Assembly: GCA_017302795.1 (NCBI GenBank)
Contig: JAFLCB010000004.1
Span: 1-64,000 of the forward strand
DNA length: 64,000 bases
DNA from: Deltaproteobacteria bacterium
Lineage (GTDB): Bacteria; Bdellovibrionota; Bdellovibrionia; Bdellovibrionales; JAMPXM01
Direction: 5' to 3'
Shown here: positions 1-64,000 of the stretch, piece by piece
Position numbering within the stretch: position 1 is the stretch's first letter
Layout of the letters: each line of letters starts with the position of its first letter
Notes under the pieces: model-generated
The model's input: the letters and a program-made list of their open reading frames with translations, nothing else
What the model was told of the DNA's origin: nothing
Databases searched by the model: none
Program-made: the position numbers and the translations under genes

Positions 1-145
1 CGCCAACCGATTTCACAACCCCGAAATGAGCGGCAACCTCAATTCGACTGAACCTAGCCCTTACAAGACCTTTGATCTTTTCAGTCTGGTCGTCGAACCA
101 TTCGTTAAATTCAGATGTTTTCTCAAGCTGAAATTTCACACTCAC
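1..145 (-). CDS. RelE/ParE (HigB)-type toxin, partial, 5' end only
   Basis: Reading the minus strand from a GTG at 145 (or a second GTG at 139) gives an open frame to the window edge of about 48 residues. The peptide runs VKFQLEKTSEFNEWF, then DDQTEKIKGLVRARFSRIE and HFGVVKSVG. The pattern of a short strand, E-F-x-x-W, an I/L-rich helix ending in R-I, then G-x-V-K is what RelE/ParE-superfamily toxins of the HigB/Gp49-like type show before their G-x-S-E-L-R motif. That motif would lie outside the window. Such toxins cleave mRNA on the ribosome and are normally followed by an antitoxin gene, also outside. A 16-bp inverted repeat directly upstream fits an operator. The call rests on a fragment. 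Confidence 0.6.
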   Translation of the reverse strand, partial: MSVKFQLEKTSEFNEWFDDQTEKIKGLVRARFSRIEVAAHFGVVKSVG

Positions 146-147
146 AG

Positions 148-200
148 TATGCAATATACCGCACAACTAAGCAAGGGGAAAAATTGCGGTATATTGCATA
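148..200 (-). promoter_or_regulatory. Perfect 16-bp inverted repeat, probable toxin-antitoxin operator
   Basis: TATGCAATATACCGCA at 148-163 is exactly complementary to TGCGGTATATTGCATA at 185-200, with a 21-nt spacer. The near arm ends three bases before the GTG start of the leftward toxin-like gene. Its TATATT could serve as a -10 box, although no good -35 is visible. Antitoxins of HigA/RelB type repress their own operons at such sites, so operator is the preferred reading. A long RNA hairpin is the alternative. Confidence 0.5.
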
Positions 201-340
201 TGCGGTTTGGCCCAATCCAGACCCAGGAACTATCCTGGATTCCGGACGGTTTGTCCGGGGGGATGGAAACAAGGAGCAAAATTGCATTGAAGCTTAGTTC
301 AGTTGACTATTCCCGCGCGGATAACTAACGACAGCGCAGT

Positions 341-835
341 ATGCCTTTTTCCAGAAAACCTAGCTTAATTTTCTTCGTCGCAATTCTTGTAGGTTTGTTT
401 GTCGCTAATGAATCTGGACTATTTGCCGGAATCTTGGATCTGACAGTCAAGCGCTCTCACATCGAAGGGAACGTTCCGGAAGAGGGTTTTGAACTCCTCT
501 TAAACCGAGAACTCAGTACCCACTTTTCAAATGAACTCCAGCGAAGCGATTTGAAAGTCGATTTCAAGCTTTTAAGGAAATTGCCCACTCAAACAGGAAT
601 CGCTTTTCCGAAGTTCTATTGCTGGATCGTGGTTAGAGATTTGGAAGGAAAGATAATAACAAGTGGTGCTGCAAGAGTTGCAGCAATTGATAAAGTTGAA
701 TTTGATGTTACCGACTACCTTGACCGGGAACGAGTTAACAGTTCGCCCGAATCGGTGGAATACGTTTTTCCTGCGCCTCTGGTCGAGAAAATTCGAGAAC
801 TTGCTAAAGCAAATCCGATTTCGATCCGGCGCTAA
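341..835 (+). CDS. Hypothetical membrane-anchored protein
   Basis: This is a 164-residue protein of unrecognised family. Residues about 8-30 (LIFFVAILVGLFVANESGLFAG) form one hydrophobic segment after a basic N-terminus, so it is probably an exported protein held by an uncleaved anchor. The rest is soluble and charged, with predicted strand/helix alternation and no cysteine-rich or catalytic motif I can name. The start ATG at 341 has only a weak purine stretch upstream. The DNA is AT-richer than most of the window, in line with an accessory origin. Confidence 0.55.
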   Translation: MPFSRKPSLIFFVAILVGLFVANESGLFAGILDLTVKRSHIEGNVPEEGFELLLNRELSTHFSNELQRSDLKVDFKLLRKLPTQTGIAFPKFYCWIVVRDLEGKIITSGAARVAAIDKVEFDVTDYLDRERVNSSPESVEYVFPAPLVEKIRELAKANPISIRR

Positions 836-1184
836 ACGGTTTACGGACCTACGCAACAATAAGCCCACAACGACCGAAGCACTTGAGATCATAGAGAAGG
901 CCAAGAAGAAAAAAGATCAGTCGCGGCCAAAGAAATCTGCCAACCCGCGCGATGTGGAGATCTAGTTGGCTTGCCTGTTGGGTATAGACTGTGACAAAGC
1001 TGTCGTCGTACCCGACTCATTTGATTTTCCAGGCAGAATTTTAATATGAAGTTTGTTCGATTGACGAAGTTCTGGGGTTTAGCTGGGTCCTTTTTTTATT
1101 GATCCGTGATGCCTTATGTTCCACCATCAACCGAGAATGTGTTTATCTATTTTAAGTAATTCAATCTTAGAAAAAGGAGTTTTT
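836..1184. other. 349-bp spacer with a short lysine-rich open frame
   Basis: No convincing gene is seen. From about 839 to 965 one plus-strand frame stays open and would encode a highly charged tail (EALEIIEKAKKKKDQ and SRPKKSANPRDVEI). It lacks a start codon outside the preceding gene and may be a remnant or chance. The stretch before 1185 should contain the promoter of the DsrE gene; a T-run at about 1090 is not preceded by a clear hairpin. Confidence 0.25.
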
Positions 1185-1667
1185 ATGTTAAAAAGTATCG
1201 CCCAAAAAAGAAGTCTCGCTTCTCTAGCATCAGTACTTGTCGCTATTTTGCTGGCTTTGCCATTAGGGTCTGCCTTCGCGCAGACGGCTGCGCAAGAGCC
1301 GCAAAAAGTATTCATGAAATTGGATCATGGCACTGATGACTTACACGCAGCTTTGATGGCCCTGAAGATTTCTGAGGGGCTTGTAAGTAAAGGGGCGAAG
1401 GTGACCTTATTCTTAAATCTTGAAGCCGTTCGGTTGGCCGACAAACGGCAACCTCTTGATTTAAAATGGGGGCTTGACGGTGGCCACTCAGCACAGCACC
1501 TGCTTGAAAGTTTTGTTAAAAAAGGTGGCGCAGTCCTTGTCTGCCCAATGTGCGCAAAGAATGCTGGAATAACTGCGAAAGAGCTTCGAACCGGAGCTAA
1601 AATTGCGACATCGATTGATGAAATCAATGAAGCCTTTCTGGCCTCCGATAAATCAATGGACTACTAG
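1185..1667 (+). CDS. Exported DsrE-family protein
   Basis: This 160-residue protein starts at ATG 1185, behind a good AAAAAGGAG ribosome-binding site; the upstream ATG at 1116 has none. Residues 1-35 form a signal peptide (LASVLVAILLALPLGSAFAQ). The mature part matches the DsrE/DsrF-like fold: a first strand VFMKLDHGTDD, a helix DLHAALMALKISEGLVSKG, the strand AKVTLFLNLEAV, and a C-terminal half with VLVCPMCAKNAGI. In that family a cysteine at this position carries persulfide sulfur, so C-P-M-C could be redox or sulfur-transfer active. Most DsrE proteins are cytoplasmic, so this exported form may act in periplasmic sulfur or thiol chemistry. The methyltransferase gene follows after 11 nt, so the two are probably cotranscribed. 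Confidence 0.8.
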   Translation: MLKSIAQKRSLASLASVLVAILLALPLGSAFAQTAAQEPQKVFMKLDHGTDDLHAALMALKISEGLVSKGAKVTLFLNLEAVRLADKRQPLDLKWGLDGGHSAQHLLESFVKKGGAVLVCPMCAKNAGITAKELRTGAKIATSIDEINEAFLASDKSMDY

Positions 1668-1678
1668 GAAGGTAGAGT

Positions 1679-2431
1679 TTGAACGAAATGAATTTGCTTG
1701 TTGAATTTCACCTCGATGGAAAAAGGCAAGGGCCTGGCGGCGAGAAAGAAACTCAGCAAGCGATCAAGCTATCAGGTCTCTCGGGTCAGAGAGGCCTCAA
1801 AGTTGCTGATATTGGATGCGGAACAGGGGCATCAACCAAGGTGCTCGCTCAATTACTTGGTTGTGACATAACTTGTATTGATCTGTTTCCTGAGTTCTTA
1901 GGTGTTCTCAAGCAAAATTTCGAAAGAGAAAAATGGCCGGCGCAAGTGACAACCGTCGTGGCTTCAATGGAAGAACTTCCTTTTGTCAGGAATAGTTTGG
2001 ATCTGATTTGGTCTGAGGGTGCCATCTACAACATCGGATTTAAAAAAGGCATTCAAGAGTGGCGGCAGTTTTTGAAGCCTCGAGGTGTATTGGCTGTGTC
2101 TGAAATTACCTGGCTAACGACATCAAGGCCCGATGAGATCAACGATCATTGGAATAAAGAGTACCCTGAAATTGCCACCGCCTCTGAGAAAATGAAACTT
2201 CTTGAAGAAGCGGGCTACAAGATCTTGGGATATTTCCCCTTACCCACAACTTGTTGGTTCGAAAATTACTACATACCGATGAAGCCCCGTTTCGAAGCCT
2301 TTGTTCTGCGGCACTCAGCCGCAAGAGAGCACGCCGCTCAAATTGTTGAAGCTGAAAAGCGAGAAATCGAGCTTTATGAAAAGTATCAAGCCTATCTGAG
2401 TTATGGTTTTTATATTGCGGAGAAGGTCTAA
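1679..2431 (+). CDS. Class I SAM-dependent methyltransferase
   Basis: This 250-residue cytosolic protein has the Rossmann methyltransferase core. Motif I is VADIGCGTGAST (about residues 41-52), followed by an acidic strand end CIDLFPEFL, then a motif IV-like LDLIWSEGAIYNIGF and the post-motif PRGVLAVSEITW. It resembles the Methyltransf_11/25 group, whose substrates cannot be read from sequence. The frame opens with TTG 1679; an ATG three codons on (1688) is an equally good start behind AGGAAGGTAGAG. It lies 11 nt after the DsrE gene. The C-terminal 70 residues form a helical lid rich in aromatic residues that probably sets specificity. Confidence 0.85.
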   Translation: MNEMNLLVEFHLDGKRQGPGGEKETQQAIKLSGLSGQRGLKVADIGCGTGASTKVLAQLLGCDITCIDLFPEFLGVLKQNFEREKWPAQVTTVVASMEELPFVRNSLDLIWSEGAIYNIGFKKGIQEWRQFLKPRGVLAVSEITWLTTSRPDEINDHWNKEYPEIATASEKMKLLEEAGYKILGYFPLPTTCWFENYYIPMKPRFEAFVLRHSAAREHAAQIVEAEKREIELYEKYQAYLSYGFYIAEKV

Positions 2432-2570
2432 CTTGCTAGGAATGGCCTATAAAAGGCGTGATATAGACAATTTTTCGGCCACGCCCAAAGGCAGAAAATA
2501 TCAAAGGGCACATCACCAAAAAGTTTCCTGCCTGATATCAATATCCTTACAATCCGCACACGAGGGCGAA

Positions 2571-2630
2571 AACCAAGTAGCAACCAAGTAGCAAAAATGT
2601 AGATTTTTGCGGAAATTTCTGGAAATTTCG
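2571..2630. repeat. Two short perfect tandem duplications near the tRNA 3' side
   Basis: AACCAAGTAGC occurs twice back to back at 2571-2592, and a second tandem, GGAAATTTC(T/G), occurs at 2611-2630. The unit GAAATTTC is itself palindromic. They sit in the 310-bp non-coding stretch between the methyltransferase and the 3' end of tRNA-Asp. They could be integration-site debris or simple slippage products. Confidence 0.5.
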
Positions 2631-2740
2631 GTTCATTTCAGGCCGGGAACTGAGAACTCTGATCGTGTGATTTCAAATAGTTGAACCGCAAGAGGATTCT
2701 CGCGATTTTAATAACTGAGGCTTTTGTGTGATTCGTAAAA

Positions 2741-2817
2741 TGGCGGGGTGGACGGGACTCGAACCCGCGGCCTCCGCCGTGACAGGGCGGCGTTATAACC
2801 AACTTAACTACCACCCC
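2741..2817 (-). tRNA. tRNA-Asp (GTC)
   Basis: The minus strand folds as a 77-nt tRNA. The acceptor GGGGTGG pairs with CCACCCC, followed by discriminator G and an encoded CCA (2743-2741). T8-A9 is followed by a D-arm with GTTGGTT. The anticodon stem CCGCC/GGCGG holds loop CTGTCAC with anticodon GTC, and the T-arm contains GGGTTCGAGTCCC. The whole aligns closely with E. coli tRNA-Asp. Its 3' end points left, towards the accessory-looking genes at 1-2431. Confidence 0.97.
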
Positions 2818-2839
2818 GCGTGGCAGACCAGAGCGCAAG

Positions 2840-2868
2840 AAAGTACCGAAAAAGGCCAAACTTCGCAA
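2840..2868 (-). promoter_or_regulatory. Probable tRNA-Asp promoter
   Basis: On the minus strand, TTGCGA (2868-2863) and TACTTT (2845-2840) are separated by 17 bp and lie about 23 bp before the tRNA 5' end. Spacing and position fit a sigma-70-type promoter. Confidence 0.5.
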
Positions 2869-3078
2869 GTGGCTTTCAACCAGTGCCAGATACTTTGGCA
2901 AGAATCCCGAACTTCTGACCTCTTTTTAGGCACCAAATCACCAGTTTTTTTAGATTCAGCTCGAATTTAGAGCGCCCCATCAGAACCGCCCTCGACAGAG
3001 GCCAATTACCGAGCGACAATTTTGAGGCAACGAGGCAAACAGGCCTCAAAACCGAAATCCGAACGAAAAGGAATTCAA

Positions 3079-3447
3079 ATGAAATCATTCGTAACTGCTG
3101 CCCTCCTCGCTCTCGCACTTTCTCCGATCGCGGCTCTTGCCGATCAAGCTGTCGACGTAAAAATCACCGGCATGACTTGTGGCGATTGCACAAGCAAAGT
3201 TGAAAAGGAACTTGCAGCACTTAAAGGAATCGACACGAAAAGTATTTCGGTTGAACTCGAAGGCAACCACGCCATATTGAAAGTCAAAAAGAACGACAAG
3301 AAGACGCAAGCGGCAATTAAAGCGGCGGTAGAAAAAGCAGGCTACAAAGTCGCGTCGATCGATCCTGTTGCGGCGGCACCTGCTGCAGGTGGTACCACCC
3401 CAGCGGCAACTGGAGACACTAAAACTGAACCAGCAAAAGCCAACTAA
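3079..3447 (+). CDS. Exported heavy-metal-associated (HMA) domain protein
   Basis: This 122-residue protein has a signal peptide (residues 1-22, ending ALA-DQ). One ferredoxin-like HMA domain follows (about 25-96) with the metal-binding loop GMTCGDC at residues 31-37, so Cys34 and Cys37 would bind Cu(I) or another soft metal as in CopZ/Atx1 and MerP. A low-complexity Ala/Pro/Thr tail (about 98-122) follows and may be a flexible tether. ATG 3079 is preceded by AAAAGGAATTCAA; an upstream in-frame ATG at 3022 lacks such a site and would spoil the signal peptide. The export signal makes it MerP-like in location. No mercury genes are nearby, so copper is the simpler guess. Confidence 0.85.
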   Translation: MKSFVTAALLALALSPIAALADQAVDVKITGMTCGDCTSKVEKELAALKGIDTKSISVELEGNHAILKVKKNDKKTQAAIKAAVEKAGYKVASIDPVAAAPAAGGTTPAATGDTKTEPAKAN

Positions 3448-3487
3448 GCAAAACTCAATCGAGTCGATAAAAGAGAGCGGCGAGGCC

Positions 3488-3976
3488 TTGATTCAGCGAT
3501 TAAAGGCCTCGGCTCCCGTTTTAAAAATCTACCGAAATCGATCTGGCCTGAAAGTGCACGACAACAGTGTTGCACCGTTTGCCACGATGCTCTCAATCCC
3601 CATGACGTCGTTCATATCAAACAATACTCACTACACGATTCGCGAAATCATTTCGGTCGACGAAGTCCGGTTTTCCATTCGATCCACTTTGACCGATTCC
3701 GGTGTGCCCATGGATGAACTGATTCCGCGGTTCACTGCAACCCGGGAAAATACAGCTCAAAACATTTCGGCCAAAAACGCCGAGGAACTTTTCCCTCTCA
3801 CAAATCCCGACGGGCTTCGTTATCGATTAGAAAACAATCGACTGGTTTTCTATTTTCCAAATGAAAAGTCAGTGGTGAATGTTGCTATTCAGTTTCTGCC
3901 AGGGAATGCACCTGGTAACCGCGCGGCGCTTGAATCGTTGGCGAAAGAGATCCAGGTTGTTACCGAAGCGCAGTAA
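3488..3976 (+). CDS. Hypothetical protein, start uncertain
   Basis: This soluble protein of about 163 residues has no recognised family and no signal peptide or membrane segment. It is rich in predicted beta strands (SFISNNTHYTIREIISVDEVRFSIRS, then GLRYRLENNRLVFYFPNEKSVVNVAIQFLPG). The frame is open upstream and overlaps the end of the HMA gene in another frame; there is no ATG between. A TTG at 3488 with GCGAGG just before it is the start used here. GTG 3389 or ATG 3368 are alternatives needing a 59-80 bp overlap. The codons between 3447 and 3488 (SIESIKESGEA) look protein-like, so the true start may be upstream. Confidence 0.6.
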   Translation: MIQRLKASAPVLKIYRNRSGLKVHDNSVAPFATMLSIPMTSFISNNTHYTIREIISVDEVRFSIRSTLTDSGVPMDELIPRFTATRENTAQNISAKNAEELFPLTNPDGLRYRLENNRLVFYFPNEKSVVNVAIQFLPGNAPGNRAALESLAKEIQVVTEAQ

Positions 3977-4006
3977 CTAAGCGCTGTTTTAGAATCCCTG
4001 TCGACC

Positions 4007-4483
4007 TTACGTCCAGACCCGCTTCTTTCCTTGTCGAATAGCAAACAAAAGTAGTCCGCCAAACGAAATGAAAATCGAGACTCCCAGGCCCCAAGCGTAA
4101 AAGTTTTTGTCGCGTCCTCCGTAAAAGGCCTCTCGCTCCATGGCATAGTTGAGTCCGAAATAAAGAATGATCCCTTTCATGATGACCAGACTCTGAATCG
4201 CTGTCCAAAAAAAACGCCGCACATCACGGGTTTGAAGTTGCTCTTCTGAGAGAGGCTTTTTCGAACGGGGATGATTTTTCGAAATCAATCGAAAGCCCCA
4301 ATACCCGCCTCGATGAAAATCCGTGACGATCTTCGACCAATCTTCTCCGGTCTCAAGGCGTTTTATCGCCATGCAAGAAATCGCGTGTCGATCTTCCAAT
4401 TGAAAATCTCCACTAGAAATCGAAAAAAGGTCCGATTCCTGATCTTTCGTTAAAACCGAAACCTTCTTTAACTCAGTACTCAC
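4007..4483 (-). CDS. Hypothetical protein with two C-terminal membrane segments
   Basis: This 158-residue protein has a soluble, mostly helical N-terminal part of about 95 residues. Two hydrophobic segments follow (IQSLVIMKGIILYFGLNYAM and YAWGLGVSIFISFGGLLLFAI), linked by a short polar loop, and it ends in a basic tail (RQGKKRVWT). The motif ETGEDWSKIVTDFHRGGYWGFRLI is not one I can assign. It begins 3 nt after the end of the AmnA/RidA-like gene on the same strand and may be its last operon member, although nothing in it suggests a catabolic role. Confidence 0.65.
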   Translation of the reverse strand: MSTELKKVSVLTKDQESDLFSISSGDFQLEDRHAISCMAIKRLETGEDWSKIVTDFHRGGYWGFRLISKNHPRSKKPLSEEQLQTRDVRRFFWTAIQSLVIMKGIILYFGLNYAMEREAFYGGRDKNFYAWGLGVSIFISFGGLLLFAIRQGKKRVWT

Positions 4484-4485
4484 AA

Positions 4486-6881
<2,396 letters not shown>

Positions 6882-6913
6882 TTAAGACTTTGCCCTTGGG
6901 CTAGACGAAAATT

Positions 6914-7852
6914 TTAACGAATTCGACGGACCTGAAATCCCTGACCTTCCAGCAGCTTGATTACGCCGTCATGACCCGAAAGATGTGCCGCACCTACGGC
7001 CATGAAAACTGACCGGGAAGACATTTGCCGGACCACCTCGGGCATCCAGGCTCGATTTCGGTAATCTACTTGCGCATCGCCATCGAAATCTTTCGTGCCC
7101 TCGCGATAATCTGCGGTCAGGTCGACAGACATTTGCCGGAAAACTGCCGGATCATGTGCCAGGAGATCGCGCTTCACGCTGCAAGCACCCAGGTCTGACT
7201 CGGATGGATGAAGCCGTTTTGCGTCGGCCAATATTTTATCTGTATCCAGTGCGACCAATGGAATTCCACGACGGTGCGCACGAAGCATGATTTCCACATC
7301 AAGAAACGTCAGTTTCGGAAACAATAAAGGTGCAAAGATCACCGTTCGACAATCGTCGTCGCTCATGTTTTCAACGACAGCCGCAGGTATACCGTGGCAG
7401 AGCAGCTTTCTTTGTTCCAATGCAGAAAAAGGCGACGAGCGAGGGTTCATGAGTCGTTCATTGACAGCAGCGTTTTCTATCGAATTTGGGCGCAGCATTT
7501 TTTCCGCCTGCGGCTGAGGTAATACCACTTCGACAACCAACGAGTCGACTCGATCGATGAGTGTAGTGACATGTGCGGGAAGTTCGTCGAGTGAAACTCC
7601 AAGATGAATTGTTCCCAGAAGATAAGATGTGCGCCCGCCTTTTGAAACTTCATAGAGATAAGGATTATTTATGGGAGAATTCACCAAACCCGAGTTTGAT
7701 GCATAACACGCCCCTGTAACTTGCTCGCTTTTCGCCCCTGGGTCGTCGTACGAACCGCAGCCGGCGATGGTAAAAGCCATAGTCAAAGCCGTAAGACCAA
7801 GGAGCATAAACGACGAAACAGCCGAGGTGGGACGAAACTCTGGGTTCAACAT
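6914..7852 (-). CDS. TraB/GumN-family lipoprotein
   Basis: This 312-residue protein starts at ATG 7852. The longer frame to 7939 runs into a 44-bp tandem repeat and is probably not translated. A lipoprotein signal (MLLGLTALTMAFTIAGC) ends with lipobox I-A-G-C, so it is predicted to be lipidated. The body carries the family's paired metal-site motifs: SYLLGTIHLG near the start and VFMAVGAAHLSGHDGVIKLL near the end. TraB/GumN proteins are related to Tiki metalloproteases, and their bacterial substrates are largely unknown. It ends with GFQVRRI, as is usual for the family. It sits between the two parts of the aromatic-cleavage block on the same strand but has no obvious link to it. Confidence 0.88.
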   Translation of the reverse strand: MLNPEFRPTSAVSSFMLLGLTALTMAFTIAGCGSYDDPGAKSEQVTGACYASNSGLVNSPINNPYLYEVSKGGRTSYLLGTIHLGVSLDELPAHVTTLIDRVDSLVVEVVLPQPQAEKMLRPNSIENAAVNERLMNPRSSPFSALEQRKLLCHGIPAAVVENMSDDDCRTVIFAPLLFPKLTFLDVEIMLRAHRRGIPLVALDTDKILADAKRLHPSESDLGACSVKRDLLAHDPAVFRQMSVDLTADYREGTKDFDGDAQVDYRNRAWMPEVVRQMSSRSVFMAVGAAHLSGHDGVIKLLEGQGFQVRRIR

Positions 7853-7865
7853 AAAGCGCCTATTA

Positions 7866-7934
7866 GCAAGCAGCGAACCACTGCTGTCGCAGCGGCCAAC
7901 GCTGTAATGGCAAGCAGCGAACCACTGCTGTCGC
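7866..7934. repeat. 25-bp direct repeat, two copies at 44-bp period, each with a small hairpin
   Basis: GCAAGCAGCGAACCACTGCT followed by GTCGC occurs at 7866-7890 and again, identical, at 7910-7934. Each copy contains AGCAG-CGAACCA-CTGCT, a 5-bp stem with a 7-nt loop. The copies lie just upstream of the chosen start of the TraB/GumN lipoprotein gene, hence probably in its leader or promoter. Because 44 is not a multiple of three, the copies would encode different peptides, which argues against translation here. Confidence 0.75.
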
Positions 7935-7990
7935 TTCATAGGTAATTTGGGATTGTTATTTGAGAAATAACTTACACACCGCTGTGCCGT

Positions 7991-8890
7991 TTAGGGTCCA
8001 GCGTTCGTCAATACCGGTTCGCCTGTTTTTAACTCCAAGGACTTCGTCTGATTGCCGATGGCGATCGCGACGGTACCGCCCTCCAACGTGAGAAGGGTGT
8101 CAGTGAGGGTCGCGGGCGTGTGGCTAACGGCGACATCAGACAGGGCCTCATCGGCAGCGGCAATAGACCTGCTTTCGTGATTAAACTCAAGGGTCTTATA
8201 CCAACCCACCCGAGCGTTTTCAGCTGTGTCGCCTGTTAACGACATGACCCAAACAGTATATTTCCCTTCCTTAGCTTGATGCAAAATCGCAAGAACTCTA
8301 TCGCCGGATCCACTTTCCCCGATGGCAGCTTTGAAAACATCGTCTTTCAAAACGTCGCGACTAGAGAAAACTCGCTTCTCACCAGACTTGCCCGCCATCA
8401 TCAAACCACGTTCAAGAGGAATCAATCGGTAGTTCCCTAGCTTCGGATCCGAGAACCCCGACTCAGCCACCTCAGAGAAGTTTGCGGAGACGGCTAGCGG
8501 CATTGGCGACGGTTGGGCTGCTACGGGAATGTTCGCTACTTCATCAGCCGATTGATCAATCAGTTTCGCGAACTCCTGATCAAACTTCACCCGTAAGGAC
8601 TTTAACGACTTTATTTTTACATTTTCATCGGCTTTAAGACCCGCCGAAAGACCCGCTGCCAATAACAACGCTTTGTACTCAGTGGAATCTGGCTTGAACT
8701 TTCCTGCGACGTCATCAAACGGATTCTTTGCACTCGGATGATCTCGATGCACATCTACGATTATCTCTTTTGTCACTTCATCTTGGAATAAAAACCCTGA
8801 TTGGGCCAAAGCAAGTTCGACCCCAAACAAGACCGTGAAAAGAACAAAAACAGATGCTTTCAAATCGATACGACAAAGAACTGGCGACAT
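7991..8890 (-). CDS. Hypothetical exported protein
   Basis: This 299-residue protein has a signal peptide (ASVFVLFTVLFGVELALAQS, cleavage about residue 30). I do not recognise a family. The first third contains FQDEVTKEIIVDVHRDHPSAK and a Lys/Asp-rich helix. A Pro/Ala linker near residue 125 leads to a strand-rich C-terminal domain (VLAILHQAKEGKYTVWVMSL, LLTLEGGTVAIAIGNQ). It ends 51 bp before the TraB/GumN frame on the same strand and may be cotranscribed with it. A 12-bp palindrome lies six bases before its ATG. Confidence 0.65.
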   Translation of the reverse strand: MSPVLCRIDLKASVFVLFTVLFGVELALAQSGFLFQDEVTKEIIVDVHRDHPSAKNPFDDVAGKFKPDSTEYKALLLAAGLSAGLKADENVKIKSLKSLRVKFDQEFAKLIDQSADEVANIPVAAQPSPMPLAVSANFSEVAESGFSDPKLGNYRLIPLERGLMMAGKSGEKRVFSSRDVLKDDVFKAAIGESGSGDRVLAILHQAKEGKYTVWVMSLTGDTAENARVGWYKTLEFNHESRSIAAADEALSDVAVSHTPATLTDTLLTLEGGTVAIAIGNQTKSLELKTGEPVLTNAGP

Positions 8891-8895
8891 AATAT

Positions 8896-8907
8896 TAGGT
8901 TAACCTA
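8896..8907. promoter_or_regulatory. 12-bp palindrome TAGGTTAACCTA
   Basis: This perfect palindrome lies immediately upstream of the minus-strand start at 8890, within the 82-bp gap after the aldehyde dehydrogenase gene. Position fits an operator or a site masking ribosome binding. No homologous site was noticed elsewhere in the window, so the function is a guess. Confidence 0.3.
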
Positions 8908-8972
8908 TATACCATGTTGAATTCCATGCCAAAAGTGCTTGTTTACGCACACAATCGGTCTTGATCGCGGAT

Positions 8973-10562
8973 TTAAAGCTTCTGGAGATTCGCGATGCAG
9001 ATCGTCTTTGCTTCGGTGAATACGTGAACGGAGTCCAGCTGACCCTCGCGACCCATACCAGATTCTTTCACACCACCAAACGGCATGCGCAGATCCCTGG
9101 CCATCCAACCATTCACCCACACTGTGCCGACTTCTAACCGGTTCGAAACTCCGTGTGCGAGTCCCAACGATTCTGTCCAGACCGTCGCCGACAAACCATA
9201 ACGAGTGCTATTGGCAAGCTCGATAACTTGTTCAGTGGTATCAAACGGTGCGATTGTCACGACCGGTCCAAAGACTTCTTCGTTTTGAATTCGGGAAGTT
9301 TGGAACTTAGACAAGTTTTTCGCTTTCTCCATTACCCCTTTTCCCGGTGGAGTAATAACGGTGGGAGAAAAATAGAATCCTTTTTTCGGATTCTTTGGAG
9401 CCGAACCCCCGCAGTGAATCACCATCCCAAGCTTTTTCGCCTCATCCACAAACGCTTGAACTTTGTCCCGATGATCTGCGGAAACCAAGGGCCCCATAAA
9501 CGAGTCAGTATTTCCCGGCGGACCAACAATCAATTTTTCTGCCTCGCGAACAAATTCGGAAACAAATTTTTCATACAACGGACGCTCGACATAAATACGT
9601 GATCCGCAAAGGCAAATCTCTCCTTGGTTCAAAAATGATGAACGAACAATCATCGCCATGCGATTTTTTATATCCGCATCTTTAAAGACAATCGTCGGAT
9701 TTTTCCCACCAAGTTCTAGCGACACTTTTTTCAGCATCGGTGCCGCGGATTGAGCAATCTTTCGACCGGTCACCGTTCCGCCAGTAAACGAAATAACCTT
9801 TACATCTTTGTGCTCGACCAACGCTTGCCCCGCGTCTGAGCCGAGACCAAAAACAAGGTTTACTACGCCCTTTGGCACACCGGCATCTCGGATGATTTCG
9901 GCAAGGATACTTGCCGTGTGCGACGTCATTTCGCTTGGCTTAGCAACGCAGGTATTGCCATAAGCAATGGCTGGCGCAATTTTCCACGTCAAAAGATAGA
10001 GTGGCAAATTCCATGGGCTAATCAGCCCCGCAACGCCAATGGGCTCTCGGCGCACATAAGAGAATCCGTGGTTGTCCAGTGGTGCCGCCACGGAAAGTTC
10101 GTGACGAATGATGCCAGCAAAAAACCTAAAATTGTAAGACGCGCGAGGAATATCCATCGTGCGCGCTAGCGCGACTGGTTTTCCTTGATCATGACTTTCA
10201 GCAATCGCCAGCTCTTCTCGGCGTTGATCAATCCCCTCGGCAATTTTATCAAGAAACTGCGCCCGCTCTTCAACTTTTAACTGGCTCCAAGCGGGGAAAG
10301 CGGCTTTCGCACTTTTCACGGCGTGCTCGATATCTTTGGGACCGCTGAGAGGTACTTCGATATGAAGCTCTTCGGTCGCAGGATTCAGCGAAGCCAAATA
10401 CTTACCACTGACCGGTGGAACAAGTTCACCGCCGATGAAATTCAACGCCCGCACGACTTTGGACGTACTGCCGACCGATGCTTTGCTGGCCATCACTTTA
10501 ATGGGCAACTTTGTGACCGTTTTGTTTGGTACTACCGATTTTTTAACACTTCGTTTTGTCAT
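8973..10562 (-). CDS. Aldehyde dehydrogenase, 2-aminomuconate-semialdehyde dehydrogenase-like
   Basis: This 529-residue NAD(P)-dependent aldehyde dehydrogenase has all family motifs: GLISPWNLPLYLLTWKIAPA, ISFTGGTVTGRKIA, the general base in SLELGGKNP (Glu293) and the nucleophile in NQGEICLCGSR (Cys337). The string QGEICLC is characteristic of the group holding AmnC, XylG and human ALDH8A1, which oxidise aminomuconate or hydroxymuconate semialdehydes. That fits the AmnB/AmnA-RidA-like genes downstream. The first 37 residues are a basic extension not found in most homologues. The ATG at 10562 overlaps the preceding stop (ATGA), but a start at an internal Met (residue 24) is possible. It is the last gene of a four-gene coupled operon. 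Confidence 0.88.
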   Translation of the reverse strand: MTKRSVKKSVVPNKTVTKLPIKVMASKASVGSTSKVVRALNFIGGELVPPVSGKYLASLNPATEELHIEVPLSGPKDIEHAVKSAKAAFPAWSQLKVEERAQFLDKIAEGIDQRREELAIAESHDQGKPVALARTMDIPRASYNFRFFAGIIRHELSVAAPLDNHGFSYVRREPIGVAGLISPWNLPLYLLTWKIAPAIAYGNTCVAKPSEMTSHTASILAEIIRDAGVPKGVVNLVFGLGSDAGQALVEHKDVKVISFTGGTVTGRKIAQSAAPMLKKVSLELGGKNPTIVFKDADIKNRMAMIVRSSFLNQGEICLCGSRIYVERPLYEKFVSEFVREAEKLIVGPPGNTDSFMGPLVSADHRDKVQAFVDEAKKLGMVIHCGGSAPKNPKKGFYFSPTVITPPGKGVMEKAKNLSKFQTSRIQNEEVFGPVVTIAPFDTTEQVIELANSTRYGLSATVWTESLGLAHGVSNRLEVGTVWVNGWMARDLRMPFGGVKESGMGREGQLDSVHVFTEAKTICIANLQKL

Positions 10563-11608
10563 GATAGGCGACTTCCAGATTGTTCAGGTTGAATGTATTT
10601 TTCAAAGTCAAATTCCCAGCGATCTTCATCTGGATCCCAGGCATCAAAGGGTTCGATGTCAGAAATTCGGTGACGAAGGCTCGGAGGAATTAAATCGGGA
10701 ACGATGTAAGCTTTTTGACGATCAAGGCGATACGGATTTCGAAGCTTGTGACCAAGCACACCTAAAACGTATCGCGCAACAAACCAAGTGGCCGTGGTGT
10801 CCCATCCGTGTGCGACTTTAATCACAATTCCAAGACCTTCTGGAAACTCCGGGTGCTTAATTGCGAGTCCCAAAAGTCCATCAGCGCCTTCTTTTGCGAT
10901 CACGTCCCCGCCGCAGCTTTTAAGAATCGTTGAATCCAAGCGATTGAATCCACCCACTAAGTCAGGCTTTTCAACCATCGACGACCAAATCCAATCAGCA
11001 TCTCGCGTCACCGCGAGATCGGCGTAGACCCGCGCAAGTTCCGTCACGGTCATGGAAACCGTCGGAAGTCCGCAGCCATCTTTCGCCGTGACCTGAGGAT
11101 TCCATTCTCGACCTAGGGCCCTTCGAACAACTTCTAAGTAAGCTTGGTGATACGGGTGATGCGGCCAAGTGTAGCCAACGCGCGACCAACCGCGAATCTG
11201 ACAACCGCGCAAAATCGCCGCGTGCTTACCAGAACATGGATGATACCAACGGCGCGCGCGTCGCATCTGCCGACCGAATTGCATCAGCGGCAAAGAAAAT
11301 GGCGTCTGCATGAGACCCATTTCACTTGGCTTTAAAATCGCTTGCACCGCTTTGATATGGTCTGGTTCCGCGTTGTGGCTAGCGACGGAAACTGCTTTCG
11401 ATTCAATGGAAAGAATGTCTTCAAGTTCTTTCGTGAAAACCTTTAATTGCAGCGGCTTCATCATCGATCGGCCGTAGCACAAAACGTTTCCACCCCAGGC
11501 ATGAATAACTTTTCTTCCCGTGACCCAGGAGACTGCTCCGTGAATGGTGATTTCACTGACGCCGTTTCGACGATAGTCGACCAATGGAACCCAAGAGTCC
11601 TCACTCAT
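10559..11608 (-). CDS. Asparaginase II (thermolabile, R. etli-type)-family hydrolase
   Basis: This 349-residue protein belongs to the asparaginase family typified by Rhizobium etli ReAII, which is unrelated to E. coli AnsA/B. Signature stretches are VEIT-like EITIHGAVSW near the N-terminus, the S-M-K triplet RSMMKPLQL, the central CSGKHAAILRGC with Ser-Lys tandem, and KDGCGLPTVSMTVTELARVYA. These enzymes hydrolyse side-chain amides using serine/lysine chemistry and a zinc site with cysteines. Here the gene is locked between a flavin monooxygenase (1 nt gap) and an aldehyde dehydrogenase (4-nt overlap). Its substrate may therefore be an amide or amine of the aromatic pathway rather than asparagine; that is inference. 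Confidence 0.83.
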   Translation of the reverse strand: MSEDSWVPLVDYRRNGVSEITIHGAVSWVTGRKVIHAWGGNVLCYGRSMMKPLQLKVFTKELEDILSIESKAVSVASHNAEPDHIKAVQAILKPSEMGLMQTPFSLPLMQFGRQMRRARRWYHPCSGKHAAILRGCQIRGWSRVGYTWPHHPYHQAYLEVVRRALGREWNPQVTAKDGCGLPTVSMTVTELARVYADLAVTRDADWIWSSMVEKPDLVGGFNRLDSTILKSCGGDVIAKEGADGLLGLAIKHPEFPEGLGIVIKVAHGWDTTATWFVARYVLGVLGHKLRNPYRLDRQKAYIVPDLIPPSLRHRISDIEPFDAWDPDEDRWEFDFEKYIQPEQSGSRLS

Positions 11609-11609
11609 T

Positions 11610-12881
11610 TCAATGCCGTCCTTTCACATGGGGCGCGCATTTTTCAGTGAATATTCGCATTGAATGTTTCACGGCTTGATTGTCGTGATTGTTAAAATCA
11701 AACCACAACATTAGCCGATCATCTTGATGAAACCGCTGATTCATTTGATCGATCACTTCGCTTGGATCGCCGACGATCGCATTATCGACGGCTTGAGCGA
11801 TTTTCGCAGGATCCAAAGTCCCCTCGATGGCCTTCCAATAAGTCGCGATCGCTAGTTCCGCTTCGGCTTTTGCTTTGGCGCGATTTTCATTCACAAAAAC
11901 CAAGGCCGTTCTTGGCATTAAGCTTCGTGACCATTTCGCAGGAGCCCCGCCCCATTCTTCGCCAATGGGTTTGGACATATAGGTCTTCGACATCCTAGCG
12001 TGGGTCGCTTCGATTTGGCTACTTGGAGTGATCGACAAATTGAAAACGCCGCACGGAAGGATTGTGTTTGCGAAATCTTGCGTTTCTGCGTCGTGGGCAC
12101 CGATCGTCAAACGCAAGTTCTTCATTGGCGCATCAAATGGGATGACACCGACTTTTTCGAACTCGAAAAACGGTCGAATTTCAAAACCATTAAAATAATC
12201 TTTTGCGAGTTCCGCTGAATCGGTGTTTGCAGTGCGAACAACCTTCTCCCAGTCCGCATCTGATCGAAAGTTTTTTCGCGACAGCCAAAGCGGAGTTTCT
12301 AGATCTTTGGTTCCCAGAACATCACCGCGAAGGACCTTCAGAAAAATTTCGGTCGCTTGTTTAAAAACCAACCCGCGAATTGCCGGCCAAGCAGCCTCTT
12401 CTGTCGCCGATCTTGGTCGAATTCCGTAAGGAGCAATCGAAAATGGAAACCGTCCGCTTGCAAAACCAATTTCAAGCCTGCGAGCTTCATCGCCTAGCCT
12501 TGGGTCTCTTCCTAGGCCAAGTTCATGAATCGAGAGAAACATCCTGATGGCTTCCGCGTGCGCCACCGGCCCCCCGTTACAAAGAATATTTCGAATCGCA
12601 GAACCAATATGGATATTCCTTGTTCTGGCAAAAAGCGCATGCGCAATCTGCAAGATGTCGGTATTAAGGCCGATTTCACCCTCGAAATGTGGAATCACTG
12701 CGTGGCTGTTTCCCTTTTGTACCTGGCAGCTAAGGTGAGTCTCTGCTACCCATGCACAGCCGTACCCCAATTGATCCGCCCAAATCGCCTGATCAAAGAA
12801 ATTCTGGAACATGACTTTTTCAGAAGGCGTGTAGCCGTTGACGGGAGTTTGGCAAATCGAAAAGAAAACGTCGTAGTTCAT
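11610..12881 (-). CDS. Luciferase-like (LLM class) flavin-dependent monooxygenase
   Basis: This 423-residue TIM-barrel flavoprotein belongs to the bacterial-luciferase superfamily. Recognisable features are the N-terminal MNYDVFFSICQTPVNG strand, DQLGYGCAWVAETHL (the usual W-x-A/x-E-H-H-F region), the helix IHIGSAIRNILCNGGPVAHAEAIRMF and EIGFASGRFPF. The last fits the superfamily's G-x-G-x-G-x/R turn. The C-terminus has AQAVDNAIVGDPSEVIDQM, the usual 'G-T/D-P-e-e-v' motif. These enzymes use reduced flavin to oxidise or open rings. It is longer than the typical 330-360 residues, with inserts around residue 190-230. The ATG abuts the SDR stop codon with no gap. Confidence 0.87.
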   Translation of the reverse strand: MNYDVFFSICQTPVNGYTPSEKVMFQNFFDQAIWADQLGYGCAWVAETHLSCQVQKGNSHAVIPHFEGEIGLNTDILQIAHALFARTRNIHIGSAIRNILCNGGPVAHAEAIRMFLSIHELGLGRDPRLGDEARRLEIGFASGRFPFSIAPYGIRPRSATEEAAWPAIRGLVFKQATEIFLKVLRGDVLGTKDLETPLWLSRKNFRSDADWEKVVRTANTDSAELAKDYFNGFEIRPFFEFEKVGVIPFDAPMKNLRLTIGAHDAETQDFANTILPCGVFNLSITPSSQIEATHARMSKTYMSKPIGEEWGGAPAKWSRSLMPRTALVFVNENRAKAKAEAELAIATYWKAIEGTLDPAKIAQAVDNAIVGDPSEVIDQMNQRFHQDDRLMLWFDFNNHDNQAVKHSMRIFTEKCAPHVKGRH

Positions 12882-13757
12882 TTAGACCGCACCCAATCGT
12901 CCGCCATCAACCGCGAGAGCTTGACCCGTGATGAAAGAGGCCGCTGGTGACGCGAAAAACGCGACCGCTGAAGCAATTTCTTCCGGTTCGCCTAGTCTAC
13001 CCATCGGAGTTGATTTGATCCACTCATCGACAACTTCTTCTTTCTTTAGCCCACGTTTGTCAGCCTGTGCTTTTGATAACTCCTCTAGGCGCGTGGTTTT
13101 AGTAAATCCAGGAAGCACCATATTGACGGTGATTCCAAACGGCGCAAGCTCACCAGCCAAAGTCTTGCACCAAGCGGCCATTGCCCAACGGGTGGAATTT
13201 GAAACCCCAAGCCCAGCGATCGGTTGCCGAACGGAAGTCGAAAGAATGCTGACAATGCGACCTTGTCCTCGATGTTTCATTCCGGGCACGTAAGTTTTTG
13301 CCAAAATCTGACTGGAGATCAAATGACCTTCGATTGCGGTACGAAACTCTTCTGGCTTCGCGTCTAAAATGGACCCGCCTTTGGGGCCACCAGAGTTGAG
13401 AACTAAAATGTCCACCGCACCAAATTCGAGAACCAGTTTTTTTAACTGACCTTCAAGCTCGTCGGTTTTCGAAAGATCGCAAACGAAAGCTTTGTGCGCT
13501 TTTAGCTCTTTTTCTAAAAAAGAAGTTCCCGGAACTTCGATCAACGGAAGTTCATCGATCAAAGACTTCAGTTCACCCTCTGATCGTCCGCAAGCGATCA
13601 CGCGAACTCCACGAGAAGCGAGGTGGCGAGCGACAGCACGCCCGATCCCTTTTGATGCCCCTCCTACGAAAGCCGTCCGCAAAACTCCACCCTGCGCTGG
13701 AACAATTGGCACACCCGCCATCGCCGATTGATTCGAACCATTTTGCGAAGAACCCAT
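12882..13757 (-). CDS. Short-chain dehydrogenase/reductase, catalytic Tyr/Lys substituted
   Basis: This 291-residue Rossmann protein has cofactor motif GGASKGIGRAVA, then NSGG, NMVLPGF and the C-terminal SFITGQALAVDGGRLG found in FabG-like SDRs. At the active site the usual Y-x-x-x-K aligns with S-N-S-T-R, although the upstream serine (ILSTSV) is kept. A subgroup of annotated SDRs shares this change and may not be ordinary oxidoreductases. The start is ATG 13757, where GGAG sits five bases upstream. The longer frame to 14018 overlaps the pyrophosphatase gene and encodes nothing SDR-like. It is the first gene of the operon continuing with the flavin monooxygenase. Confidence 0.87.
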   Translation of the reverse strand: MGSSQNGSNQSAMAGVPIVPAQGGVLRTAFVGGASKGIGRAVARHLASRGVRVIACGRSEGELKSLIDELPLIEVPGTSFLEKELKAHKAFVCDLSKTDELEGQLKKLVLEFGAVDILVLNSGGPKGGSILDAKPEEFRTAIEGHLISSQILAKTYVPGMKHRGQGRIVSILSTSVRQPIAGLGVSNSTRWAMAAWCKTLAGELAPFGITVNMVLPGFTKTTRLEELSKAQADKRGLKKEEVVDEWIKSTPMGRLGEPEEIASAVAFFASPAASFITGQALAVDGGRLGAV

Positions 13758-13914
13758 TGCTGCTCCATGCGCCCGAAGGCTCGCCACGAGAACCATGATA
13801 ATTGATAGATTATTTACTACCTCGCCCATCGCCAAAATCCGATGAACGACGCAAGATGTTAATACCAGCGAGAGACGAGACACAAGGGCCCTGTCAGCGC
13901 TAGGCTCTCGATCT

Positions 13915-14475
13915 ATGCATGCATGGCACGATGTTGAAGTAGATACGAAGAATCCCAAAGAGGTCCTCGCAATTATTGAGGTTCCAAAAGGGTCGAAAAA
14001 TAAATATGAGCTGCACAAGCCGACCGGTTTGATGAAAGTAGACCGGGTCTTGTTTTCAAGTGTCCATTACCCGGCAAACTATGGCTTCATTCCGCAGAGC
14101 TATTGCGAGGACAATGATCCGCTGGATATCTTAGTTCTAGGTCAAGAACCCGTGACTCCGCTTACGATTATGACAGCTAAGCCGATAGGCGTGATGAAAA
14201 TGCGCGATCAAGGCGAAGCAGATGATAAAATTATTGCGGTTCACGCAAACGATCCTGAGTTCTCGCACTACAATTCAATTCACGAACTTCCGCCCCACCG
14301 TCTAAAAGAAGTTCAACGTTTCTTCGAAGATTATAAAACCTTGGAAAAAAAAGCAGTCGTCATCGATGGTTTTCTAGATCGCGACATTGCCCTTGAGGTC
14401 ATCCTCGAGGCCTTCGAACTTTACCGCGTGAATCGCGATCGCTTGATCGCGGAAATCACGCCGCCCCGCCGATAG
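13915..14475 (+). CDS. ppa: Inorganic pyrophosphatase (family I)
   Basis: This 186-residue cytosolic enzyme hydrolyses pyrophosphate to phosphate. Family I marks are seen in order: EVPKGSKNKYE, HYPANYGFIPQSYCEDNDPLDILVL with the metal-binding D-x-D-P-x-D, and the later KMRDQGEADDKIIAV carrying further aspartates. The C-terminus EAFELYRVNRDRLI is conserved in proteobacterial forms. It is transcribed divergently from the SDR operon with 157 bp between starts. The ferredoxin-reductase-like gene follows after 9 nt. Confidence 0.96.
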   Translation: MHAWHDVEVDTKNPKEVLAIIEVPKGSKNKYELHKPTGLMKVDRVLFSSVHYPANYGFIPQSYCEDNDPLDILVLGQEPVTPLTIMTAKPIGVMKMRDQGEADDKIIAVHANDPEFSHYNSIHELPPHRLKEVQRFFEDYKTLEKKAVVIDGFLDRDIALEVILEAFELYRVNRDRLIAEITPPRR

Positions 14476-14484
14476 GGACCGCCG

Positions 14485-15258
14485 ATGACCACAGAAGCGA
14501 AGCCAGTCAATCCAACTAGAATTCAGCGCAAAATGACAGTCTCAAAAATTGCGGACTATACTCCGCAAATTCGAGAGCTTTTCATTTCATGTACTGAGCC
14601 AAAAGAATTTGAATTTCGAGCCGGCCAATTTGTGATGCTTCACGTTCCTCCAGATTTGTCGAAGGGGCCGAACGATGCGAACGGGAAGCCTTTAAAACCC
14701 GCACTTCGTGCTTATTCGATTGCTTCCACTGATGAAATTAAAAATGGTTTTCGCCTAGTCTTTAAATTTGTCGAAGGTGGGCTCGCGTCTAATTTCGTCT
14801 GGAACTTAAAGGAAAATGCGGTGCTAGACTTCACCGGACCTTTTGGCCGAGTATTTTTTCAAGAGCCACCGAAAGAACAGGTCGTGTTCCTCAATACCGG
14901 ATCGGGTGTTTCTCAACATTTTTCGTTCGTCGAATCGAACATGAAAAAATACCCGAACCTAAAGTATCGAATGCTGTTCGGTGTGCGCCACGAAGAGGAC
15001 GTCTATTATCAAGAAGAGCTTGGTCGCCTTTCAAAGGGCCTCAAAGATTTCAAGTATCAGTATTGTCTTTCGCGAGCAAAAGACGATTGGCAGGGCCTGC
15101 GCGGTTATGTGCAAAATCATATCGACGCATTTGATTTTATGAACGTGCCTACTACTTTTTATCTATGCGGAAACGGCGCGATGATCAAAGACGTTAAAGC
15201 AAAACTGGAAGCGGCAGGCTTTGATATGAAGCAAGTTTTTGCAGAGGCCTTTGACTAG
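14485..15258 (+). CDS. Ferredoxin-NADP reductase-type FAD/NAD(P) oxidoreductase
   Basis: This 257-residue flavoprotein has the FNR fold. The FAD domain contains RAGQFVMLHVPP and the isoalloxazine-binding RAYSIAST, then FKFVEGGLASNFVWNL and DFTGPFGRVF. The NAD(P) domain has FLNTGSGVSQHFSFVES (the T-G-x-G-x nucleotide turn), LFGVRHEEDVYY and FYLCGNGAMIKDVKAKL (C-G-x-G). No 2Fe-2S domain is attached, so it should pass electrons between NAD(P)H and a separate ferredoxin or flavodoxin. The start ATG has AGGGA upstream. The next gene's GTG shares its final base. Confidence 0.9.
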   Translation: MTTEAKPVNPTRIQRKMTVSKIADYTPQIRELFISCTEPKEFEFRAGQFVMLHVPPDLSKGPNDANGKPLKPALRAYSIASTDEIKNGFRLVFKFVEGGLASNFVWNLKENAVLDFTGPFGRVFFQEPPKEQVVFLNTGSGVSQHFSFVESNMKKYPNLKYRMLFGVRHEEDVYYQEELGRLSKGLKDFKYQYCLSRAKDDWQGLRGYVQNHIDAFDFMNVPTTFYLCGNGAMIKDVKAKLEAAGFDMKQVFAEAFD

Positions 15259-16535
15259 TGCATCAGGCATTAGCGTCGTTTTTCACATTTCCGATTCTGG
15301 TTTTAATTTCCATTTCCGCTCAAGGCGCCTATTCAAATTACAACTCGATGTTGGTCGGAAACCAAGCCGCTGGAATGGGCGGCGCCTACACGGCACTTTC
15401 GAAAGACAGTTCTGCGCTTGCGTTCTACAACCCGGCAAGCCTTGGGTTTGCAACAAACTCAAGTGCCTCTGCCTCCGCCTCGGTCTATAAAAAGTTTGAT
15501 ACAAAGTACGGCGATCTCGATCAGTTTTCGACCGCTTCTTTACGGGTTAATCAAGGCTTTTTCCGCGGCGTCCCCTCAGCGAGCGGAAGCGTTTTAACGA
15601 ATGAGAAATTGAATGCGGCCTTCAGTATCGTAGTCCCCGATTACGACACATTTGGCGGCGAAATTCGATCCACAGAGACAAGCGTATCGCTGCTTAGCGT
15701 GTTAGACGAATCGCTGTGGGTGGGCGGAGGAATCGGTTTTCAGCTTTCACAGTTGAATGAAGATTGGGATCCCGATACGGCCATCGGTGCGACCCTTTAT
15801 TATACTGCGCGAAATTATTCTCGCACTGTCCGAGAAAGAATTGTCACTGGCGGTACCGAGGCCTTGGTGATGTCGGAAGAAAAGAATATTCTCGGAAATT
15901 CGCTGATCGCGATTCTTGGAATTCAAGCCCGAATGCAAAACTTTAGCTGGGGAATATCGCTTCGACTTCCTTCCGTGCAAATTAGCGGAACAGGTTCGTT
16001 CTTTAAAAGTGTCGTGAACACGAATCCTTTTTCTTCCGTTTCAGAAAATCATCCTTCGGTCACGACACTTACGAAAACGCCAGCAAAAATGACCGTCGGT
16101 GCCGCGTGGTTTCCCGATGAACAATGGACTTTCGCGATCGACCTCTCGGGCTATGGACAAGAAACTTACCGGGATATGACAGATCCTGGAACAACTGCCG
16201 ACGAAATTCATCACCGTGCTATTGCGAACTTGAACCTTGGTGCCGAACGCCAGATCAATCGCTGGCTGACGCTTCGGCTGGGGGCTTTTACAAACTTTTC
16301 GTCACATGACGAACCGGGCGCGTCCCCTACTGTGCGACAATCCGATCGCATCGACCAGCTGGGCTGGAGTGCAAATCTAGGTATCGAAACACGCGAGAAG
16401 TTTACCTTCACGTTTGGAGGCTATTACACCGGCGGACGCGGACAAAGTATTCAGCTACTCGATCAGACTTTGACTAGAGTACCGAAATCCCAACAAGTCT
16501 TTACCATGCTCGTCGGTACCGCTTTTCACTTTTGA
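15258..16535 (+). CDS. Outer-membrane beta-barrel protein, FadL/PorV-like
   Basis: This 425-residue protein has a signal peptide (about 1-23) and the opening NYNSMLVGNQAAGMGGAYTALSKDSSALAFYNPASLGF. That is the hallmark N-terminal 'hatch' of FadL/TodX and PorV-type barrels (G-x-G-G-A-x-T-A... N-P-A). The remainder is a series of amphipathic strands, ending in the aromatic-terminated VFTMLVGTAFHF expected for Bam-dependent insertion. Substrates may be hydrophobic compounds, but this is not shown. The start is GTG 15258, overlapping the previous stop by one base; RBS recognition would rely on coupling. Confidence 0.82.
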   Translation: MHQALASFFTFPILVLISISAQGAYSNYNSMLVGNQAAGMGGAYTALSKDSSALAFYNPASLGFATNSSASASASVYKKFDTKYGDLDQFSTASLRVNQGFFRGVPSASGSVLTNEKLNAAFSIVVPDYDTFGGEIRSTETSVSLLSVLDESLWVGGGIGFQLSQLNEDWDPDTAIGATLYYTARNYSRTVRERIVTGGTEALVMSEEKNILGNSLIAILGIQARMQNFSWGISLRLPSVQISGTGSFFKSVVNTNPFSSVSENHPSVTTLTKTPAKMTVGAAWFPDEQWTFAIDLSGYGQETYRDMTDPGTTADEIHHRAIANLNLGAERQINRWLTLRLGAFTNFSSHDEPGASPTVRQSDRIDQLGWSANLGIETREKFTFTFGGYYTGGRGQSIQLLDQTLTRVPKSQQVFTMLVGTAFHF

Positions 16536-16558
16536 TGTCTCGTCCTGAGACAGTTTCT
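16536..16558 (+). terminator. Possible weak intrinsic terminator
   Basis: TGTCTC-GTCCT-GAGACA is a 6-bp stem directly after the barrel gene stop, followed by GTTTCTTT. The stem is short and the T-tract imperfect. Confidence 0.35.
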
Positions 16559-16669
16559 TTAGGCAGCGGTGTAACGATATTGAGAATGAGCGCCAGAAGC
16601 TCGACTCGCTCGTGATTCTAACCGATAGGATTTAGACTGATTTTGTACCAACATGAAAGGCGGCAACCA

Positions 16670-17170
16670 ATGGCCTCTGGGTATCTCACATCTCGTTTGA
16701 AGTTTTCTTTAGCTATAATAGGCGCCGTTTCAGTTTTGACATTTAGCTTAACTTCCCAGGCCCAAACTGTTGTAAAAGGCGCCCAGCCCATGGGTGCGCA
16801 ACCTATGACAGAACAGCAAATCAATCAGCAAGCGCTACAGCAGACACAAGGTCTCCTAGTTAATCCCGCAGAACGTCAGAAAATTCTAGATGCAGATCCA
16901 AAGGCAAAAGCGGCCGATTCGAAAGTTCAACAGCTCTTAGGTCAAGACAGCCAAAAAGCGTATGAACTTTCGGCGCAACTTATGAGTACTATTGTCGCGC
17001 AAACGGGCGGTGATCCGAAGAAAATGCAGCAGCTGGTGCTAGAGCTGCAAAGCAATCCACACGCTTTGGAAAAACTTCTGACGCCGACGCAACGTGATCA
17101 GATTCGAAAAATGGCAAGCGATCTTGAAGCTAAAAAAGGCTCGGCACCTGTGAATGGCGGCGGCAAGTAA
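16670..17170 (+). CDS. Hypothetical exported Gln-rich protein
   Basis: This 166-residue protein starts at ATG 16670 behind AAAGGCGG. Signal peptide residues 1-31 end in SQAQT. The mature part has the short repeat KGAQPMGAQPMTEQ, a glutamine-rich helix (INQQALQQTQGLL), then helices built around KMQQLVLELQSNPHALEKLL and a basic C-terminal tail. No family is recognised. The heptad-like Gln/Leu pattern suggests helical oligomerisation in the periplasm. It converges with the minus-strand gene at 17191. Confidence 0.7.
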   Translation: MASGYLTSRLKFSLAIIGAVSVLTFSLTSQAQTVVKGAQPMGAQPMTEQQINQQALQQTQGLLVNPAERQKILDADPKAKAADSKVQQLLGQDSQKAYELSAQLMSTIVAQTGGDPKKMQQLVLELQSNPHALEKLLTPTQRDQIRKMASDLEAKKGSAPVNGGGK

Positions 17171-17190
17171 CTTTCACCGATTTTGATAAT

Positions 17191-18438
17191 TTAAAGAACT
17201 TTGGAAACCAGCCGCAGTGCCGCTAGGTACTGTGCTTTCCTAAATAGCTTGCTGTCTTCCTCAGAGGTCATTCCATGCTTTCGCTTTTCGGCGATTTCTA
17301 AAAGTCGCTGGCTTGCATTGGGCAAGCGGCTTAGCTCCTGCTCGGTTGCGTCGCGGATCTGCAGGACGAGGTTACGTTTTTGCTGAAGAGTGGAAAAGCG
17401 CGGTCCAAACAATTTCAGCTCAGCAACAAATCTCTCGGCCTCTACTTGATTAGACTGAAGCTCTTCAAGTGAACTTCGCACTTCTTTTTGATTCGGAAGA
17501 CGTTGATTGATCCAGATCGCAAGTTCAAAGACGTCGCGCTCAAGCTCGAGGCTCTTCATTCTCAAGACCGATTCTTTTTCGGCCGCCGTCTGAGTTTCCT
17601 TTAATGCCTCTGGCAGGTTTTCTAAGAACTGACGGCTGGTTTCTTTTTCTTTTTCAAGCGAGGCGACCACAAATCCCGCCGGCAAAATGACAATCGCCGC
17701 CACTGCTGTACCGAGGACCCACTTCGACCGAGCGGCCATTGGAATCAGCGGCAAAACGCGAGCTGTGAACCAAGAAGAGAGGTACTTTCGAAAGATCTTT
17801 TTCCCGAGGCTAATAACTATCCCTCCACCGACGAAAAGACTCACATTGCTACCGACCAACTGAGAAATCTTGAGATCGCGCTGAAACCGCTCGGCGCAGG
17901 CTTTTGGCCCTTCGGGATTTGCAAGTTCAAGGCACTGCTTGCGCACTTCGACCCAAAATGCTTTGGATTTCATAAGAGTTGCAACCACCCTCGAGGTTGA
18001 TCCTAGTAAGGACTGCTCGGCGTGTTGAAAATCAAAAGTAGCAAGAAGCGCATGTCCAGTTATTGTGAGCCACGCAAACTCTGACGCCATACGAAGCCTT
18101 GCTTCTTCGGGAGTAGGCCTATTCCCGCCATTGAAATGGCTAATTGGAACCGGGTACTTCGCCGTCCATTTATATATGTACATCAGCTCGCGCACCCACT
18201 TAGGCGCTTCAGCCTCAAGGGCCTGGCGATATCCATATTCCTCATCGACAGTTTGGATAAATTCATCTGGACTGAGACTTGGGTACGCGGGAGTGCCTAT
18301 TGGGCTTTCGCTAGCAACGGCCTTAAACGTGACGCCTGTGAAACAAGTGAAAAACGTGAAGATTGCCACATAGAATACAAAATAGGACGGCAAACGAACG
18401 CGGAGATCTTCTATGGTGCGATGCAATCGATCGTTCAT
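17191..18438 (-). CDS. Hypothetical membrane protein with periplasmic/cytoplasmic coiled coil
   Basis: This 415-residue protein starts at ATG 18438 behind an excellent ACGGAGGT site. An N-terminal hydrophobic segment (YFVFYVAIFTFFTCFTGVTF) precedes a 150-residue soluble part. Further hydrophobic stretches lie near residues 195-212 (VSLFVGGGIVISL) and 243-260 (VLGTAVAAIVILPAGFVVASL). The last 150 residues are charged helices with coiled-coil character (EKESVLRMKSLELERDVFEL). No family is recognised. It lies 29 bp downstream of the small exported protein at 18468-19115, and both have strong ribosome sites. They are probably one operon. Confidence 0.7.
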   Translation of the reverse strand: MNDRLHRTIEDLRVRLPSYFVFYVAIFTFFTCFTGVTFKAVASESPIGTPAYPSLSPDEFIQTVDEEYGYRQALEAEAPKWVRELMYIYKWTAKYPVPISHFNGGNRPTPEEARLRMASEFAWLTITGHALLATFDFQHAEQSLLGSTSRVVATLMKSKAFWVEVRKQCLELANPEGPKACAERFQRDLKISQLVGSNVSLFVGGGIVISLGKKIFRKYLSSWFTARVLPLIPMAARSKWVLGTAVAAIVILPAGFVVASLEKEKETSRQFLENLPEALKETQTAAEKESVLRMKSLELERDVFELAIWINQRLPNQKEVRSSLEELQSNQVEAERFVAELKLFGPRFSTLQQKRNLVLQIRDATEQELSRLPNASQRLLEIAEKRKHGMTSEEDSKLFRKAQYLAALRLVSKVL

Positions 18439-18467
18439 ATCGGACCTCCGTAAAATTATCGAATCAA

Positions 18468-19115
18468 TTAACGAGTAAGAAGCGGCTGGAATTGATTAGC
18501 AATTTCCTGCTTTTGAACCATGAGGTTCACAATTTTCGCATCAAGGGCTTGAATGCTTGCTTGGTATTGTTCTTCGCTCATATTGATAATCCAGTATGTT
18601 TCGTACTGGACATAGGCGAATGTTCCGAGAGCCGCTGTCGATACAAAGTTCTTTGGAACTTTAAGACCCTGCCACAAAGATGTGATGGAGGCCCAAACGC
18701 GTTGAGCGCCTGCACGCATAACTCCGACATCGCCACGGCTTGCTGCCCATACTTCACGAACCAACGCTACACTTGGCGCAGCGCCTTTGAACCAGATAGC
18801 TGCTAAACGCGCGTCCAAAACAACTGTTACGCCGCCAAGAGCTAGATCAGCAGGTGTTTGTGCCAGGTCAGATTCAAAAGCATTGGTAAGCCCACGGCTT
18901 CCTTCAAAAGACATCTGCACAATCTCGAAAAACTTAATTTGAGCATCCAGTATCGCCAATTGAGCCAATTGGACAGCGCGAAGTTCGCTTGCGATTTCGA
19001 CGGCAAGGTCGAGTGTCGTCGCTTCTTTTGGCAATTCAACGTTGTTGGCTTTTGCACTGACAGCAGTCATTGAAACAATAGCTGCGCAAATCGCAGATTT
19101 TAAAAACATGTTCAT
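18468..19115 (-). CDS. Hypothetical exported helical protein
   Basis: This 215-residue protein starts at ATG 19115, seven bases after GGGGAG. Signal peptide residues 1-23 end in VSAKAN. The mature sequence is strongly helical and poor in cysteine. It has Ala/Leu-rich stretches (TLDLAVEIASELRAVQLAQL, VTVVLDARLAAIWF, TAALGTFAYVQYETYWI) that could be amphipathic or membrane-associated, and a C-terminal helix (YQASIQALDAKIVNLMVQ). No homologous family comes to mind. It is the first gene of a pair with the membrane protein that follows. Confidence 0.68.
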   Translation of the reverse strand: MNMFLKSAICAAIVSMTAVSAKANNVELPKEATTLDLAVEIASELRAVQLAQLAILDAQIKFFEIVQMSFEGSRGLTNAFESDLAQTPADLALGGVTVVLDARLAAIWFKGAAPSVALVREVWAASRGDVGVMRAGAQRVWASITSLWQGLKVPKNFVSTAALGTFAYVQYETYWIINMSEEQYQASIQALDAKIVNLMVQKQEIANQFQPLLTR

Positions 19116-19241
19116 TTTATTCTCCCCTAAAGCCATGGTGGTGGCTGATTGATGTCGGGGAACATAGCCGAAAGGTCAGATTTCAGACAGTTTCGGCTTA
19201 AATATCATGCGAAAGAGGTGACACCGGGAAGCTATGACAAA

Positions 19242-20267
19242 CTACCGTGAAATTCGGTGAGGCGAAATCGAAACAGTCCACTCGGGACCGGATCCAATAC
19301 CAAACTTCTTTGCGAAGTCTCCTTGATTGATCGCAAGGGACACGTTCAAGAGACTGTTAAAATATAAAAGTGGGCGGCCTTTTGGTACCGCTGCAAATGT
19401 GGCGCCGAACGGTAGAATTTGGTCGAACATTGGCTTTAACTTTCGGGCCGACTTAGGCGCGGACTTGGGCGGGAGACTTTTTGGGAGCTCGACTTCAACT
19501 TCTTTTTTGAAGATTTGAACTCGGAACTGAGCAGCAGGTCCAAGAAGAAGCTTAGCTTCGACCAATGACTTAGGAATGTTCGTCCAGACATTCCCGAATT
19601 GAGGATCCAAAAGCGGTATTCCGCCAAAGATCAGTGATTCTGTTTCAAGAAATTCGGGCCTCTGATAACTTAGACGCACGAGGCTTGAGGCGCTGCCCGG
19701 CGCGCCGAGATCTTCGAAACGAACCTGACCACTTGCCAGCCTTGCGCCCACATAGACATAAAGGTCGCGCCCATGAAAGGTGTAGGAATCTTCGCTCCCC
19801 TTCAAACGTTGCTTTGATTCGTCGATTTGCATGACGGCATCTATACCGGCCTGATCTGCCACCAATGTTGTAAGGCCATTGTCAGGGCCAACAAAAAAGT
19901 GACCAGACTTAGTTTTCACAACAACTGATTTTCGTTCTGAACCAACTCCGGGATCTACGACAGTCACAAACACGGTTCCTGCTGGCCAATATTTAAAGGT
20001 CTGCTGAAGCCGATAGGAGGCATCCCATATCGAGTAGTTCGGGATTTCGTGCGTCAGATCACTTACCAACAATCCGGGTGCGGCCTGGTGGGCAACGCCC
20101 TTCATAGCACTTACGGCACCGTCGCGAAGTCCGAAGTCTGTCATCAAAACGAGGGCCGGCCGACCGGCATTGGCCTGTTCTGTTTCAGTCGGCGAAGACG
20201 CGCAACCGACGAGCACCGACGAAAGAATAATTGCCGTCAGAAGCGAAACGGAAAACGAATGAGCCAT
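19242..20267 (-). CDS. SAM hydroxide adenosyltransferase (DUF62) as a lipoprotein
   Basis: This 341-residue protein begins with a lipoprotein signal whose lipobox L-V-G-C places Cys22 as the lipidated residue. The body matches the DUF62/SAM hydroxide adenosyltransferase family: VLMTDFGLRDGAVSAMKGV, VFVTVVDPGVGSERKSVVV, FFVGPDNGLTTLV and YTFHGRDLYVYVGARLASG. A C-terminal domain ends in PLLYFNSLLNVSLAINQGDF, as in family members (N-S-x-G-x-l-e-i-A). The family hydrolyses S-adenosylmethionine to adenosine and methionine. SAM is cytosolic, so a surface-anchored copy is puzzling. A linker rich in Lys/Pro/Ser (SLPPKSAPKSARKLKP) interrupts the C-terminal barrel. Confidence 0.88.
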   Translation of the reverse strand: MAHSFSVSLLTAIILSSVLVGCASSPTETEQANAGRPALVLMTDFGLRDGAVSAMKGVAHQAAPGLLVSDLTHEIPNYSIWDASYRLQQTFKYWPAGTVFVTVVDPGVGSERKSVVVKTKSGHFFVGPDNGLTTLVADQAGIDAVMQIDESKQRLKGSEDSYTFHGRDLYVYVGARLASGQVRFEDLGAPGSASSLVRLSYQRPEFLETESLIFGGIPLLDPQFGNVWTNIPKSLVEAKLLLGPAAQFRVQIFKKEVEVELPKSLPPKSAPKSARKLKPMFDQILPFGATFAAVPKGRPLLYFNSLLNVSLAINQGDFAKKFGIGSGPEWTVSISPHRISR

Positions 20268-20385
20268 AAGGTCCCCTTTTGAACGCCATTTTCCTAGTTT
20301 TTTTTCCGGTCATTTCAATGGCCAAGCCAAGATTTTCGCGATATCACAATTAAACGTCAACCCTCAGAGAAAGGTCTTCGAACTC

Positions 20386-20832
20386 ATGACACATTCAGCT
20401 CGCCGTCTTAAACCGGTTTTAACTGCCTTGACTGTTTTGTCGGTAACTTTCTTGATCGGCCACTCTTCGACGTCACAGGCCCACAGCGGCCACACCCCAA
20501 ATGTTTGTTCGGCGACGGCTTCGGCTGTTTGTGCCCATCTTGGATTCGATGCAGAACCAAACTCGACAGATTCTTGGTCGTTCATGCTTCACTTCATGCC
20601 GGCAGCCGGTGTCGATCCGAAGTTGATAACCAACGTCAGCGCAAAACTTTGGATGGACATGGGCTCTCACTCCCACGGCTCTTCTCCTGTGACGATCGCT
20701 GCGGTTGATGATGTTCATTACCAGGTCACTGATGCTTATTTTCCGATGGCCGGTCCATGGCAAGTCAAGGTGGGCTTCACTTACGATAGTATCAATCACG
20801 AAATCATTATTCCCGTCATGGTTGGCAAGTGA
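20386..20832 (+). CDS. Exported YtkA/FixH-like protein
   Basis: This 148-residue protein has a signal peptide (residues 1-32, TSQAHS). The mature part begins with a His-rich SGHTPNVC and shows the small immunoglobulin-like YtkA/FixH pattern: a strand with KLWMDMGSHSHGSSPVTIAAV, then VTDAYFPMAGPWQVKVGFTYD. The M-x-M...H-x-H cluster before S-S-P-V is typical of this fold and suggests Cu(I)/Cu(II) binding. ATG 20386 follows AGAAAGG. The next gene overlaps or follows within 15 nt. A paralogue sits two genes on (21423), sharing H-G-S-S-P-V-T and the x-x-G-x-W-x-V/I-x-x tail. Confidence 0.75.
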   Translation: MTHSARRLKPVLTALTVLSVTFLIGHSSTSQAHSGHTPNVCSATASAVCAHLGFDAEPNSTDSWSFMLHFMPAAGVDPKLITNVSAKLWMDMGSHSHGSSPVTIAAVDDVHYQVTDAYFPMAGPWQVKVGFTYDSINHEIIIPVMVGK

Positions 20833-20846
20833 TACGTGAAGGTAAA

Positions 20847-21419
20847 ATGCTTTTTGCTTTGTTGACGTTTTTTGTTTGCAGCGTTTCAGGCCTAAACCTT
20901 GCGAACTCTTCGAAAGCAACGGCATTGGAATTCACTGGACAAGATCTTCGCCAATCGAACCCTGAAAGCACCGCGATTAAAATTTCGACTGGTGACTCGG
21001 AACACATCGTGGTTTTGTTTCTATCGGCAAAATGCCCTTGCTCGATCAGCCACATGCAAGAAATCAAAAGTCTGGCAGCCGACTTTCCAGATTTTAAATT
21101 TGTCGCAATCAACTCGAATAAAAATGAGCCGAGTGAAGTGGGTTCCGGCTTTTTTTCTAACTTAGAATTGTCGTTTCCCGTTCTTCGTGATGAGAACTTG
21201 AAGTACGCAGACTTGCTGAAAGCCGTCAAAACCCCTCACGCGTTCGTTCTAGATAAAAATGGCGAAATTCTTTACCAGGGTGGGGTCTCGGACTCGGCGA
21301 AGTTTCCAAATGCGAAGAGATTATTTCTTCGCGAAGCTCTTACAGATCTAAAGTCGAAGAAGTCGATCAAAACTCCGATTGCGCGGGCACTTGGCTGCGC
21401 AATCGCGAGAAGCGAATAG
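20847..21419 (+). CDS. Exported thioredoxin-fold (redoxin/TlpA-like) protein with CPC motif
   Basis: This 190-residue protein starts at ATG 20847 behind GAAGG; GTG 20829, overlapping the previous stop, is the alternative. The signal peptide is about 20 residues. The redoxin-type fold shows HIVVLFLSAKCPCSISHMQE, with C-P-C in place of the usual C-x-x-C, then DFKFVAINSNKNE, FPVLRDENLKYADLLK and the cis-Pro region VKTPHAFVLDKNGEILYQGG. Proteins with this S-A-K/T-x-C-P-x-S pattern are thought to act as periplasmic thiol oxidoreductases or metallochaperones. It lies between two YtkA/FixH-like proteins, pointing to a copper-handling role. Confidence 0.82.
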   Translation: MLFALLTFFVCSVSGLNLANSSKATALEFTGQDLRQSNPESTAIKISTGDSEHIVVLFLSAKCPCSISHMQEIKSLAADFPDFKFVAINSNKNEPSEVGSGFFSNLELSFPVLRDENLKYADLLKAVKTPHAFVLDKNGEILYQGGVSDSAKFPNAKRLFLREALTDLKSKKSIKTPIARALGCAIARSE

Positions 21420-21422
21420 TTT

Positions 21423-21878
21423 ATGTCCCGATTGGTTCAATCTTCATTGAAATTGTTGACCTTGTCACTTTCGCTGTATCTCGTATTTGTCGGCTGTGCG
21501 AAACCGAACTATGCGGCTGATGGGAAAGATACGTCATTCTCCGGCAAACCTGGCACCGGCAGGTGTACAGCGGAAGCATCGACCGGTTCCATTTGCATCA
21601 AAGTCACATGGGAATCACTGCCTACAGAGACACAGTTTGGAAGTTTCGTATTTACTTTGTCGGATCTCGCATCGGATCGACTTGATTTAACTGATCATAA
21701 CCCAATCTCGGTCGTGCTTTGGATGCCCAGCATGGGCCATGGCTCATCGCCGGTTACCGTAGAAAAGATCACCCCCGGAATTTATCGGGCGAAAAAGGTG
21801 TTTTTTAATATGAAGGGCGATTGGGAGATCCAATTCAAAATTGGACCAAGCCAAGCAGTCTATGCTCTCGACATTTAA
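21423..21878 (+). CDS. YtkA/FixH-like lipoprotein
   Basis: This 151-residue protein begins with a lipoprotein signal with lipobox F-V-G-C (Cys25). The mature protein has VVLWMPSMGHGSSPVTVEKI and YRAKKVFFNMKGDWEIQFK. This is the same block as in the exported protein at 20386, so the two are probable paralogues, one lipid-anchored and one soluble. The M-P-S-M-G-H cluster is a likely metal site. It begins 3 nt after the thioredoxin-fold gene and its end overlaps the next start by 17 nt. Confidence 0.75.
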   Translation: MSRLVQSSLKLLTLSLSLYLVFVGCAKPNYAADGKDTSFSGKPGTGRCTAEASTGSICIKVTWESLPTETQFGSFVFTLSDLASDRLDLTDHNPISVVLWMPSMGHGSSPVTVEKITPGIYRAKKVFFNMKGDWEIQFKIGPSQAVYALDI

Positions 21879-22806
21879 AACACTTTTTAACTTTGCGTTG
21901 TCGATCGCGTTTTTCGCTGCACCTACTTTCGCATCTAAGCCGGCCTCTGCCGCTGCTTGCTGCGGGGGCGGAAGTGGCGTCCCAGGCATCATTGTCGGCG
22001 ATGAAAAGGCCAATCTCACGTTCGAGATTTCGAATTTACATATAAAAACCGACGTCAGCCAGCAATCAATATGGCGCGATCGATCTGAAGTCGATTCAAC
22101 CTCCTCCTTGAGATTGCAATACACTCAAGTTTTCAATGACCGTTTCCAAACTGGCATCAGCACATCTTTCATCCGACGGGATCGAGGAGATTACAGTTCG
22201 TCGGGTCTAGGCGATACATCGCTTCACATCGGCTATGAAACTTTACCCGAGTGGGAATACAGCGCCTGGCGACCAAGGGCAGTTAGCTACATTGGGTTAA
22301 CGATGCCAACTGGAAGATCGATTTACGAAGCAGAGGACTTACGTTTGTTAGACTCCAGAGGAAAAGGCTTTTGGTCCGCCCGGATTGGCACAGCCTTCAC
22401 AAAAGTCGTCGGTCACTGGAGTTTTATTTCCAATATAGAACTAGTCAGAACTTTTTCCAGATCGTTCGATACTCTTGCCTACGAAGGTATCATTGAGCCT
22501 CAGAACTCGGTAAGTGCGGTTGTTGGAACAGGATATTCTTTTGGCGATGTCACACTTCAAGCAAGTCTACTTCATCTGTATGAAAGCCAATTGATTCTTT
22601 CGGGACCACCATCATCTGTCACTGAAGATTCACAGGTTTCAACTTTGACAGTTGGCGGCTCAATGCCTATTGGTTCGGAGAACATCAACGGCGATTTGTG
22701 GTTCTTGAGGGCTGACTATTTCGATCAAAGATTGTTTGGCGATCCAAAAAACACAGCTCTTTCGACGGGCGTTTCAGTGTCTTTTCGGCGCAGTTTCAGC
22801 CGTTAA
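21862..22806 (+). CDS. Outer-membrane beta-barrel protein of metal-handling-like operon
   Basis: This 314-residue protein starts at ATG 21862, inside the end of the preceding gene. The signal peptide (residues 1-30) is followed by a Cys/Gly cluster ACCGGGSG, a possible metal-binding N-terminus. The rest is a run of alternating amphipathic strands (LRLQYTQVFNDRFQTGIST, VSYIGLTMPTGRS, SVSAVVGTGYSFGDVTLQA) and ends in GVSVSFRRSFSR, so an outer-membrane barrel is likely. No named family is certain. Gene order suggests it works with the two YtkA/FixH-like proteins and the CPC protein, perhaps as an export channel. Confidence 0.72.
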   Translation: MLSTFKTLFNFALSIAFFAAPTFASKPASAAACCGGGSGVPGIIVGDEKANLTFEISNLHIKTDVSQQSIWRDRSEVDSTSSLRLQYTQVFNDRFQTGISTSFIRRDRGDYSSSGLGDTSLHIGYETLPEWEYSAWRPRAVSYIGLTMPTGRSIYEAEDLRLLDSRGKGFWSARIGTAFTKVVGHWSFISNIELVRTFSRSFDTLAYEGIIEPQNSVSAVVGTGYSFGDVTLQASLLHLYESQLILSGPPSSVTEDSQVSTLTVGGSMPIGSENINGDLWFLRADYFDQRLFGDPKNTALSTGVSVSFRRSFSR

Positions 22807-22828
22807 ACCGCGTTGAGTTTCAAGAGCC

Positions 22829-23932
22829 TCAGGGCTTTTGTTTGAAGAAGCGACGAAGACTGACTGGCTCGAGCTTGCGACCAGCATAGCTTTCGAACTG
22901 GTTCATCGAATCATTGAATGACTTTTCGCATCGCTGCCACAGAACCGAGTCAAGAGCCGCGTAAGCCTGAGCCAAGGCCGCTTCTGCCGCTATTTTGTCG
23001 GTCGGATTCAAAAGAAGCCCAGACGTTGGTGCCATTCGCGTTAATCGCTCTCGCCACCGTTCGGAGTCGCACGCGAGAAAGCCCAGAATTTTAGGAGTCT
23101 TCGACGACATCATGAGGGCGCTGGTTAGATCTTCAAGCCCCGGCTTTGTTTTCGAATAGTGGTCGTAATCAATTTTTCCGTCCTCTTTGCGCCGGACCGC
23201 CGGTGAAAAATCTGGTCCACCGCCTTTTCGTGCGTGCCCGACATACATCAACATGTCGGCTTCGCTGATCCCCGTGTAGAAAACTTTTTTAGCGTTATCC
23301 GACTTCTCTTTTTGTTCTTGAGAAAATGCCTGATTGATACGGTCGCTTGTGGAATTTGAACTCGCCGTTAGCCGCAAATTGATCTTGTGTTTTTCACCGG
23401 TAGGACCGACCACCGTTTTTTCAAATAGATCCGCATCGTCTGCCGAGCGCGAAAAGCCACAAACGCGCACGTTCGATTCGCAAGCCGACATCACCCGGTC
23501 TACAAACAATTGTCGGGTGAGCGTGTCATCAACAACAAAATCATCGCTGTCATCGCCATAGCCAAAAACGTATCGAATATCGATTTCTGGCTTGGAGTAA
23601 AAGTTGGACCAAGTCGCAATGCATTTTTTCTTTTCAGCAGTGGCGCTGGCATCAGGCATCGTCAAGCCCATTTCACCTGCGGATCCAGCGTAACATTCGT
23701 AGCAGCTCCGCTGCTCGTAGCGAAGATTGTCGAGCGCATCAGTTGTGTCTTGAATGAGTCTCAAATTTCGCTCGACAATTTCTTTTTCAATTTGAACTTC
23801 GGTCTTCTTGCCTTGTGCCGGGATTTTAGATACGGCACGTGTTTGGGCTTGGCCATTTGGACCAAACCCTGCGCCCACAATAGCGAGAGCGACAGCTAGC
23901 GGAAAAGTGGAAATGAAAACGCGAGGCTTCAT
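22829..23932 (-). CDS. Exported protein with caspase/CHAT-like (clan CD) Cys-His pattern
   Basis: This 367-residue protein has a signal peptide (about 1-29). Its central region suggests a caspase-hemoglobinase fold. The hydrophobic strand DMLMYVGHARKGGGPDF presents His233, and a second strand KILGFLACDSERW presents Cys288, 55 residues later. That is the order and context seen in CHAT, gingipain and caspase peptidases (h-h-h-G-H ... h-h-h-L-x-A-C). Between them lies DGKIDYDHYSKTKPGLEDL, plausibly the substrate loop. The N-terminal third has a C-Y-E-C pair. I know no exact family. It overlaps by 4 nt (ATGA) the helical-repeat gene upstream, so the two are coupled. Confidence 0.65.
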   Translation of the reverse strand: MKPRVFISTFPLAVALAIVGAGFGPNGQAQTRAVSKIPAQGKKTEVQIEKEIVERNLRLIQDTTDALDNLRYEQRSCYECYAGSAGEMGLTMPDASATAEKKKCIATWSNFYSKPEIDIRYVFGYGDDSDDFVVDDTLTRQLFVDRVMSACESNVRVCGFSRSADDADLFEKTVVGPTGEKHKINLRLTASSNSTSDRINQAFSQEQKEKSDNAKKVFYTGISEADMLMYVGHARKGGGPDFSPAVRRKEDGKIDYDHYSKTKPGLEDLTSALMMSSKTPKILGFLACDSERWRERLTRMAPTSGLLLNPTDKIAAEAALAQAYAALDSVLWQRCEKSFNDSMNQFESYAGRKLEPVSLRRFFKQKP

Positions 23933-24882
23933 TCCGGCTTTCCTATTTCAAACTTCAAGGCTTTGGCTTCTGCTTCCTGACAAAGCTTTCTGGTTTTTTC
24001 GTTCGAATCAAGAACACAATTGATTCCATTAGTGGGCCCAGCTATCGCTTTATAAATTGCTAAAAAATCTTTTTCATCTGCAGACAAAAGCGCTAGGTAA
24101 GCGCGCTCTCGCGCCTGAAATGGACTGACCCGAATCGCAGTTTTCAAAAACTTGATGCGGTCCGAAATCGGCAAAGGCAGTGAGAGCCGGAACCAATCGA
24201 CAGCATGAATTCGAATTTCGTAAACATCGTTGGTCAGAAGCTTTTCAAGAGTTTCCGCCGAAGGCTTCTGGCCAAGCTCGGACATCGCGTCGGTCAGCGC
24301 CCCGATCACTGCAAGTCGGTCGGCCGACGGCCGGTTTGCTTCCATCAGAAATAGAAGTTCTTGATCGAAATTCGATTTACTTAAATCCCCGGAAATTGCC
24401 ATCAATCGAATGCGCATGGCACGCAAGCGTCCATCAAACGACGTTTCTATTTTTTGTTTTGCAATTGAGGCCAGCAAGATTTTGGCGTCTGCTTTCGAAA
24501 AACTCTTGTGGCGACGAAGCACTTCGATTGTACGAAGGGCCTGACCTGCTTCGAAGGAAGTTTTAGCTGGAAAGACTTTTGCCATTTCAACAACAAAGGC
24601 CTGAAGTTCTTTTTCGTTGAGAGAACGGATCAACGATGCTTTACGGCTGGCAGTCCCTTCGTCGTCATCCAAAACAATCTGAAGATCACTGAATCTGACA
24701 GTGCCACTGGCTATAGCCACCCCAGGCCACGCTAGCTCGAATACGAATGTAAATATGACGGACCAAGTGCAGACCAAGCCAACGTCCCGAAGAGCGCGGC
24801 CTACTGTTAGATATATTCTCGAAACTCGTGCTATTTTCACAGACTCCCTATCGGAAGTTCGTGTTTGAAATTGGAGTCCCAT
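23929..24882 (-). CDS. Exported alpha-helical repeat (HEAT-like) protein
   Basis: This protein is up to 317 residues long. A hydrophobic export segment (VGLVCTWSVIFTFVFELAWPGVAIAS) is followed by helix-turn-helix repeats of 30-40 residues (RRHKSFSKADAKILLASIAK, RLAVIGALTDAMSELGQ, VYEIRIHAVDWFRLSL, RERAYLALLSA), a pattern like HEAT or armadillo scaffolds. The start may be ATG 24882 or GTG 24840, the latter behind AGGGAG. The latter would free the promoter of the divergent Smr gene. The coupled caspase-like gene follows, so a scaffold/substrate-adaptor role is a reasonable guess. Confidence 0.62.
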   Translation of the reverse strand: MGLQFQTRTSDRESVKIARVSRIYLTVGRALRDVGLVCTWSVIFTFVFELAWPGVAIASGTVRFSDLQIVLDDDEGTASRKASLIRSLNEKELQAFVVEMAKVFPAKTSFEAGQALRTIEVLRRHKSFSKADAKILLASIAKQKIETSFDGRLRAMRIRLMAISGDLSKSNFDQELLFLMEANRPSADRLAVIGALTDAMSELGQKPSAETLEKLLTNDVYEIRIHAVDWFRLSLPLPISDRIKFLKTAIRVSPFQARERAYLALLSADEKDFLAIYKAIAGPTNGINCVLDSNEKTRKLCQEAEAKALKFEIGKPE

Positions 24883-24894
24883 CAGGCCTACAAT
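24865..24894 (+). promoter_or_regulatory. Sigma-70-type promoter giving a probably leaderless Smr mRNA
   Basis: TTGAAA (24865-24870) and TACAAT (24889-24894) are spaced 18 bp. Transcription would start about seven bases later, at or next to the ATG at 24902. No Shine-Dalgarno sequence precedes that ATG, which agrees with a leaderless transcript. Confidence 0.55.
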
Positions 24895-24901
24895 ATTAGC
24901 T

Positions 24902-25159
24902 ATGGGAAAAAATCAACGCCCGCCAAAAGGCCAGGTCATGCCCACGCTCGATCTGCATGGCTTCAAGGTCGCCGATGTCATCGACGCCGTTGACCGATTC
25001 CTTGTTCAAAACCAAAAGCGTGGTGCACATAAGGTCCGGATCATTACGGGACGTGGGACCGGTGCCGTACGAAAAGAAGCTCTCGACTGGCTTAAGCGCG
25101 GTGGCTTTCCCTATACACAAGAGAACGAGGGATCGTATTTTGTCCACCTCGGCGACTAA
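24902..25159 (+). CDS. Small Smr-domain protein
   Basis: This 85-residue protein consists only of a Smr (small MutS-related) domain: the LDLHGF motif (residues 16-21), a helix VIDAVDRFLVQNQ, and the T/S-G-x-G stretch IITGRGTGAVRKEALDWL. Stand-alone Smr proteins are nucleases or nucleic-acid binders; the homologous SmrB cleaves mRNA at collided ribosomes. This one lacks SmrB's N-terminal ribosome-binding extension. Oligoribonuclease follows after 21 nt, so an RNA-turnover operon is plausible. Confidence 0.9.
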   Translation: MGKNQRPPKGQVMPTLDLHGFKVADVIDAVDRFLVQNQKRGAHKVRIITGRGTGAVRKEALDWLKRGGFPYTQENEGSYFVHLGD

Positions 25160-25180
25160 CTGAAAGGAATTCGACTCAAA

Positions 25181-25711
25181 ATGACCAAAATGCTATGGCT
25201 TGATATGGAAATGACAGGACTCGATGTCGAACGCGAGGTCCCGATCGAAGTTGCAGCGGTGATTTGTGACTTGAGGTTTGAAGAACTTGAAACCTATCAT
25301 GCGATCGTGAAGCAACCACAAGAGTACTTGGACGGAATGGATCAATGGAACCGCGAGCATCATGGGGCCTCGGGCCTAACGGCTGCCATACCCAACGGCA
25401 AAGCCCCGTCCGCTGTCGAACTAGAAATGATTCAATTTGTTGAGCGGCATTTCCAAGGCGAACCCGCAGTTTTGTGCGGAAATTCGATTGGCCAAGACCG
25501 GCTTTTTATCAATCGGCATTTCCCGCAATTTGCTAAGCGGCTTCACTACCGAATGCTCGATGTGACCGCGTGGAAAGTTGTCTTTCAGTCGATCCTCGGT
25601 AAAAAGTTTGAAAAGAAAAACACTCACCGTGCCATTGACGACATTCGCGAAAGCATGGATGAACTGCGCTTTTACATGAAGCACATTAGCCTCGATCAAG
25701 CTGAAGACTAA
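25181..25711 (+). CDS. orn: Oligoribonuclease
   Basis: This 176-residue DEDDh 3'-5' exoribonuclease degrades di- to pentaribonucleotides, including pGpG from c-di-GMP turnover. Exo I motif is WLDMEMTGLD (Asp8, Glu10). Exo II is LCGNSIGQDRLFI, and Exo III is THRAIDDIRESMDELRFY with the catalytic His-Asp. The length is as usual for the family. AAGGAATTC precedes the ATG. A bidirectional terminator follows. Confidence 0.96.
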   Translation: MTKMLWLDMEMTGLDVEREVPIEVAAVICDLRFEELETYHAIVKQPQEYLDGMDQWNREHHGASGLTAAIPNGKAPSAVELEMIQFVERHFQGEPAVLCGNSIGQDRLFINRHFPQFAKRLHYRMLDVTAWKVVFQSILGKKFEKKNTHRAIDDIRESMDELRFYMKHISLDQAED

Positions 25712-25729
25712 ATCACTTTTGAATCGGGC

Positions 25730-25768
25730 AAAAAAAACGGAGAAGGAAAACCCCCTCCGTTTTTTTTG
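25730..25768. terminator. Bidirectional intrinsic terminator between orn and ahcY
   Basis: CGGAG (25738-25742) pairs with CTCCG (25755-25759), extended by an A7 run on the left and a T9 run on the right. The A/T flanks serve the plus-strand orn and the convergent minus-strand ahcY. Confidence 0.85.
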
Positions 25769-25812
25769 TTGGCCATCCAGACCCCCTAACGGGGCGCTGA
25801 ATCCGCTTGAAA

Positions 25813-27222
25813 CTAGTAGCGGTAATGCTCAGGTTTGAACGGACCTGTTTTCGACATACCGAGGTATTTCGATTGCCTGTCGGAAAGCATCGTCAAATTC
25901 ACGCCGATTTTCTTCAAGTGCAAGAAAGCGACTTTTTCGTCTAGTTCTTTTGGCAGGCGGTAAACACCGATTTCTTTATACTTCTCACGATTTGTCCAAA
26001 GATCGATTTGGGCAATGACTTGGTTGGTGAACGAAGTCGACATCACAAACGAAGGGTGACCAGTCGCGCAGCCCAAGTTTACCAAACGGCCTTTTGCGAG
26101 AACGATGATCTCGTGACCGTTTTTTAGTGTGTGAATATCAACCTGTGGCTTAACTTCACGCATTTTTGAATTCTGGTTGAGCCAAGCCATGTCGATTTCG
26201 ATGTCAAAGTGACCAATGTTGCAGACGATCGCTCGATGCTTCATTTGGCTGAAGTGTTTTTCAGTGATGATATCACAGCAGCCTGTGGCTGTGACGAACA
26301 CGTCGCCAACTTTTGCGGCTTCGTCCATCGTGGTAACTTCAAACCCCTCCATCGCAGCCTGAAGAGCACAAATGGGGTCGATTTCTGTGACAAGAACTCG
26401 AGCACCGTAGGTCTTCATCGAGTGCGCAGAGCCTTTACCCACGTCGCCGTAACCAGCAACAACAACGACTTTTCCAGCAAGCATCACGTCTGTTGCGCGC
26501 TTGATTCCGTCGGCAAGGGATTCGCGGCAACCGTAAAGATTATCGAACTTTGATTTTGTAACCGAGTCGTTGACGTTGATCACTGGGAGCTTCAAGAGGC
26601 CTTTTGCGTGCATCTTTTCAACGTTGTGAACGCCAGTGGTTGTTTCTTCCGAAATACCAACCATTTGCTTCAACATTGCTGCAAAACGTGGTTCGTGCAT
26701 CATGTTAGTGAGGTCGCCACCGTCATCAAGAATCAGGTCGTAACCGGCAGTACCCCAACCAGCTATCGATTCCTCAACACACCAGTTATACTCTTCTTCC
26801 GTTTCGCCTTTCCAAGCAAAAACTGGAATTCCGGCTGCTGCGATGGCAACTGCTGCATGGTCTTGAGTCGAAAAGATATTGCAGCTCGACCAGCGAACTT
26901 GAGCACCGAGCTCAACCAGCGTTTCAATGAGAACCGCCGTTTGAATAGTCATGTGCAGGCAGCCCGTGATGCGTGCGTTTTTCAGCGGCTTTTTTGCGCC
27001 GTACTCTTCGCGAAGCGCCATCAAACCTGGCATTTCGGTTTCCGCAAGGCTGATTTCTTCACGACCCCAACGAGCGAGTTCCTCGAACGTTTTCGCGTCG
27101 TCCATTGCCGCTTTACATACGCGGTAGTCAGGCTTTCCATCTTTAGTTTTAGGAACTGTCGAGAGAGCGGATTTAGTCGTCATATGAGTGTTTCCTGCGT
27201 TCATCCCAGCATCGAGTGCCAT
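25813..27222 (-). CDS. ahcY: Adenosylhomocysteinase
   Basis: The NAD-dependent enzyme splits S-adenosylhomocysteine to adenosine and homocysteine in the methyl cycle. Motifs are [48 protein letters not shown], the NAD site [17 protein letters not shown] and the conserved C-terminus PFKPEHYRY. Two starts are plausible. ATG 27222 has AAAGGA five bases before it; ATG 27183, with AGGAA nine bases before it, gives the commoner N-terminus. The extra 13 residues ([13 protein letters not shown]) are not part of the fold. No SAH riboswitch was recognised in the 140 bp upstream. Confidence 0.96.
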
Positions 27223-27328
27223 GCGCATCCTTTCAAATTAGGTCGTAATGAGTAGAGAACGTAATGGTCGGCCTGAGCTCGGTCAAGCCAAGCCCAATCT
27301 ACGCCTTCAAAGTTCAATGAAATCTCGC

Positions 27329-28084
27329 CTACGGGACTGTGAGGATCTCAGGCCCTGTCTCTGTAATCAGCACCGTGTGTTCAAATTGGGCCGATAGGCA
27401 CTTGTCCGCCGTTATGTACCATTGGATGCTTGAATTAGGGATTGGGTACTCAATCATTTCAGCGTCTGTCTCGTTGACCATTGGTTCAACCGTGATCGTA
27501 CCACCCGGCAAAAGGCGATCGCCTCGACCCTTCTTACCAAACGACGGCACGAAAGGGTCTTCATGGAAGATGCGACCAATTCCATGACCACCAATTTCTT
27601 CCACCACGTAAAAACCGTTTTTCGTCGTAAACTTGTTGATCGCGAAACCGATGTCTCCCGTAGTGCCGAAGGGGGTGATCGCTTCGATTCCCTTTTCCAT
27701 CGCCTTTCTTGCGATTTCAGTGACTTTCTTAGCTCGCTCAGAGACCTCGCCGACAAAGAAGGTCGCCGATGTATCGCCGTGAAACCCGTCCATAAGACAA
27801 GTGACATCGACATTGATGATATCACCCTCTTTCAAAACTTCCGACCCTGGGAGGCCGTGACAGATAACATGATTAACAGAGGTACAAATTGATTTTGGGT
27901 AACCTTTGTAGCCAAGCGGCGCTGACTTAGCGCCGTGGGAAAGCGTAAAGTCATGAGCAATTTTATCGAGCTCGTCGGTCGTAATCCCAGGACGCACGAA
28001 CTTTCCGGTGTGCTCGAGACAACGGGCCGTAAGTTTTCCGACCTTTGCCATGAGCTTGATTTCTTCTTTGGTCTTAATTGTCAT
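27329..28084 (-). CDS. map: Methionine aminopeptidase, type I
   Basis: This 251-residue metallopeptidase removes the initiator methionine. It shows the pita-bread fold signatures: SVNHVICHGLPGSEVLKEGD, INVDVTCLMDGFHGDTSATF with two metal-binding aspartates, GGHGIGRIFHEDP with a metal His, and TVEPMVNE plus QFEHTVLIT with the two glutamates. There is no N-terminal zinc-finger extension. It stands alone, 100 bp upstream of ahcY on the same strand. Confidence 0.96.
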   Translation of the reverse strand: MTIKTKEEIKLMAKVGKLTARCLEHTGKFVRPGITTDELDKIAHDFTLSHGAKSAPLGYKGYPKSICTSVNHVICHGLPGSEVLKEGDIINVDVTCLMDGFHGDTSATFFVGEVSERAKKVTEIARKAMEKGIEAITPFGTTGDIGFAINKFTTKNGFYVVEEIGGHGIGRIFHEDPFVPSFGKKGRGDRLLPGGTITVEPMVNETDAEMIEYPIPNSSIQWYITADKCLSAQFEHTVLITETGPEILTVP

Positions 28085-28150
28085 GCTGGGAATTTAACAC
28101 ATCTGGCCACAGAAGGCACCTAAGAAGGCTTACGCAAACAACGGTTTAAG

Positions 28151-28187
28151 CCAAAAAAAACCCCGGCTCCGTGAAGAGTCGGGGTTT
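28151..28187 (-). terminator. Intrinsic terminator of the SWIB gene
   Basis: On the minus strand a 12-bp stem (28187-28176 with 28169-28158, one G-U pair) with loop TTCACG is followed by T8 (28160-28153). It lies 20 bp past the SWIB stop codon. Confidence 0.88.
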
Positions 28188-28207
28188 CGTATTCGATAAC
28201 AGAAATA

Positions 28208-28582
28208 CTACTTCGAAAGGTGTTTCGAAGCGTACTTTGTGAGTTCGAACATTGTGACTTTAGTTTTGCCACCGAAAATTGGCTTCAACTTGTCGTCAGC
28301 GTGGATCATGCGACGGTTAACTTTGTCTTGCAGACCATGCTTGTGGATGTACTCCCACATTTTCTTTGCAACTTGTGGGCGTGGAAGTGGCTTCGCGCCA
28401 ACGATTTCAGCGAGTTGCGCGCTTGGAGTCAACGGAGCCATAAAAGCTGCGTTTGGCTTGCGCTTTGTTTTCGCCTTTTTTGGAGCTGCAGTTTTCTTAG
28501 CGGCTTTTTTAGTCGCTTTTTTTGGAGCGGCTTTTTTAGTCGCTTTTTTTGCAGCTTTCTTCGTGGCTTTCTTTTTTGCCAT
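28208..28582 (-). CDS. SWIB/MDM2-domain protein with histone-H1-like Lys/Ala tail
   Basis: This 124-residue protein starts at ATG 28582 behind AAGGAG. Residues 1-43 are a Lys/Ala/Pro tail of repeated K-K-A-T-K-K-A-A units like bacterial histone-H1-like proteins. Residues about 48-124 form a SWIB domain (LAEIVGAKPLPRPQVAKKMW, EYIHKHGLQD, RRMIHADDKLKPIFGGKTKV, MFELTKYASKHL). SWIB domains are common in eukaryotic chromatin remodellers and found in a few bacteria such as chlamydiae. The combination suggests a nucleoid-associated or DNA-topology factor. The tail DNA is repetitive, so copy number of the units may vary. Confidence 0.92.
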   Translation of the reverse strand: MAKKKATKKAAKKATKKAAPKKATKKAAKKTAAPKKAKTKRKPNAAFMAPLTPSAQLAEIVGAKPLPRPQVAKKMWEYIHKHGLQDKVNRRMIHADDKLKPIFGGKTKVTMFELTKYASKHLSK

Positions 28583-28629
28583 CTGGACATTCTCCTTGCG
28601 CATGTATACGCGCTTGTTTGTTCCAACCA

Positions 28630-28647
28630 AACGCTATCGTTAGCGTT
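28630..28647. promoter_or_regulatory. 7-bp inverted repeat upstream of the SWIB gene
   Basis: AACGCTA-TCGT-TAGCGTT lies 48 bp upstream of the SWIB start, in the likely promoter region. It is a candidate operator. Confidence 0.4.
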
Positions 28648-28732
28648 CGTTTTTCGTTTCGACAATTGGATGATGAGCCGACTCATGACCGCTTGTCCAA
28701 AGAAAAATCACAGAAAAATGCTTTTTTTTTAA

Positions 28733-28750
28733 TATTCCCCTAGGGGAATA
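28733..28750. promoter_or_regulatory. Perfect 18-bp palindrome TATTCCCCTAGGGGAATA
   Basis: This palindrome is centred on CTAG in the 255-bp gap between the SWIB and MFS genes (both minus strand), about 150 bp upstream of the SWIB start and next to a T10 tract. Its perfect symmetry suggests a dimeric regulator site. A related CCCTAGG occurs twice at about 28847 and 28868, inside the end of the MFS gene. Confidence 0.45.
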
Positions 28751-28837
28751 CCAGATAACCCGGTTTCAGCACCAGAAATTCGCCCACATCCGAGATATCC
28801 ACAGCCTCAAGGGGGGCGAATTAAAAGGAGCGAAACC

Positions 28838-30142
28838 CTAGGGAAAACGCACATTTTTCTCTAGTTTCCCTAGGTAAATCACTACTCCCAAGGCTGCCGA
28901 AACCGAAACAACAGCTAGGGCCAATGACAAACCGACGAGATCCGCCCCCCAACCAAGGGCAAAATGCATGATCATAGCCCCACCCGCCTGATAGAGCACA
29001 CATCGACTGGTGACCGACTGTGCGTGGGACCCAAAGATTTCGGCAATTCTTGTCATAACGCTGGGGTAGCCTAGAGCAATCGGAAACGCGAATGCGATCA
29101 ATGCCATCAACCGAAGCTCCGGGTTTAGCCCTAGCGGCAGAAATGCCAGGAGTAAAAGCGGAACCGTCGAGATAGCCGCCCACTTCAAAAGCGACTTCGT
29201 GGCAACGGGCAATGGGAAGAGTCCGAGCGAGAATCTCGCCATTGTCATAGCTGCAAAGTATGCGGCCAGCCACCCGTTCGCACTTTCATTGGTTACACCC
29301 CACTCTCGCCTTGCCAATAAATTCAGACGGGACGAAATGGAAATTTCCGCTACGACCAGTAAGCCAACAACGATCGCAGCCGTGCGCCCGGCAGCTTGAG
29401 ATTGCGCTTCTGACAGTTTCATGGACTCGTGATGTTCTGGCTCGCGAGGCTCGAGCCCTTGCCCAGGACTCATCCCATCGAATGCGACAGTTAAAGTACT
29501 CGGCCGCCCGGCCCGCACCTTTTCTCGCCAGCGGTGAGCAAGCGATTCACCTATGACGATAAAACCGACTAGTACAGCAGGGAGGCAAACCACAGCTAAA
29601 GCAAAGCGCCAACCGATTACGCTGAGCCCGGCGATCAGGAGTGGCGCTGCAAAGGACGAAATCCCATACATGCCATGCAAGAGTCCCATCGATCGGCTGC
29701 GATACTTTCGCGGTGCCTCTTGCACAGCGGCATTCTGCCCGACACCGAGTCCTCCAAAACCGACACCCAATAGCGCACAAGCTACCAACATAACTGGGTA
29801 GCTTTGTGCGACTGAGATCAGCAGTCCCCCCGCCGCCATGATCATTGTATAGATCCCAACTAGCCGGCTGGGAGACGCGTGGGCGAGAAATCTTCTAACC
29901 GTATAGTTATGAACCACCGATGCTAGCGACGAAACTAAGAAGAAAAAGCTACCTCGCGTGTCAGAGAGTTCAAACTCCTTAAGGAGATCCGGGAATACGG
30001 GACCGCGCGAATTGTCGATTAAGCCCAAGGTAAATAGACTCATCCATGCGAATAGAACTGGCCAAAGCCATTTGCGCTTGGGACCACTAGCTCGACTAGC
30101 ACTGACTTCCATTGATCTTTTTTCGGCAGATTCTTTCGACAC
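28838..30142 (-). CDS. Major facilitator superfamily transporter
   Basis: This 434-residue inner-membrane carrier has about 12 hydrophobic segments in two halves. They are separated by a polar loop of about 60 residues (residues 205-262, AHRWREKVRAGRPS to SEAQSQAAGRT). Helix 1 reads LFAWMSLFTLGLIDNSRGPVFPDLL. The ALLGVGFGGLGVGQNAAVQE stretch fits the helix-4 region of sugar/fucose-permease-like MFS members. The substrate is not assignable. GTG 30142 is the longest start; ATG ten codons on (MEVSAS) is an alternative. Confidence 0.85.
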   Translation of the reverse strand: MSKESAEKRSMEVSASRASGPKRKWLWPVLFAWMSLFTLGLIDNSRGPVFPDLLKEFELSDTRGSFFFLVSSLASVVHNYTVRRFLAHASPSRLVGIYTMIMAAGGLLISVAQSYPVMLVACALLGVGFGGLGVGQNAAVQEAPRKYRSRSMGLLHGMYGISSFAAPLLIAGLSVIGWRFALAVVCLPAVLVGFIVIGESLAHRWREKVRAGRPSTLTVAFDGMSPGQGLEPREPEHHESMKLSEAQSQAAGRTAAIVVGLLVVAEISISSRLNLLARREWGVTNESANGWLAAYFAAMTMARFSLGLFPLPVATKSLLKWAAISTVPLLLLAFLPLGLNPELRLMALIAFAFPIALGYPSVMTRIAEIFGSHAQSVTSRCVLYQAGGAMIMHFALGWGADLVGLSLALAVVSVSAALGVVIYLGKLEKNVRFP

Positions 30143-30231
30143 GGATCCCAGCCTAGACCTAGGAACGGCACAACTACAACACTTCTGAAAACTGGCCTCA
30201 CGAGCGTCTCAAAATCATCCGCTAAAGAGTT

Positions 30232-30834
30232 ATGGCGCTCGAATTTAAACCCCAAAGCGGAAATCAGTTCTTTGACGTTCTCATCGATCAGATCGTGAAC
30301 GACGTTCGCCAAGAATTTCAGCAGCTCTCTGACTCGCCTGCAAATGAAAGTTCGGTCGGTCGTCCGCCCCGACAAACGAACGACCTCGTGGCTCGACTGA
30401 TCGACTTTCGCACACGTCAACCAGAACGCGAAGCTGCCACAAGCTCATTTCAAAGAGCGCTACCAGTTGCGAGTTCTAAAAAAAGCGGGAACGGAAACAA
30501 GCTGCAAGCCCTCGCTGCGATGATGGGGCAAATTCTAATCGGCTCTGGCGAGTCGGTCTCGCAATCTCCGGGTTTTAAAGATGCCGAAGCTGAGGTCGCG
30601 TTTCAAGTTGTCGCGCGCTATGGCGCCAAGTTCTACACTCACGACTTTCAATTTGGAGGGATTCTGCCCGAGGCTCTGAAGCGCGAACGCCGACGAGTCC
30701 TCTTAAGCCTTCATCCCGATCGTCAACCCGAGGCCCAGCGAGCCAAAGCACATGAACGATTTCTGACAGCCTCCGACGCCTTCACTGCCCTCGCGGATCG
30801 AGCTATGGCTGCCCCTGAAGACTTTGCCGCCTAA
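30232..30834 (+). CDS. C-terminal J-domain protein
   Basis: This 200-residue soluble protein has an N-terminal helical part (about 1-35) and a Ser/Arg-rich unstructured middle. Its C-terminal helical domain resembles a J domain: KRERRRVLLSLHPDRQPEAQ with the H-P-D triad at residues 161-163, followed by helix III HERFLTASDAFTALADR. Such a domain stimulates an Hsp70 ATPase. No DnaJ Gly/Phe or zinc region is present, so it is a class III type co-chaperone with unknown client. It is divergent from the MFS gene. Only 42 bp separate its end from the stop of the convergent gene at 30877. Confidence 0.78.
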   Translation: MALEFKPQSGNQFFDVLIDQIVNDVRQEFQQLSDSPANESSVGRPPRQTNDLVARLIDFRTRQPEREAATSSFQRALPVASSKKSGNGNKLQALAAMMGQILIGSGESVSQSPGFKDAEAEVAFQVVARYGAKFYTHDFQFGGILPEALKRERRRVLLSLHPDRQPEAQRAKAHERFLTASDAFTALADRAMAAPEDFAA

Positions 30835-30876
30835 ACGCATTACAAAGACGGCCGGTCGAAATGTTCTAAAATTTCA

Positions 30877-33800
30877 TCAATCAAATATAAGCTCCGATGA
30901 AATCATTGTTAGCAAATCACAAGCTTTGGATTTCTCCGGCGCTTTCTGCGGTAAAATCATTGATGATTTACACACTGTCCTCACAGGAATAGTTTTGACC
31001 GTGACGCAATCCTGGGTGCCAATGGATTTGGTCGGTGGCTCGCACGCTGTCTGCCCTAAATTTACCCAGCCGTCCGCAAGTCTATTCTGCCAACTGCCAT
31101 GAACATCTATACTAGGCATCCAGTTAAAAAACTTCGAACTAAACTTTAGAATCGATACATGCTGTTCTTTTGAATCTGCGATCTGACCGACCAGTCGCTG
31201 CCAATCCGGGACATCGGTTTGAAAATAGTGAAGCAACAAGAAAACCATTTCCGCCGATAGCGACATCTTAATGCGAGCTTCTTGCGGGCCAGATTCAGAG
31301 CCAGATCCAGAACCGGCTTTGGCGTCGATGGGACGGAGCTGAACCATTAAATTCTTAGTTTTTGTCCGATCGAATTGCGGAAGTTCCCGTGGTAGCTCTT
31401 TGGCTTCTGCGGGCTGTTGCTTGGCTATTTGGATTTCCAACTTCGCCAAAAGTTTATTAAACTCTTGGGCTTGCCCGCTTAGATAAAGCGCGACATATAG
31501 GCCCTGTATTTGGCGCACACGATCAGAGTCCTTCATTCCGTCTGCAGTTTTCAAAAATTGAAAAAGAATACCTGAAGATCCATCTTGAGTAATAGGTGCC
31601 AAAAGCCTTCGCGCGGACTTTTGAACTTCAGAAAACTGGTCGTTTAAACCTAAGACTTCAAGAAGGTCTTCAATCCCAAATCGAAATGGATATTCGCTGA
31701 GTTCGCTTTTCGAACGCGACACATTGAGACCCTGAAGACGCGTTACGATTTCACTAAAGTCCATAACTTCAAACTGAAAGTCTACATCTGAAGTGAACTC
31801 ACTAAGAGACTGCGCTTCCCCGTCCGCAAGCCGCTTCCATTTCAGGCTGTCCTGAAGTTCTTTTAACTCCTTTTTCAGCTCGGCTTCGAAATCATTTGGA
31901 GTTCGATACGGAGTTGCTTTTCGCCGAAGAAAAGTTTGTGAGTTTTCCGCAAGAGTCCATTCGTCAGCCCGCACGAACAAAACTGGAAGTTTCGTCGGTG
32001 ACCGGCTGAGAACTAATCGCCCGATTTCATTCACAGAAAGTGCGGTAGTAAATGGGTCGGGAGTCTGAGAAGGAATGCGGCCAGCCTGGTTTCGGACGCT
32101 CAACGCTTGGCTGGATTTGGTAGCGAGCTCCTCGCTGGAATGACCGTCGATAAGTGCCGACAAAAGATTTCTTACGTCCCTTAGGCCGCCATTTGAGGGA
32201 TTCGTGGAAATTCCATCATCTAAAAGCGGCTTTCTATCCCCCACTGACAACTGATCGGCGTACAAAGCGGTAGAGAAGGGAGATGGGTTAGGATCTCTGT
32301 CCCGAGTTGATGTTGTCAGGTCATCCGGAAAGGCTACAGGATTCGCAATGGACTTCGAAATCACGAGACGTGATCGAGGGTAGAGGCTCGAGTTTTTCTC
32401 TGGCTGACTGCCAAAGAGCCGCGGAGAAAACGACCGATAAAGAAATGTCGCCGCGAGCGCACGAGGGGAAAGCACCGAGGGACTAGATTTCATTTCTAAC
32501 GGTGTCATCGAATAAATTGAAATCGCCGTTTTACTCTTGGTATTCACAAGCACGGCTTCTATATGATTTTCCCAAATCATTATCCCGAACTTCAGATCGG
32601 GATTTTCATAGCGAAGAAAGGCTGGGTAGAACATAGCCGTAAGGGCGAGCGTCCGGGTGACACAGTTTCCTTTCAAGGAAGGTCTTAAGGTTGACACCAA
32701 AGCAAACGGTTGACCATCTTGATGCTTCGGAATGTATTCGTCGACAAATGCTTTCAACATCGCCAAGGCATCTGCATCGACAACTTTTAAACCACGCTTT
32801 GCCATGTACCGTTCAAACCTCAACATAACAGCATCGCGTTTTTCAATGAAGTCCGATGTTTTTAGGCCTCGGGTCGAAAGATCGTAAATGCTCGGAGAAA
32901 TTAAAAGTCGCTCGCCGTAGCCGATCAATTCTGCATACTTCCATGCGGCCTTAAGGTTGGCCTCCCCGTACAAGATCTCTTCAGCCTTTACTCGCGCAGC
33001 ATCAAGGCTTATCGAGTCGTTCGTCGAACCAGGTAGAAGTTCCAGAACAGTTTTTGAGCTTCCAACTATTCCTGCCTGCAATCTGAGTAACGCTTCTTTC
33101 GATATATCTTCGAGATTGTTGTCTTTCGGCTGGCTGACGGACGACAGAATCGCTGCGTGACCTGCAGCACTCGCAATCGTCGCTTTTGTTACGGTTGACG
33201 ATTTAGACCATTGCCCAAGAGCCTTCATGATAATGGGACTTTTTAGTGTCAATTGACCGACGGTCTTAAAAACGATTGCTCCGCCCATAAGCCCGGCCGG
33301 ATTTAAAATATCAATAAGGCCGGCATCACGTATCGCTTTGTCGATTTTTTTCGAAAGATCAATCGCATGAGGCTTAAGCCGTTTTCGATTGGCTTCGCTA
33401 ACGCCATCATTGGTCGAAATGATGAGAAGTAGATTTGATAGTGACGCTAGTGTTTCAAGGCGATCTTCGTCCTTTGCCATGTGGCCGAGAGCTTCAGCGA
33501 GTGCTATGAGTCTGGCTCCAAGATCTTTTTCGGCCTCAAGGCGCTCGATGGCTTTGAATCCTGCAAGGGTAAAATCCGAGAATCCCGATTTTAAAATCAT
33601 TTGGACAAAACGAAGGCGCTTTCCACGGACCGAAGAAGGCGGTTCACTTTGAATATCGCTTTCAAGGAAGCCCCGCATTTGCGCAGACGAGAACTGAGTG
33701 TCTCGAGGATCTAGCCCTAGATACTCGTTGTGCCCCGTTTCTTTTGCAAACCACCATTCTCGATATTCTTTGATCGCTTGTTTTCTCTCGCCGGCGTCGA

Positions 33801-34083
33801 GCGAGGTTTTTTCCATCAGAAACCGGGAAATTCGCGGAGCTTGATCGACTTCCTTTTCAACGCTTTCCAAATAGGCAGATTGAACTAAAAAGGTTAGGCG
33901 AATCTGAGGATTCTCGAGAATTTGAAACCGCCCCCAAGGCGCGGCGGCCGTTTTCCCACCTTTGACTTCCGCATGAGCCGGCAGCGAAGCCATTGCCATC
34001 GTAACTACAATTGCCGCCCCCATTGAGCCGCAAGCCTGGGATAAACGAAAATATTTGAACACCTGGTTATTTAGGTTCTTCAT
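30877..34083 (-). CDS. Large exported protein with transglutaminase-like Cys/His core
   Basis: This protein of about 1068 residues has a signal peptide (residues 1-39, MAMASLPAHAE). The first 330 residues are helical. Around residue 470-510 the sequence PSLKGNCVTRTLALTAMFYPAFL and LKFGIMIWENHIEAVLVNT pairs Cys474 with His507. That spacing and context (a G-x-C helix, then a strand with W-x-x-H) recall transglutaminase-like cysteine proteases. A long Ser/Pro/Asp-rich segment (about 545-650) and a helical C-terminal half follow. I cannot name a family. The alternative start TTG 34101 adds six residues. Confidence 0.65.
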   Translation of the reverse strand: MKNLNNQVFKYFRLSQACGSMGAAIVVTMAMASLPAHAEVKGGKTAAAPWGRFQILENPQIRLTFLVQSAYLESVEKEVDQAPRISRFLMEKTSLDAGERKQAIKEYREWWFAKETGHNEYLGLDPRDTQFSSAQMRGFLESDIQSEPPSSVRGKRLRFVQMILKSGFSDFTLAGFKAIERLEAEKDLGARLIALAEALGHMAKDEDRLETLASLSNLLLIISTNDGVSEANRKRLKPHAIDLSKKIDKAIRDAGLIDILNPAGLMGGAIVFKTVGQLTLKSPIIMKALGQWSKSSTVTKATIASAAGHAAILSSVSQPKDNNLEDISKEALLRLQAGIVGSSKTVLELLPGSTNDSISLDAARVKAEEILYGEANLKAAWKYAELIGYGERLLISPSIYDLSTRGLKTSDFIEKRDAVMLRFERYMAKRGLKVVDADALAMLKAFVDEYIPKHQDGQPFALVSTLRPSLKGNCVTRTLALTAMFYPAFLRYENPDLKFGIMIWENHIEAVLVNTKSKTAISIYSMTPLEMKSSPSVLSPRALAATFLYRSFSPRLFGSQPEKNSSLYPRSRLVISKSIANPVAFPDDLTTSTRDRDPNPSPFSTALYADQLSVGDRKPLLDDGISTNPSNGGLRDVRNLLSALIDGHSSEELATKSSQALSVRNQAGRIPSQTPDPFTTALSVNEIGRLVLSRSPTKLPVLFVRADEWTLAENSQTFLRRKATPYRTPNDFEAELKKELKELQDSLKWKRLADGEAQSLSEFTSDVDFQFEVMDFSEIVTRLQGLNVSRSKSELSEYPFRFGIEDLLEVLGLNDQFSEVQKSARRLLAPITQDGSSGILFQFLKTADGMKDSDRVRQIQGLYVALYLSGQAQEFNKLLAKLEIQIAKQQPAEAKELPRELPQFDRTKTKNLMVQLRPIDAKAGSGSGSESGPQEARIKMSLSAEMVFLLLHYFQTDVPDWQRLVGQIADSKEQHVSILKFSSKFFNWMPSIDVHGSWQNRLADGWVNLGQTACEPPTKSIGTQDCVTVKTIPVRTVCKSSMILPQKAPEKSKACDLLTMISSELIFD

Positions 34084-34262
34084 TCCGAAGGAACGATCCA
34101 AACCCTAAGCCAAGCAGCAGCTTCGAAACACGGCTACTGGCTAACCCCTATAGCTCTGGAAATACTGAGATTTTACTTTGGAACGATAGGGATCTAAAAG
34201 ACCCGATCGTCAAATTTATGGACACCGGCCGCAAGCGCCGGCACCAACCCCGAAACGACACG

Positions 34263-35948
34263 CTACTGGATTTTCTTATAACGGAAACGTTTGGGCTGAA
34301 GAGCCGCATCGCCCAGACGTTTCTTGCGATCTTCTTCATACTCGGTGAAGTTCCCAGGGTAGAACGTCACGACACCGTCGCCTTCAAAGGCCATGATGTG
34401 GGTACAAATACGATCCAAGAACCAGCGATCGTGGGATATCACGACGGCACAACCGCCGAACTCCAACAAAGCTTCTTCGAGTGCCCGCATCGTGTTGACG
34501 TCGAGATCGTTGGTCGGTTCGTCTAAGAGCAATAGATTTCCACCGCTTTGCAGAACCTTGGCCATCTGAACACGGTTTCTCTCTCCACCCGAAAGATCAC
34601 CCACTTTTTTCTGCTGGGTATCGCCGTTGAAATTGAATCGGGACACATAGGCGCGCGACGGCATTTCCTTCGATCCAACCATCATCAAATCATTCCCGCC
34701 CGAAATTTCTTCCCAAACCGATTTCTTCGGATTCAACGAATCGCGAGATTGATCCACATAAGCGAGCTTCACTGTCGAACCAACCTTGAATTCACCCGAA
34801 TCTGGTTTGTCTTGTCCAGTGATCATTCGGAACAGCGTTGTTTTACCAGCACCGTTGGGTCCGATGATTCCGACGATTCCTCCCTTAGGAAGAGAGAACG
34901 TAAGATTATCTATCAGTTGTCGATCGCCATAGGCTTTCGAAACGCCTACCGCCTCGACCACCACATCGCCAAGCCGGGGACCAGGCGGAATGTAGATTTG
35001 AAGTTCCGCGAGCTTTTCTGGCCCCGCCTCTTTCAAGAGGCTTTCATAATTCGAGATCCTTGCCTTCGATTTACTTTGGCGAGCACGAGGACTCATGCGG
35101 ACCCACTCAAGTTCTCGCTCCAAAGTTTTTGCCCGCTTTTCGCTCGCTTTTTCTTCGCTCGCCATGCGTGCTTCTTTTTGCTCAAGCCATGAAGTATAAT
35201 TCCCTTTCCAAGGAATACCTTCACCGCGATCGAGTTCCAAAATCCAACCGGCCACATTGTCTAGAAAATATCGATCATGGGTGACCGCAATCACCGTTCC
35301 CGGGAACTCGGCAAGAAACCGCTCTAACCACGCAACAGATTCGGCATCCAAATGGTTGGTCGGTTCGTCAAGAAGCAGAATGTCTGGATTCGAAAGCAAT
35401 AGCCGGCAAAGCGCCACTCGACGCTTTTCACCGCCCGAAAGTTTCGTAACAGGCGAATCTCCAGGAGGACAGTTTAACGCATCCATTGCTTTTTCTAGTT
35501 TTTGATCAACTTCCCAGCCGCCTTGCTGTTCGATCTTTTCCTGCACAACACCTTGGCGCTCGATGAGCTTTTCCATGGCCTCTGGAGTCATGTCTTCAGC
35601 GAATTTTTCAGAAATTTCGGCGAACTCTTTTAAGAGCTTCGGCAATTCGCCGAGGCCATCCATGACATTTTCTTTGACCGTCTTAGATTCATCCAAGCCC
35701 GGCTCCTGCTGCAAGTATCCGACTTTAAAATCGCGCGCGGGAAAAGCTTCTCCTACGAAGTCCTGGTCGACACCCGCCATAATTTTCAACAGCGTGGACT
35801 TCCCTGAACCGTTTAGTCCCAGTACTCCTATCTTTGCGCCGTAAAAGTAGGAAAGGTAAATGTTCTTTAGAACCCAACGGTTCGGAGGATAGACTTTTCC
35901 GACGCCCTTCATTGTGTAGATGATTTCATGACCGGTTGTTTGCGACAC
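34263..35948 (-). CDS. ettA: Energy-dependent translational throttle protein EttA (ABC-F)
   Basis: This protein of about 561 residues has two ABC ATPase domains and no membrane segment. Domain 1 has [11 protein letters not shown], signature [13 protein letters not shown] and [16 protein letters not shown]. The arm/linker follows, with [21 protein letters not shown]. Domain 2 has [24 protein letters not shown] and [16 protein letters not shown]. EttA binds the ribosomal E site and gates initiation according to ADP/ATP. GTG 35948, preceded by GAGGAG at six bases, is the best start; the frame extends to 35996 without such a site. The C-terminus RFRYKKI is typical. Confidence 0.94.
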
Positions 35949-36008
35949 TTGCGACTCCTCGGTTGATCTGCGGGAGTTTGCTCTATCAACTGCCACCTCG
36001 TCAAATAG

Positions 36009-36344
36009 GTGGCCTACATCCTTGAGATAAGCCGCTTAAATACCACGCGAATCTCGCAAAGCGACTTGTCAAATACCCCAAAACGAGCCCAAGATTCAGT
36101 TGTGGCGAGTTCGTACTCTGGGACAAATAATTCTAACAAGCTCAAAAACACTCTTTCAGAGCTCGAATCGGCGCTCTCCGAGTGGGACAAAATACCGGTT
36201 GCAACGGACGACCTAACAAACGCCGATGCCGAAGCCAATAGCGTTAAACGCAAAACTCCGCCTAGCCCAGAAGTCCCCGACGAAATGAAGCGACGAACGA
36301 AAGAGCTCCTCGATCGCCTCAAACAGCAGATCGACGAGCTTTAG
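36009..36344 (+). CDS. Small hypothetical protein, start uncertain
   Basis: This plus-strand frame encodes up to 111 residues. Its last 75 residues look protein-like: an acidic helix ([16 protein letters not shown]) and a C-terminal coiled-coil helix ([20 protein letters not shown]), separated by a Pro-rich stretch. No ATG is available. GTG 36009, TTG 36066 or GTG 36102 could start it, and none has a clear ribosome site. It ends 4 nt inside the BolA gene's end (convergent). Treat it as a probable but unproven gene. Confidence 0.4.
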
Positions 36345-36679
36345 TTATCGACTGAGTGTTTGGCGCCTTTGCCGCCTAAGCATTCGGGGGAAACAAAGTT
36401 TTCACCTTGCCCACTATCGCGCTCTTCAAAACTGACTGCGCGAAGAGTGAGAGCATGGAGACCGGATTTGAATTCGGAATCCAAATGCGAATACACAAGT
36501 CGCTGCCTTGCGACCTTCGAAAGCCCGATGAACTGATCCGAAACGATCAGCAACTTAAAGTGAGTTTCTGAACCTTTGGGCACCGAATGATGATGCGATT
36601 CATTTTCAAGGTACACTTCTGCATCTCGGATCGCGCCTAGAAGAGCTGCTTTTATTCGACTTTCTCGAGTTCTTTCCAT
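36341..36679 (-). CDS. BolA family protein
   Basis: This 112-residue protein starts at ATG 36679. The BolA fold is clear: ENESHHHSVPKGSETHFKLLI, VSDQFIGLSKVARQRLVYS and the final SGLHALTLRAVSFEE. The His cluster and the conserved H-x-x-x-x-R-x-V region bind Fe-S clusters shared with monothiol glutaredoxins. A 20-residue Gly/Ser tail follows. The glutaredoxin in this window (59992) is the dithiol CPYC type, so it is not the expected partner. Confidence 0.9.
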   Translation of the reverse strand: MERTRESRIKAALLGAIRDAEVYLENESHHHSVPKGSETHFKLLIVSDQFIGLSKVARQRLVYSHLDSEFKSGLHALTLRAVSFEERDSGQGENFVSPECLGGKGAKHSVDN

Positions 36680-36898
36680 GTGGGCGATCGTCCCTTTAAC
36701 AGCTCGCGACGGCAACCGATGACATTTACGGTCACACCCGCGGTCAACAATTCATCGACCAAACTTTACACACCCTGGTTCCTCTTCGATCAGCCAGCCT
36801 GTATTGCCGTTCACTGAAATTTCCTAGAAAAACGTACCTGACTGTCAGCAATTTGTTCACCGACTTGATTTCCCCCGGATTTTGCTACCAGTCTGATC

Positions 36899-38305
36899 AT
36901 GAAGTTAAGGACGATTTTTCCCAAAATGCTTTCAATCGCCAGATTCGCTTTTCTCTTAATGACTATTGCGTTCGTGGCTATTCAGGTTCCGAAAAAAGCC
37001 GCGGCCGAGCCTCGCTCGCCCGTCCCAATTGATCAAGAAGAAGCTAAGCCCGAACCGATAGCGGTAGTGAAATCGGTAATAAAATCAATCAAGCGAACGG
37101 CGCAGAGAGCGACTTCGAAGCCGACTCGCAATGCAGCGCCCACACGGCCCTACCAAGAAGTTTCGGAAGAAACCAATCGCCAAATTGAAAACTCAATGAA
37201 TTCTTTACGCGAGTATTCAAACTACTTCTCGTTAAACCCACATCTGATGAATACGCCTGAAAGTCTAGATGCTCTAGAGGGCATTGCGACGGAAGCCGTC
37301 TTGTCACAAATCATTCGAGCAACATACACCGAAGCACTTCGCCGAGGCTGGAAAAAAACGGATCGCTACTCAGTTATTCCGATTTACCAAATAGCTGAAA
37401 CTACCTCGACGATTGGCAAATCCCTTGGTTTTAATTCAATATCAGCTCGAGTCGCCGTATTTGGCTTGAAATCAGGCCGCATCAACCGCGGAGTGATTCT
37501 AACTTCGAATTTTCAAAGTGTTTTTCCCGGAGATTTGAGGACTCACTTCGGAAGATCCGAGATGTTGCCGATGGTCGAAGGCGCAAAAACCGAATACAAT
37601 GCATTCGCACTGGATATTCTAGACCGCATGCGAGATCACAACAAACGCCTCAGCGAACATCTGCCGGTGGTTGGCCAAGCTCAAACCTGGGTCCTTGGCT
37701 GCGAAAAAACTATTGTCGGCAAATTTTGCGTGAACGTCAGAGTCTTCGATGCAACAGACACGGACACCACTGTTTTCTATGACGCTCTCGTTGGTCAAAA
37801 AGATCCTGACGAAAGAGTTCGCCTGATCAAAGCGCAGAAGCTAGCTTGGCCGGTGAAAGAGTCTTATATTTCGCGTGGTTTTAAAGAAAAGTGTCGCGGT
37901 TGCGACTCGCACTATGGACTTGATCTCGCAACGCCGCCCGGAACTATCATTTACTCGGTGCAAGATGGCGTAGTTGCAATCATGAAGCAACTTTCCGGTT
38001 GGGGCCGAACCGTTGTCATCGAACACACTCTTCCAAATGGCGACAAATTCATTTCACTTTATGCGCATTTGTCGCGATTTCGAAAAGGCTTAAAAGTCGG
38101 TACAACAGTGTCGAAGGGAGAAATCGTTGCGCTCAGCGGAAACTCGGGTCGTTCCACTGGTCCGCACCTTCATTTAGAAATCCGACATGCGTCGGGCGAC
38201 AAAGAACCCACCGATATGCTTCGTCAGCCAAGATCGAAAATTGAAAGGCCGCTAGATCCCCTGCGCGTTCTTGACGTCTTTAACGTCTTCGTTGAAGGCG
38301 CCTAG
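36899..38305 (+). CDS. Exported M23 (LytM-type) peptidase
   Basis: This 468-residue protein has an N-terminal signal/anchor (residues 13-36) and a basic/Pro linker. A middle domain of about 230 residues has unknown role and contains a Cys pair (GCEKTIVGKFCVNV). The C-terminal LytM domain carries the zinc site: GCDSHYGLDLATPPGT (His and Asp), ISLYAHLSRF and GPHLHLEIRH (H-x-H). All metal ligands are present, so it should be an active endopeptidase cutting peptidoglycan cross-links. A Cys-x-x-Cys (KCRGCDS) precedes the metal site. It is monocistronic, with a hairpin after it. Confidence 0.9.
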   Translation: MKLRTIFPKMLSIARFAFLLMTIAFVAIQVPKKAAAEPRSPVPIDQEEAKPEPIAVVKSVIKSIKRTAQRATSKPTRNAAPTRPYQEVSEETNRQIENSMNSLREYSNYFSLNPHLMNTPESLDALEGIATEAVLSQIIRATYTEALRRGWKKTDRYSVIPIYQIAETTSTIGKSLGFNSISARVAVFGLKSGRINRGVILTSNFQSVFPGDLRTHFGRSEMLPMVEGAKTEYNAFALDILDRMRDHNKRLSEHLPVVGQAQTWVLGCEKTIVGKFCVNVRVFDATDTDTTVFYDALVGQKDPDERVRLIKAQKLAWPVKESYISRGFKEKCRGCDSHYGLDLATPPGTIIYSVQDGVVAIMKQLSGWGRTVVIEHTLPNGDKFISLYAHLSRFRKGLKVGTTVSKGEIVALSGNSGRSTGPHLHLEIRHASGDKEPTDMLRQPRSKIERPLDPLRVLDVFNVFVEGA

Positions 38306-38327
38306 GCCCCCGAGAATCTAACCTGAC

Positions 38328-38348
38328 TGGCGCTAAAGCCTAGCGCCA
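38328..38348. terminator. Hairpin after the M23 gene, no U-tract
   Basis: TGGCGCT-AAAGCCT-AGCGCCA is a perfect 7-bp GC-rich stem 22 bp past the stop. There is no T-run after it, so it may be a weak or factor-dependent terminator or an mRNA-stabilising end. Confidence 0.45.
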
Positions 38349-38439
38349 CAGCGCATCGCGCCAGGAAATTTTCCAAGTCATTTCAGTTGTCTAGATTGGC
38401 CGTGCCAAAGAAGATCACGGACACTAAAGCTTTTCGCCA

Positions 38440-38474
38440 AGTACCTTGTATTACACAGTACCTGGTGCTAAATA
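38440..38474 (+). promoter_or_regulatory. PadR promoter/operator region with AGTACCT direct repeat
   Basis: AGTACCT occurs at 38440-38446 and 38457-38463. Between and beyond lie TTGTAT (38446) and an extended -10, TGCTAAATA (38466-38474), 17 bp apart. The ATG at 38481 is six bases after the -10, so the mRNA would be leaderless. Repeats overlapping both promoter boxes fit autorepression by the PadR protein. Confidence 0.5.
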
Positions 38475-38480
38475 GTTCTT

Positions 38481-38810
38481 ATGAATACGCAGTTCCATAA
38501 AGGTGTCGTTGAAATGTGCGTTCTCGCATTGGTCGCCAAAGAGGATCATTACGGTTACGAACTCGTGAGCGCCATCTCCACAAGAATCCCGATCTCGGAG
38601 GGCACGATTTATCCGATACTTCGCCGCCTCACCCAAGAGGGCTATTTTGAAACCTACTTGGTCGAATCCAACGAAGGACCGCCAAGAAAGTACTACCGCA
38701 TGACAAAGTCCGGGCGAACATTTACGACGGCTCTCATCAATCAATGGACCGAATTCACTGACAGCGTCGACGCCGTCATTCAATCTGCTAGCAAACGACG
38801 AGGAGTTTAA
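38481..38810 (+). CDS. PadR-family transcriptional regulator
   Basis: This 109-residue winged-helix protein of the short PadR (PadR-s2) type has the N-terminal FHKGVVEMCVLALVAKEDHYGYELV. The recognition region is ISEGTIYPILRRLTQEGYFE, and the wing and helix are PPRKYYRMTKSGRTFTTALIN. It heads a triad with DUF1700- and DUF4097-family genes, an arrangement widely seen in Gram-positive and some other bacteria. There PadR represses the membrane genes until an envelope or antimicrobial signal arrives. No ribosome site precedes the ATG; it is possibly leaderless. Confidence 0.94.
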   Translation: MNTQFHKGVVEMCVLALVAKEDHYGYELVSAISTRIPISEGTIYPILRRLTQEGYFETYLVESNEGPPRKYYRMTKSGRTFTTALINQWTEFTDSVDAVIQSASKRRGV

Positions 38811-38814
38811 CAAC

Positions 38815-39438
38815 GTGAGTTCCAAAAACGAATACCTTCAAATTCTCGGACAACACCTGGCTCGCTTGCCAGAATCCGAGCGCGCCGACATACTTCGCGA
38901 TCAAGAAGAATATTTCCGTGAAGCCCTTGCAAATGGTCGCACAGAAGCCGATGTCATTGGGTCTTTAGGAGATCCGAAACATCTGGCAAAAGCGCTGATC
39001 GCTGAAGCGAAATTGAGCGGAGCGGAAACTAGCTTCAACACCGCGAGTACGCCGAATTCCGACTCTTCAAATGCCTCGTTAAGAAATCAAATGGGAGCTA
39101 CGATGCGCGCCGTGATCGCGATTGTGACACTTGCTCCGTTCAATCTTATTTTTGTACTCGGCCCGTTCCTTGGCTTGTTGGGATGCTTAGTGGCTGGGTG
39201 GGCGGTCGGCGCCTCCTTTTTGATTGCGGGAGGCGCCGCCGTTTTCTTTTTAGTCACCGAACTCATTCCGCTCGGAGCATCGACCTTCGCTCATATCGCA
39301 AGTTTTTTGCTGAGCCTCGGAGTCGTAATGTTTAGCTTTTCGTTTTTAGCATTGATGGCTTGGGTATCTAGCTGGGTCGCGCAGCTGACCGTTCGATATT
39401 TAAGATGGAATCTTGATCTCATTCAGGCACGGGCCTAA
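38815..39438 (+). CDS. DUF1700 (HAAS-domain) membrane protein
   Basis: This 207-residue protein starts at GTG 38815 behind GAGGAG. The N-terminal cytoplasmic helical domain EYLQILGQHLARLPESERAD, then ILRDQEEYFREALANGRTEADVIGSLGDPK, is the classic DUF1700/HAAS signature (the loop with 'G.sE.evi..lG.P..lA'). Four hydrophobic segments follow between about residues 97 and 190. In known triads this protein links PadR and the DUF4097 sensor. It follows padR by 4 nt. Confidence 0.9.
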   Translation: MSSKNEYLQILGQHLARLPESERADILRDQEEYFREALANGRTEADVIGSLGDPKHLAKALIAEAKLSGAETSFNTASTPNSDSSNASLRNQMGATMRAVIAIVTLAPFNLIFVLGPFLGLLGCLVAGWAVGASFLIAGGAAVFFLVTELIPLGASTFAHIASFLLSLGVVMFSFSFLALMAWVSSWVAQLTVRYLRWNLDLIQARA

Positions 39439-39446
39439 GGATAAAC

Positions 39447-40448
39447 ATGAAACTTCTAAAACTAAGTCTCTTTGCATTTGCCGTAAGCCTCGCTTTTTTC
39501 GGAACTTCCTACCTCGTCGCCCAACAGCTTCCGGAAGCAGAAAAATATAGTTTTCCAGAATCGATCGGACGCCATTACGCAAAGGCGACTGGGGGCGCAG
39601 TCGAACTTGGGGATGCGACTTCGTTTAGTCAAAAAATCCCACTACAAAACGGTTCCGTACAAATTTCCGAGCTTGAACTTGAAACAACGGCGATCGATGT
39701 CTACCTAGAGCCCGCTGGAAATTCGGACGAGATCGTCGTCGAGCTTCGATCTAGCAAAGCGGCAAAAGATCGGCCTCTTTTGGTGGACACTTCGCGTGGC
39801 CAAGTGGTTCGAATCCTGACGGAAGAAGTTTCGTCTCTACCGTCCAGAAGCAGCTGGATGGTTTTCAACTTTGGGGATCAAGAGCTTCAACCAAAAACTG
39901 GATTAACGATTAAAATCCCAAGCGCGATTGAGACAGTACGCTTAAGAACTACGTCGGGAAACTTAAGAACTTTCATTTTTCCAAAGCGACTTAGTTTCCA
40001 AAGTGAATCAGGTGACATTCGGTTAAAAAAACCACGCGATGATTCCGACATATCGACAATACAGAACTTGGTAGTGGAAACAGTCAGTGGCGATCTTCGC
40101 AATGACAGCCGCACAACTCCCCGATTCCAATCGCTCAAGTTTAATAGCGTTTCCGGTGACGTAAAACTAGTTGGGTGGAATAGCTCAATTGAATCTGTCT
40201 TTTCCCAAACTGTGTCGGGAAACTTCAGAATCGAAACATCGGATCCGATTGATGCTTCCATTTCATTTGAATCCACAAGCGGAGACATGAGAATCGCGAG
40301 TCAGGGCGGCGGGAAACAAACGCTAAAGCCCTCACGCGGCACGCCACTGAAAACGGTCCTCGGAAAAGGCACCGCACAGATCGCAGCCATCTCGGTATCC
40401 GGTGATTTTAAAATCGAAGTCGACGGTTCCGAGGAAGAATCAGAATAG
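39447..40448 (+). CDS. DUF4097 (toastrack) surface/periplasmic protein
   Basis: This 333-residue protein has a signal/anchor (residues 6-26). The mature part is a beta-solenoid built from about seven repeats of roughly 22-30 residues, each marked by (T/S)-x-S-G-(D/N)-h-(R/K): TTSGNLR, SESGDIR, TVSGDLR, SVSGDVK, TVSGNFR, STSGDMR and SVSGDFK. This is the DUF4097/toastrack adhesin-like fold, found with DUF1700 and PadR and thought to sense or respond to envelope stress. Its 3' end overlaps by 9 bp that of the convergent esterase gene. Confidence 0.9.
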   Translation: MKLLKLSLFAFAVSLAFFGTSYLVAQQLPEAEKYSFPESIGRHYAKATGGAVELGDATSFSQKIPLQNGSVQISELELETTAIDVYLEPAGNSDEIVVELRSSKAAKDRPLLVDTSRGQVVRILTEEVSSLPSRSSWMVFNFGDQELQPKTGLTIKIPSAIETVRLRTTSGNLRTFIFPKRLSFQSESGDIRLKKPRDDSDISTIQNLVVETVSGDLRNDSRTTPRFQSLKFNSVSGDVKLVGWNSSIESVFSQTVSGNFRIETSDPIDASISFESTSGDMRIASQGGGKQTLKPSRGTPLKTVLGKGTAQIAAISVSGDFKIEVDGSEEESE

Positions 40449-41267
40449 GAAACTTAAGATTGAGCCGGTCGAGCTTTCGCCATCATAACGGAAAAATGGC
40501 AACTTGACTGGCGTCGGACTGCTTGGCCCAAACAGGGCTCCAAACTTAAGTCCGTCTTTGACTCCCGTCCATTCGTGCCCTGTATTCTCGAAAATCAAAA
40601 GACGGCCGCGGCCACCCCCATCAAGACCGGCCCCGAAAAAATCGTCCATGATTCGCTGACCGTGGCTTAAGTGAACGACTGGGTCGTTTTTACCGTGGAT
40701 CACCAACAATCGACCTTTGAACTTCTTTGGGTCACAACTTTCCTGCGAACGAGCTCGCGATCCGGGTCCTTCTTTTAAAAGTTTGTCACCTGACTTCAAG
40801 TCTCTTGCGATTCCGTAGGCTGGGCCAGAGTGAATCGCCCCTGCTGTGAATAGTTCTGGGTAGCAAGCCAACAGCGCATTTGCGATCGCAGCACCAGATG
40901 ACATGCCGAGAACGGTGAGTTCCGTTTTGGCTTGATCAAGCCCCGATCGTTTTTGGAAATTTCTAATCTCATCAATAACAAATTTGAGTTCGCCAGAATC
41001 TCGCTTCTGATTTTCCGGCAAATACCAGTTCCAACACCCGAGCGGATTTGTTTTGCTAAGAACTTCTGGGTAAAGAACGGATATTCCCTCACGCGAAGCA
41101 AATTCGTGAAGTCCTGCACCCAAAGCCATGTATTCCGGCGACTGTAGGCAGCCGTGCAGGACGACAAGTATTCGGTTTCGGGGTTTGGACGGGACGAATT
41201 CAAGTCCCGCATTCGCCATGGGGGAAAAACCGAAAAGTGAAACCAAAAGTAATTTGAGGTACAGCAT
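40440..41267 (-). CDS. Exported PHB-depolymerase-family esterase (LpqC-like)
   Basis: This 275-residue protein has a signal peptide (residues 1-20). Its alpha/beta-hydrolase core is of Esterase_phd type: the oxyanion region VVLHGCLQSPEYMALGAGLHEFASREG, the Ser nucleophile in VLGMSSGAAIANALLACYPELF, the acid in LLVIHGKNDPVVHL and the His in FENTGHEWTG. GCWNWY is typical of the family ('N.cw.Wf'). Substrates could be short-chain or feruloyl esters or polyhydroxyalkanoate oligomers. It is 44 bp behind the helicase gene and may end that operon. Confidence 0.87.
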   Translation of the reverse strand: MLYLKLLLVSLFGFSPMANAGLEFVPSKPRNRILVVLHGCLQSPEYMALGAGLHEFASREGISVLYPEVLSKTNPLGCWNWYLPENQKRDSGELKFVIDEIRNFQKRSGLDQAKTELTVLGMSSGAAIANALLACYPELFTAGAIHSGPAYGIARDLKSGDKLLKEGPGSRARSQESCDPKKFKGRLLVIHGKNDPVVHLSHGQRIMDDFFGAGLDGGGRGRLLIFENTGHEWTGVKDGLKFGALFGPSSPTPVKLPFFRYDGESSTGSILSFLF

Positions 41268-41311
41268 GAATTTTCTTTGCCATGCAGAACCGAAAAAGGC
41301 GAGCGCTTCTG

Positions 41312-43459
41312 TTAGGATTCTTTTTTGGACGGGGCGATCGTGACGGTTTTTTCAAAACGATTTTTTGAAAACTCGTTGGCTTGATCTTTTTCTTGTTCGC
41401 TTGCGAGCTTGGCGACTCGTGCATCCATTTTTGCAAACAGGTCACCAAGGCGATTGGCGCGTTCGGCTTTCGCCAGTGGCCGTGCCCCGTCGTCATAGCG
41501 ACGAATCATACCTTCGGGGATTTCTTGAATGAATCGCGACACAGTAACCGCAGCTAAGCGGCCAAAGCGTCTTCGCACTTTTGCCGCAGACAATACGAGA
41601 TGCTTACGGGCGCGAGTCACACCCACATAAAATAATCGCCGTTCTTCCGAAACGTCTTCTCCTAGGGTGCGGTGTGGAAGTAGATCTTCCTCGCATCCGA
41701 TAAGACAAACAGCATCGAATTCAAGGCCTTTGCATGCATGTAGGGTCAAAAGCTGAATTTTCTTATTGGCATCTTCTGATTCCTCGTTATCCGCATCGCG
41801 AAGTTCCATCGAGTCCAAGAATTTTGAAAGCGTTGCGATGGTGGCGCCGCCTTCTTCGCGAGCCAGATACGAATCAAGAACTCGGGCTAAGACCTCTAAA
41901 ACCATCCAGCGCTTTTCAAACGATTCAGAATCCTTATGTAACGTCCGGATGTGTTCTCGATACTTGATGTCATCTAGGAATTTTAAAAGCCTGCGACCGG
42001 GCGAATCACCTTCAACACCAGTCGGAGTGATGATTTTCTCTGGCAGTTCATCGAGAGCCTCAAATAGAACGTCCAGCGCCTCGCCTGCTCGCTCTTGGAT
42101 AGTCGCTTGCTTCCATTTTCTGGCGGCGACGTGAAAACGAATCCCTTGGCCTTCGGCCCAGACAGCCAACCGATCGATGGAAGTTTCACCGATCCCCCGT
42201 GGAGGGGTACCAATGATTCGTCGGAAGGCGACTTCGTTCGGAGAAATTGAACAACGCAAATAGGCCAAGACGTCTTTGACTTCTTTGCGGTCAAAAAACG
42301 CTGTGCCACCCGTAATCGCATAGGGTATTTGTTCCCGGCGAAGCTCTGCCTCAAGCAGCCCACCTTGACCGTTGGACCGATACAAAAGAGCAATTTCTCG
42401 AGGCGTGATTTTCTGTTCTAGAAATTCTCGCACACGGGCGACCGTTTGCGTGACTTCTATTTCTTCGGTTTCATAGGAAAAAAATTCGGGACGCTCGCCT
42501 GCCTCCGCCTCCGGATCTGGTCGAAGCTTTTTTCCGTGGCGTTCGGTGTTGTTTTCGATAATGGAATTCGCCAATTCCAAGATCAATGGACTTGAACGGT
42601 AGTTTCTTTCAAGACGGACTACTTTCGCGCCTTTGAATTCACGAGGAAATTCCAAAATGTTCGCGACACGCGCCCCCCGCCAGCCATAGATCGACTGATC
42701 GTCATCGCCAACGACAGCAATGTTGCCACATTTACTTTGAATTTCTCGGACCAATTCGAGCTGTGCACCATTGGTGTCTTGAAACTCGTCCACCATTAAA
42801 AAATCAAAGAGGCCACTTAAATCATCATGAAGGGATTTATCATCTCGCGCAGCGGTCAGCGGCCTGATCAAAAGATCTGAAAAGTCTGTGACTCCCAAAA
42901 GCTCCAGACGGCGGCGATATTTCGGTAGCACTGCTGCTGCGATAACTTCATAGTCGTCTTCTTCGTTGTGTCCCATTTTTTCCGGGACGCGACCTTGGAT
43001 CGCCGCTTCTTCTCGCCACGAATTCATTTTCTCTAAAATTTGATCGATCCGAAACGCATCTTTTGTCGGAAGCTTGGTGTCTTTTAGGATTTCACGGACG
43101 ATGCCTTCGGCGTCTGAAGAGTCGATAACTCCGAAACCAGCAGGTAGCCCTAACTTCTTGTGATGCCTTCGCATCCACTGAAGCCCAAAGCTGTGAAAGG
43201 TTCCTGTCCAAATGGCTTTTGCATCACCGCCAAGACGAACACCCACTCGGTGTTTTAGTTCGCGCGCTGCCTTATTCGTGAACGTCAACACACACACCCG
43301 CGCAGGCTTTACTTTTTCTTCAGATAACAAGCGCCCAGTTCGCGAGACAAGGACGGTGGTTTTTCCAGATCCTGCGCCAGCCAAAATTAAAAGCGGCCCC
43401 TTCGTATGAAGCACTGCCTCGGCTTGTTCCGGGTTCAAACCTTTTAACCATTTCGACAT
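41312..43459 (-). CDS. UvrD/Rep-family superfamily 1 DNA helicase
   Basis: This 715-residue ATP-dependent 3'-5' helicase shows all SF1A motifs: LNPEQAEAV (Q motif), AGAGSGKTTVL (Walker A), VLTFTNKAARELKHRV, GTFHSFG, DFLMVDEFQDTN (Walker B), VVGDDDQSIYGWRGA, ERNYRSS, TLHACKGLEFDAVCLIG and YVGVTRARKHLVL. Its length and motif V/VI spacing suit Rep/PcrA-like enzymes in repair and replication restart. The C-terminal 60 residues are charged and divergent. It is last or next to last in a tight operon from 45957. Confidence 0.94.
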   Translation of the reverse strand: MSKWLKGLNPEQAEAVLHTKGPLLILAGAGSGKTTVLVSRTGRLLSEEKVKPARVCVLTFTNKAARELKHRVGVRLGGDAKAIWTGTFHSFGLQWMRRHHKKLGLPAGFGVIDSSDAEGIVREILKDTKLPTKDAFRIDQILEKMNSWREEAAIQGRVPEKMGHNEEDDYEVIAAAVLPKYRRRLELLGVTDFSDLLIRPLTAARDDKSLHDDLSGLFDFLMVDEFQDTNGAQLELVREIQSKCGNIAVVGDDDQSIYGWRGARVANILEFPREFKGAKVVRLERNYRSSPLILELANSIIENNTERHGKKLRPDPEAEAGERPEFFSYETEEIEVTQTVARVREFLEQKITPREIALLYRSNGQGGLLEAELRREQIPYAITGGTAFFDRKEVKDVLAYLRCSISPNEVAFRRIIGTPPRGIGETSIDRLAVWAEGQGIRFHVAARKWKQATIQERAGEALDVLFEALDELPEKIITPTGVEGDSPGRRLLKFLDDIKYREHIRTLHKDSESFEKRWMVLEVLARVLDSYLAREEGGATIATLSKFLDSMELRDADNEESEDANKKIQLLTLHACKGLEFDAVCLIGCEEDLLPHRTLGEDVSEERRLFYVGVTRARKHLVLSAAKVRRRFGRLAAVTVSRFIQEIPEGMIRRYDDGARPLAKAERANRLGDLFAKMDARVAKLASEQEKDQANEFSKNRFEKTVTIAPSKKES

Positions 43460-43469
43460 TTATATTAAA

Positions 43470-44267
43470 CTAACTCGCTGCAAGCGCTTGGAAGAACGAT
43501 CGAGCGCTCAAGCCTATGAGAAGTACACCCAAGACCGCAAGTTTGATACGCTGCGGAACCCGGGATTGGAGGAGAAGCCCAAACTGAGAACTAACGACTG
43601 CACCAAGAACAAGCAAACCGACAACGGAATACGAAAACAACGCGCCACCTTCAGGATGCCTAAGCCGTTCGATCGCAAAGGAAGCTGCTCCTGCGATCGA
43701 CGTGAGGCAAAGCGCCCCGATTGACGTCGGCACTACTTGATTTAACGCAATGGCTTTTACTTTGTTAAGGTAGGGAACGATCACAACGCCGCCGCTAACT
43801 CCTGTAAAGCCGCTAGTAATCCCAGCCGCGAAACCAGTCGGATAATCCCATTTTATCGGAATTTCCCGACGATTCCCTTCAATTTTGAAGAAGACTTGAT
43901 ACGCCATCCAAAAGGTGGCGATCGCAAAGCCATACAGCAGATATTTTCCTTCTACGAAGGCAGAGATCTGAACAGCTGACGCGCTTCCAATCATCGAGCA
44001 GGTTCCCAATCGAAGTGATTTCGAAACCGCCATTTCCTGGCGCCGAATAACTCGAATTGAATTGATGAGAGCAACCGGTGCCATTGTCAAAAGTGATGTC
44101 GCAACTGCTTGACGAGGCTCAAGGATAAAGACCATCGGCAAAAGCGGAATCATTATCACGCCACCGCCAACTCCAAAAACTGTTTGAGCAATCCCAACAA
44201 ATGCGCCTATCACTATAACGAAGGGCCATGCAGCTGCCAAATCCGTTAACAAAAAGTTTAGTCCCAT
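43470..44267 (-). CDS. TauE/SafE-family sulfite/anion permease
   Basis: This 265-residue inner-membrane protein starts at ATG 44267, directly after the stop of the preceding gene. About eight hydrophobic segments carry the family repeat: VFGVGGGVIMIPLLPMVF, PRQAVATSLLTMAPVALINSI, and in the second half FTGVSGGVVIVPYLNKV and VVPTSIGALCLTSIAGA. TauE/SafE proteins move sulfite, sulfonates or sulfoacetate; the substrate here is unknown. The helicase starts 10 nt downstream. Confidence 0.88.
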   Translation of the reverse strand: MGLNFLLTDLAAAWPFVIVIGAFVGIAQTVFGVGGGVIMIPLLPMVFILEPRQAVATSLLTMAPVALINSIRVIRRQEMAVSKSLRLGTCSMIGSASAVQISAFVEGKYLLYGFAIATFWMAYQVFFKIEGNRREIPIKWDYPTGFAAGITSGFTGVSGGVVIVPYLNKVKAIALNQVVPTSIGALCLTSIAGAASFAIERLRHPEGGALFSYSVVGLLVLGAVVSSQFGLLLQSRVPQRIKLAVLGVLLIGLSARSFFQALAAS

Positions 44268-44271
44268 ATGT

Positions 44272-45390
44272 TCAACGTTCCACCCATGTGGCCACGACTC
44301 CAAAATGATCGGAAGCAGCAAGGCCCACATCTGGGCCGACAGGATCGGGCAGACCAAAATTTCTAACGGAAGTTAAATGCATGCGCGAAGATTGAGCTGA
44401 CTCAAGGAGGGAGCCGCGCGCAAATAGAAAATCAATCCTTCGCGGCTGACGATCAAACTCACGATACACTTCCAATAGTTCCGGATTTCCGAAGTCCGGT
44501 AGAGGAAACTGAAATCCCTTCTCCTGCTGAATCCGATGATTGGCGGGGTTCAAAACGGGATCCCAGGTCGCTCCGCTACTGGAGCTGCTGGCCGATTGGC
44601 CATTCGCGCGAGCATAGAGATCTTCAAAACCGCTCACGCTTAAAAGTGTTGCGGCAGCTCCAAAAGGAACGGAATTAAAATCCCCGCCGATCAGCACGCC
44701 GTCGTGATCTTTGTCGACCGAGTCCACAACCTCAAGAATTCGGTCCATTTCTGAAAGTCTGCGGTCGCGCGCGTTTTCTAAGAATAGATTGAGACTTTCC
44801 AACTCTTCTTCCCTCACACGTCCTGTCTCAGTTGCTGCGGTTAGCAATCGCAAAAGCTCAGGGAATTTTTCAAATCCATGATGAAGATGAGTGTTGACGA
44901 TCATTAACCGTCCAAGAGATTCGTGAAAGACACTGCTGAACTGCGCGTATCTTTGCTCGTCGAGATGAAAGCTTACCGACTCTCCACTTTTACCAAATCC
45001 ACCGCTGAGTTTTAATTTCTGTGGAACACGTATAGGTAGATCTCGTTGGCGTGCTGCACGTACTGCGCTTCGAACCAGAATGCCAAGACCAGAGGCAAGA
45101 TTATGGGGAAACCCGAGCGAAAAAAATTTAAGTCCACTCTGGTCAACGCAACCTTGAAACTCGCCACCAAGTGCGAGTACCAGATCTTTGCCTTTGACGG
45201 AAACAGGATTTAACTCTTGAAACAAAAAGATGTCGGCATTTATTTCTTCACAATCCCGAAGTGCTTTCCGCCAACGCCGATCGCGACTAGCCGCACTCTC
45301 GAATTCCCGAAACCCAAAAAGTCCGTGCAATGAACCACGACCCGCAAGTCCATGCCAGACGTTAAACGTGGCGATCCGAAAGGATTTCAC
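44272..45390 (-). CDS. Endonuclease/exonuclease/phosphatase (EEP) family hydrolase
   Basis: This 372-residue protein carries the EEP/DNase I-fold signature series: IATFNVWHGL, IFLFQELNPV (metal Glu), MIVNTHLHHGF, LIGGDFNSVPFG (D-x-N) and the final SDHFGVVATW (Asp-His pair). This is a metal-dependent phosphodiesterase; sphingomyelinase-, inositol-phosphatase- and nuclease-type activities all occur in the family. No signal peptide is seen, so it is probably cytosolic. The ends are tight against its neighbours (6 and 4 nt), so it is in one operon with them. Confidence 0.88.
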   Translation of the reverse strand: MKSFRIATFNVWHGLAGRGSLHGLFGFREFESAASRDRRWRKALRDCEEINADIFLFQELNPVSVKGKDLVLALGGEFQGCVDQSGLKFFSLGFPHNLASGLGILVRSAVRAARQRDLPIRVPQKLKLSGGFGKSGESVSFHLDEQRYAQFSSVFHESLGRLMIVNTHLHHGFEKFPELLRLLTAATETGRVREEELESLNLFLENARDRRLSEMDRILEVVDSVDKDHDGVLIGGDFNSVPFGAAATLLSVSGFEDLYARANGQSASSSSSGATWDPVLNPANHRIQQEKGFQFPLPDFGNPELLEVYREFDRQPRRIDFLFARGSLLESAQSSRMHLTSVRNFGLPDPVGPDVGLAASDHFGVVATWVER

Positions 45391-45396
45391 CGCACA

Positions 45397-45957
45397 CTAA
45401 GTTTTGCGATTGTGGATCAAGGGACGAACACCCGATTCGAAAGCCACTTCAATGCGATCAGCAGTTGAAACGGTCACAAAGCCAAGACCAAATGTTGGAT
45501 GCTGAATTGCGGCCGCAACATCGAAGTTGCTCTTCATTCCATAGGGAACAACTTTGGCGACACCGATTTGTTTTTTCAGGCTTTCATACTGTTTCGTGTA
45601 ATCGGCTTTGGTTTCGGCATCTTTTCGAGCCGCAGTTTCGGCTTTCTTTTCCGCTGCTGCCAACCGTCGCTTATCCGCAGCGGCAACGAGACCCGCTGTG
45701 TTTCGTGGCTTTTTCTTCGATTCTTTTTCTGCTCCGTTAGCTGAATCGGCTGAATCGTTTGACATAGAACCTCCATTGGACGCTTCGCCTAGGCGAAGCG
45801 TTTTAGATCTTCCGCAGACTTCGCAGCGAAGCTTTGCAGCTGTCGAACTGAGGTGCGCGAGAACTTTAAAAAAACGTTCTGTTTCGCAAAAAGAGCACTC
45901 TAACGAGATACTTCGAGCGACGGCGGGGAGATCTTTGAATTCGGTCAGTTGAGACAT
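45397..45957 (-). CDS. Zinc-ribbon protein with a charged linker and small C-terminal domain
   Basis: This 186-residue protein has an N-terminal C-x-x-C ... C-x-x-C pair (LECSFCETERFF at residues 20-23 and LRCEVCGRSK at 44-47) that looks like a zinc ribbon. It is followed by a 75-residue Ala/Lys/Glu linker. A C-terminal strand motif (QHPTFGLGFVTVSTADRIEV) resembles the small barrel seen in proteins of the 'G.G.V.....iev.F' type, which bind nucleic acids or transcription partners. The function is unassigned. It is the first gene of the operon with the EEP hydrolase, TauE permease and helicase. Confidence 0.75.
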   Translation of the reverse strand: MSQLTEFKDLPAVARSISLECSFCETERFFKVLAHLSSTAAKLRCEVCGRSKTLRLGEASNGGSMSNDSADSANGAEKESKKKPRNTAGLVAAADKRRLAAAEKKAETAARKDAETKADYTKQYESLKKQIGVAKVVPYGMKSNFDVAAAIQHPTFGLGFVTVSTADRIEVAFESGVRPLIHNRKT

Positions 45958-46061
45958 GAAACAACATTCTACGTTCGGCGCTTCACTTCGTCACGAGACA
46001 TATATGGGAAGCGCCGCTTAATGGCACGATTTCAGGGGCCAGGGCTCAACTAGCGTATGAT

Positions 46062-46514
46062 TTACGCCAAACGGATGGTCTGCCGACCGCCGTTACTCTC
46101 GATCACCAGATAGACTTTCGTCCCATCCTGCATGGCCGGGCTTCCGATACTCATAGTCTGGGGCAGAAGGGCTTGAGTTTCAACCCCCAGTACCTTCGCT
46201 ATTTTCTCGACCGTTCGGTAGCGCGGACGGTCAGTCTTATATTTTAAAGTATGAATATTGGGCTGTGCGATCCCAAGTGCATCCGCCAGTTCACTGTCAC
46301 TCATACCTTTGTTCTGAAGGGTTAAAACGAGACGTTCACCGAAAGCCGTTAAACCTCGCTCAACGCCCGCTAAGGCCGGGCGCCCTAATTTCCCGGTGGC
46401 CTCAATCTCAGAGGAAGCCTTGCCCGCTTTGGCGCGCGCTTTTGGACTCATCTTTGATGCGACTTTGGCATTCTTTGCTTTTACATTTTTCGTTTCTCGA
46501 ACAATTCGCGCCAT
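46062..46514 (-). CDS. XRE-type helix-turn-helix protein
   Basis: This 150-residue protein has a basic tail (residues 1-50, Lys/Ala-rich) followed by a Cro/CI-type HTH (GERLVLTLQNKGMSDSELADA, LGIAQPNIHTLKY, RYRTVEKIAKVLGVETQALLP). The last 25 residues (VYLVIESNGGRQTIRLA) form a short strand domain. No antitoxin or phage context is visible. The basic tail may add non-specific DNA contact. A structured inverted repeat lies 48 bp upstream. Confidence 0.85.
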   Translation of the reverse strand: MARIVRETKNVKAKNAKVASKMSPKARAKAGKASSEIEATGKLGRPALAGVERGLTAFGERLVLTLQNKGMSDSELADALGIAQPNIHTLKYKTDRPRYRTVEKIAKVLGVETQALLPQTMSIGSPAMQDGTKVYLVIESNGGRQTIRLA

Positions 46515-46561
46515 TTTCGCACCCCGTTAATTCTACTTACCGATTTTTAACCAACAGCCAT

Positions 46562-46596
46562 TCTTAGCACGGCCGAAAGGCCGTGAAACGCTAAGA
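46562..46596. other. Structured two-part hairpin between genes
   Basis: Outer arms TCTTAGC (46562-46568) and GCTAAGA (46590-46596) enclose ACGGCC-GAAA-GGCCGT (46569-46584) with a 5-nt one-sided bulge. It lies after the stop of the gene at 46613 and upstream of the HTH gene, both on the minus strand. It could be a terminator without T-run or an RNA regulatory element. Confidence 0.5.
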
Positions 46597-46612
46597 TTCG
46601 GCAAAGGGGTGA

Positions 46613-47527
46613 TCAAGCTCGAGGCGGAGTGTTTTTATAGACAGTCAGAGCTGCGCCCAGAGGTTTTTCTACGGTTTCAGCGCCGTCGATGTAGTAAGGT
46701 CCTTCACCTGCCTCGAGCCGTCTTTGAAACGAAATCAAAGAGGATTCTACAGTTGGCTCGACATTGAAACCGGCTGGTGAATAGTGATGACCAAAATTTC
46801 TAGCGTCTTTCTTTTCAAAAAACTGCGACCACAGTTTTGCTTCTACCTCAACTCGATACGTTAATGTGTGGGAGTAAGAATGAACCGGAGTGAATGCGGT
46901 TAAAACTTCGAAATCACCGTAGTGCGCATGAAGCCTGACCGAAGGCGAAGTCCATTGAGTCATTCCGCAAACTTTTTGGACATTCGCGTACCAGAGGCCA
47001 AATCCCTTAGAAAGAAATCCGATGCCGTAATACTGGTGTTCTTTCGGTAAAATAGAATTCACCGAGCACAAATTGTGAGCCACCCACTCACCTTTGTCTG
47101 ACATTGTCGGGATGATTATGAAAAGTGAAAGCGGTGTCCACTCTTCTTCTTTGACAGCTGCATCGTCGGCAACGCCCAAAGCTTCGCGAACAGCGGGAGG
47201 AAGACTTTCTGTTCTAGCCGCAAAGCCTGCAACAAAACCAGGGACGATCGCGCAATCATAAAACACCCAGCGCGGCATCTCCATCCCGCTTGGACCAAAT
47301 GCCATCGTTTCCAATCGAAGAATGCGATCAGCAAACTTAACCTGATCCATTTCAAGCGGATTTTTATAGAGAACTTTGTGGGGAAACCAATCCAGCGATT
47401 TGTGTAGGCCGCCGGGATTCGGCATTCTGTTTTCAGGCCGAACGAAGACATAGGGCCGTACATCAGCGTCTCGCATCCAACCAAGTTTCGGGTGATCAAA
47501 GATCGGATGCTTATGGCCTGATTTCAT
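46613..47527 (-). CDS. Hypothetical cytosolic protein
   Basis: This 304-residue protein has no signal peptide or membrane segment. It is rich in aromatic residues and strands (MEMPRWVFYDCAIVPGFVAG, YGIGFLSKGFGLWYANVQKV, FEVLTAFTPVHSYSHTLTYRV). The overall look recalls beta-barrel enzymes of the acetoacetate-decarboxylase type, but I see no decisive motif, so the family is left open. It begins 15 nt after the LOG gene on the same strand and is probably cotranscribed with LOG and fumarase. Confidence 0.72.
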   Translation of the reverse strand: MKSGHKHPIFDHPKLGWMRDADVRPYVFVRPENRMPNPGGLHKSLDWFPHKVLYKNPLEMDQVKFADRILRLETMAFGPSGMEMPRWVFYDCAIVPGFVAGFAARTESLPPAVREALGVADDAAVKEEEWTPLSLFIIIPTMSDKGEWVAHNLCSVNSILPKEHQYYGIGFLSKGFGLWYANVQKVCGMTQWTSPSVRLHAHYGDFEVLTAFTPVHSYSHTLTYRVEVEAKLWSQFFEKKDARNFGHHYSPAGFNVEPTVESSLISFQRRLEAGEGPYYIDGAETVEKPLGAALTVYKNTPPRA

Positions 47528-47542
47528 TGCGGAACGCTCCCG

Positions 47543-48088
47543 TTAAATCGACCCTTTTTCAAGGCATTTAAAAGCGTCACGACTGTTGGCGACCACTTCA
47601 AAAATTGCCATGGCTCCTGAACGAACCACTTTTCGACGTTCAAGGTCGCGATAAGAATCTAAGGTAGAATCCCAGAAACCATCGATATTGACAAACACGA
47701 TAGGTTTATCGAGCTCGCCTAGACCTTTCCACGTGATCACTTCCAGCGCTTCGTCGAGGGTTCCAAACCCACCAGGGAAGACGAAGAACACATCGCTTTC
47801 GTCAATGAACCAACGTTTTCTTTCGAAAAGATCTTTCACGATCACAAGTTCATGAAGCCCCTTGTGCCCGACTTCAAAGGTTTCATTCAAATGCTTTGTG
47901 ATCGCACCCCGAACCTTGGTGCCGCGTTTCAATGCTGCATCGGCAAAGTAGCCCATGAGGCCATTGCGATGGCCACCGTACAAAAGCTCACCGCCCCGCG
48001 CTTTCAATTCATCACAGAAAATTTCCGCTTCTCGAAGAATCGCTGACGGAAGCCCTTCGCTAGCGGAGCAAAATACACAGGCCTTCAT
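47543..48088 (-). CDS. LOG-family protein (cytokinin riboside 5'-monophosphate phosphoribohydrolase-like)
   Basis: This 181-residue Rossmann-like protein has N-terminal [13 protein letters not shown] and [21 protein letters not shown]. The catalytic elements are FERKRWF (the conserved Arg-Lys) and [16 protein letters not shown] (P-G-G-x-G-T-x-x-E, about residues 105-113). LOG-type enzymes release adenine-type bases from nucleoside 5'-monophosphates. Its ATG overlaps the fumarase stop by 4 nt. Confidence 0.92.
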
Positions 48089-49485
48089 GACTTAATTGGT
48101 CCCAACATATCTTCCGGGCGAACTAGTTGATCAAATTTCGCGGGATCCATGAGGCCAAGTTTCTGAGCCGCATCTTTAAGCGTCGTATCGTTTTCGTGAG
48201 CGTACTTTGCGACCTTTGCCGCGTTGTCGTAGCCGATGTGTGGATTCAAAGCCGTGACTAACATGAGTGAATTATCGAGATGGCGCTTCACTTGCGGCTT
48301 ATTTACTTCAATCCCTCGAATGCAATGCTCTTCGAATGACAAACAAGAATCTCCTAAAAGACGAATCGAATTTAAAACATTGAAAACGATCAACGGCTTG
48401 AAGACATTCAATTCAAAGTGCCCATTCATTCCACCGACAGCGACCGCCATGTCGTTACCTACCACTTGCGCACAAACCATCGTCATAGCTTCGCTCTGTG
48501 TGGGGTTTACTTTCCCTGGCATAATGGAAGACCCCGGCTCGTTCGCTGGAAGGTTCAATTCACCGATCCCTGACCGCGGTCCCGAGCCAAGAAGTCGAAT
48601 ATCGTTGGCAATTTTCATCAATGCACACGCAGCCGTCTTCAGTGAGCCAGAAAGTTGAACCAATGGATCATGCGAAGCCAAGGCCGCAAACTTATTCGGA
48701 GCGGTCACAAAGGGAAGTCCTGTTTCTTTTGCTATTCGCGCGGCAGACTTCACAGCAAACTCCGGGTGAGTATTAAGTCCCGTGCCCACCGCAGTCCCGC
48801 CGAGAGCTAATTCGTAGATGTGGCCGAGGTCCCATTCAAATCTGGCGAGGCATTGATCGAGCTGAGTGACATAACCAGAAAATTCTTGGCCAAGGGTCAA
48901 CGGCGTTGCATCCATTAAATGGGTCCGACCGATTTTCACGATCGCTTTGTATTCTTCAGCCTTTTTGTTTAGGCCTTGGCGAAGCGTCTTGAACGCCGGT
49001 AGGAGATGACCGTTGACTCGCTCCGCAACCGCAATGTGCATCGCCGTTGGAAAGGTGTCGTTGGAACTTTGTGCTTTATTAACGTCGTCGTTCGGGTGGA
49101 CGCCTTTTGTTCCGCGCACTCCGCCGAGGATTTCGATCGCGCGATTGGCGATGACTTCATTGGTGTTCATATTTGTTTGAGTACCAGATCCAGTTTGCCA
49201 AACGACCAACGGAAACTCTTGATCTAGTTTTCCAGCGATAACTTCGTCAGCTGCCTTGACGATCGCATCGCCTTTTTCTTTGGCCAAGAGTCCGAGCTCC
49301 ATATTGACCAAGGCTGCTGCTTTCTTTAGCACTCCAAGCGCACGAATCATTTCCCTTGGGAATCTGTCGCCACCAATTTTAAAATGTTCAAGCGAGCGCT
49401 GAGTCTGCGCACCCCAAAGGCTTGCTGCAGGAACTTTGATGTCGCCCATCGAGTCTTTTTCAAGCCGAAATTCGCCTGTGCCCAT
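48085..49485 (-). CDS. fumC: Fumarate hydratase, class II
   Basis: This 466-residue tetrameric TCA-cycle enzyme interconverts fumarate and malate. Family signatures include [75 protein letters not shown] and the active-site loop [17 protein letters not shown]. Length and motifs are complete. GGGAG lies four bases before the ATG. It heads an operon with LOG and an unknown gene. Confidence 0.97.
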
Positions 49486-49583
49486 AATTCTCCCGTGAAG
49501 AAGTCTGAGCTCAAACTATTGAAAATTGCTGCCATTGTCATCTGACAACCTGGTCATGAGGCGACGTTGACCTCCGAAAAGGG

Positions 49584-50351
49584 CTACGGCGACCGCACTA
49601 GGTGCGTCACGCTGGCCTGTGCTGTGGGATAAATGACCATTTCTTGGATATTCACATGACTCGGCCGCGACAGAGACCACGAAATACATTCGGCCAAATC
49701 CTCTGGCAACAGCGCCTGATAACCTTCGTATTCCCGCTTTGCGCGCTCGGCATCCTGATAGCGAACCAAAGAAAATTCTGTTGCCACTTTACCAGGCTCA
49801 ATATTTGTCACGCGAACACCTGTGCCTTGAAGATCTAAACGCAAACCCTCGGTCAAGGAGCGAACCGCGGCCTTCGTCGCGCAATAAACACCTCCACCTG
49901 GGTAAGTCCAAATCCCAGCAACCGAACCAAGATTCACGATGTGACCGCAATTGGGCTTCAAAAAATCAAGCGCACCACGAGTGACATAGAGTAGACCCAT
50001 CACATTCGTTTCAAACATTCGTTCCCAATCTTCCACCTTAGCTTTGTCCATGGGGTCCACTCCGCTCGCAAGTCCGGCATTATTTATCAATACCGTGACG
50101 GAACTGAAGACGGTGGATAAATCAGGACGAGCAAAAAACTCGGCAACAGCGGTTTTTTCGGTCACATCCAAAGTGACAGCGTACACCTCCCTTGCCCCTC
50201 GTCCTACACATTCGCTTTTCAAGCTTTCCAGTCGATCCTGTCGGCGAGCGCAAAGAATTAAACTGTACCCCTCACTTGCCAAGCGGAGCGCTGTCGCATG
50301 ACCAATTCCCGAGCTCGCTCCAGTGATTAACGCAAAATTCTGCCTGGCCAT
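49584..50351 (-). CDS. SDR oxidoreductase (YdfG/serine dehydrogenase-like)
   Basis: This 255-residue classical SDR has TGASSGIGHATALRLA (NADP site), the ARR that favours NADP, LINNAGLASG, catalytic Ser in VNLGSVAGIW and Tyr-Lys in YCATKAAV, and IEPGKVATEF. The C-terminal AECISWSLSRPSHVNIQEMVIYPTAQ is typical of YdfG-type dehydrogenases acting on 3-hydroxy acids and serine. Its start lies 26 bp downstream of the PBP1C stop. Unlike the SDR at 12882, its catalytic residues are intact. Confidence 0.92.
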   Translation of the reverse strand: MARQNFALITGASSGIGHATALRLASEGYSLILCARRQDRLESLKSECVGRGAREVYAVTLDVTEKTAVAEFFARPDLSTVFSSVTVLINNAGLASGVDPMDKAKVEDWERMFETNVMGLLYVTRGALDFLKPNCGHIVNLGSVAGIWTYPGGGVYCATKAAVRSLTEGLRLDLQGTGVRVTNIEPGKVATEFSLVRYQDAERAKREYEGYQALLPEDLAECISWSLSRPSHVNIQEMVIYPTAQASVTHLVRSP

Positions 50352-50377
50352 TTTTCCTCGCTTACTGATTTCTTAAG

Positions 50378-52504
50378 CTATCGAACGACAAAACTGACTT
50401 CGTCGACGGTTTGATTTTTTCCGCTTCCCACTTTCGGTCCACGAAGCTCAATTTTATGCCGACCCTTTTTCGGCATCCAAAATCGCGTTTCTGATGCCGA
50501 GCCAAGCTTGAGGCCGTTCACGTAAAAATTCATATCGCGACTTGCTCCCTCGGCACGCAACGGAACAAGTTGCGATTCTTTGGGAATGTCTGGATCAAGT
50601 CCGATCAGCATGTCTTTCACCGGATACTGAATTCTAGCAATTGATCGCCTCACAAGCGGTCTCTCGGGTGTGAGATAATACATCCTTGGATCTTCCGGCA
50701 AACGATCTTTATGTAGACCCAGCATAAGGCTTCGCCACAAGGGCGCAGCACCTGAGATCCCACTTACATTCCACATTGGATCGCCGTTAAAGTTTCCCAC
50801 CCAAACTGCAACCGTGTACTCGCTTGTATAGCCGACACACCAATTGTCCCGCATGTCTTTGCTGGTTCCGGTTTTTACGGCAGCCGGAAATGGCAACTGC
50901 AAAAGCGAATGAATTCCAAATGTGAAGCGACGATTTTCGGGAACCGAAAGACTTTCGAATAGCTTGCGCTTGGTGTTTTCAGAATAAATGGCGGAACCGC
51001 TGTACAAAGAAAAATGTCGATAACCTTGAGCAAGTTCCCACAGTGTCGCGTCCACAGTTCCAAGTGCTAAGCTCGGCCCATACATATCCTCTGTCATCAA
51101 CTTTTCAAAACCAAGAACCTTTAGTCTTTCGACCACACGACGTTCACCGACGAGATCCAACGTACGGACGGCGGGAACATTGAGGCTCGAAGCAAGTGCC
51201 TCGGCAGCGCCAACCGCACCGCGAAACTGGTAGTCGTAGTTCCGGGGTTGGTAAACTTGGCCACTGCCTACAGCAACATTTTCCGGAGAATCCATCAAAA
51301 GCGTTGTGGTCGCGAGGACATCGAGTTCAAATGCTTCAGCATAAACGAACGGTTTGATTGTCGACCCCAGTTGCCGTCGACTTTGAATGCCGTCAACTTG
51401 CACAGCAGTCGAAGCATCGGGGCCACCGTTTGCGACATAGGCAAGTGGCTTACCGGTGCGTGTCTCTAAAACAAGAACCGCCCCATCCCCAACATTTTGA
51501 TGGCGGAGTTCGTTCAGCTGTTCTTTCAGCAAATCCATCGCCAACTTTTGGATCTGATAATCAAGCGTCGTTTCGATGACCGACAAAGAGCGCGGACCTG
51601 AAACTGCCGGCTGAAAATTTCCAGCCATAAAACGATTTGATACAACGGGAACCAGGCGGCGTTCTCGAACTATTTTAAATGGACGATCCAGCGAATCATC
51701 CAACAGCAGTTGCACATCCTGACAATGCTCCACACCGAGCATCGCACATGCTCGTCGCCCAACCTTCAATTTGGGAGCATTGGGAGAGCGGATCAGAGAT
51801 ACCAATATTGCAGATTCCGGCAAGTTCAGCGCCAAAGGTGATTTCGAAAAAAATCCGTGACTGGCCGCCCTTAAACCTACGACCTCGCCACGAAACGACA
51901 CACGATTGATATAGGCCTCAAGAATTTCGTCTTTGGACCACTTCAATTCAAGCGCTGTGGCACTCGCAAGTTGCGAAAGCTTTTTCACAATTCTCTGGTT
52001 TGAAAAATAGGACGACCATCCAGGGACGGATTGCTGCCCTTCAGATACAGACTTTACCATCTGCATGGTAATCGTACTTGCGCCCCGGTTAAAATCACCC
52101 TTCGTCCCGGACCACGCCGCAGAGAGAAGTGCCAAGGGATCGACACCGAAATGATGGTGAAAGCGGCGATCTTCCGCGAGTATCAACAGGTCTAAAAACC
52201 CGGCGGATACTTCGTCGAGCTTGACCCAGTCAAGACTTCGTTGATCTTGGCCGGTGCGAATGGATTCCAGGGCCCGCCCCTGTCGATCCACAAGCCATTG
52301 ATCGGATGGCTTGTGGCTTAAGCGAACCGCAGCAAACTCAGGGAGAGCGCGATACCGAACGGCGACGTTGACCGTAAACAGCGCCGCCAGTCCGATACCT
52401 AAAATTAGAAGTCCGACCTTTAAAGCACGACCAAGCCCGACCTTACGAACGGGTTTGCGACGTTCAAAATCTGAAAAATCAAGGTGCAATGAACCAGTCT
52501 GCAA
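50378..52504 (-). CDS. pbpC: Penicillin-binding protein 1C (bifunctional glycosyltransferase/transpeptidase)
   Basis: This protein of about 708 residues begins with a short cytosolic basic part and one membrane anchor (VGLLILGIGLAALFTVNVAV). The glycosyltransferase domain has LAEDRRFHHHFGVDPLALL and RGASTITMQMVK. The transpeptidase domain has the SxxK serine in QLGSTIKPFVYAEA (residue about 381), SLNVPAVRTL and KTGTSKDMRDNW. A C-terminal BiPBP-type domain ends in DEVSFVVR. Start choice: TTG 52504 with GCGAGG at six bases, overlapping the A2M gene by 26 bp. ATG 52549 needs a 71-bp overlap. PBP1C next to a bacterial alpha-2-macroglobulin is a conserved pairing (YfhM-PbpC in E. coli). Confidence 0.94.
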   Translation of the reverse strand: MQTGSLHLDFSDFERRKPVRKVGLGRALKVGLLILGIGLAALFTVNVAVRYRALPEFAAVRLSHKPSDQWLVDRQGRALESIRTGQDQRSLDWVKLDEVSAGFLDLLILAEDRRFHHHFGVDPLALLSAAWSGTKGDFNRGASTITMQMVKSVSEGQQSVPGWSSYFSNQRIVKKLSQLASATALELKWSKDEILEAYINRVSFRGEVVGLRAASHGFFSKSPLALNLPESAILVSLIRSPNAPKLKVGRRACAMLGVEHCQDVQLLLDDSLDRPFKIVRERRLVPVVSNRFMAGNFQPAVSGPRSLSVIETTLDYQIQKLAMDLLKEQLNELRHQNVGDGAVLVLETRTGKPLAYVANGGPDASTAVQVDGIQSRRQLGSTIKPFVYAEAFELDVLATTTLLMDSPENVAVGSGQVYQPRNYDYQFRGAVGAAEALASSLNVPAVRTLDLVGERRVVERLKVLGFEKLMTEDMYGPSLALGTVDATLWELAQGYRHFSLYSGSAIYSENTKRKLFESLSVPENRRFTFGIHSLLQLPFPAAVKTGTSKDMRDNWCVGYTSEYTVAVWVGNFNGDPMWNVSGISGAAPLWRSLMLGLHKDRLPEDPRMYYLTPERPLVRRSIARIQYPVKDMLIGLDPDIPKESQLVPLRAEGASRDMNFYVNGLKLGSASETRFWMPKKGRHKIELRGPKVGSGKNQTVDEVSFVVR

Positions 52505-55500
52505 TTGGAACCTCGCCAAAGTTTTCGGGTGAATACATTGCTTCAACACGTGACGGCGGAAGTTTAAAGGTTCCGCTTGAGTTCAACCTAATACGGTAAG
52601 TAGTGCCATAGGTTCCTTTCAGAACATAGCCAGCGTAGCTGGTAAAATGGCTCATCGACTTTTCTTCAAATTCAAATGGCCAAAGCGATATCTCGCCCGG
52701 CTTAGGACGCCCTTTTCCGGTTCGATTCAGAATCACAGACGTCCCGTCTAGACTTGAACCTAAATGGCTGGCACCCGCAGGAATCGGATCGCGAATGACA
52801 ACCCACGGATGATCATACTTCGCGATCACTTTAATTTCGACCTCCGCAACATCTCCGTTTTTCCAGACGACTGGCCCCTTAGTCTGCAATTCACCAGTCG
52901 AGAGCACTTTCGAAACTTTTCGTGAAACTTGATAACCAAGGTCTAACGGAGCTTTAAGCGAAATAGCGGACTTGGTTTGCAACAAAACCCAAGGCTTCCC
53001 TTGGCCCGTGTGCTGAATTCCAAGTTTTACTGAAGAACCATGACTACCCTCTGGCCACTTCAAAATTGCGCGGTCGCCGGCTGGCGATTTCGCCCAATCC
53101 ACCTTCCAATTCACCGAAGGATTTTTTCCAGGGGCATCAATAACCGTTTGGCCAAGTACTTTCTCTTTTTCAAACTTCGCTGTAAACAGCCGAAGATTTG
53201 TCACACCCCACGCATTGGCCATTGTCGAATCCCAAATTCCCTTTTTTTGCCTCGCCTGGATCCCGCGCGCCATTCGACCGACGTCGTCGGTCCAACCTTT
53301 TGCTCCGAGAACCCAGTTGAAAAGCGCTTGCGCTTCTTGATCGGCAGACGAGAACAAAATCCACTGTGCTTCTCCGTCGAGCGGCTTTTGAAGATTGACC
53401 AACGTGCCTTGGTAGTTGACTCGCGCTCGCAAAATCAGATCGACCTGTTTCAACAAGGCCTCACGATTCGGAAACTCGCTCTCGCGGTCCGCTAGACCAG
53501 CAAGTGCCGTCACTGCGACTGTCGTCCAAAGATTCGGAGCGATAGAAATAGAGTTTAACGTGATCGGCTGAAATCTTCCCCACTGCGACATCGCATCGAT
53601 CACTAGAATACGCGCCTGGTCTCGGTACGCGGTTGAGGCATATTGCTCCCACCAATCTTTGCATTGTGCGTTTCCGCTCATCCACTTTTCAAGTCCACCT
53701 AAAACTTGATCGAGTGTCGATTTCGGAATCTCAAGTCCCGAAGCCTTTGCCAACGTCAAAACGTAGCGACTGAGCTGCGGCGAACCGCAAGTAGAGCTTG
53801 GAAAGAATTTTAGAAGACCGTTTCCGTCTAAATAAGTCGGCAAATCGTCGATGACCTTTTTTACCGCTGTCTTGTCTTCGGCAACGACACCCTTCGAAAA
53901 CTTCTGCTCAAGGCAGGTGTATGGGTACTCTTCCATATAGGATTTCACTCCCAGAAGACTTGAGAGCAACGTGCTTTGTGCATCAACAGAAATTCCGCCG
54001 CGATCTTTGATTGCGTCTTTCGGTTGCTGAAGCGGGATCGAGTAAGGTTTATCAATTTGCAGCAACGTCGCCTGCAGTACACGCGCCGGTACGGCTTCCT
54101 GAACTATCGATTTCACTTTTAATCTATCAGTGAAGTTTCCAATCGTATCTTTGGCCGATACCTCGTACTCAATTTCTTTCGTGCTTGACGGAACTTGAGT
54201 CGCAATAAAAACGGTCCTTGACTCGCTTGGCTTTAGCTCAACCGACGGAATTTTCGGAAGACCGGCGACGGTGCTACTCGCGACTATCACTTCCACTTTC
54301 ATCGCTTTTTCCGTGGTATTTCGGATGGTAACGGCATTTTGAATTTTGTCACCGTCGCGAACAACGGGCGCAAAACCGGAATAAAGTATCAGATCTTTTG
54401 TACTTTGGATAACAGAAGAGCTCGATCCAAAGTGCTGTGCGCCGGCGTTTGCGACGACGTGAATCCTGAAACTAGTCATCGAATCATTCAGTGCAAAGTC
54501 GACCGTTGCTTCGCCATTTGCATCTAACTTTATTCGAGGGATCCACGCTAATAGCGGATCAAATAGCTCGCGATTTTCAAGGCCCGCGCCACCGCCACCA
54601 CCGGGTGGTCTCGCCTTCGAACCAAAATGGCGCTTTCCGATCACTTGGTTTTGACTTGAAGCTGTCGACACGGCCCAAGGGCGTTCGCCCATCATCGCCG
54701 TTAACAGCTCAACGCTCCAGTTTTTCCTCAAAAGCGAAAGTGCTTCGTCAACGACAGCAACTGCTATTTCACCGTCCACCACAGGCTTACCGTCGGCGCG
54801 GACCACTTTAATTTTCGTCGTCACTTTTTCGCGGGTTCGATAACGCTTTTTCTGAGGCGTGACCGAAACTTTTAATTCATGTGCGCTCCAACCAACTTTG
54901 ATTTTCGAAACTCCCATCTTGATTGCAGGCCGACCGAGATCTAAAAGTGCGGTGGGTTTTGGTTCGACTACTCGGCCGCGGACCGCAAGCGCACTGACAT
55001 ACACGTTGGGCGCGAAGTTTCCTTTTAAGGGCACATCTATCACCGGATTTTCACGCTTCAGTTCTGTCACGAATGCATCAAGAATTCCTTCGCGTTCAAC
55101 TGTGACCAAAACCTTTGACTGCGGGAAAGGCGAGCGAAGCACAAATCGGGCGGTTTCCTCTGGTTTGTAGGAAGTTCGTTCCGGAATCAAATCCACGCGG
55201 TCGCTATCCGACGGAGTCCACCAAGAAAAGTCTCCGTCTTCATAAACACTCATTCCGACACTGGCATAAGTAGGCCTTCCGCCTTTGTCGATAGCGCGAG
55301 CCTGAAGGATAACAGAACCCGCAGGAAGTTTTTCCGCGTTACAAGTGAACTCGCCTTTAGCATTTGATTGGCCCTTGCAGACAACACCTAGCGACGTCGT
55401 CTTTTGGCTCGAATCGTAAGAATAAAATCCACCAACAATTCTCTTTCTATGAGAAATATATTCTTGCCGATAGGCCTCCACAACCCAATCGGCGCCCGGT

Positions 55501-58331
55501 ACTGGGCGCCCTTGCGGCGTAATCAAGATACCGCCGACCGAAACCTTCCCTGCCTTCGCAAGCCAAGATTCCGACTTAAGGCCGACCACGGTTTCACTTG
55601 GGAAGATTCGAACCTGACCGCGACCGGTTTTTACTTCGCCGTTCGGATCGCGATATTCCATTTCGACCATCACCGCCCGAACAGTGGAAACATCTGGCAA
55701 GCCCGAAATCGTAAGCTTAGTTCCACCGGTCGGACCAAGTTTTGCTTTTTGATTTGAAACGAAAGCCAAATCCACTTCGGCTTCTTCCGCTTGTTCGCCG
55801 CGGGCGCCGATCTTTACTGGTCGCGAGAAGAACGAATACTCAGTCGATCCGGGAAATTCTGGTGAAAAACTATCTTGAACAATTGCTGAGCGGACCACAA
55901 CGGGGAGGTCGACAGCAGGGCCACCTGAAAGAAAGTTCGCCGACAAATCGACATCAATAGCCTTTGGTCGAACGAGGTCTGCGCCCTGCACTTTCACTGT
56001 GCTTTCCATCAAAGGCAGTCGATATTCTTCGACAACAAAGTTTCCGACCGACACGCCTCCATAAAGATATTCGTAATCCCCGCCTTCATCACTGTCCGCT
56101 TTTTTTCGATCCGTCGAAGAAAGCGAAATGTCATAGAAACCAAGATTCGCACCTTTCGGAATTTGAAATTCGCCAATAGCGGAACTCGTTTTGGCATCAA
56201 ACTGAAACGGAAGTGAATAGACTTTCCCTGATCCATTGTGCCGAATTAAAATCCGCTTGGCGGTGCGCGCCGCTGGATACATCGCGAATCCGTTGCTTAC
56301 GCGATCACGCATGAAAATCTTGAAGTGCAAGGTCTCGCCGGTCTGGATGACCGCACGATCTAACACCGCGTGCGCCGAAAGAGGTCCCCACGGAGCTTGC
56401 AGGTATTCGCTCTGTAAATTGTAACGATATTCTTCGATGCCCTTTTTCCACTGACTAGAAACAAACGAAACATCGTCGGCAAGTTTAGCAAACGCGAAGA
56501 TCTCGCAAGAATGCCCCCATCGTTCTGCTTCATCCCAGTCACAGGGGTAGTCCACCGGAGCTCGGTAGATTCCTTGGCCATCGGTCTTGCCGGTGGAAAG
56601 AAGCTTTCCTTCTCCATCCGTAATCGAAATTTCAGCTCCAGGAACAACTTGAGCTCGATCAAGAGTCGTGACCCATACGACCGAGCTTTCACGACCTTTC
56701 TTTAAGTGCACAGACAAGTTCGTGACCAGGGCCGCCGAGGCGACATACATAGGTGGACCGTCCAAAAGCGCGACGCCTAGCTTCGGGCTTTGAATTTCGA
56801 CAACGTGAAATCCTGGTTCTTTTAAAGGGATTCCGATCAGCTCGAAGTCGCGTTCACCACCAGGTTTAGGAATTTGAAAAGCGACTCCTTTTTTTCCGTC
56901 GATCAAAGGTTGCGATCGGCTGACGCGCCCTTCGCCATATCCATAATCTTTAGTTTTTACGTCGCGGTAGAACTGAATTATTTCCGCTGGCGTCGCTGTT
57001 GAATTCAGAACCATCGACTTTGCAGGCATCGAATGTTTTTTAGAAGCTAATATTTTCTCGACGTTGCGAACGCTCACGGGAAGAAGCGGTTCGGCGTTTC
57101 TTTCGAGGATTCCAAAAGGTGCTGCGAATTTAACTAGCGGCGAAAATTCGTCGGTCTTGACGGCCAAAGGAAATTTCGCCTGGTTAACCAAGGACCGCCC
57201 GAGTTCATCTTTCAGTCCAGCTGGTAACACCAGCTTAAATTCGGTTTTCTCAGGGAAAGGCGCTTTAAAAGTTAAATATCCGAGCGACGACTCTTCGGTG
57301 TTACCTCGCTTTTTCGCCTCTGGCGATAACTCATACGGAAGCCAGATTTGATTCTTCGGTCCGATCAGCTTAACAAGCTGCAAGGACTTCCGGTCGACCT
57401 GACTGTTAAACTGTACACGGGCATCTAAAATCGGATTGCAAGGGCGATCCGGGTTTACGCGCTCGCAGTTGAACGTCGCCTCAAAAGGCGCCATCACGTT
57501 AAACTCATACTTTTGCGGTTCAGCGACTGGGATTTTTGATTCTGACTGAATTTCCTTTGTCCAGTGAAACGCGACTTTCGAGCTTTCTGGAAAACGGGAT
57601 TTCCCAGTTAAAACCACAAAGCGACTGAACTCTTTCATGGACGCGAACGGCTGATTACCCTTTAGCAGAGGCCGATAAGAAGCCCAGGGCCAGTTGGTTT
57701 CGACAACCGTGCGAATTACTTTTTCTCGATCGGGACCTGTGATGATTTTTGCACCGATGCGACTGACGATAGATTTATTCGATTCAAAAAAAGCGTGCTC
57801 TTCTATGGATTTCAAATCCATCGCCCCGTCAGTTTCTATGACAAAGTATTGACCAGGTTCAATGTCGCCATAGCGAGGTTCAAGTTGAACAATCGCAGGT
57901 CCGCCGGTCGTAAAGACATAAGGGGCCCCAGCTGGAACAGCCGCGCTTGCAAGGTCTTTGCTAGCCGTCTGCGTGAAGGTGCAGCGAATTCCCGAGCTCA
58001 GCGGCTTATCAAAATCATAAGACCATGTTTTGCTGTCGACCCAGCGACCTTTGCCAGCGGGGATATCGATCTTAGGCGCGGCCGCGTCTGGGGCTTTGTT
58101 GCCGGCGCAAGCCACGGTCATCGGATCTTTTACGCGCGGGTCGCCCATAGGAACCATGTCGGTCGAATACTTAACCAAAAACTGCTGTACTGATTTTACA
58201 GCTCCGGTCGGCGACGCCGACAAGACGCCCGCCCCCAATGCGACCGAGTTACCAATCAGGAGACCGGCCAAAAAAACGGTCAGTTGACCAACCGACTGAC
58301 CAGCGATTGCGACAGATCGAGCACTCGACAT
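52479..58331 (-). CDS. Bacterial alpha-2-macroglobulin family protein (type 1, thioester)
   Basis: This protein of about 1950 residues starts at ATG 58331, seven bases after AGGAG. A signal peptide (about residues 1-35, LTVFLAGLLIGNSVALGAG) lacks a lipobox cysteine, unlike E. coli YfhM. MG domains fill the first half. A Gly-rich bait-like loop (PPGGGGGAGLEN) precedes the A2M core (FRIHVVANAGAQHFG). The thioester motif is YTCLEQKF with Cys about 1473 and Gln three residues later, set in the helical TED domain. The protein traps proteases in the periplasm, protecting the cell. PBP1C lies immediately downstream and could repair the wall after attack. Confidence 0.95.
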   Translation of the reverse strand: MSSARSVAIAGQSVGQLTVFLAGLLIGNSVALGAGVLSASPTGAVKSVQQFLVKYSTDMVPMGDPRVKDPMTVACAGNKAPDAAAPKIDIPAGKGRWVDSKTWSYDFDKPLSSGIRCTFTQTASKDLASAAVPAGAPYVFTTGGPAIVQLEPRYGDIEPGQYFVIETDGAMDLKSIEEHAFFESNKSIVSRIGAKIITGPDREKVIRTVVETNWPWASYRPLLKGNQPFASMKEFSRFVVLTGKSRFPESSKVAFHWTKEIQSESKIPVAEPQKYEFNVMAPFEATFNCERVNPDRPCNPILDARVQFNSQVDRKSLQLVKLIGPKNQIWLPYELSPEAKKRGNTEESSLGYLTFKAPFPEKTEFKLVLPAGLKDELGRSLVNQAKFPLAVKTDEFSPLVKFAAPFGILERNAEPLLPVSVRNVEKILASKKHSMPAKSMVLNSTATPAEIIQFYRDVKTKDYGYGEGRVSRSQPLIDGKKGVAFQIPKPGGERDFELIGIPLKEPGFHVVEIQSPKLGVALLDGPPMYVASAALVTNLSVHLKKGRESSVVWVTTLDRAQVVPGAEISITDGEGKLLSTGKTDGQGIYRAPVDYPCDWDEAERWGHSCEIFAFAKLADDVSFVSSQWKKGIEEYRYNLQSEYLQAPWGPLSAHAVLDRAVIQTGETLHFKIFMRDRVSNGFAMYPAARTAKRILIRHNGSGKVYSLPFQFDAKTSSAIGEFQIPKGANLGFYDISLSSTDRKKADSDEGGDYEYLYGGVSVGNFVVEEYRLPLMESTVKVQGADLVRPKAIDVDLSANFLSGGPAVDLPVVVRSAIVQDSFSPEFPGSTEYSFFSRPVKIGARGEQAEEAEVDLAFVSNQKAKLGPTGGTKLTISGLPDVSTVRAVMVEMEYRDPNGEVKTGRGQVRIFPSETVVGLKSESWLAKAGKVSVGGILITPQGRPVPGADWVVEAYRQEYISHRKRIVGGFYSYDSSQKTTSLGVVCKGQSNAKGEFTCNAEKLPAGSVILQARAIDKGGRPTYASVGMSVYEDGDFSWWTPSDSDRVDLIPERTSYKPEETARFVLRSPFPQSKVLVTVEREGILDAFVTELKRENPVIDVPLKGNFAPNVYVSALAVRGRVVEPKPTALLDLGRPAIKMGVSKIKVGWSAHELKVSVTPQKKRYRTREKVTTKIKVVRADGKPVVDGEIAVAVVDEALSLLRKNWSVELLTAMMGERPWAVSTASSQNQVIGKRHFGSKARPPGGGGGAGLENRELFDPLLAWIPRIKLDANGEATVDFALNDSMTSFRIHVVANAGAQHFGSSSSVIQSTKDLILYSGFAPVVRDGDKIQNAVTIRNTTEKAMKVEVIVASSTVAGLPKIPSVELKPSESRTVFIATQVPSSTKEIEYEVSAKDTIGNFTDRLKVKSIVQEAVPARVLQATLLQIDKPYSIPLQQPKDAIKDRGGISVDAQSTLLSSLLGVKSYMEEYPYTCLEQKFSKGVVAEDKTAVKKVIDDLPTYLDGNGLLKFFPSSTCGSPQLSRYVLTLAKASGLEIPKSTLDQVLGGLEKWMSGNAQCKDWWEQYASTAYRDQARILVIDAMSQWGRFQPITLNSISIAPNLWTTVAVTALAGLADRESEFPNREALLKQVDLILRARVNYQGTLVNLQKPLDGEAQWILFSSADQEAQALFNWVLGAKGWTDDVGRMARGIQARQKKGIWDSTMANAWGVTNLRLFTAKFEKEKVLGQTVIDAPGKNPSVNWKVDWAKSPAGDRAILKWPEGSHGSSVKLGIQHTGQGKPWVLLQTKSAISLKAPLDLGYQVSRKVSKVLSTGELQTKGPVVWKNGDVAEVEIKVIAKYDHPWVVIRDPIPAGASHLGSSLDGTSVILNRTGKGRPKPGEISLWPFEFEEKSMSHFTSYAGYVLKGTYGTTYRIRLNSSGTFKLPPSRVEAMYSPENFGEVPIADWFIAP

Positions 58332-58484
58332 GGAAGGACTCCTAAAAAAGAAGTGGCTTGAACAAATGTGACTCAATTGGAGCCTATAGAGATTAATACG
58401 TCGATCTCTAAGGCGGCGCAGAATTAATGGGCTTCAATTAATATCTAGAGCCCCAATTGGCGTTGTGCTAAGTCTCCAGCTCTT

Positions 58485-58988
58485 ATGACACGCTTTTGGC
58501 TAATGAAATCCGAACCTGATGTGTATCCCATTGCTCAGTTCAAAAAAGACCAGGTGACTCTTTGGACGGGCGTGCGCAATTTTCAGGCGCGCGGTTTCAT
58601 GATTGGAACACCTTCTCAAGCACCGAAAAAACCACCTGTGGTCGCGCCGATGTCCGTCGGCGACTATTTTCTGTTCTATCATTCAAACGCAGAACCCTCC
58701 GCCTGTGTAGGGATCGGGCGCATCGAAAAACTTGGACAGGTGGATCCAACACAGTTCGACAAGAAAACGGAAGTTTTCGAACCCAAGGCCACGAAAGAAA
58801 AGCCCATTTGGTTTTGTGCCGAGTGCCGATTTGTTGCCGAGTTTGACCGCCCGGTGACACTCGAAATGATCAAACAAGAAAAGCGGCTTTCGAAAATGGC
58901 ACTTTTAGCAAAAGGCAGTCGGCTTTCCATTCAACCAGTGACTGCGAAAGAGTTTGATTTAATTAAATTCCTTGGCGGAAAAGCTTGA
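58485..58988 (+). CDS. EVE-domain protein
   Basis: This 167-residue protein is entirely an EVE (PUA-like) domain. It shows WLMKSEPDVYPIAQF, TLWTGVRNFQARGFM, MSVGDYFLFYHSNAEPSACVGIGRI and the C-terminal LSIQPVTAKEFDLI. These domains bind modified bases in DNA or RNA (for example 5-methylcytosine derivatives in thymocyte nuclear protein 1). A Cys-rich stretch (WFCAECRF) sits in the middle. The Dus gene follows with a 4-nt overlap (TTGA), so the pairing with an RNA-modifying enzyme suggests an RNA role. Confidence 0.92.
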   Translation: MTRFWLMKSEPDVYPIAQFKKDQVTLWTGVRNFQARGFMIGTPSQAPKKPPVVAPMSVGDYFLFYHSNAEPSACVGIGRIEKLGQVDPTQFDKKTEVFEPKATKEKPIWFCAECRFVAEFDRPVTLEMIKQEKRLSKMALLAKGSRLSIQPVTAKEFDLIKFLGGKA

Positions 58989-59953
58989 TCAGCTTCTTGG
59001 AAGACGCAGCTGGCGTAGCTCCTACGCCGAAGATTTTTCTTGCACCGATGGAGGGTGTCGTTGATCACATCACACGCCGAATTCTAACCGACGTCGGCGG
59101 CCTCGATCTGGTGTTGACCGAATTCATTCGGGTCCTTGACCGCGAACTTCCAGATCACGTCTTCTTTCGCGACGCCATTGAACTTACCTTTCCCGGGGAA
59201 TCGAAAGCTATGACGCCATCGGGAATCCCACTGTTGGTGCAACTGCTTGGGTCAGATGCCGAGGCTTTAAGTAAAAACGCCGATCGCGCCATTCAGCTTG
59301 GGGCAAAAGGAATTGACCTCAATTTCGGCTGCCCTGCAAAGACCGTCAATAGGCACGATGGCGGCGCAACATTGCTGAAGAATCCCGATCGAGTTGCCGC
59401 AGTCGTCTCGGCCGTAAGAAAGGCGGTACCGCCATACCATTCTGTTTCGGCTAAGGTTCGTTTGGGTTTTAGTGACAAAATGCTACATAAAGAAATCGCG
59501 CAAGCCGCAGAATTTGGTGGTGCAACATGGCTGACGGTGCACGCTAGAACTCGGGACGAAGGATATCGACCACCGGCGCATTGGGAATACATAGCAAAAA
59601 TGCGCGAAGCCGTAAAAATTCCGGTGATCGCCAACGGCGACGTTTGGACGCCCGAGGACTATAGGCGCATGCTTGCAGTTTCAGGCTCGAAACACGCGAT
59701 GCTCGGTCGGGGAATTCTCGCACGGCCAAGTTTGGCGCTGGAATGTAAGGGAGAAAGTGACCTCTGGCCGTGGGAAAAGATTGAGCCGCTTCTTTTTGAA
59801 TTCATTCGGCTATCCAATTTGGAAAAAGGCCCCCGCTTCGCCGCCGCTCGCCTAAAACAGTGGCTGAAGAATCTTTCTAAAACCTACCCTGAGGCCTCAG
59901 CTTTATTTGAACGGGTAAAACGATTGGATGAAGTTGCGAGTTTATCTTGCTAA
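58985..59953 (+). CDS. tRNA-dihydrouridine synthase
   Basis: This 322-residue FMN-dependent TIM-barrel enzyme reduces uridines in the tRNA D-loop. Motifs are IFLAPMEGVVDHITRRIL, LVQLLGSDAEAL, IDLNFGCPAKTVNRHDGGATLLKNP (active-site Cys), VSAKVRLGF, WLTVHARTRDEGY and IPVIANGDVWTPED. The short helical C-terminus is of DusC-like type. The start TTG 58985 overlaps the EVE stop by 4 nt. Confidence 0.93.
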   Translation: MISFLEDAAGVAPTPKIFLAPMEGVVDHITRRILTDVGGLDLVLTEFIRVLDRELPDHVFFRDAIELTFPGESKAMTPSGIPLLVQLLGSDAEALSKNADRAIQLGAKGIDLNFGCPAKTVNRHDGGATLLKNPDRVAAVVSAVRKAVPPYHSVSAKVRLGFSDKMLHKEIAQAAEFGGATWLTVHARTRDEGYRPPAHWEYIAKMREAVKIPVIANGDVWTPEDYRRMLAVSGSKHAMLGRGILARPSLALECKGESDLWPWEKIEPLLFEFIRLSNLEKGPRFAAARLKQWLKNLSKTYPEASALFERVKRLDEVASLSC

Positions 59954-59991
59954 ACTAAGTACTAGCTAAGTATTTAATCGCGAGGTTTTTT

Positions 59992-60276
59992 ATGGCAAAC
60001 ACGAATCAAGGCCCTAAAGTCACAGTTTACTCAAAGGACTACTGTCCTTACTGCGATCGCGCAAAAGACCTGCTTTCCAGAAAAGGTGTCGCATTCGAAG
60101 CTATCGAGCTGCAAGACCATCCCGGCGAGTTTGAAAAGCTCAAGGCTCGCACCGGACTTATGACAGTTCCCCAGATTTTCATAGGCGAAAAACTGATCGG
60201 TGGCTACACCGACATGGCGACACTCGACCGCGATGGCCAGCTTGATCAGATGCTGGGACTTTCCGAGAAAGCGTGA
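59992..60276 (+). CDS. grxC: Glutaredoxin (dithiol, GrxC type)
   Basis: This 94-residue thioredoxin-fold protein has the redox pair CPYC (Cys18, Cys21), the cis-Pro region TVPQIFIGEKLIGGYTDM and the glutathione-binding GG. It reduces disulfides with glutathione in the cytosol. ATG 59992 is preceded by CGCGAGGTTTTTT. The next gene overlaps its stop. Confidence 0.94.
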   Translation: MANTNQGPKVTVYSKDYCPYCDRAKDLLSRKGVAFEAIELQDHPGEFEKLKARTGLMTVPQIFIGEKLIGGYTDMATLDRDGQLDQMLGLSEKA

Positions 60277-60665
60277 TGAACAATTCGTCCAACGGAAAAT
60301 CTGACAGCGGGAATTCCAAGCTTGTGTGGTCGGATGACCCAAAAGACAAAGCTCGGCTAGAAGCAGAGTCAGGAAAAGCAAAGACCAAAGAGGCCTCTGA
60401 CGACTTCGTCAAAAGCACCAACTGGGTGGCCGTCTTTCGCATGGAAAAAAGTGGACGTGGCGGAAAAACCGTCACCGTGATTGATCAGCTTCCCAAGCAA
60501 GAAATTTTTCTTCGCGATCTATGTAAGGAGCTCAAAAACAAGTGCGGATCTGGCGGTACCTATTCGCTGGAAGGCAAAGAAGGCCTGATCGAAATCCAAG
60601 GCGACAAGCGAGACGCCATCAAAGCGATTTTCACGAAAAAAGGTTTCCGCTTCAAAGGAATGTAA
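60276..60665 (+). CDS. eIF1/SUI1-family translation factor (YciH-like)
   Basis: This 129-residue protein has an N-terminal charged, disordered part (residues 1-45) and a SUI1 domain: WVAVFRMEKSGRGGKTVTVIDQL, IFLRDLCKELKNKCGSGGTYSL and IEIQGDKRDAIKAIFTKKGF. The E. coli homologue YciH influences initiation fidelity. ATG 60276 shares its first base with the glutaredoxin stop (TGATG); GTG 60273 is an alternative. Confidence 0.92.
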   Translation: MNNSSNGKSDSGNSKLVWSDDPKDKARLEAESGKAKTKEASDDFVKSTNWVAVFRMEKSGRGGKTVTVIDQLPKQEIFLRDLCKELKNKCGSGGTYSLEGKEGLIEIQGDKRDAIKAIFTKKGFRFKGM

Positions 60666-61093
60666 GGTCTTAAATCACTCGTCAAAGTTGTGAACGTTTA
60701 AATTTGAATGCCTGCCAAATGGACACCGTTAATTCCGCTCTGGTGACCCAGATTCAAGTCATCGACATTTTAGGTGTCTTAAACCGGTGCGATTGATTTC
60801 GATATTCGGCCCAAAGTCCTCATCGCTTCGCTTAGTCTTCTCGGACCGGTGCTTTTGGTTACTCACCGAAACGAATCGGCACGAAAAAGCCTTTCCACTT
60901 GTTCCAACTAAACTTGAGGCAAACTGAAGGTAGACACCTCAGAATGTTCACTAGACACAAAATCTAGGTACCTTTCGACACTGAAAGCTTTGGCTCGGTG
61001 CTTGCCCTGTCTTCCCTCGGCCGTTTTTACGGGGGATAAACTCCCCGTTCGGCGGTCCCGATACGCCACCACCATCCGACCAGGGGAGCACTT
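60666..61093. other. 428-bp non-coding leader/spacer
   Basis: No gene, tRNA or known riboswitch is recognised on either strand. Near its end, ACGGGG (61029-61034) pairs with CCCCGT (61043-61048) around loop GATAAACT, 46 bp before the next start. A GGGGAG ribosome site is adjacent to GTG 61094. The stretch is large enough for a promoter plus a structured 5' UTR of the coiled-coil gene. Confidence 0.5.
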
Positions 61094-63232
61094 GTGAAAA
61101 AGTCCGTTTTTAGGAATGGCCAAAAGCCAAAACAGATGACGCCACATCTGGCATCGATGATCGCTTTGCAGTTGCTGGCAGCAACAGCCTACGCCCAAAC
61201 TTCGCCGCAGTTTTTTACAGCCCCGGCTCCTGCGCCACTGGTGATGGCGATGAACGCAGCACCCTTGTCGGGAACAGTCGTTTCAAGTTCAAAGGACTGG
61301 CGCCTACTCGACATGGGCTCTAGCTGTGTTGCAGAAACGGCGGTCGCGATTGACGGAGTCACACATCACCTTGAAGTGCGCGTTACGAAAGTCGCTTCGT
61401 CTCCGCTTGAACTGACGATTCGCGCAGAAGCCGCGTCAACACCTGTGATGGGCTACAAGGCTTCGCTTGATCGCGCAAAAACAAAAGTTTACGCGTTCGC
61501 GAAACTTTCCAATACAGCTGGCGAAGAAGTGTTCTGGAACATTCCACGCGGATCGGAAGATCTCGTTTCATACTTAAAGCGCGAGAACAAATTTGAAGTC
61601 CAAGCAACGGATTCTTCTGGTCTTGCCGGAAAAACTGCCGTGTTTTCACTACGTGGTTCGAGCGCCACTATTTCTGATCTTGGAAAGAAATGTGCAGCTG
61701 GCCTTTCTATTCCGACCCCTGCTGATTCTGCCTTCGAAAAGGCGTTCTTGCCGCAAGCCGTGGCGTCGGTCGACCTCGCTCGCGTGACACCGGCAAAAGC
61801 CGATGCGCTTCGCAGCTTTCTAGCCAACGCGCGCCTCGCATTCTTGGATTCCGCTGCCACGCAGTCGGAAATCGAACGCTTGAACGCACAGTACCTTCGC
61901 GAGATCAATGAGCTCGCCGGCCTTCGCCGCAACCTCGATCGGTTGACTCAGCAAGAAGTTAAGCGTCTCGAGACAGAGCGCGCGAACGCGCAAGTCGCAA
62001 TCGCAACGGCATCGCAAGAGATCCAGACTTTGAAACCACAAGTTGGAACCATCGAGGGTCAGCTTGTCACAGCCAATGCCGAGTACGAAACTGCGTACAA
62101 CGCAATCAAGCCACACCTTGGCGAATACAATCGACTTGTCCAAGCCGTGCGAACTCAGGAATCGCGTGAAGACGATGCGCAAAATCGACTTTCGCAAGCA
62201 GAAAGTCGCCTTGGCGAAAGCCAAGTCGCTCTCCGCGATCTTGAAAACGAAGCGCGCAATCTGCGTCAGTCTTACTCGAGCGCACAAAGCGAAGCGCAAT
62301 CCGCACGCACCGAATACCAACGAGATGGCCAAGAGCTTCGTCGCTTCGATCGCAATCGCGAAATTCGCGATCGACTGGCTCGCGACGGTCGCATTGATAG
62401 CATCGAACGAGAAGTTCAGCAGTTCGACGCTCGCATCCGTGCCCAGCAGCAAGCGTTGGCTAATCAAGAAGTAGAGCGAAACCGCTTAAATGCAGAACTT
62501 CAAAACTGCAAACAACAGGCAGGTCGGGATTGCTCGGGCGAACAACAGCGTCTTGTCGATGCTCAGCGCCGTTTCCAAGAAATTCGCCAAGGCATTGCGC
62601 AACTCGAGCAAAACCGAGCCTCGAAACAAGGTGAAATCGCTGGCATTCAGCGCCAATTTGAAAGCGAAGTCGATCGCTTGCAAAACGAACTCGAGCGCCG
62701 GGAAGCTGCTTCACGCCAGAGTTTGAATAACGCCGAAATGCGCCTTCGTGAGATCGAAAGCCGCCTGCGATCGATTGAACAAGTTGAAATTCCATCGCGC
62801 GAAAGTGACATTCGCCGACTTGAAAGCGAACGTTCATCTGCAAGTACAGATTTGTCCGATGCGACTCGCCGCTTGCGACAAGCGCGTCAGGATCTTTCAA
62901 GTTTCAAAGCTTCTGTCGGATTTGATGCGCTTCAAGCAGAAGTGGATCGCAAGCTCGCTAGAGTGAAATCGTTGAAAAACGATCTCGCGAAAGTCGACCG
63001 CGAAATCAAACGCCGCGAGAAAACCATCGCCGATGGTCAAAAGACATTGGCGCAAGTCGCGGTCGAAATGGAACGCGTTCTTGAGCAGATTAAGCTAAAA
63101 GAAGCGCGATCAGGCGAAGTACAACGCGCTCTTGAGCCATACGAGCTAGAGAAAAATGCGTTGGGTGCGCGGAAGCTTACAAGCGACCAAGCTTTTGCCG
63201 CGAACCAGTCTCAGTTCGCAGCGAATCTCTAG
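61094..63232 (+). CDS. Large exported coiled-coil protein
   Basis: This 712-residue protein starts at GTG 61094 behind GGGGAG. The signal peptide (residues 16-35, LQLLAATAYAQ) is followed by a strand-rich domain to about residue 205 with a likely disulfide (Cys78 and Cys200). From about 255 to 690 it is nearly continuous coiled coil (EIERLNAQYLREINELAGLR, ESREDDAQNRLSQAESRLGE, RRLESERSSASTDL) with one break containing a Cys pair (LQNCKQQAGRDCSGEQ). Arginine is mostly CGC in the coil, suggesting high expression. No family is recognised. It is probably a periplasmic fibre or envelope spacer. A strong terminator follows. Confidence 0.78.
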   Translation: MKKSVFRNGQKPKQMTPHLASMIALQLLAATAYAQTSPQFFTAPAPAPLVMAMNAAPLSGTVVSSSKDWRLLDMGSSCVAETAVAIDGVTHHLEVRVTKVASSPLELTIRAEAASTPVMGYKASLDRAKTKVYAFAKLSNTAGEEVFWNIPRGSEDLVSYLKRENKFEVQATDSSGLAGKTAVFSLRGSSATISDLGKKCAAGLSIPTPADSAFEKAFLPQAVASVDLARVTPAKADALRSFLANARLAFLDSAATQSEIERLNAQYLREINELAGLRRNLDRLTQQEVKRLETERANAQVAIATASQEIQTLKPQVGTIEGQLVTANAEYETAYNAIKPHLGEYNRLVQAVRTQESREDDAQNRLSQAESRLGESQVALRDLENEARNLRQSYSSAQSEAQSARTEYQRDGQELRRFDRNREIRDRLARDGRIDSIEREVQQFDARIRAQQQALANQEVERNRLNAELQNCKQQAGRDCSGEQQRLVDAQRRFQEIRQGIAQLEQNRASKQGEIAGIQRQFESEVDRLQNELERREAASRQSLNNAEMRLREIESRLRSIEQVEIPSRESDIRRLESERSSASTDLSDATRRLRQARQDLSSFKASVGFDALQAEVDRKLARVKSLKNDLAKVDREIKRREKTIADGQKTLAQVAVEMERVLEQIKLKEARSGEVQRALEPYELEKNALGARKLTSDQAFAANQSQFAANL

Positions 63233-63288
63233 TCGAAGCTTCCTAAGTCTAAAGACTAGTCCTTTAGCCGAAAAGTCGAGTGTCACAC

Positions 63289-63320
63289 AAAACGGGTCGA
63301 GGTTCCCTCGGCCCGTTTTT
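63289..63320 (+). terminator. Intrinsic terminator of the coiled-coil gene
   Basis: AAAACGGGTCGAGG and CCTCGGCCCGTTTT form a 14-bp stem with one G-U pair and a 3-nt loop, ending in T5. It lies 57 bp after the stop. Confidence 0.88.
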
Positions 63321-63454
63321 GATTTGGCTCTACTTCCGCTGGCGAGGCGACCACTAAATCCTCCCTACTAATGGCCGATTTTCTCTGCCCTGGTCTTACA
63401 ACTGTCCCTGCCGGGCTGCCAAACTACAATAGGTAGAACAGTAGGAGACCTCAA

Positions 63455-64000
63455 ATGACCAGATTGGCCGAAGTGTTACTTTTTCTAGTGATCACTTCCA
63501 CTTCATTAAACTCCCACGCTGAAGTTTACCCCGCAACCGATGCCGGACGATTGGAACGGGCAAAAGATGAATGCCATTATCTTCTGGGGCGCGGACCAGG
63601 ATCGGCGTTTGATTCGGACGAACCAGGAGCGACGCCCGCCCCCCGCCCCACCCCGCTACCAGACGTTCACTTGGTTCGATACGGAAAAGTTATGGTTTTC
63701 AATCAAGATAGATCGGTCACAGTCATTCGTGAAGACGGATCAACCACTGTTGGCGATTCTAACAAATGTGAAAAATCCGAGATGACATTAGGAAAATACA
63801 CGGCCAATCGGTTTGTTGAATTGGCTAAATACGTGAAAGCTCAGTTCCAAATGCCAAAAGACGTTCAAGTGAAAATGAACAAGTGGCTGATTCGCTATTT
63901 CGATAATTGTTCTAAAGTTTATCCCGACGTTGAGGCCCTGCGGCCGATGCTTGCAGATATTCAAAGCGCGGCAAACAAAGGCGAAAAAAACGGCCCTGCG
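63455..64000 (+). CDS. Exported hypothetical protein, 3' end beyond the window
   Basis: An open frame of 182 codons runs from ATG 63455, behind TAGGAGACC, to the window edge without a stop. A signal peptide (LAEVLLFLVITSTSLNSHAE, residues 4-23) is followed by a short domain with Cys40 and a Pro-rich linker (GATPAPRPTPLPD). A second part follows (VRYGKVMVFNQDRSVTVIRE, LGKYTANRFVELAKYVKAQF, KWLIRYFDNCSKVYPDVEAL). No family is recognised. It is separated from the preceding gene by a terminator, so it has its own promoter. Confidence 0.72.
   Translation, partial: MTRLAEVLLFLVITSTSLNSHAEVYPATDAGRLERAKDECHYLLGRGPGSAFDSDEPGATPAPRPTPLPDVHLVRYGKVMVFNQDRSVTVIREDGSTTVGDSNKCEKSEMTLGKYTANRFVELAKYVKAQFQMPKDVQVKMNKWLIRYFDNCSKVYPDVEALRPMLADIQSAANKGEKNGPA

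Follow-up and report, generated by a model that had tools for sequence, protein, structure and literature searches.

An overlapping pair of genes on the reverse strand of the 64,000-nucleotide stretch of DNA analysed here (the window) probably encodes an exported two-subunit cysteine endopeptidase, a reading drawn from sequence comparison and structural models to which we assign a probability of roughly 60 %. P0001, with a predicted caspase-hemoglobinase fold, a putative His233/Cys288 dyad and two predicted disulfides, would be responsible for catalysis, and P0002, a predicted HEAT solenoid, would act as its docking or gating subunit. We propose that P0002 is made first from the same mRNA as P0001 and exported with it to the periplasm, the surface or the outside of the cell, where it would bind the protease and either bring substrate to it or control access to its active site. 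The substrates might be proteins of prey, as the preliminary description suggested alongside host proteins, of the cell itself or of another source. In some relatives the HEAT domain is fused to the protease and makes up the N-terminal half. The features of the pair are as follows:

22829 to 23932, reverse strand: P0001, predicted exported caspase-like (clan CD fold) putative cysteine endopeptidase of 367 amino acids, identified from the ORF, the model and conservation
23929 to 24882, reverse strand: P0002, predicted exported HEAT/ARM-type helical-repeat partner, with GTG at 24840 as the likelier start
23929 to 23932, reverse strand: ATGA overlap of the P0002 stop and the P0001 start
23234 to 23236, reverse strand: codon of His233, predicted catalytic histidine, in the motif YxGH[AS]RxGGGPDF after strand 227-231
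23069 to 23071, reverse strand: codon of Cys288, predicted nucleophile, in the motif GxxACxS after strand 282-286
23843 to 23932, reverse strand: predicted signal peptide of P0001 (approximately residues 1-30), with a basic start, a hydrophobic core and small residues ahead of the cut
24705 to 24840, reverse strand: predicted signal or anchor segment of P0002 if translation begins at the GTG, with a hydrophobic helix and an AIA-SG cleavage-like site

Two conserved genes with predicted signals for export

The preliminary description of this DNA had reported two ORFs joined by an ATGA overlap together with His233 and Cys288, all of which are present at the coordinates listed above; within P0001 the stretch MLMYVGHARKGGG carries His233 and KILGFLACDS carries Cys288. 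A GGA-type ribosome site lies just 5′ of the P0001 start at the overlap. For P0002, GTG at 24840 is the likelier start, since the ATG at 24882 lies approximately 19 bases from a divergent gene without a clear ribosome site and AGGGAG precedes the GTG. Homologues of P0001 occur in 29 of 60 relatives. Comparison with the nearest orthologous pair placed 131, 95 and 246 differences at codon positions 1, 2 and 3 of P0001 and 125, 102 and 206 at those of P0002 and, to judge by these counts, both genes are under purifying selection. The homologues, the third-position excess and the invariance of the two putative catalytic residues (see below) together mean that the two-ORF observation is no product of chance.

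On inspection of its sequence the N-terminus of P0001 is that of a typical signal peptide, a basic stretch followed by a hydrophobic core, and nearly all full-length members of the protease family have an N-terminal hydrophobic segment. Within the family alignment Cys151 and Cys158 are almost always retained or lost jointly, as for the most part are Cys104 and Cys335, and this paired keeping and loss suggests two disulfides (Cys104-Cys335 and Cys151-Cys158) in P0001, which would fit export. The hydrophobic N-termini and the jointly lost cysteine pairs support the earlier proposal that P0001 is exported.

P0001 is predicted to adopt a caspase-hemoglobinase fold

An AlphaFold2 model of P0001 built from 60 aligned sequences reached a pLDDT of 88.3 and a pTM of 0.85, with low confidence in the signal-peptide region (approximately residues 1-30). 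In order, its elements are a strand (116-123), a helix (136-148), two strands (169-175 and 181-190) and a long helix (204-224), followed by strand 227-231 leading to His233, helices 256-262 and 264-275, strand 282-286 leading to Cys288, helix 290-300 and strand 305-308. In caspases the loop that follows strand 3 carries the catalytic His and the loop that follows strand 4 the Cys (PMC4357240). The order of elements in the predicted model is this arrangement, His233 and Cys288 each following one of two successive core strands.

Foldseek alone gave weak matches to the model (best E-value 3.5e-3), and re-alignment of its candidates with VIA-align parted clan CD structures from GTPase-like decoys. 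Rows 1-35 were all clan CD, headed by the SAVED-CHAT structure 8tl0 (Z 10.9, 3.4 A, 185 residues) and followed by the metacaspase 7qp1 (Z 8.0), the secreted C11 peptidase 6nag (Z 8.0; range 6.8-8.0 for 6nag, 6n9j and 6mzo) and caspases at approximately Z 6-7, with unrelated small GTPases ranking below them (Z ≤5.5). As all of these Z values except that of SAVED-CHAT are near the level at which the tool advises caution, the case for clan CD rests on the identity of the rows and the conserved dyad and not on Z alone. The caspase-hemoglobinase fold put forward in the preliminary description, for which structure prediction had been named as a check, is thus the predicted fold of P0001.

The putative catalytic dyad is invariant

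His233 and Cys288 had been assigned on the basis of their clan CD order. Both are invariant in all 33 homologues found by BLAST, a set collected without any motif requirement, in which G232, R235, G237, G239 and F242 likewise never vary. In a second set of 74 sequences, P0001 and the members at 73 loci, His233 and Cys288 are again invariant (74/74), although the scan pattern for these loci (GH[SA]RxGGGP[DS]) includes the His and excludes the Cys, so that the invariance of His233 is partly built into this set and that of Cys288 is unaffected in either. G232 is also present in 74/74, and in clan CD a Gly stands before the catalytic His (PMC12445089). Caspase-like domains that lack activity are frequent in certain bacterial conflict systems (PMC7159879), and P0001 could by analogy be a non-catalytic binding protein, but the invariance of His233, Cys288 and the nearby glycines across the 74 sequences is the pattern of an active site and makes such a pseudo-enzyme very unlikely.

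The residue at position 127, just past strand 1 of P0001, is Asp in 66 of 74 sequences and Asn in 6. In the metacaspase TbMCA2 Asp95 lines S1 and favours a basic P1 residue (PMC4357240); as a weak guess by analogy, Asp127 may do the same in P0001.

An apparently uncatalogued clan-CD-type family

Searches of Pfam, NCBIfam, PADLOC and PDB sequences with single proteins and alignments returned no significant family, and neither P0001 nor P0002 has a Pfam match. Clan CD names appeared weakly, C50 in two family members (best 0.016) and C25 in one (0.091). Among 60 members there was no match to CHAT (PF12770) even at an E-value of 10 and no Pfam match to Peptidase C11 (PF03415) or C14 (PF00656), and hhalign profile comparisons were not significant for one CHAT protein (P 0.41), C11 (P 0.11) or C14 (P 0.19). 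The C11 alignment, non-significant and not counted as proof, does put His233 and Cys288 in register with the C11 His and Cys. As the profiles place the protease significantly in none of C11, C14 and CHAT, we regard it as apparently representing an uncatalogued clan-CD-type family with no Pfam or NCBIfam model, a clan placement which rests on predicted structure.

The label "caspase/CHAT-like" in the preliminary description holds in that CHAT is the nearest solved fold (8tl0, Z 10.9), while CHAT membership by sequence was rejected for want of a significant profile match, the likeness being one of fold alone and common to the rest of clan CD. It extends to the placing of the His after one core strand and of the Cys, in G/L-x-x-[AS]-C, after the next, and to the helical-repeat part with which the CHAT peptidase of the TPR-CHAT protein Csx29 also works. 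SAVED-CHAT proteins of the CalpL type and Csx29 are cytoplasmic CRISPR effectors under cyclic-nucleotide or RNA-triggered control, whereas P0001 is predicted to be exported, has no CRISPR or SAVED part and is paired with HEAT instead of TPR repeats. CHAT genes are absent from the 60 relatives and nearly so from the phylum (1 of 241 genomes).

C11 clostripain-type enzymes, common among the relatives, are exported bacterial clan CD enzymes, as P0001 is predicted to be. Many clan CD enzymes carry His-Gly, the C11 motif being His-Gly-(X)n-Ala-Cys (PMC12445089), whereas the P0001 family has His-Ala/Ser followed by Ala/Ser-Cys; on this ground and for lack of a significant profile match C11 membership was rejected. 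Metacaspases and caspases (C14), rarer among the relatives, share the core fold and dyad order (7qp1 at Z 8.0, caspase-3 at approximately Z 7) but P0001 differs from them in having a signal for export, disulfides (as predicted) and a HEAT protein as partner, and with no significant profile match or sequence relation C14 membership was likewise rejected. Caspase-like domains encoded with obligate neighbours are also known from NTP-dependent bacterial conflict systems (PMC7159879); these share with P0001 the pairing of such a domain with an obligate neighbour and differ in their NTP dependence and partners, only the HEAT partner recurring near P0001. We did not find the family described in the papers searched on Bdellovibrio caspase-like, CHAT or clan CD proteins, which does not prove it to be unpublished.

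A HEAT-repeat partner that appears obligate to the protease

In its model (pLDDT 87) P0002 is a solenoid of the HEAT/ARM kind, a row of helices following the signal region, and its Foldseek matches are mostly HEAT, ARM and alphaRep proteins with probabilities near 1 in the top rows. Some relatives of the partner match Pfam HEAT_2, above the cut-off in one case (L064). The best-conserved residues of P0002 are L215, Q256, R258, C289 and C301.

Across the 73 loci the HEAT partner lies directly upstream of and overlaps the protease gene in 29, lies downstream with an overlap in 3, is fused to it in 3 and is absent in 33 (among which the trypsin-like and aspartyl protease pairs described below are counted), with 5 undecidable at contig ends. 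The reversed order forms one well-supported clade, and the three fusions, in which domain boundaries place HEAT N-terminally and the protease C-terminally, fall at three separate positions in the tree. Comparison of coordinates in 241 genomes of the phylum, 59 with the protease and 20 with the HEAT partner, found all 20 partners beside the protease gene or in one reading frame with it. From this linkage the partner appears to be obligate to the protease, the converse not being so: roughly half of the family members lack a HEAT partner, and the protease fold does not always need one. Pairwise distances of the two proteins correlate (r 0.82; highest value among permutations 0.29), a comparison confounded by the species tree. 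No third operon gene is conserved in the loci near the pair, and no further neighbour recurs past local synteny. The joint function previously suggested from the overlap alone gains from the adjacent or fused partners, the fusions and the reversed gene order and, as the pair recurs across the phylum and sometimes as one fused protein, P0001 and P0002 almost certainly work together.

How they would do so bears on two other explanations. The HEAT protein could serve as a dedicated chaperone or inhibitor, holding the protease inactive on its way to where it acts, instead of docking substrate, and the partner gene is indeed first in the operon at most loci, never occurs without the protease and in the fusions supplies the N-terminal part, where a pro-domain would sit. 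We consider this unlikely, as related proteases in Bdellovibrio and others lack a HEAT partner entirely, one clade encodes it downstream, and a covalently fused inhibitor would have to be removed, with nothing pointing to such a step. The least probable explanation is a toxin-immunity pair, in which the protease is delivered as a toxin and the HEAT protein shields the producer; an exported, overlapping two-gene unit of patchy occurrence (59 of 241 genomes), present in several copies in some genomes, recalls such systems, but the partner is encoded upstream of the protease or fused to it, half of the family has none, neither delivery domains nor secretion-system genes recur in the neighbourhood and there is no match to defence models. 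We therefore favour the exported endopeptidase with a docking or gating HEAT subunit, whose coupling looks as strict as the one between CRISPR-linked CHAT proteases and their regulatory parts. It would add an exported branch, with a dedicated repeat-protein subunit, to the caspase-like proteases and offer a two-protein system for studying the control of an extracytoplasmic caspase-like enzyme by a helical scaffold.

Distribution and other protease pairings

Nearly all members of the protease family come from Bdellovibrionota, a phylum with many bacterial predators; the few other loci are in Verrucomicrobium and Elusimicrobia. Some genomes have several copies. No relative was found in the viral contigs searched, and thus we see no link to phage. 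Members in Bdellovibrio mostly stand without a HEAT partner; B. bacteriovorus HD100 presumably carries one family member at 366739-367662, and members in this species are open to knockout.

One branch of the family has, directly upstream and in place of the HEAT gene, a gene for a trypsin-like peptidase that starts like a lipoprotein and has its His, Asp and Ser motifs intact (L097:4771-5808, L106:4868-5860 and L117:4730-5695), and such a trypsin-like and caspase-like pair is a possible two-protease cascade. At another locus a family member that itself begins with a lipobox is overlapped at its start by the gene of a retropepsin-like aspartyl protease (L101:4358-5350). A broader reading, which we offer tentatively and think rather doubtful, makes this a new family of clan CD peptidases with its centre in Bdellovibrionota. 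Outside the cytoplasm its members would supply the catalysis in modular proteases built of two parts; the second part would usually be an obligate HEAT subunit that gates the enzyme, and in other branches a trypsin-like lipoprotein or an aspartyl protease, so as to form an extracytoplasmic proteolytic cascade.

Other exported-looking proteins

Elsewhere on the reverse strand of the window an exported-looking protein of 1074 amino acids with no Pfam match is encoded at 30877-34101, and a SAM hydroxide adenosyltransferase (SAM_HAT, E-value 2.3e-53) at 19242-20267 has a lipoprotein-type signal (VGC at approximately residue 22), an export signal that would be odd on such an enzyme. The same genome has, on another contig, a gene for a C11 clostripain-type protein that looks exported and whose domain matches in two separate pieces (G000:C5:228046-228798; loci L138 and L141). 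At locus L130 an exported-looking ORF of 400 amino acids beside a C11 gene starts with IMRRCIGMRFLL and contains the motifs ISGHHYGEWEG and FHLQGCRTA, possibly representing a further caspase-like family.
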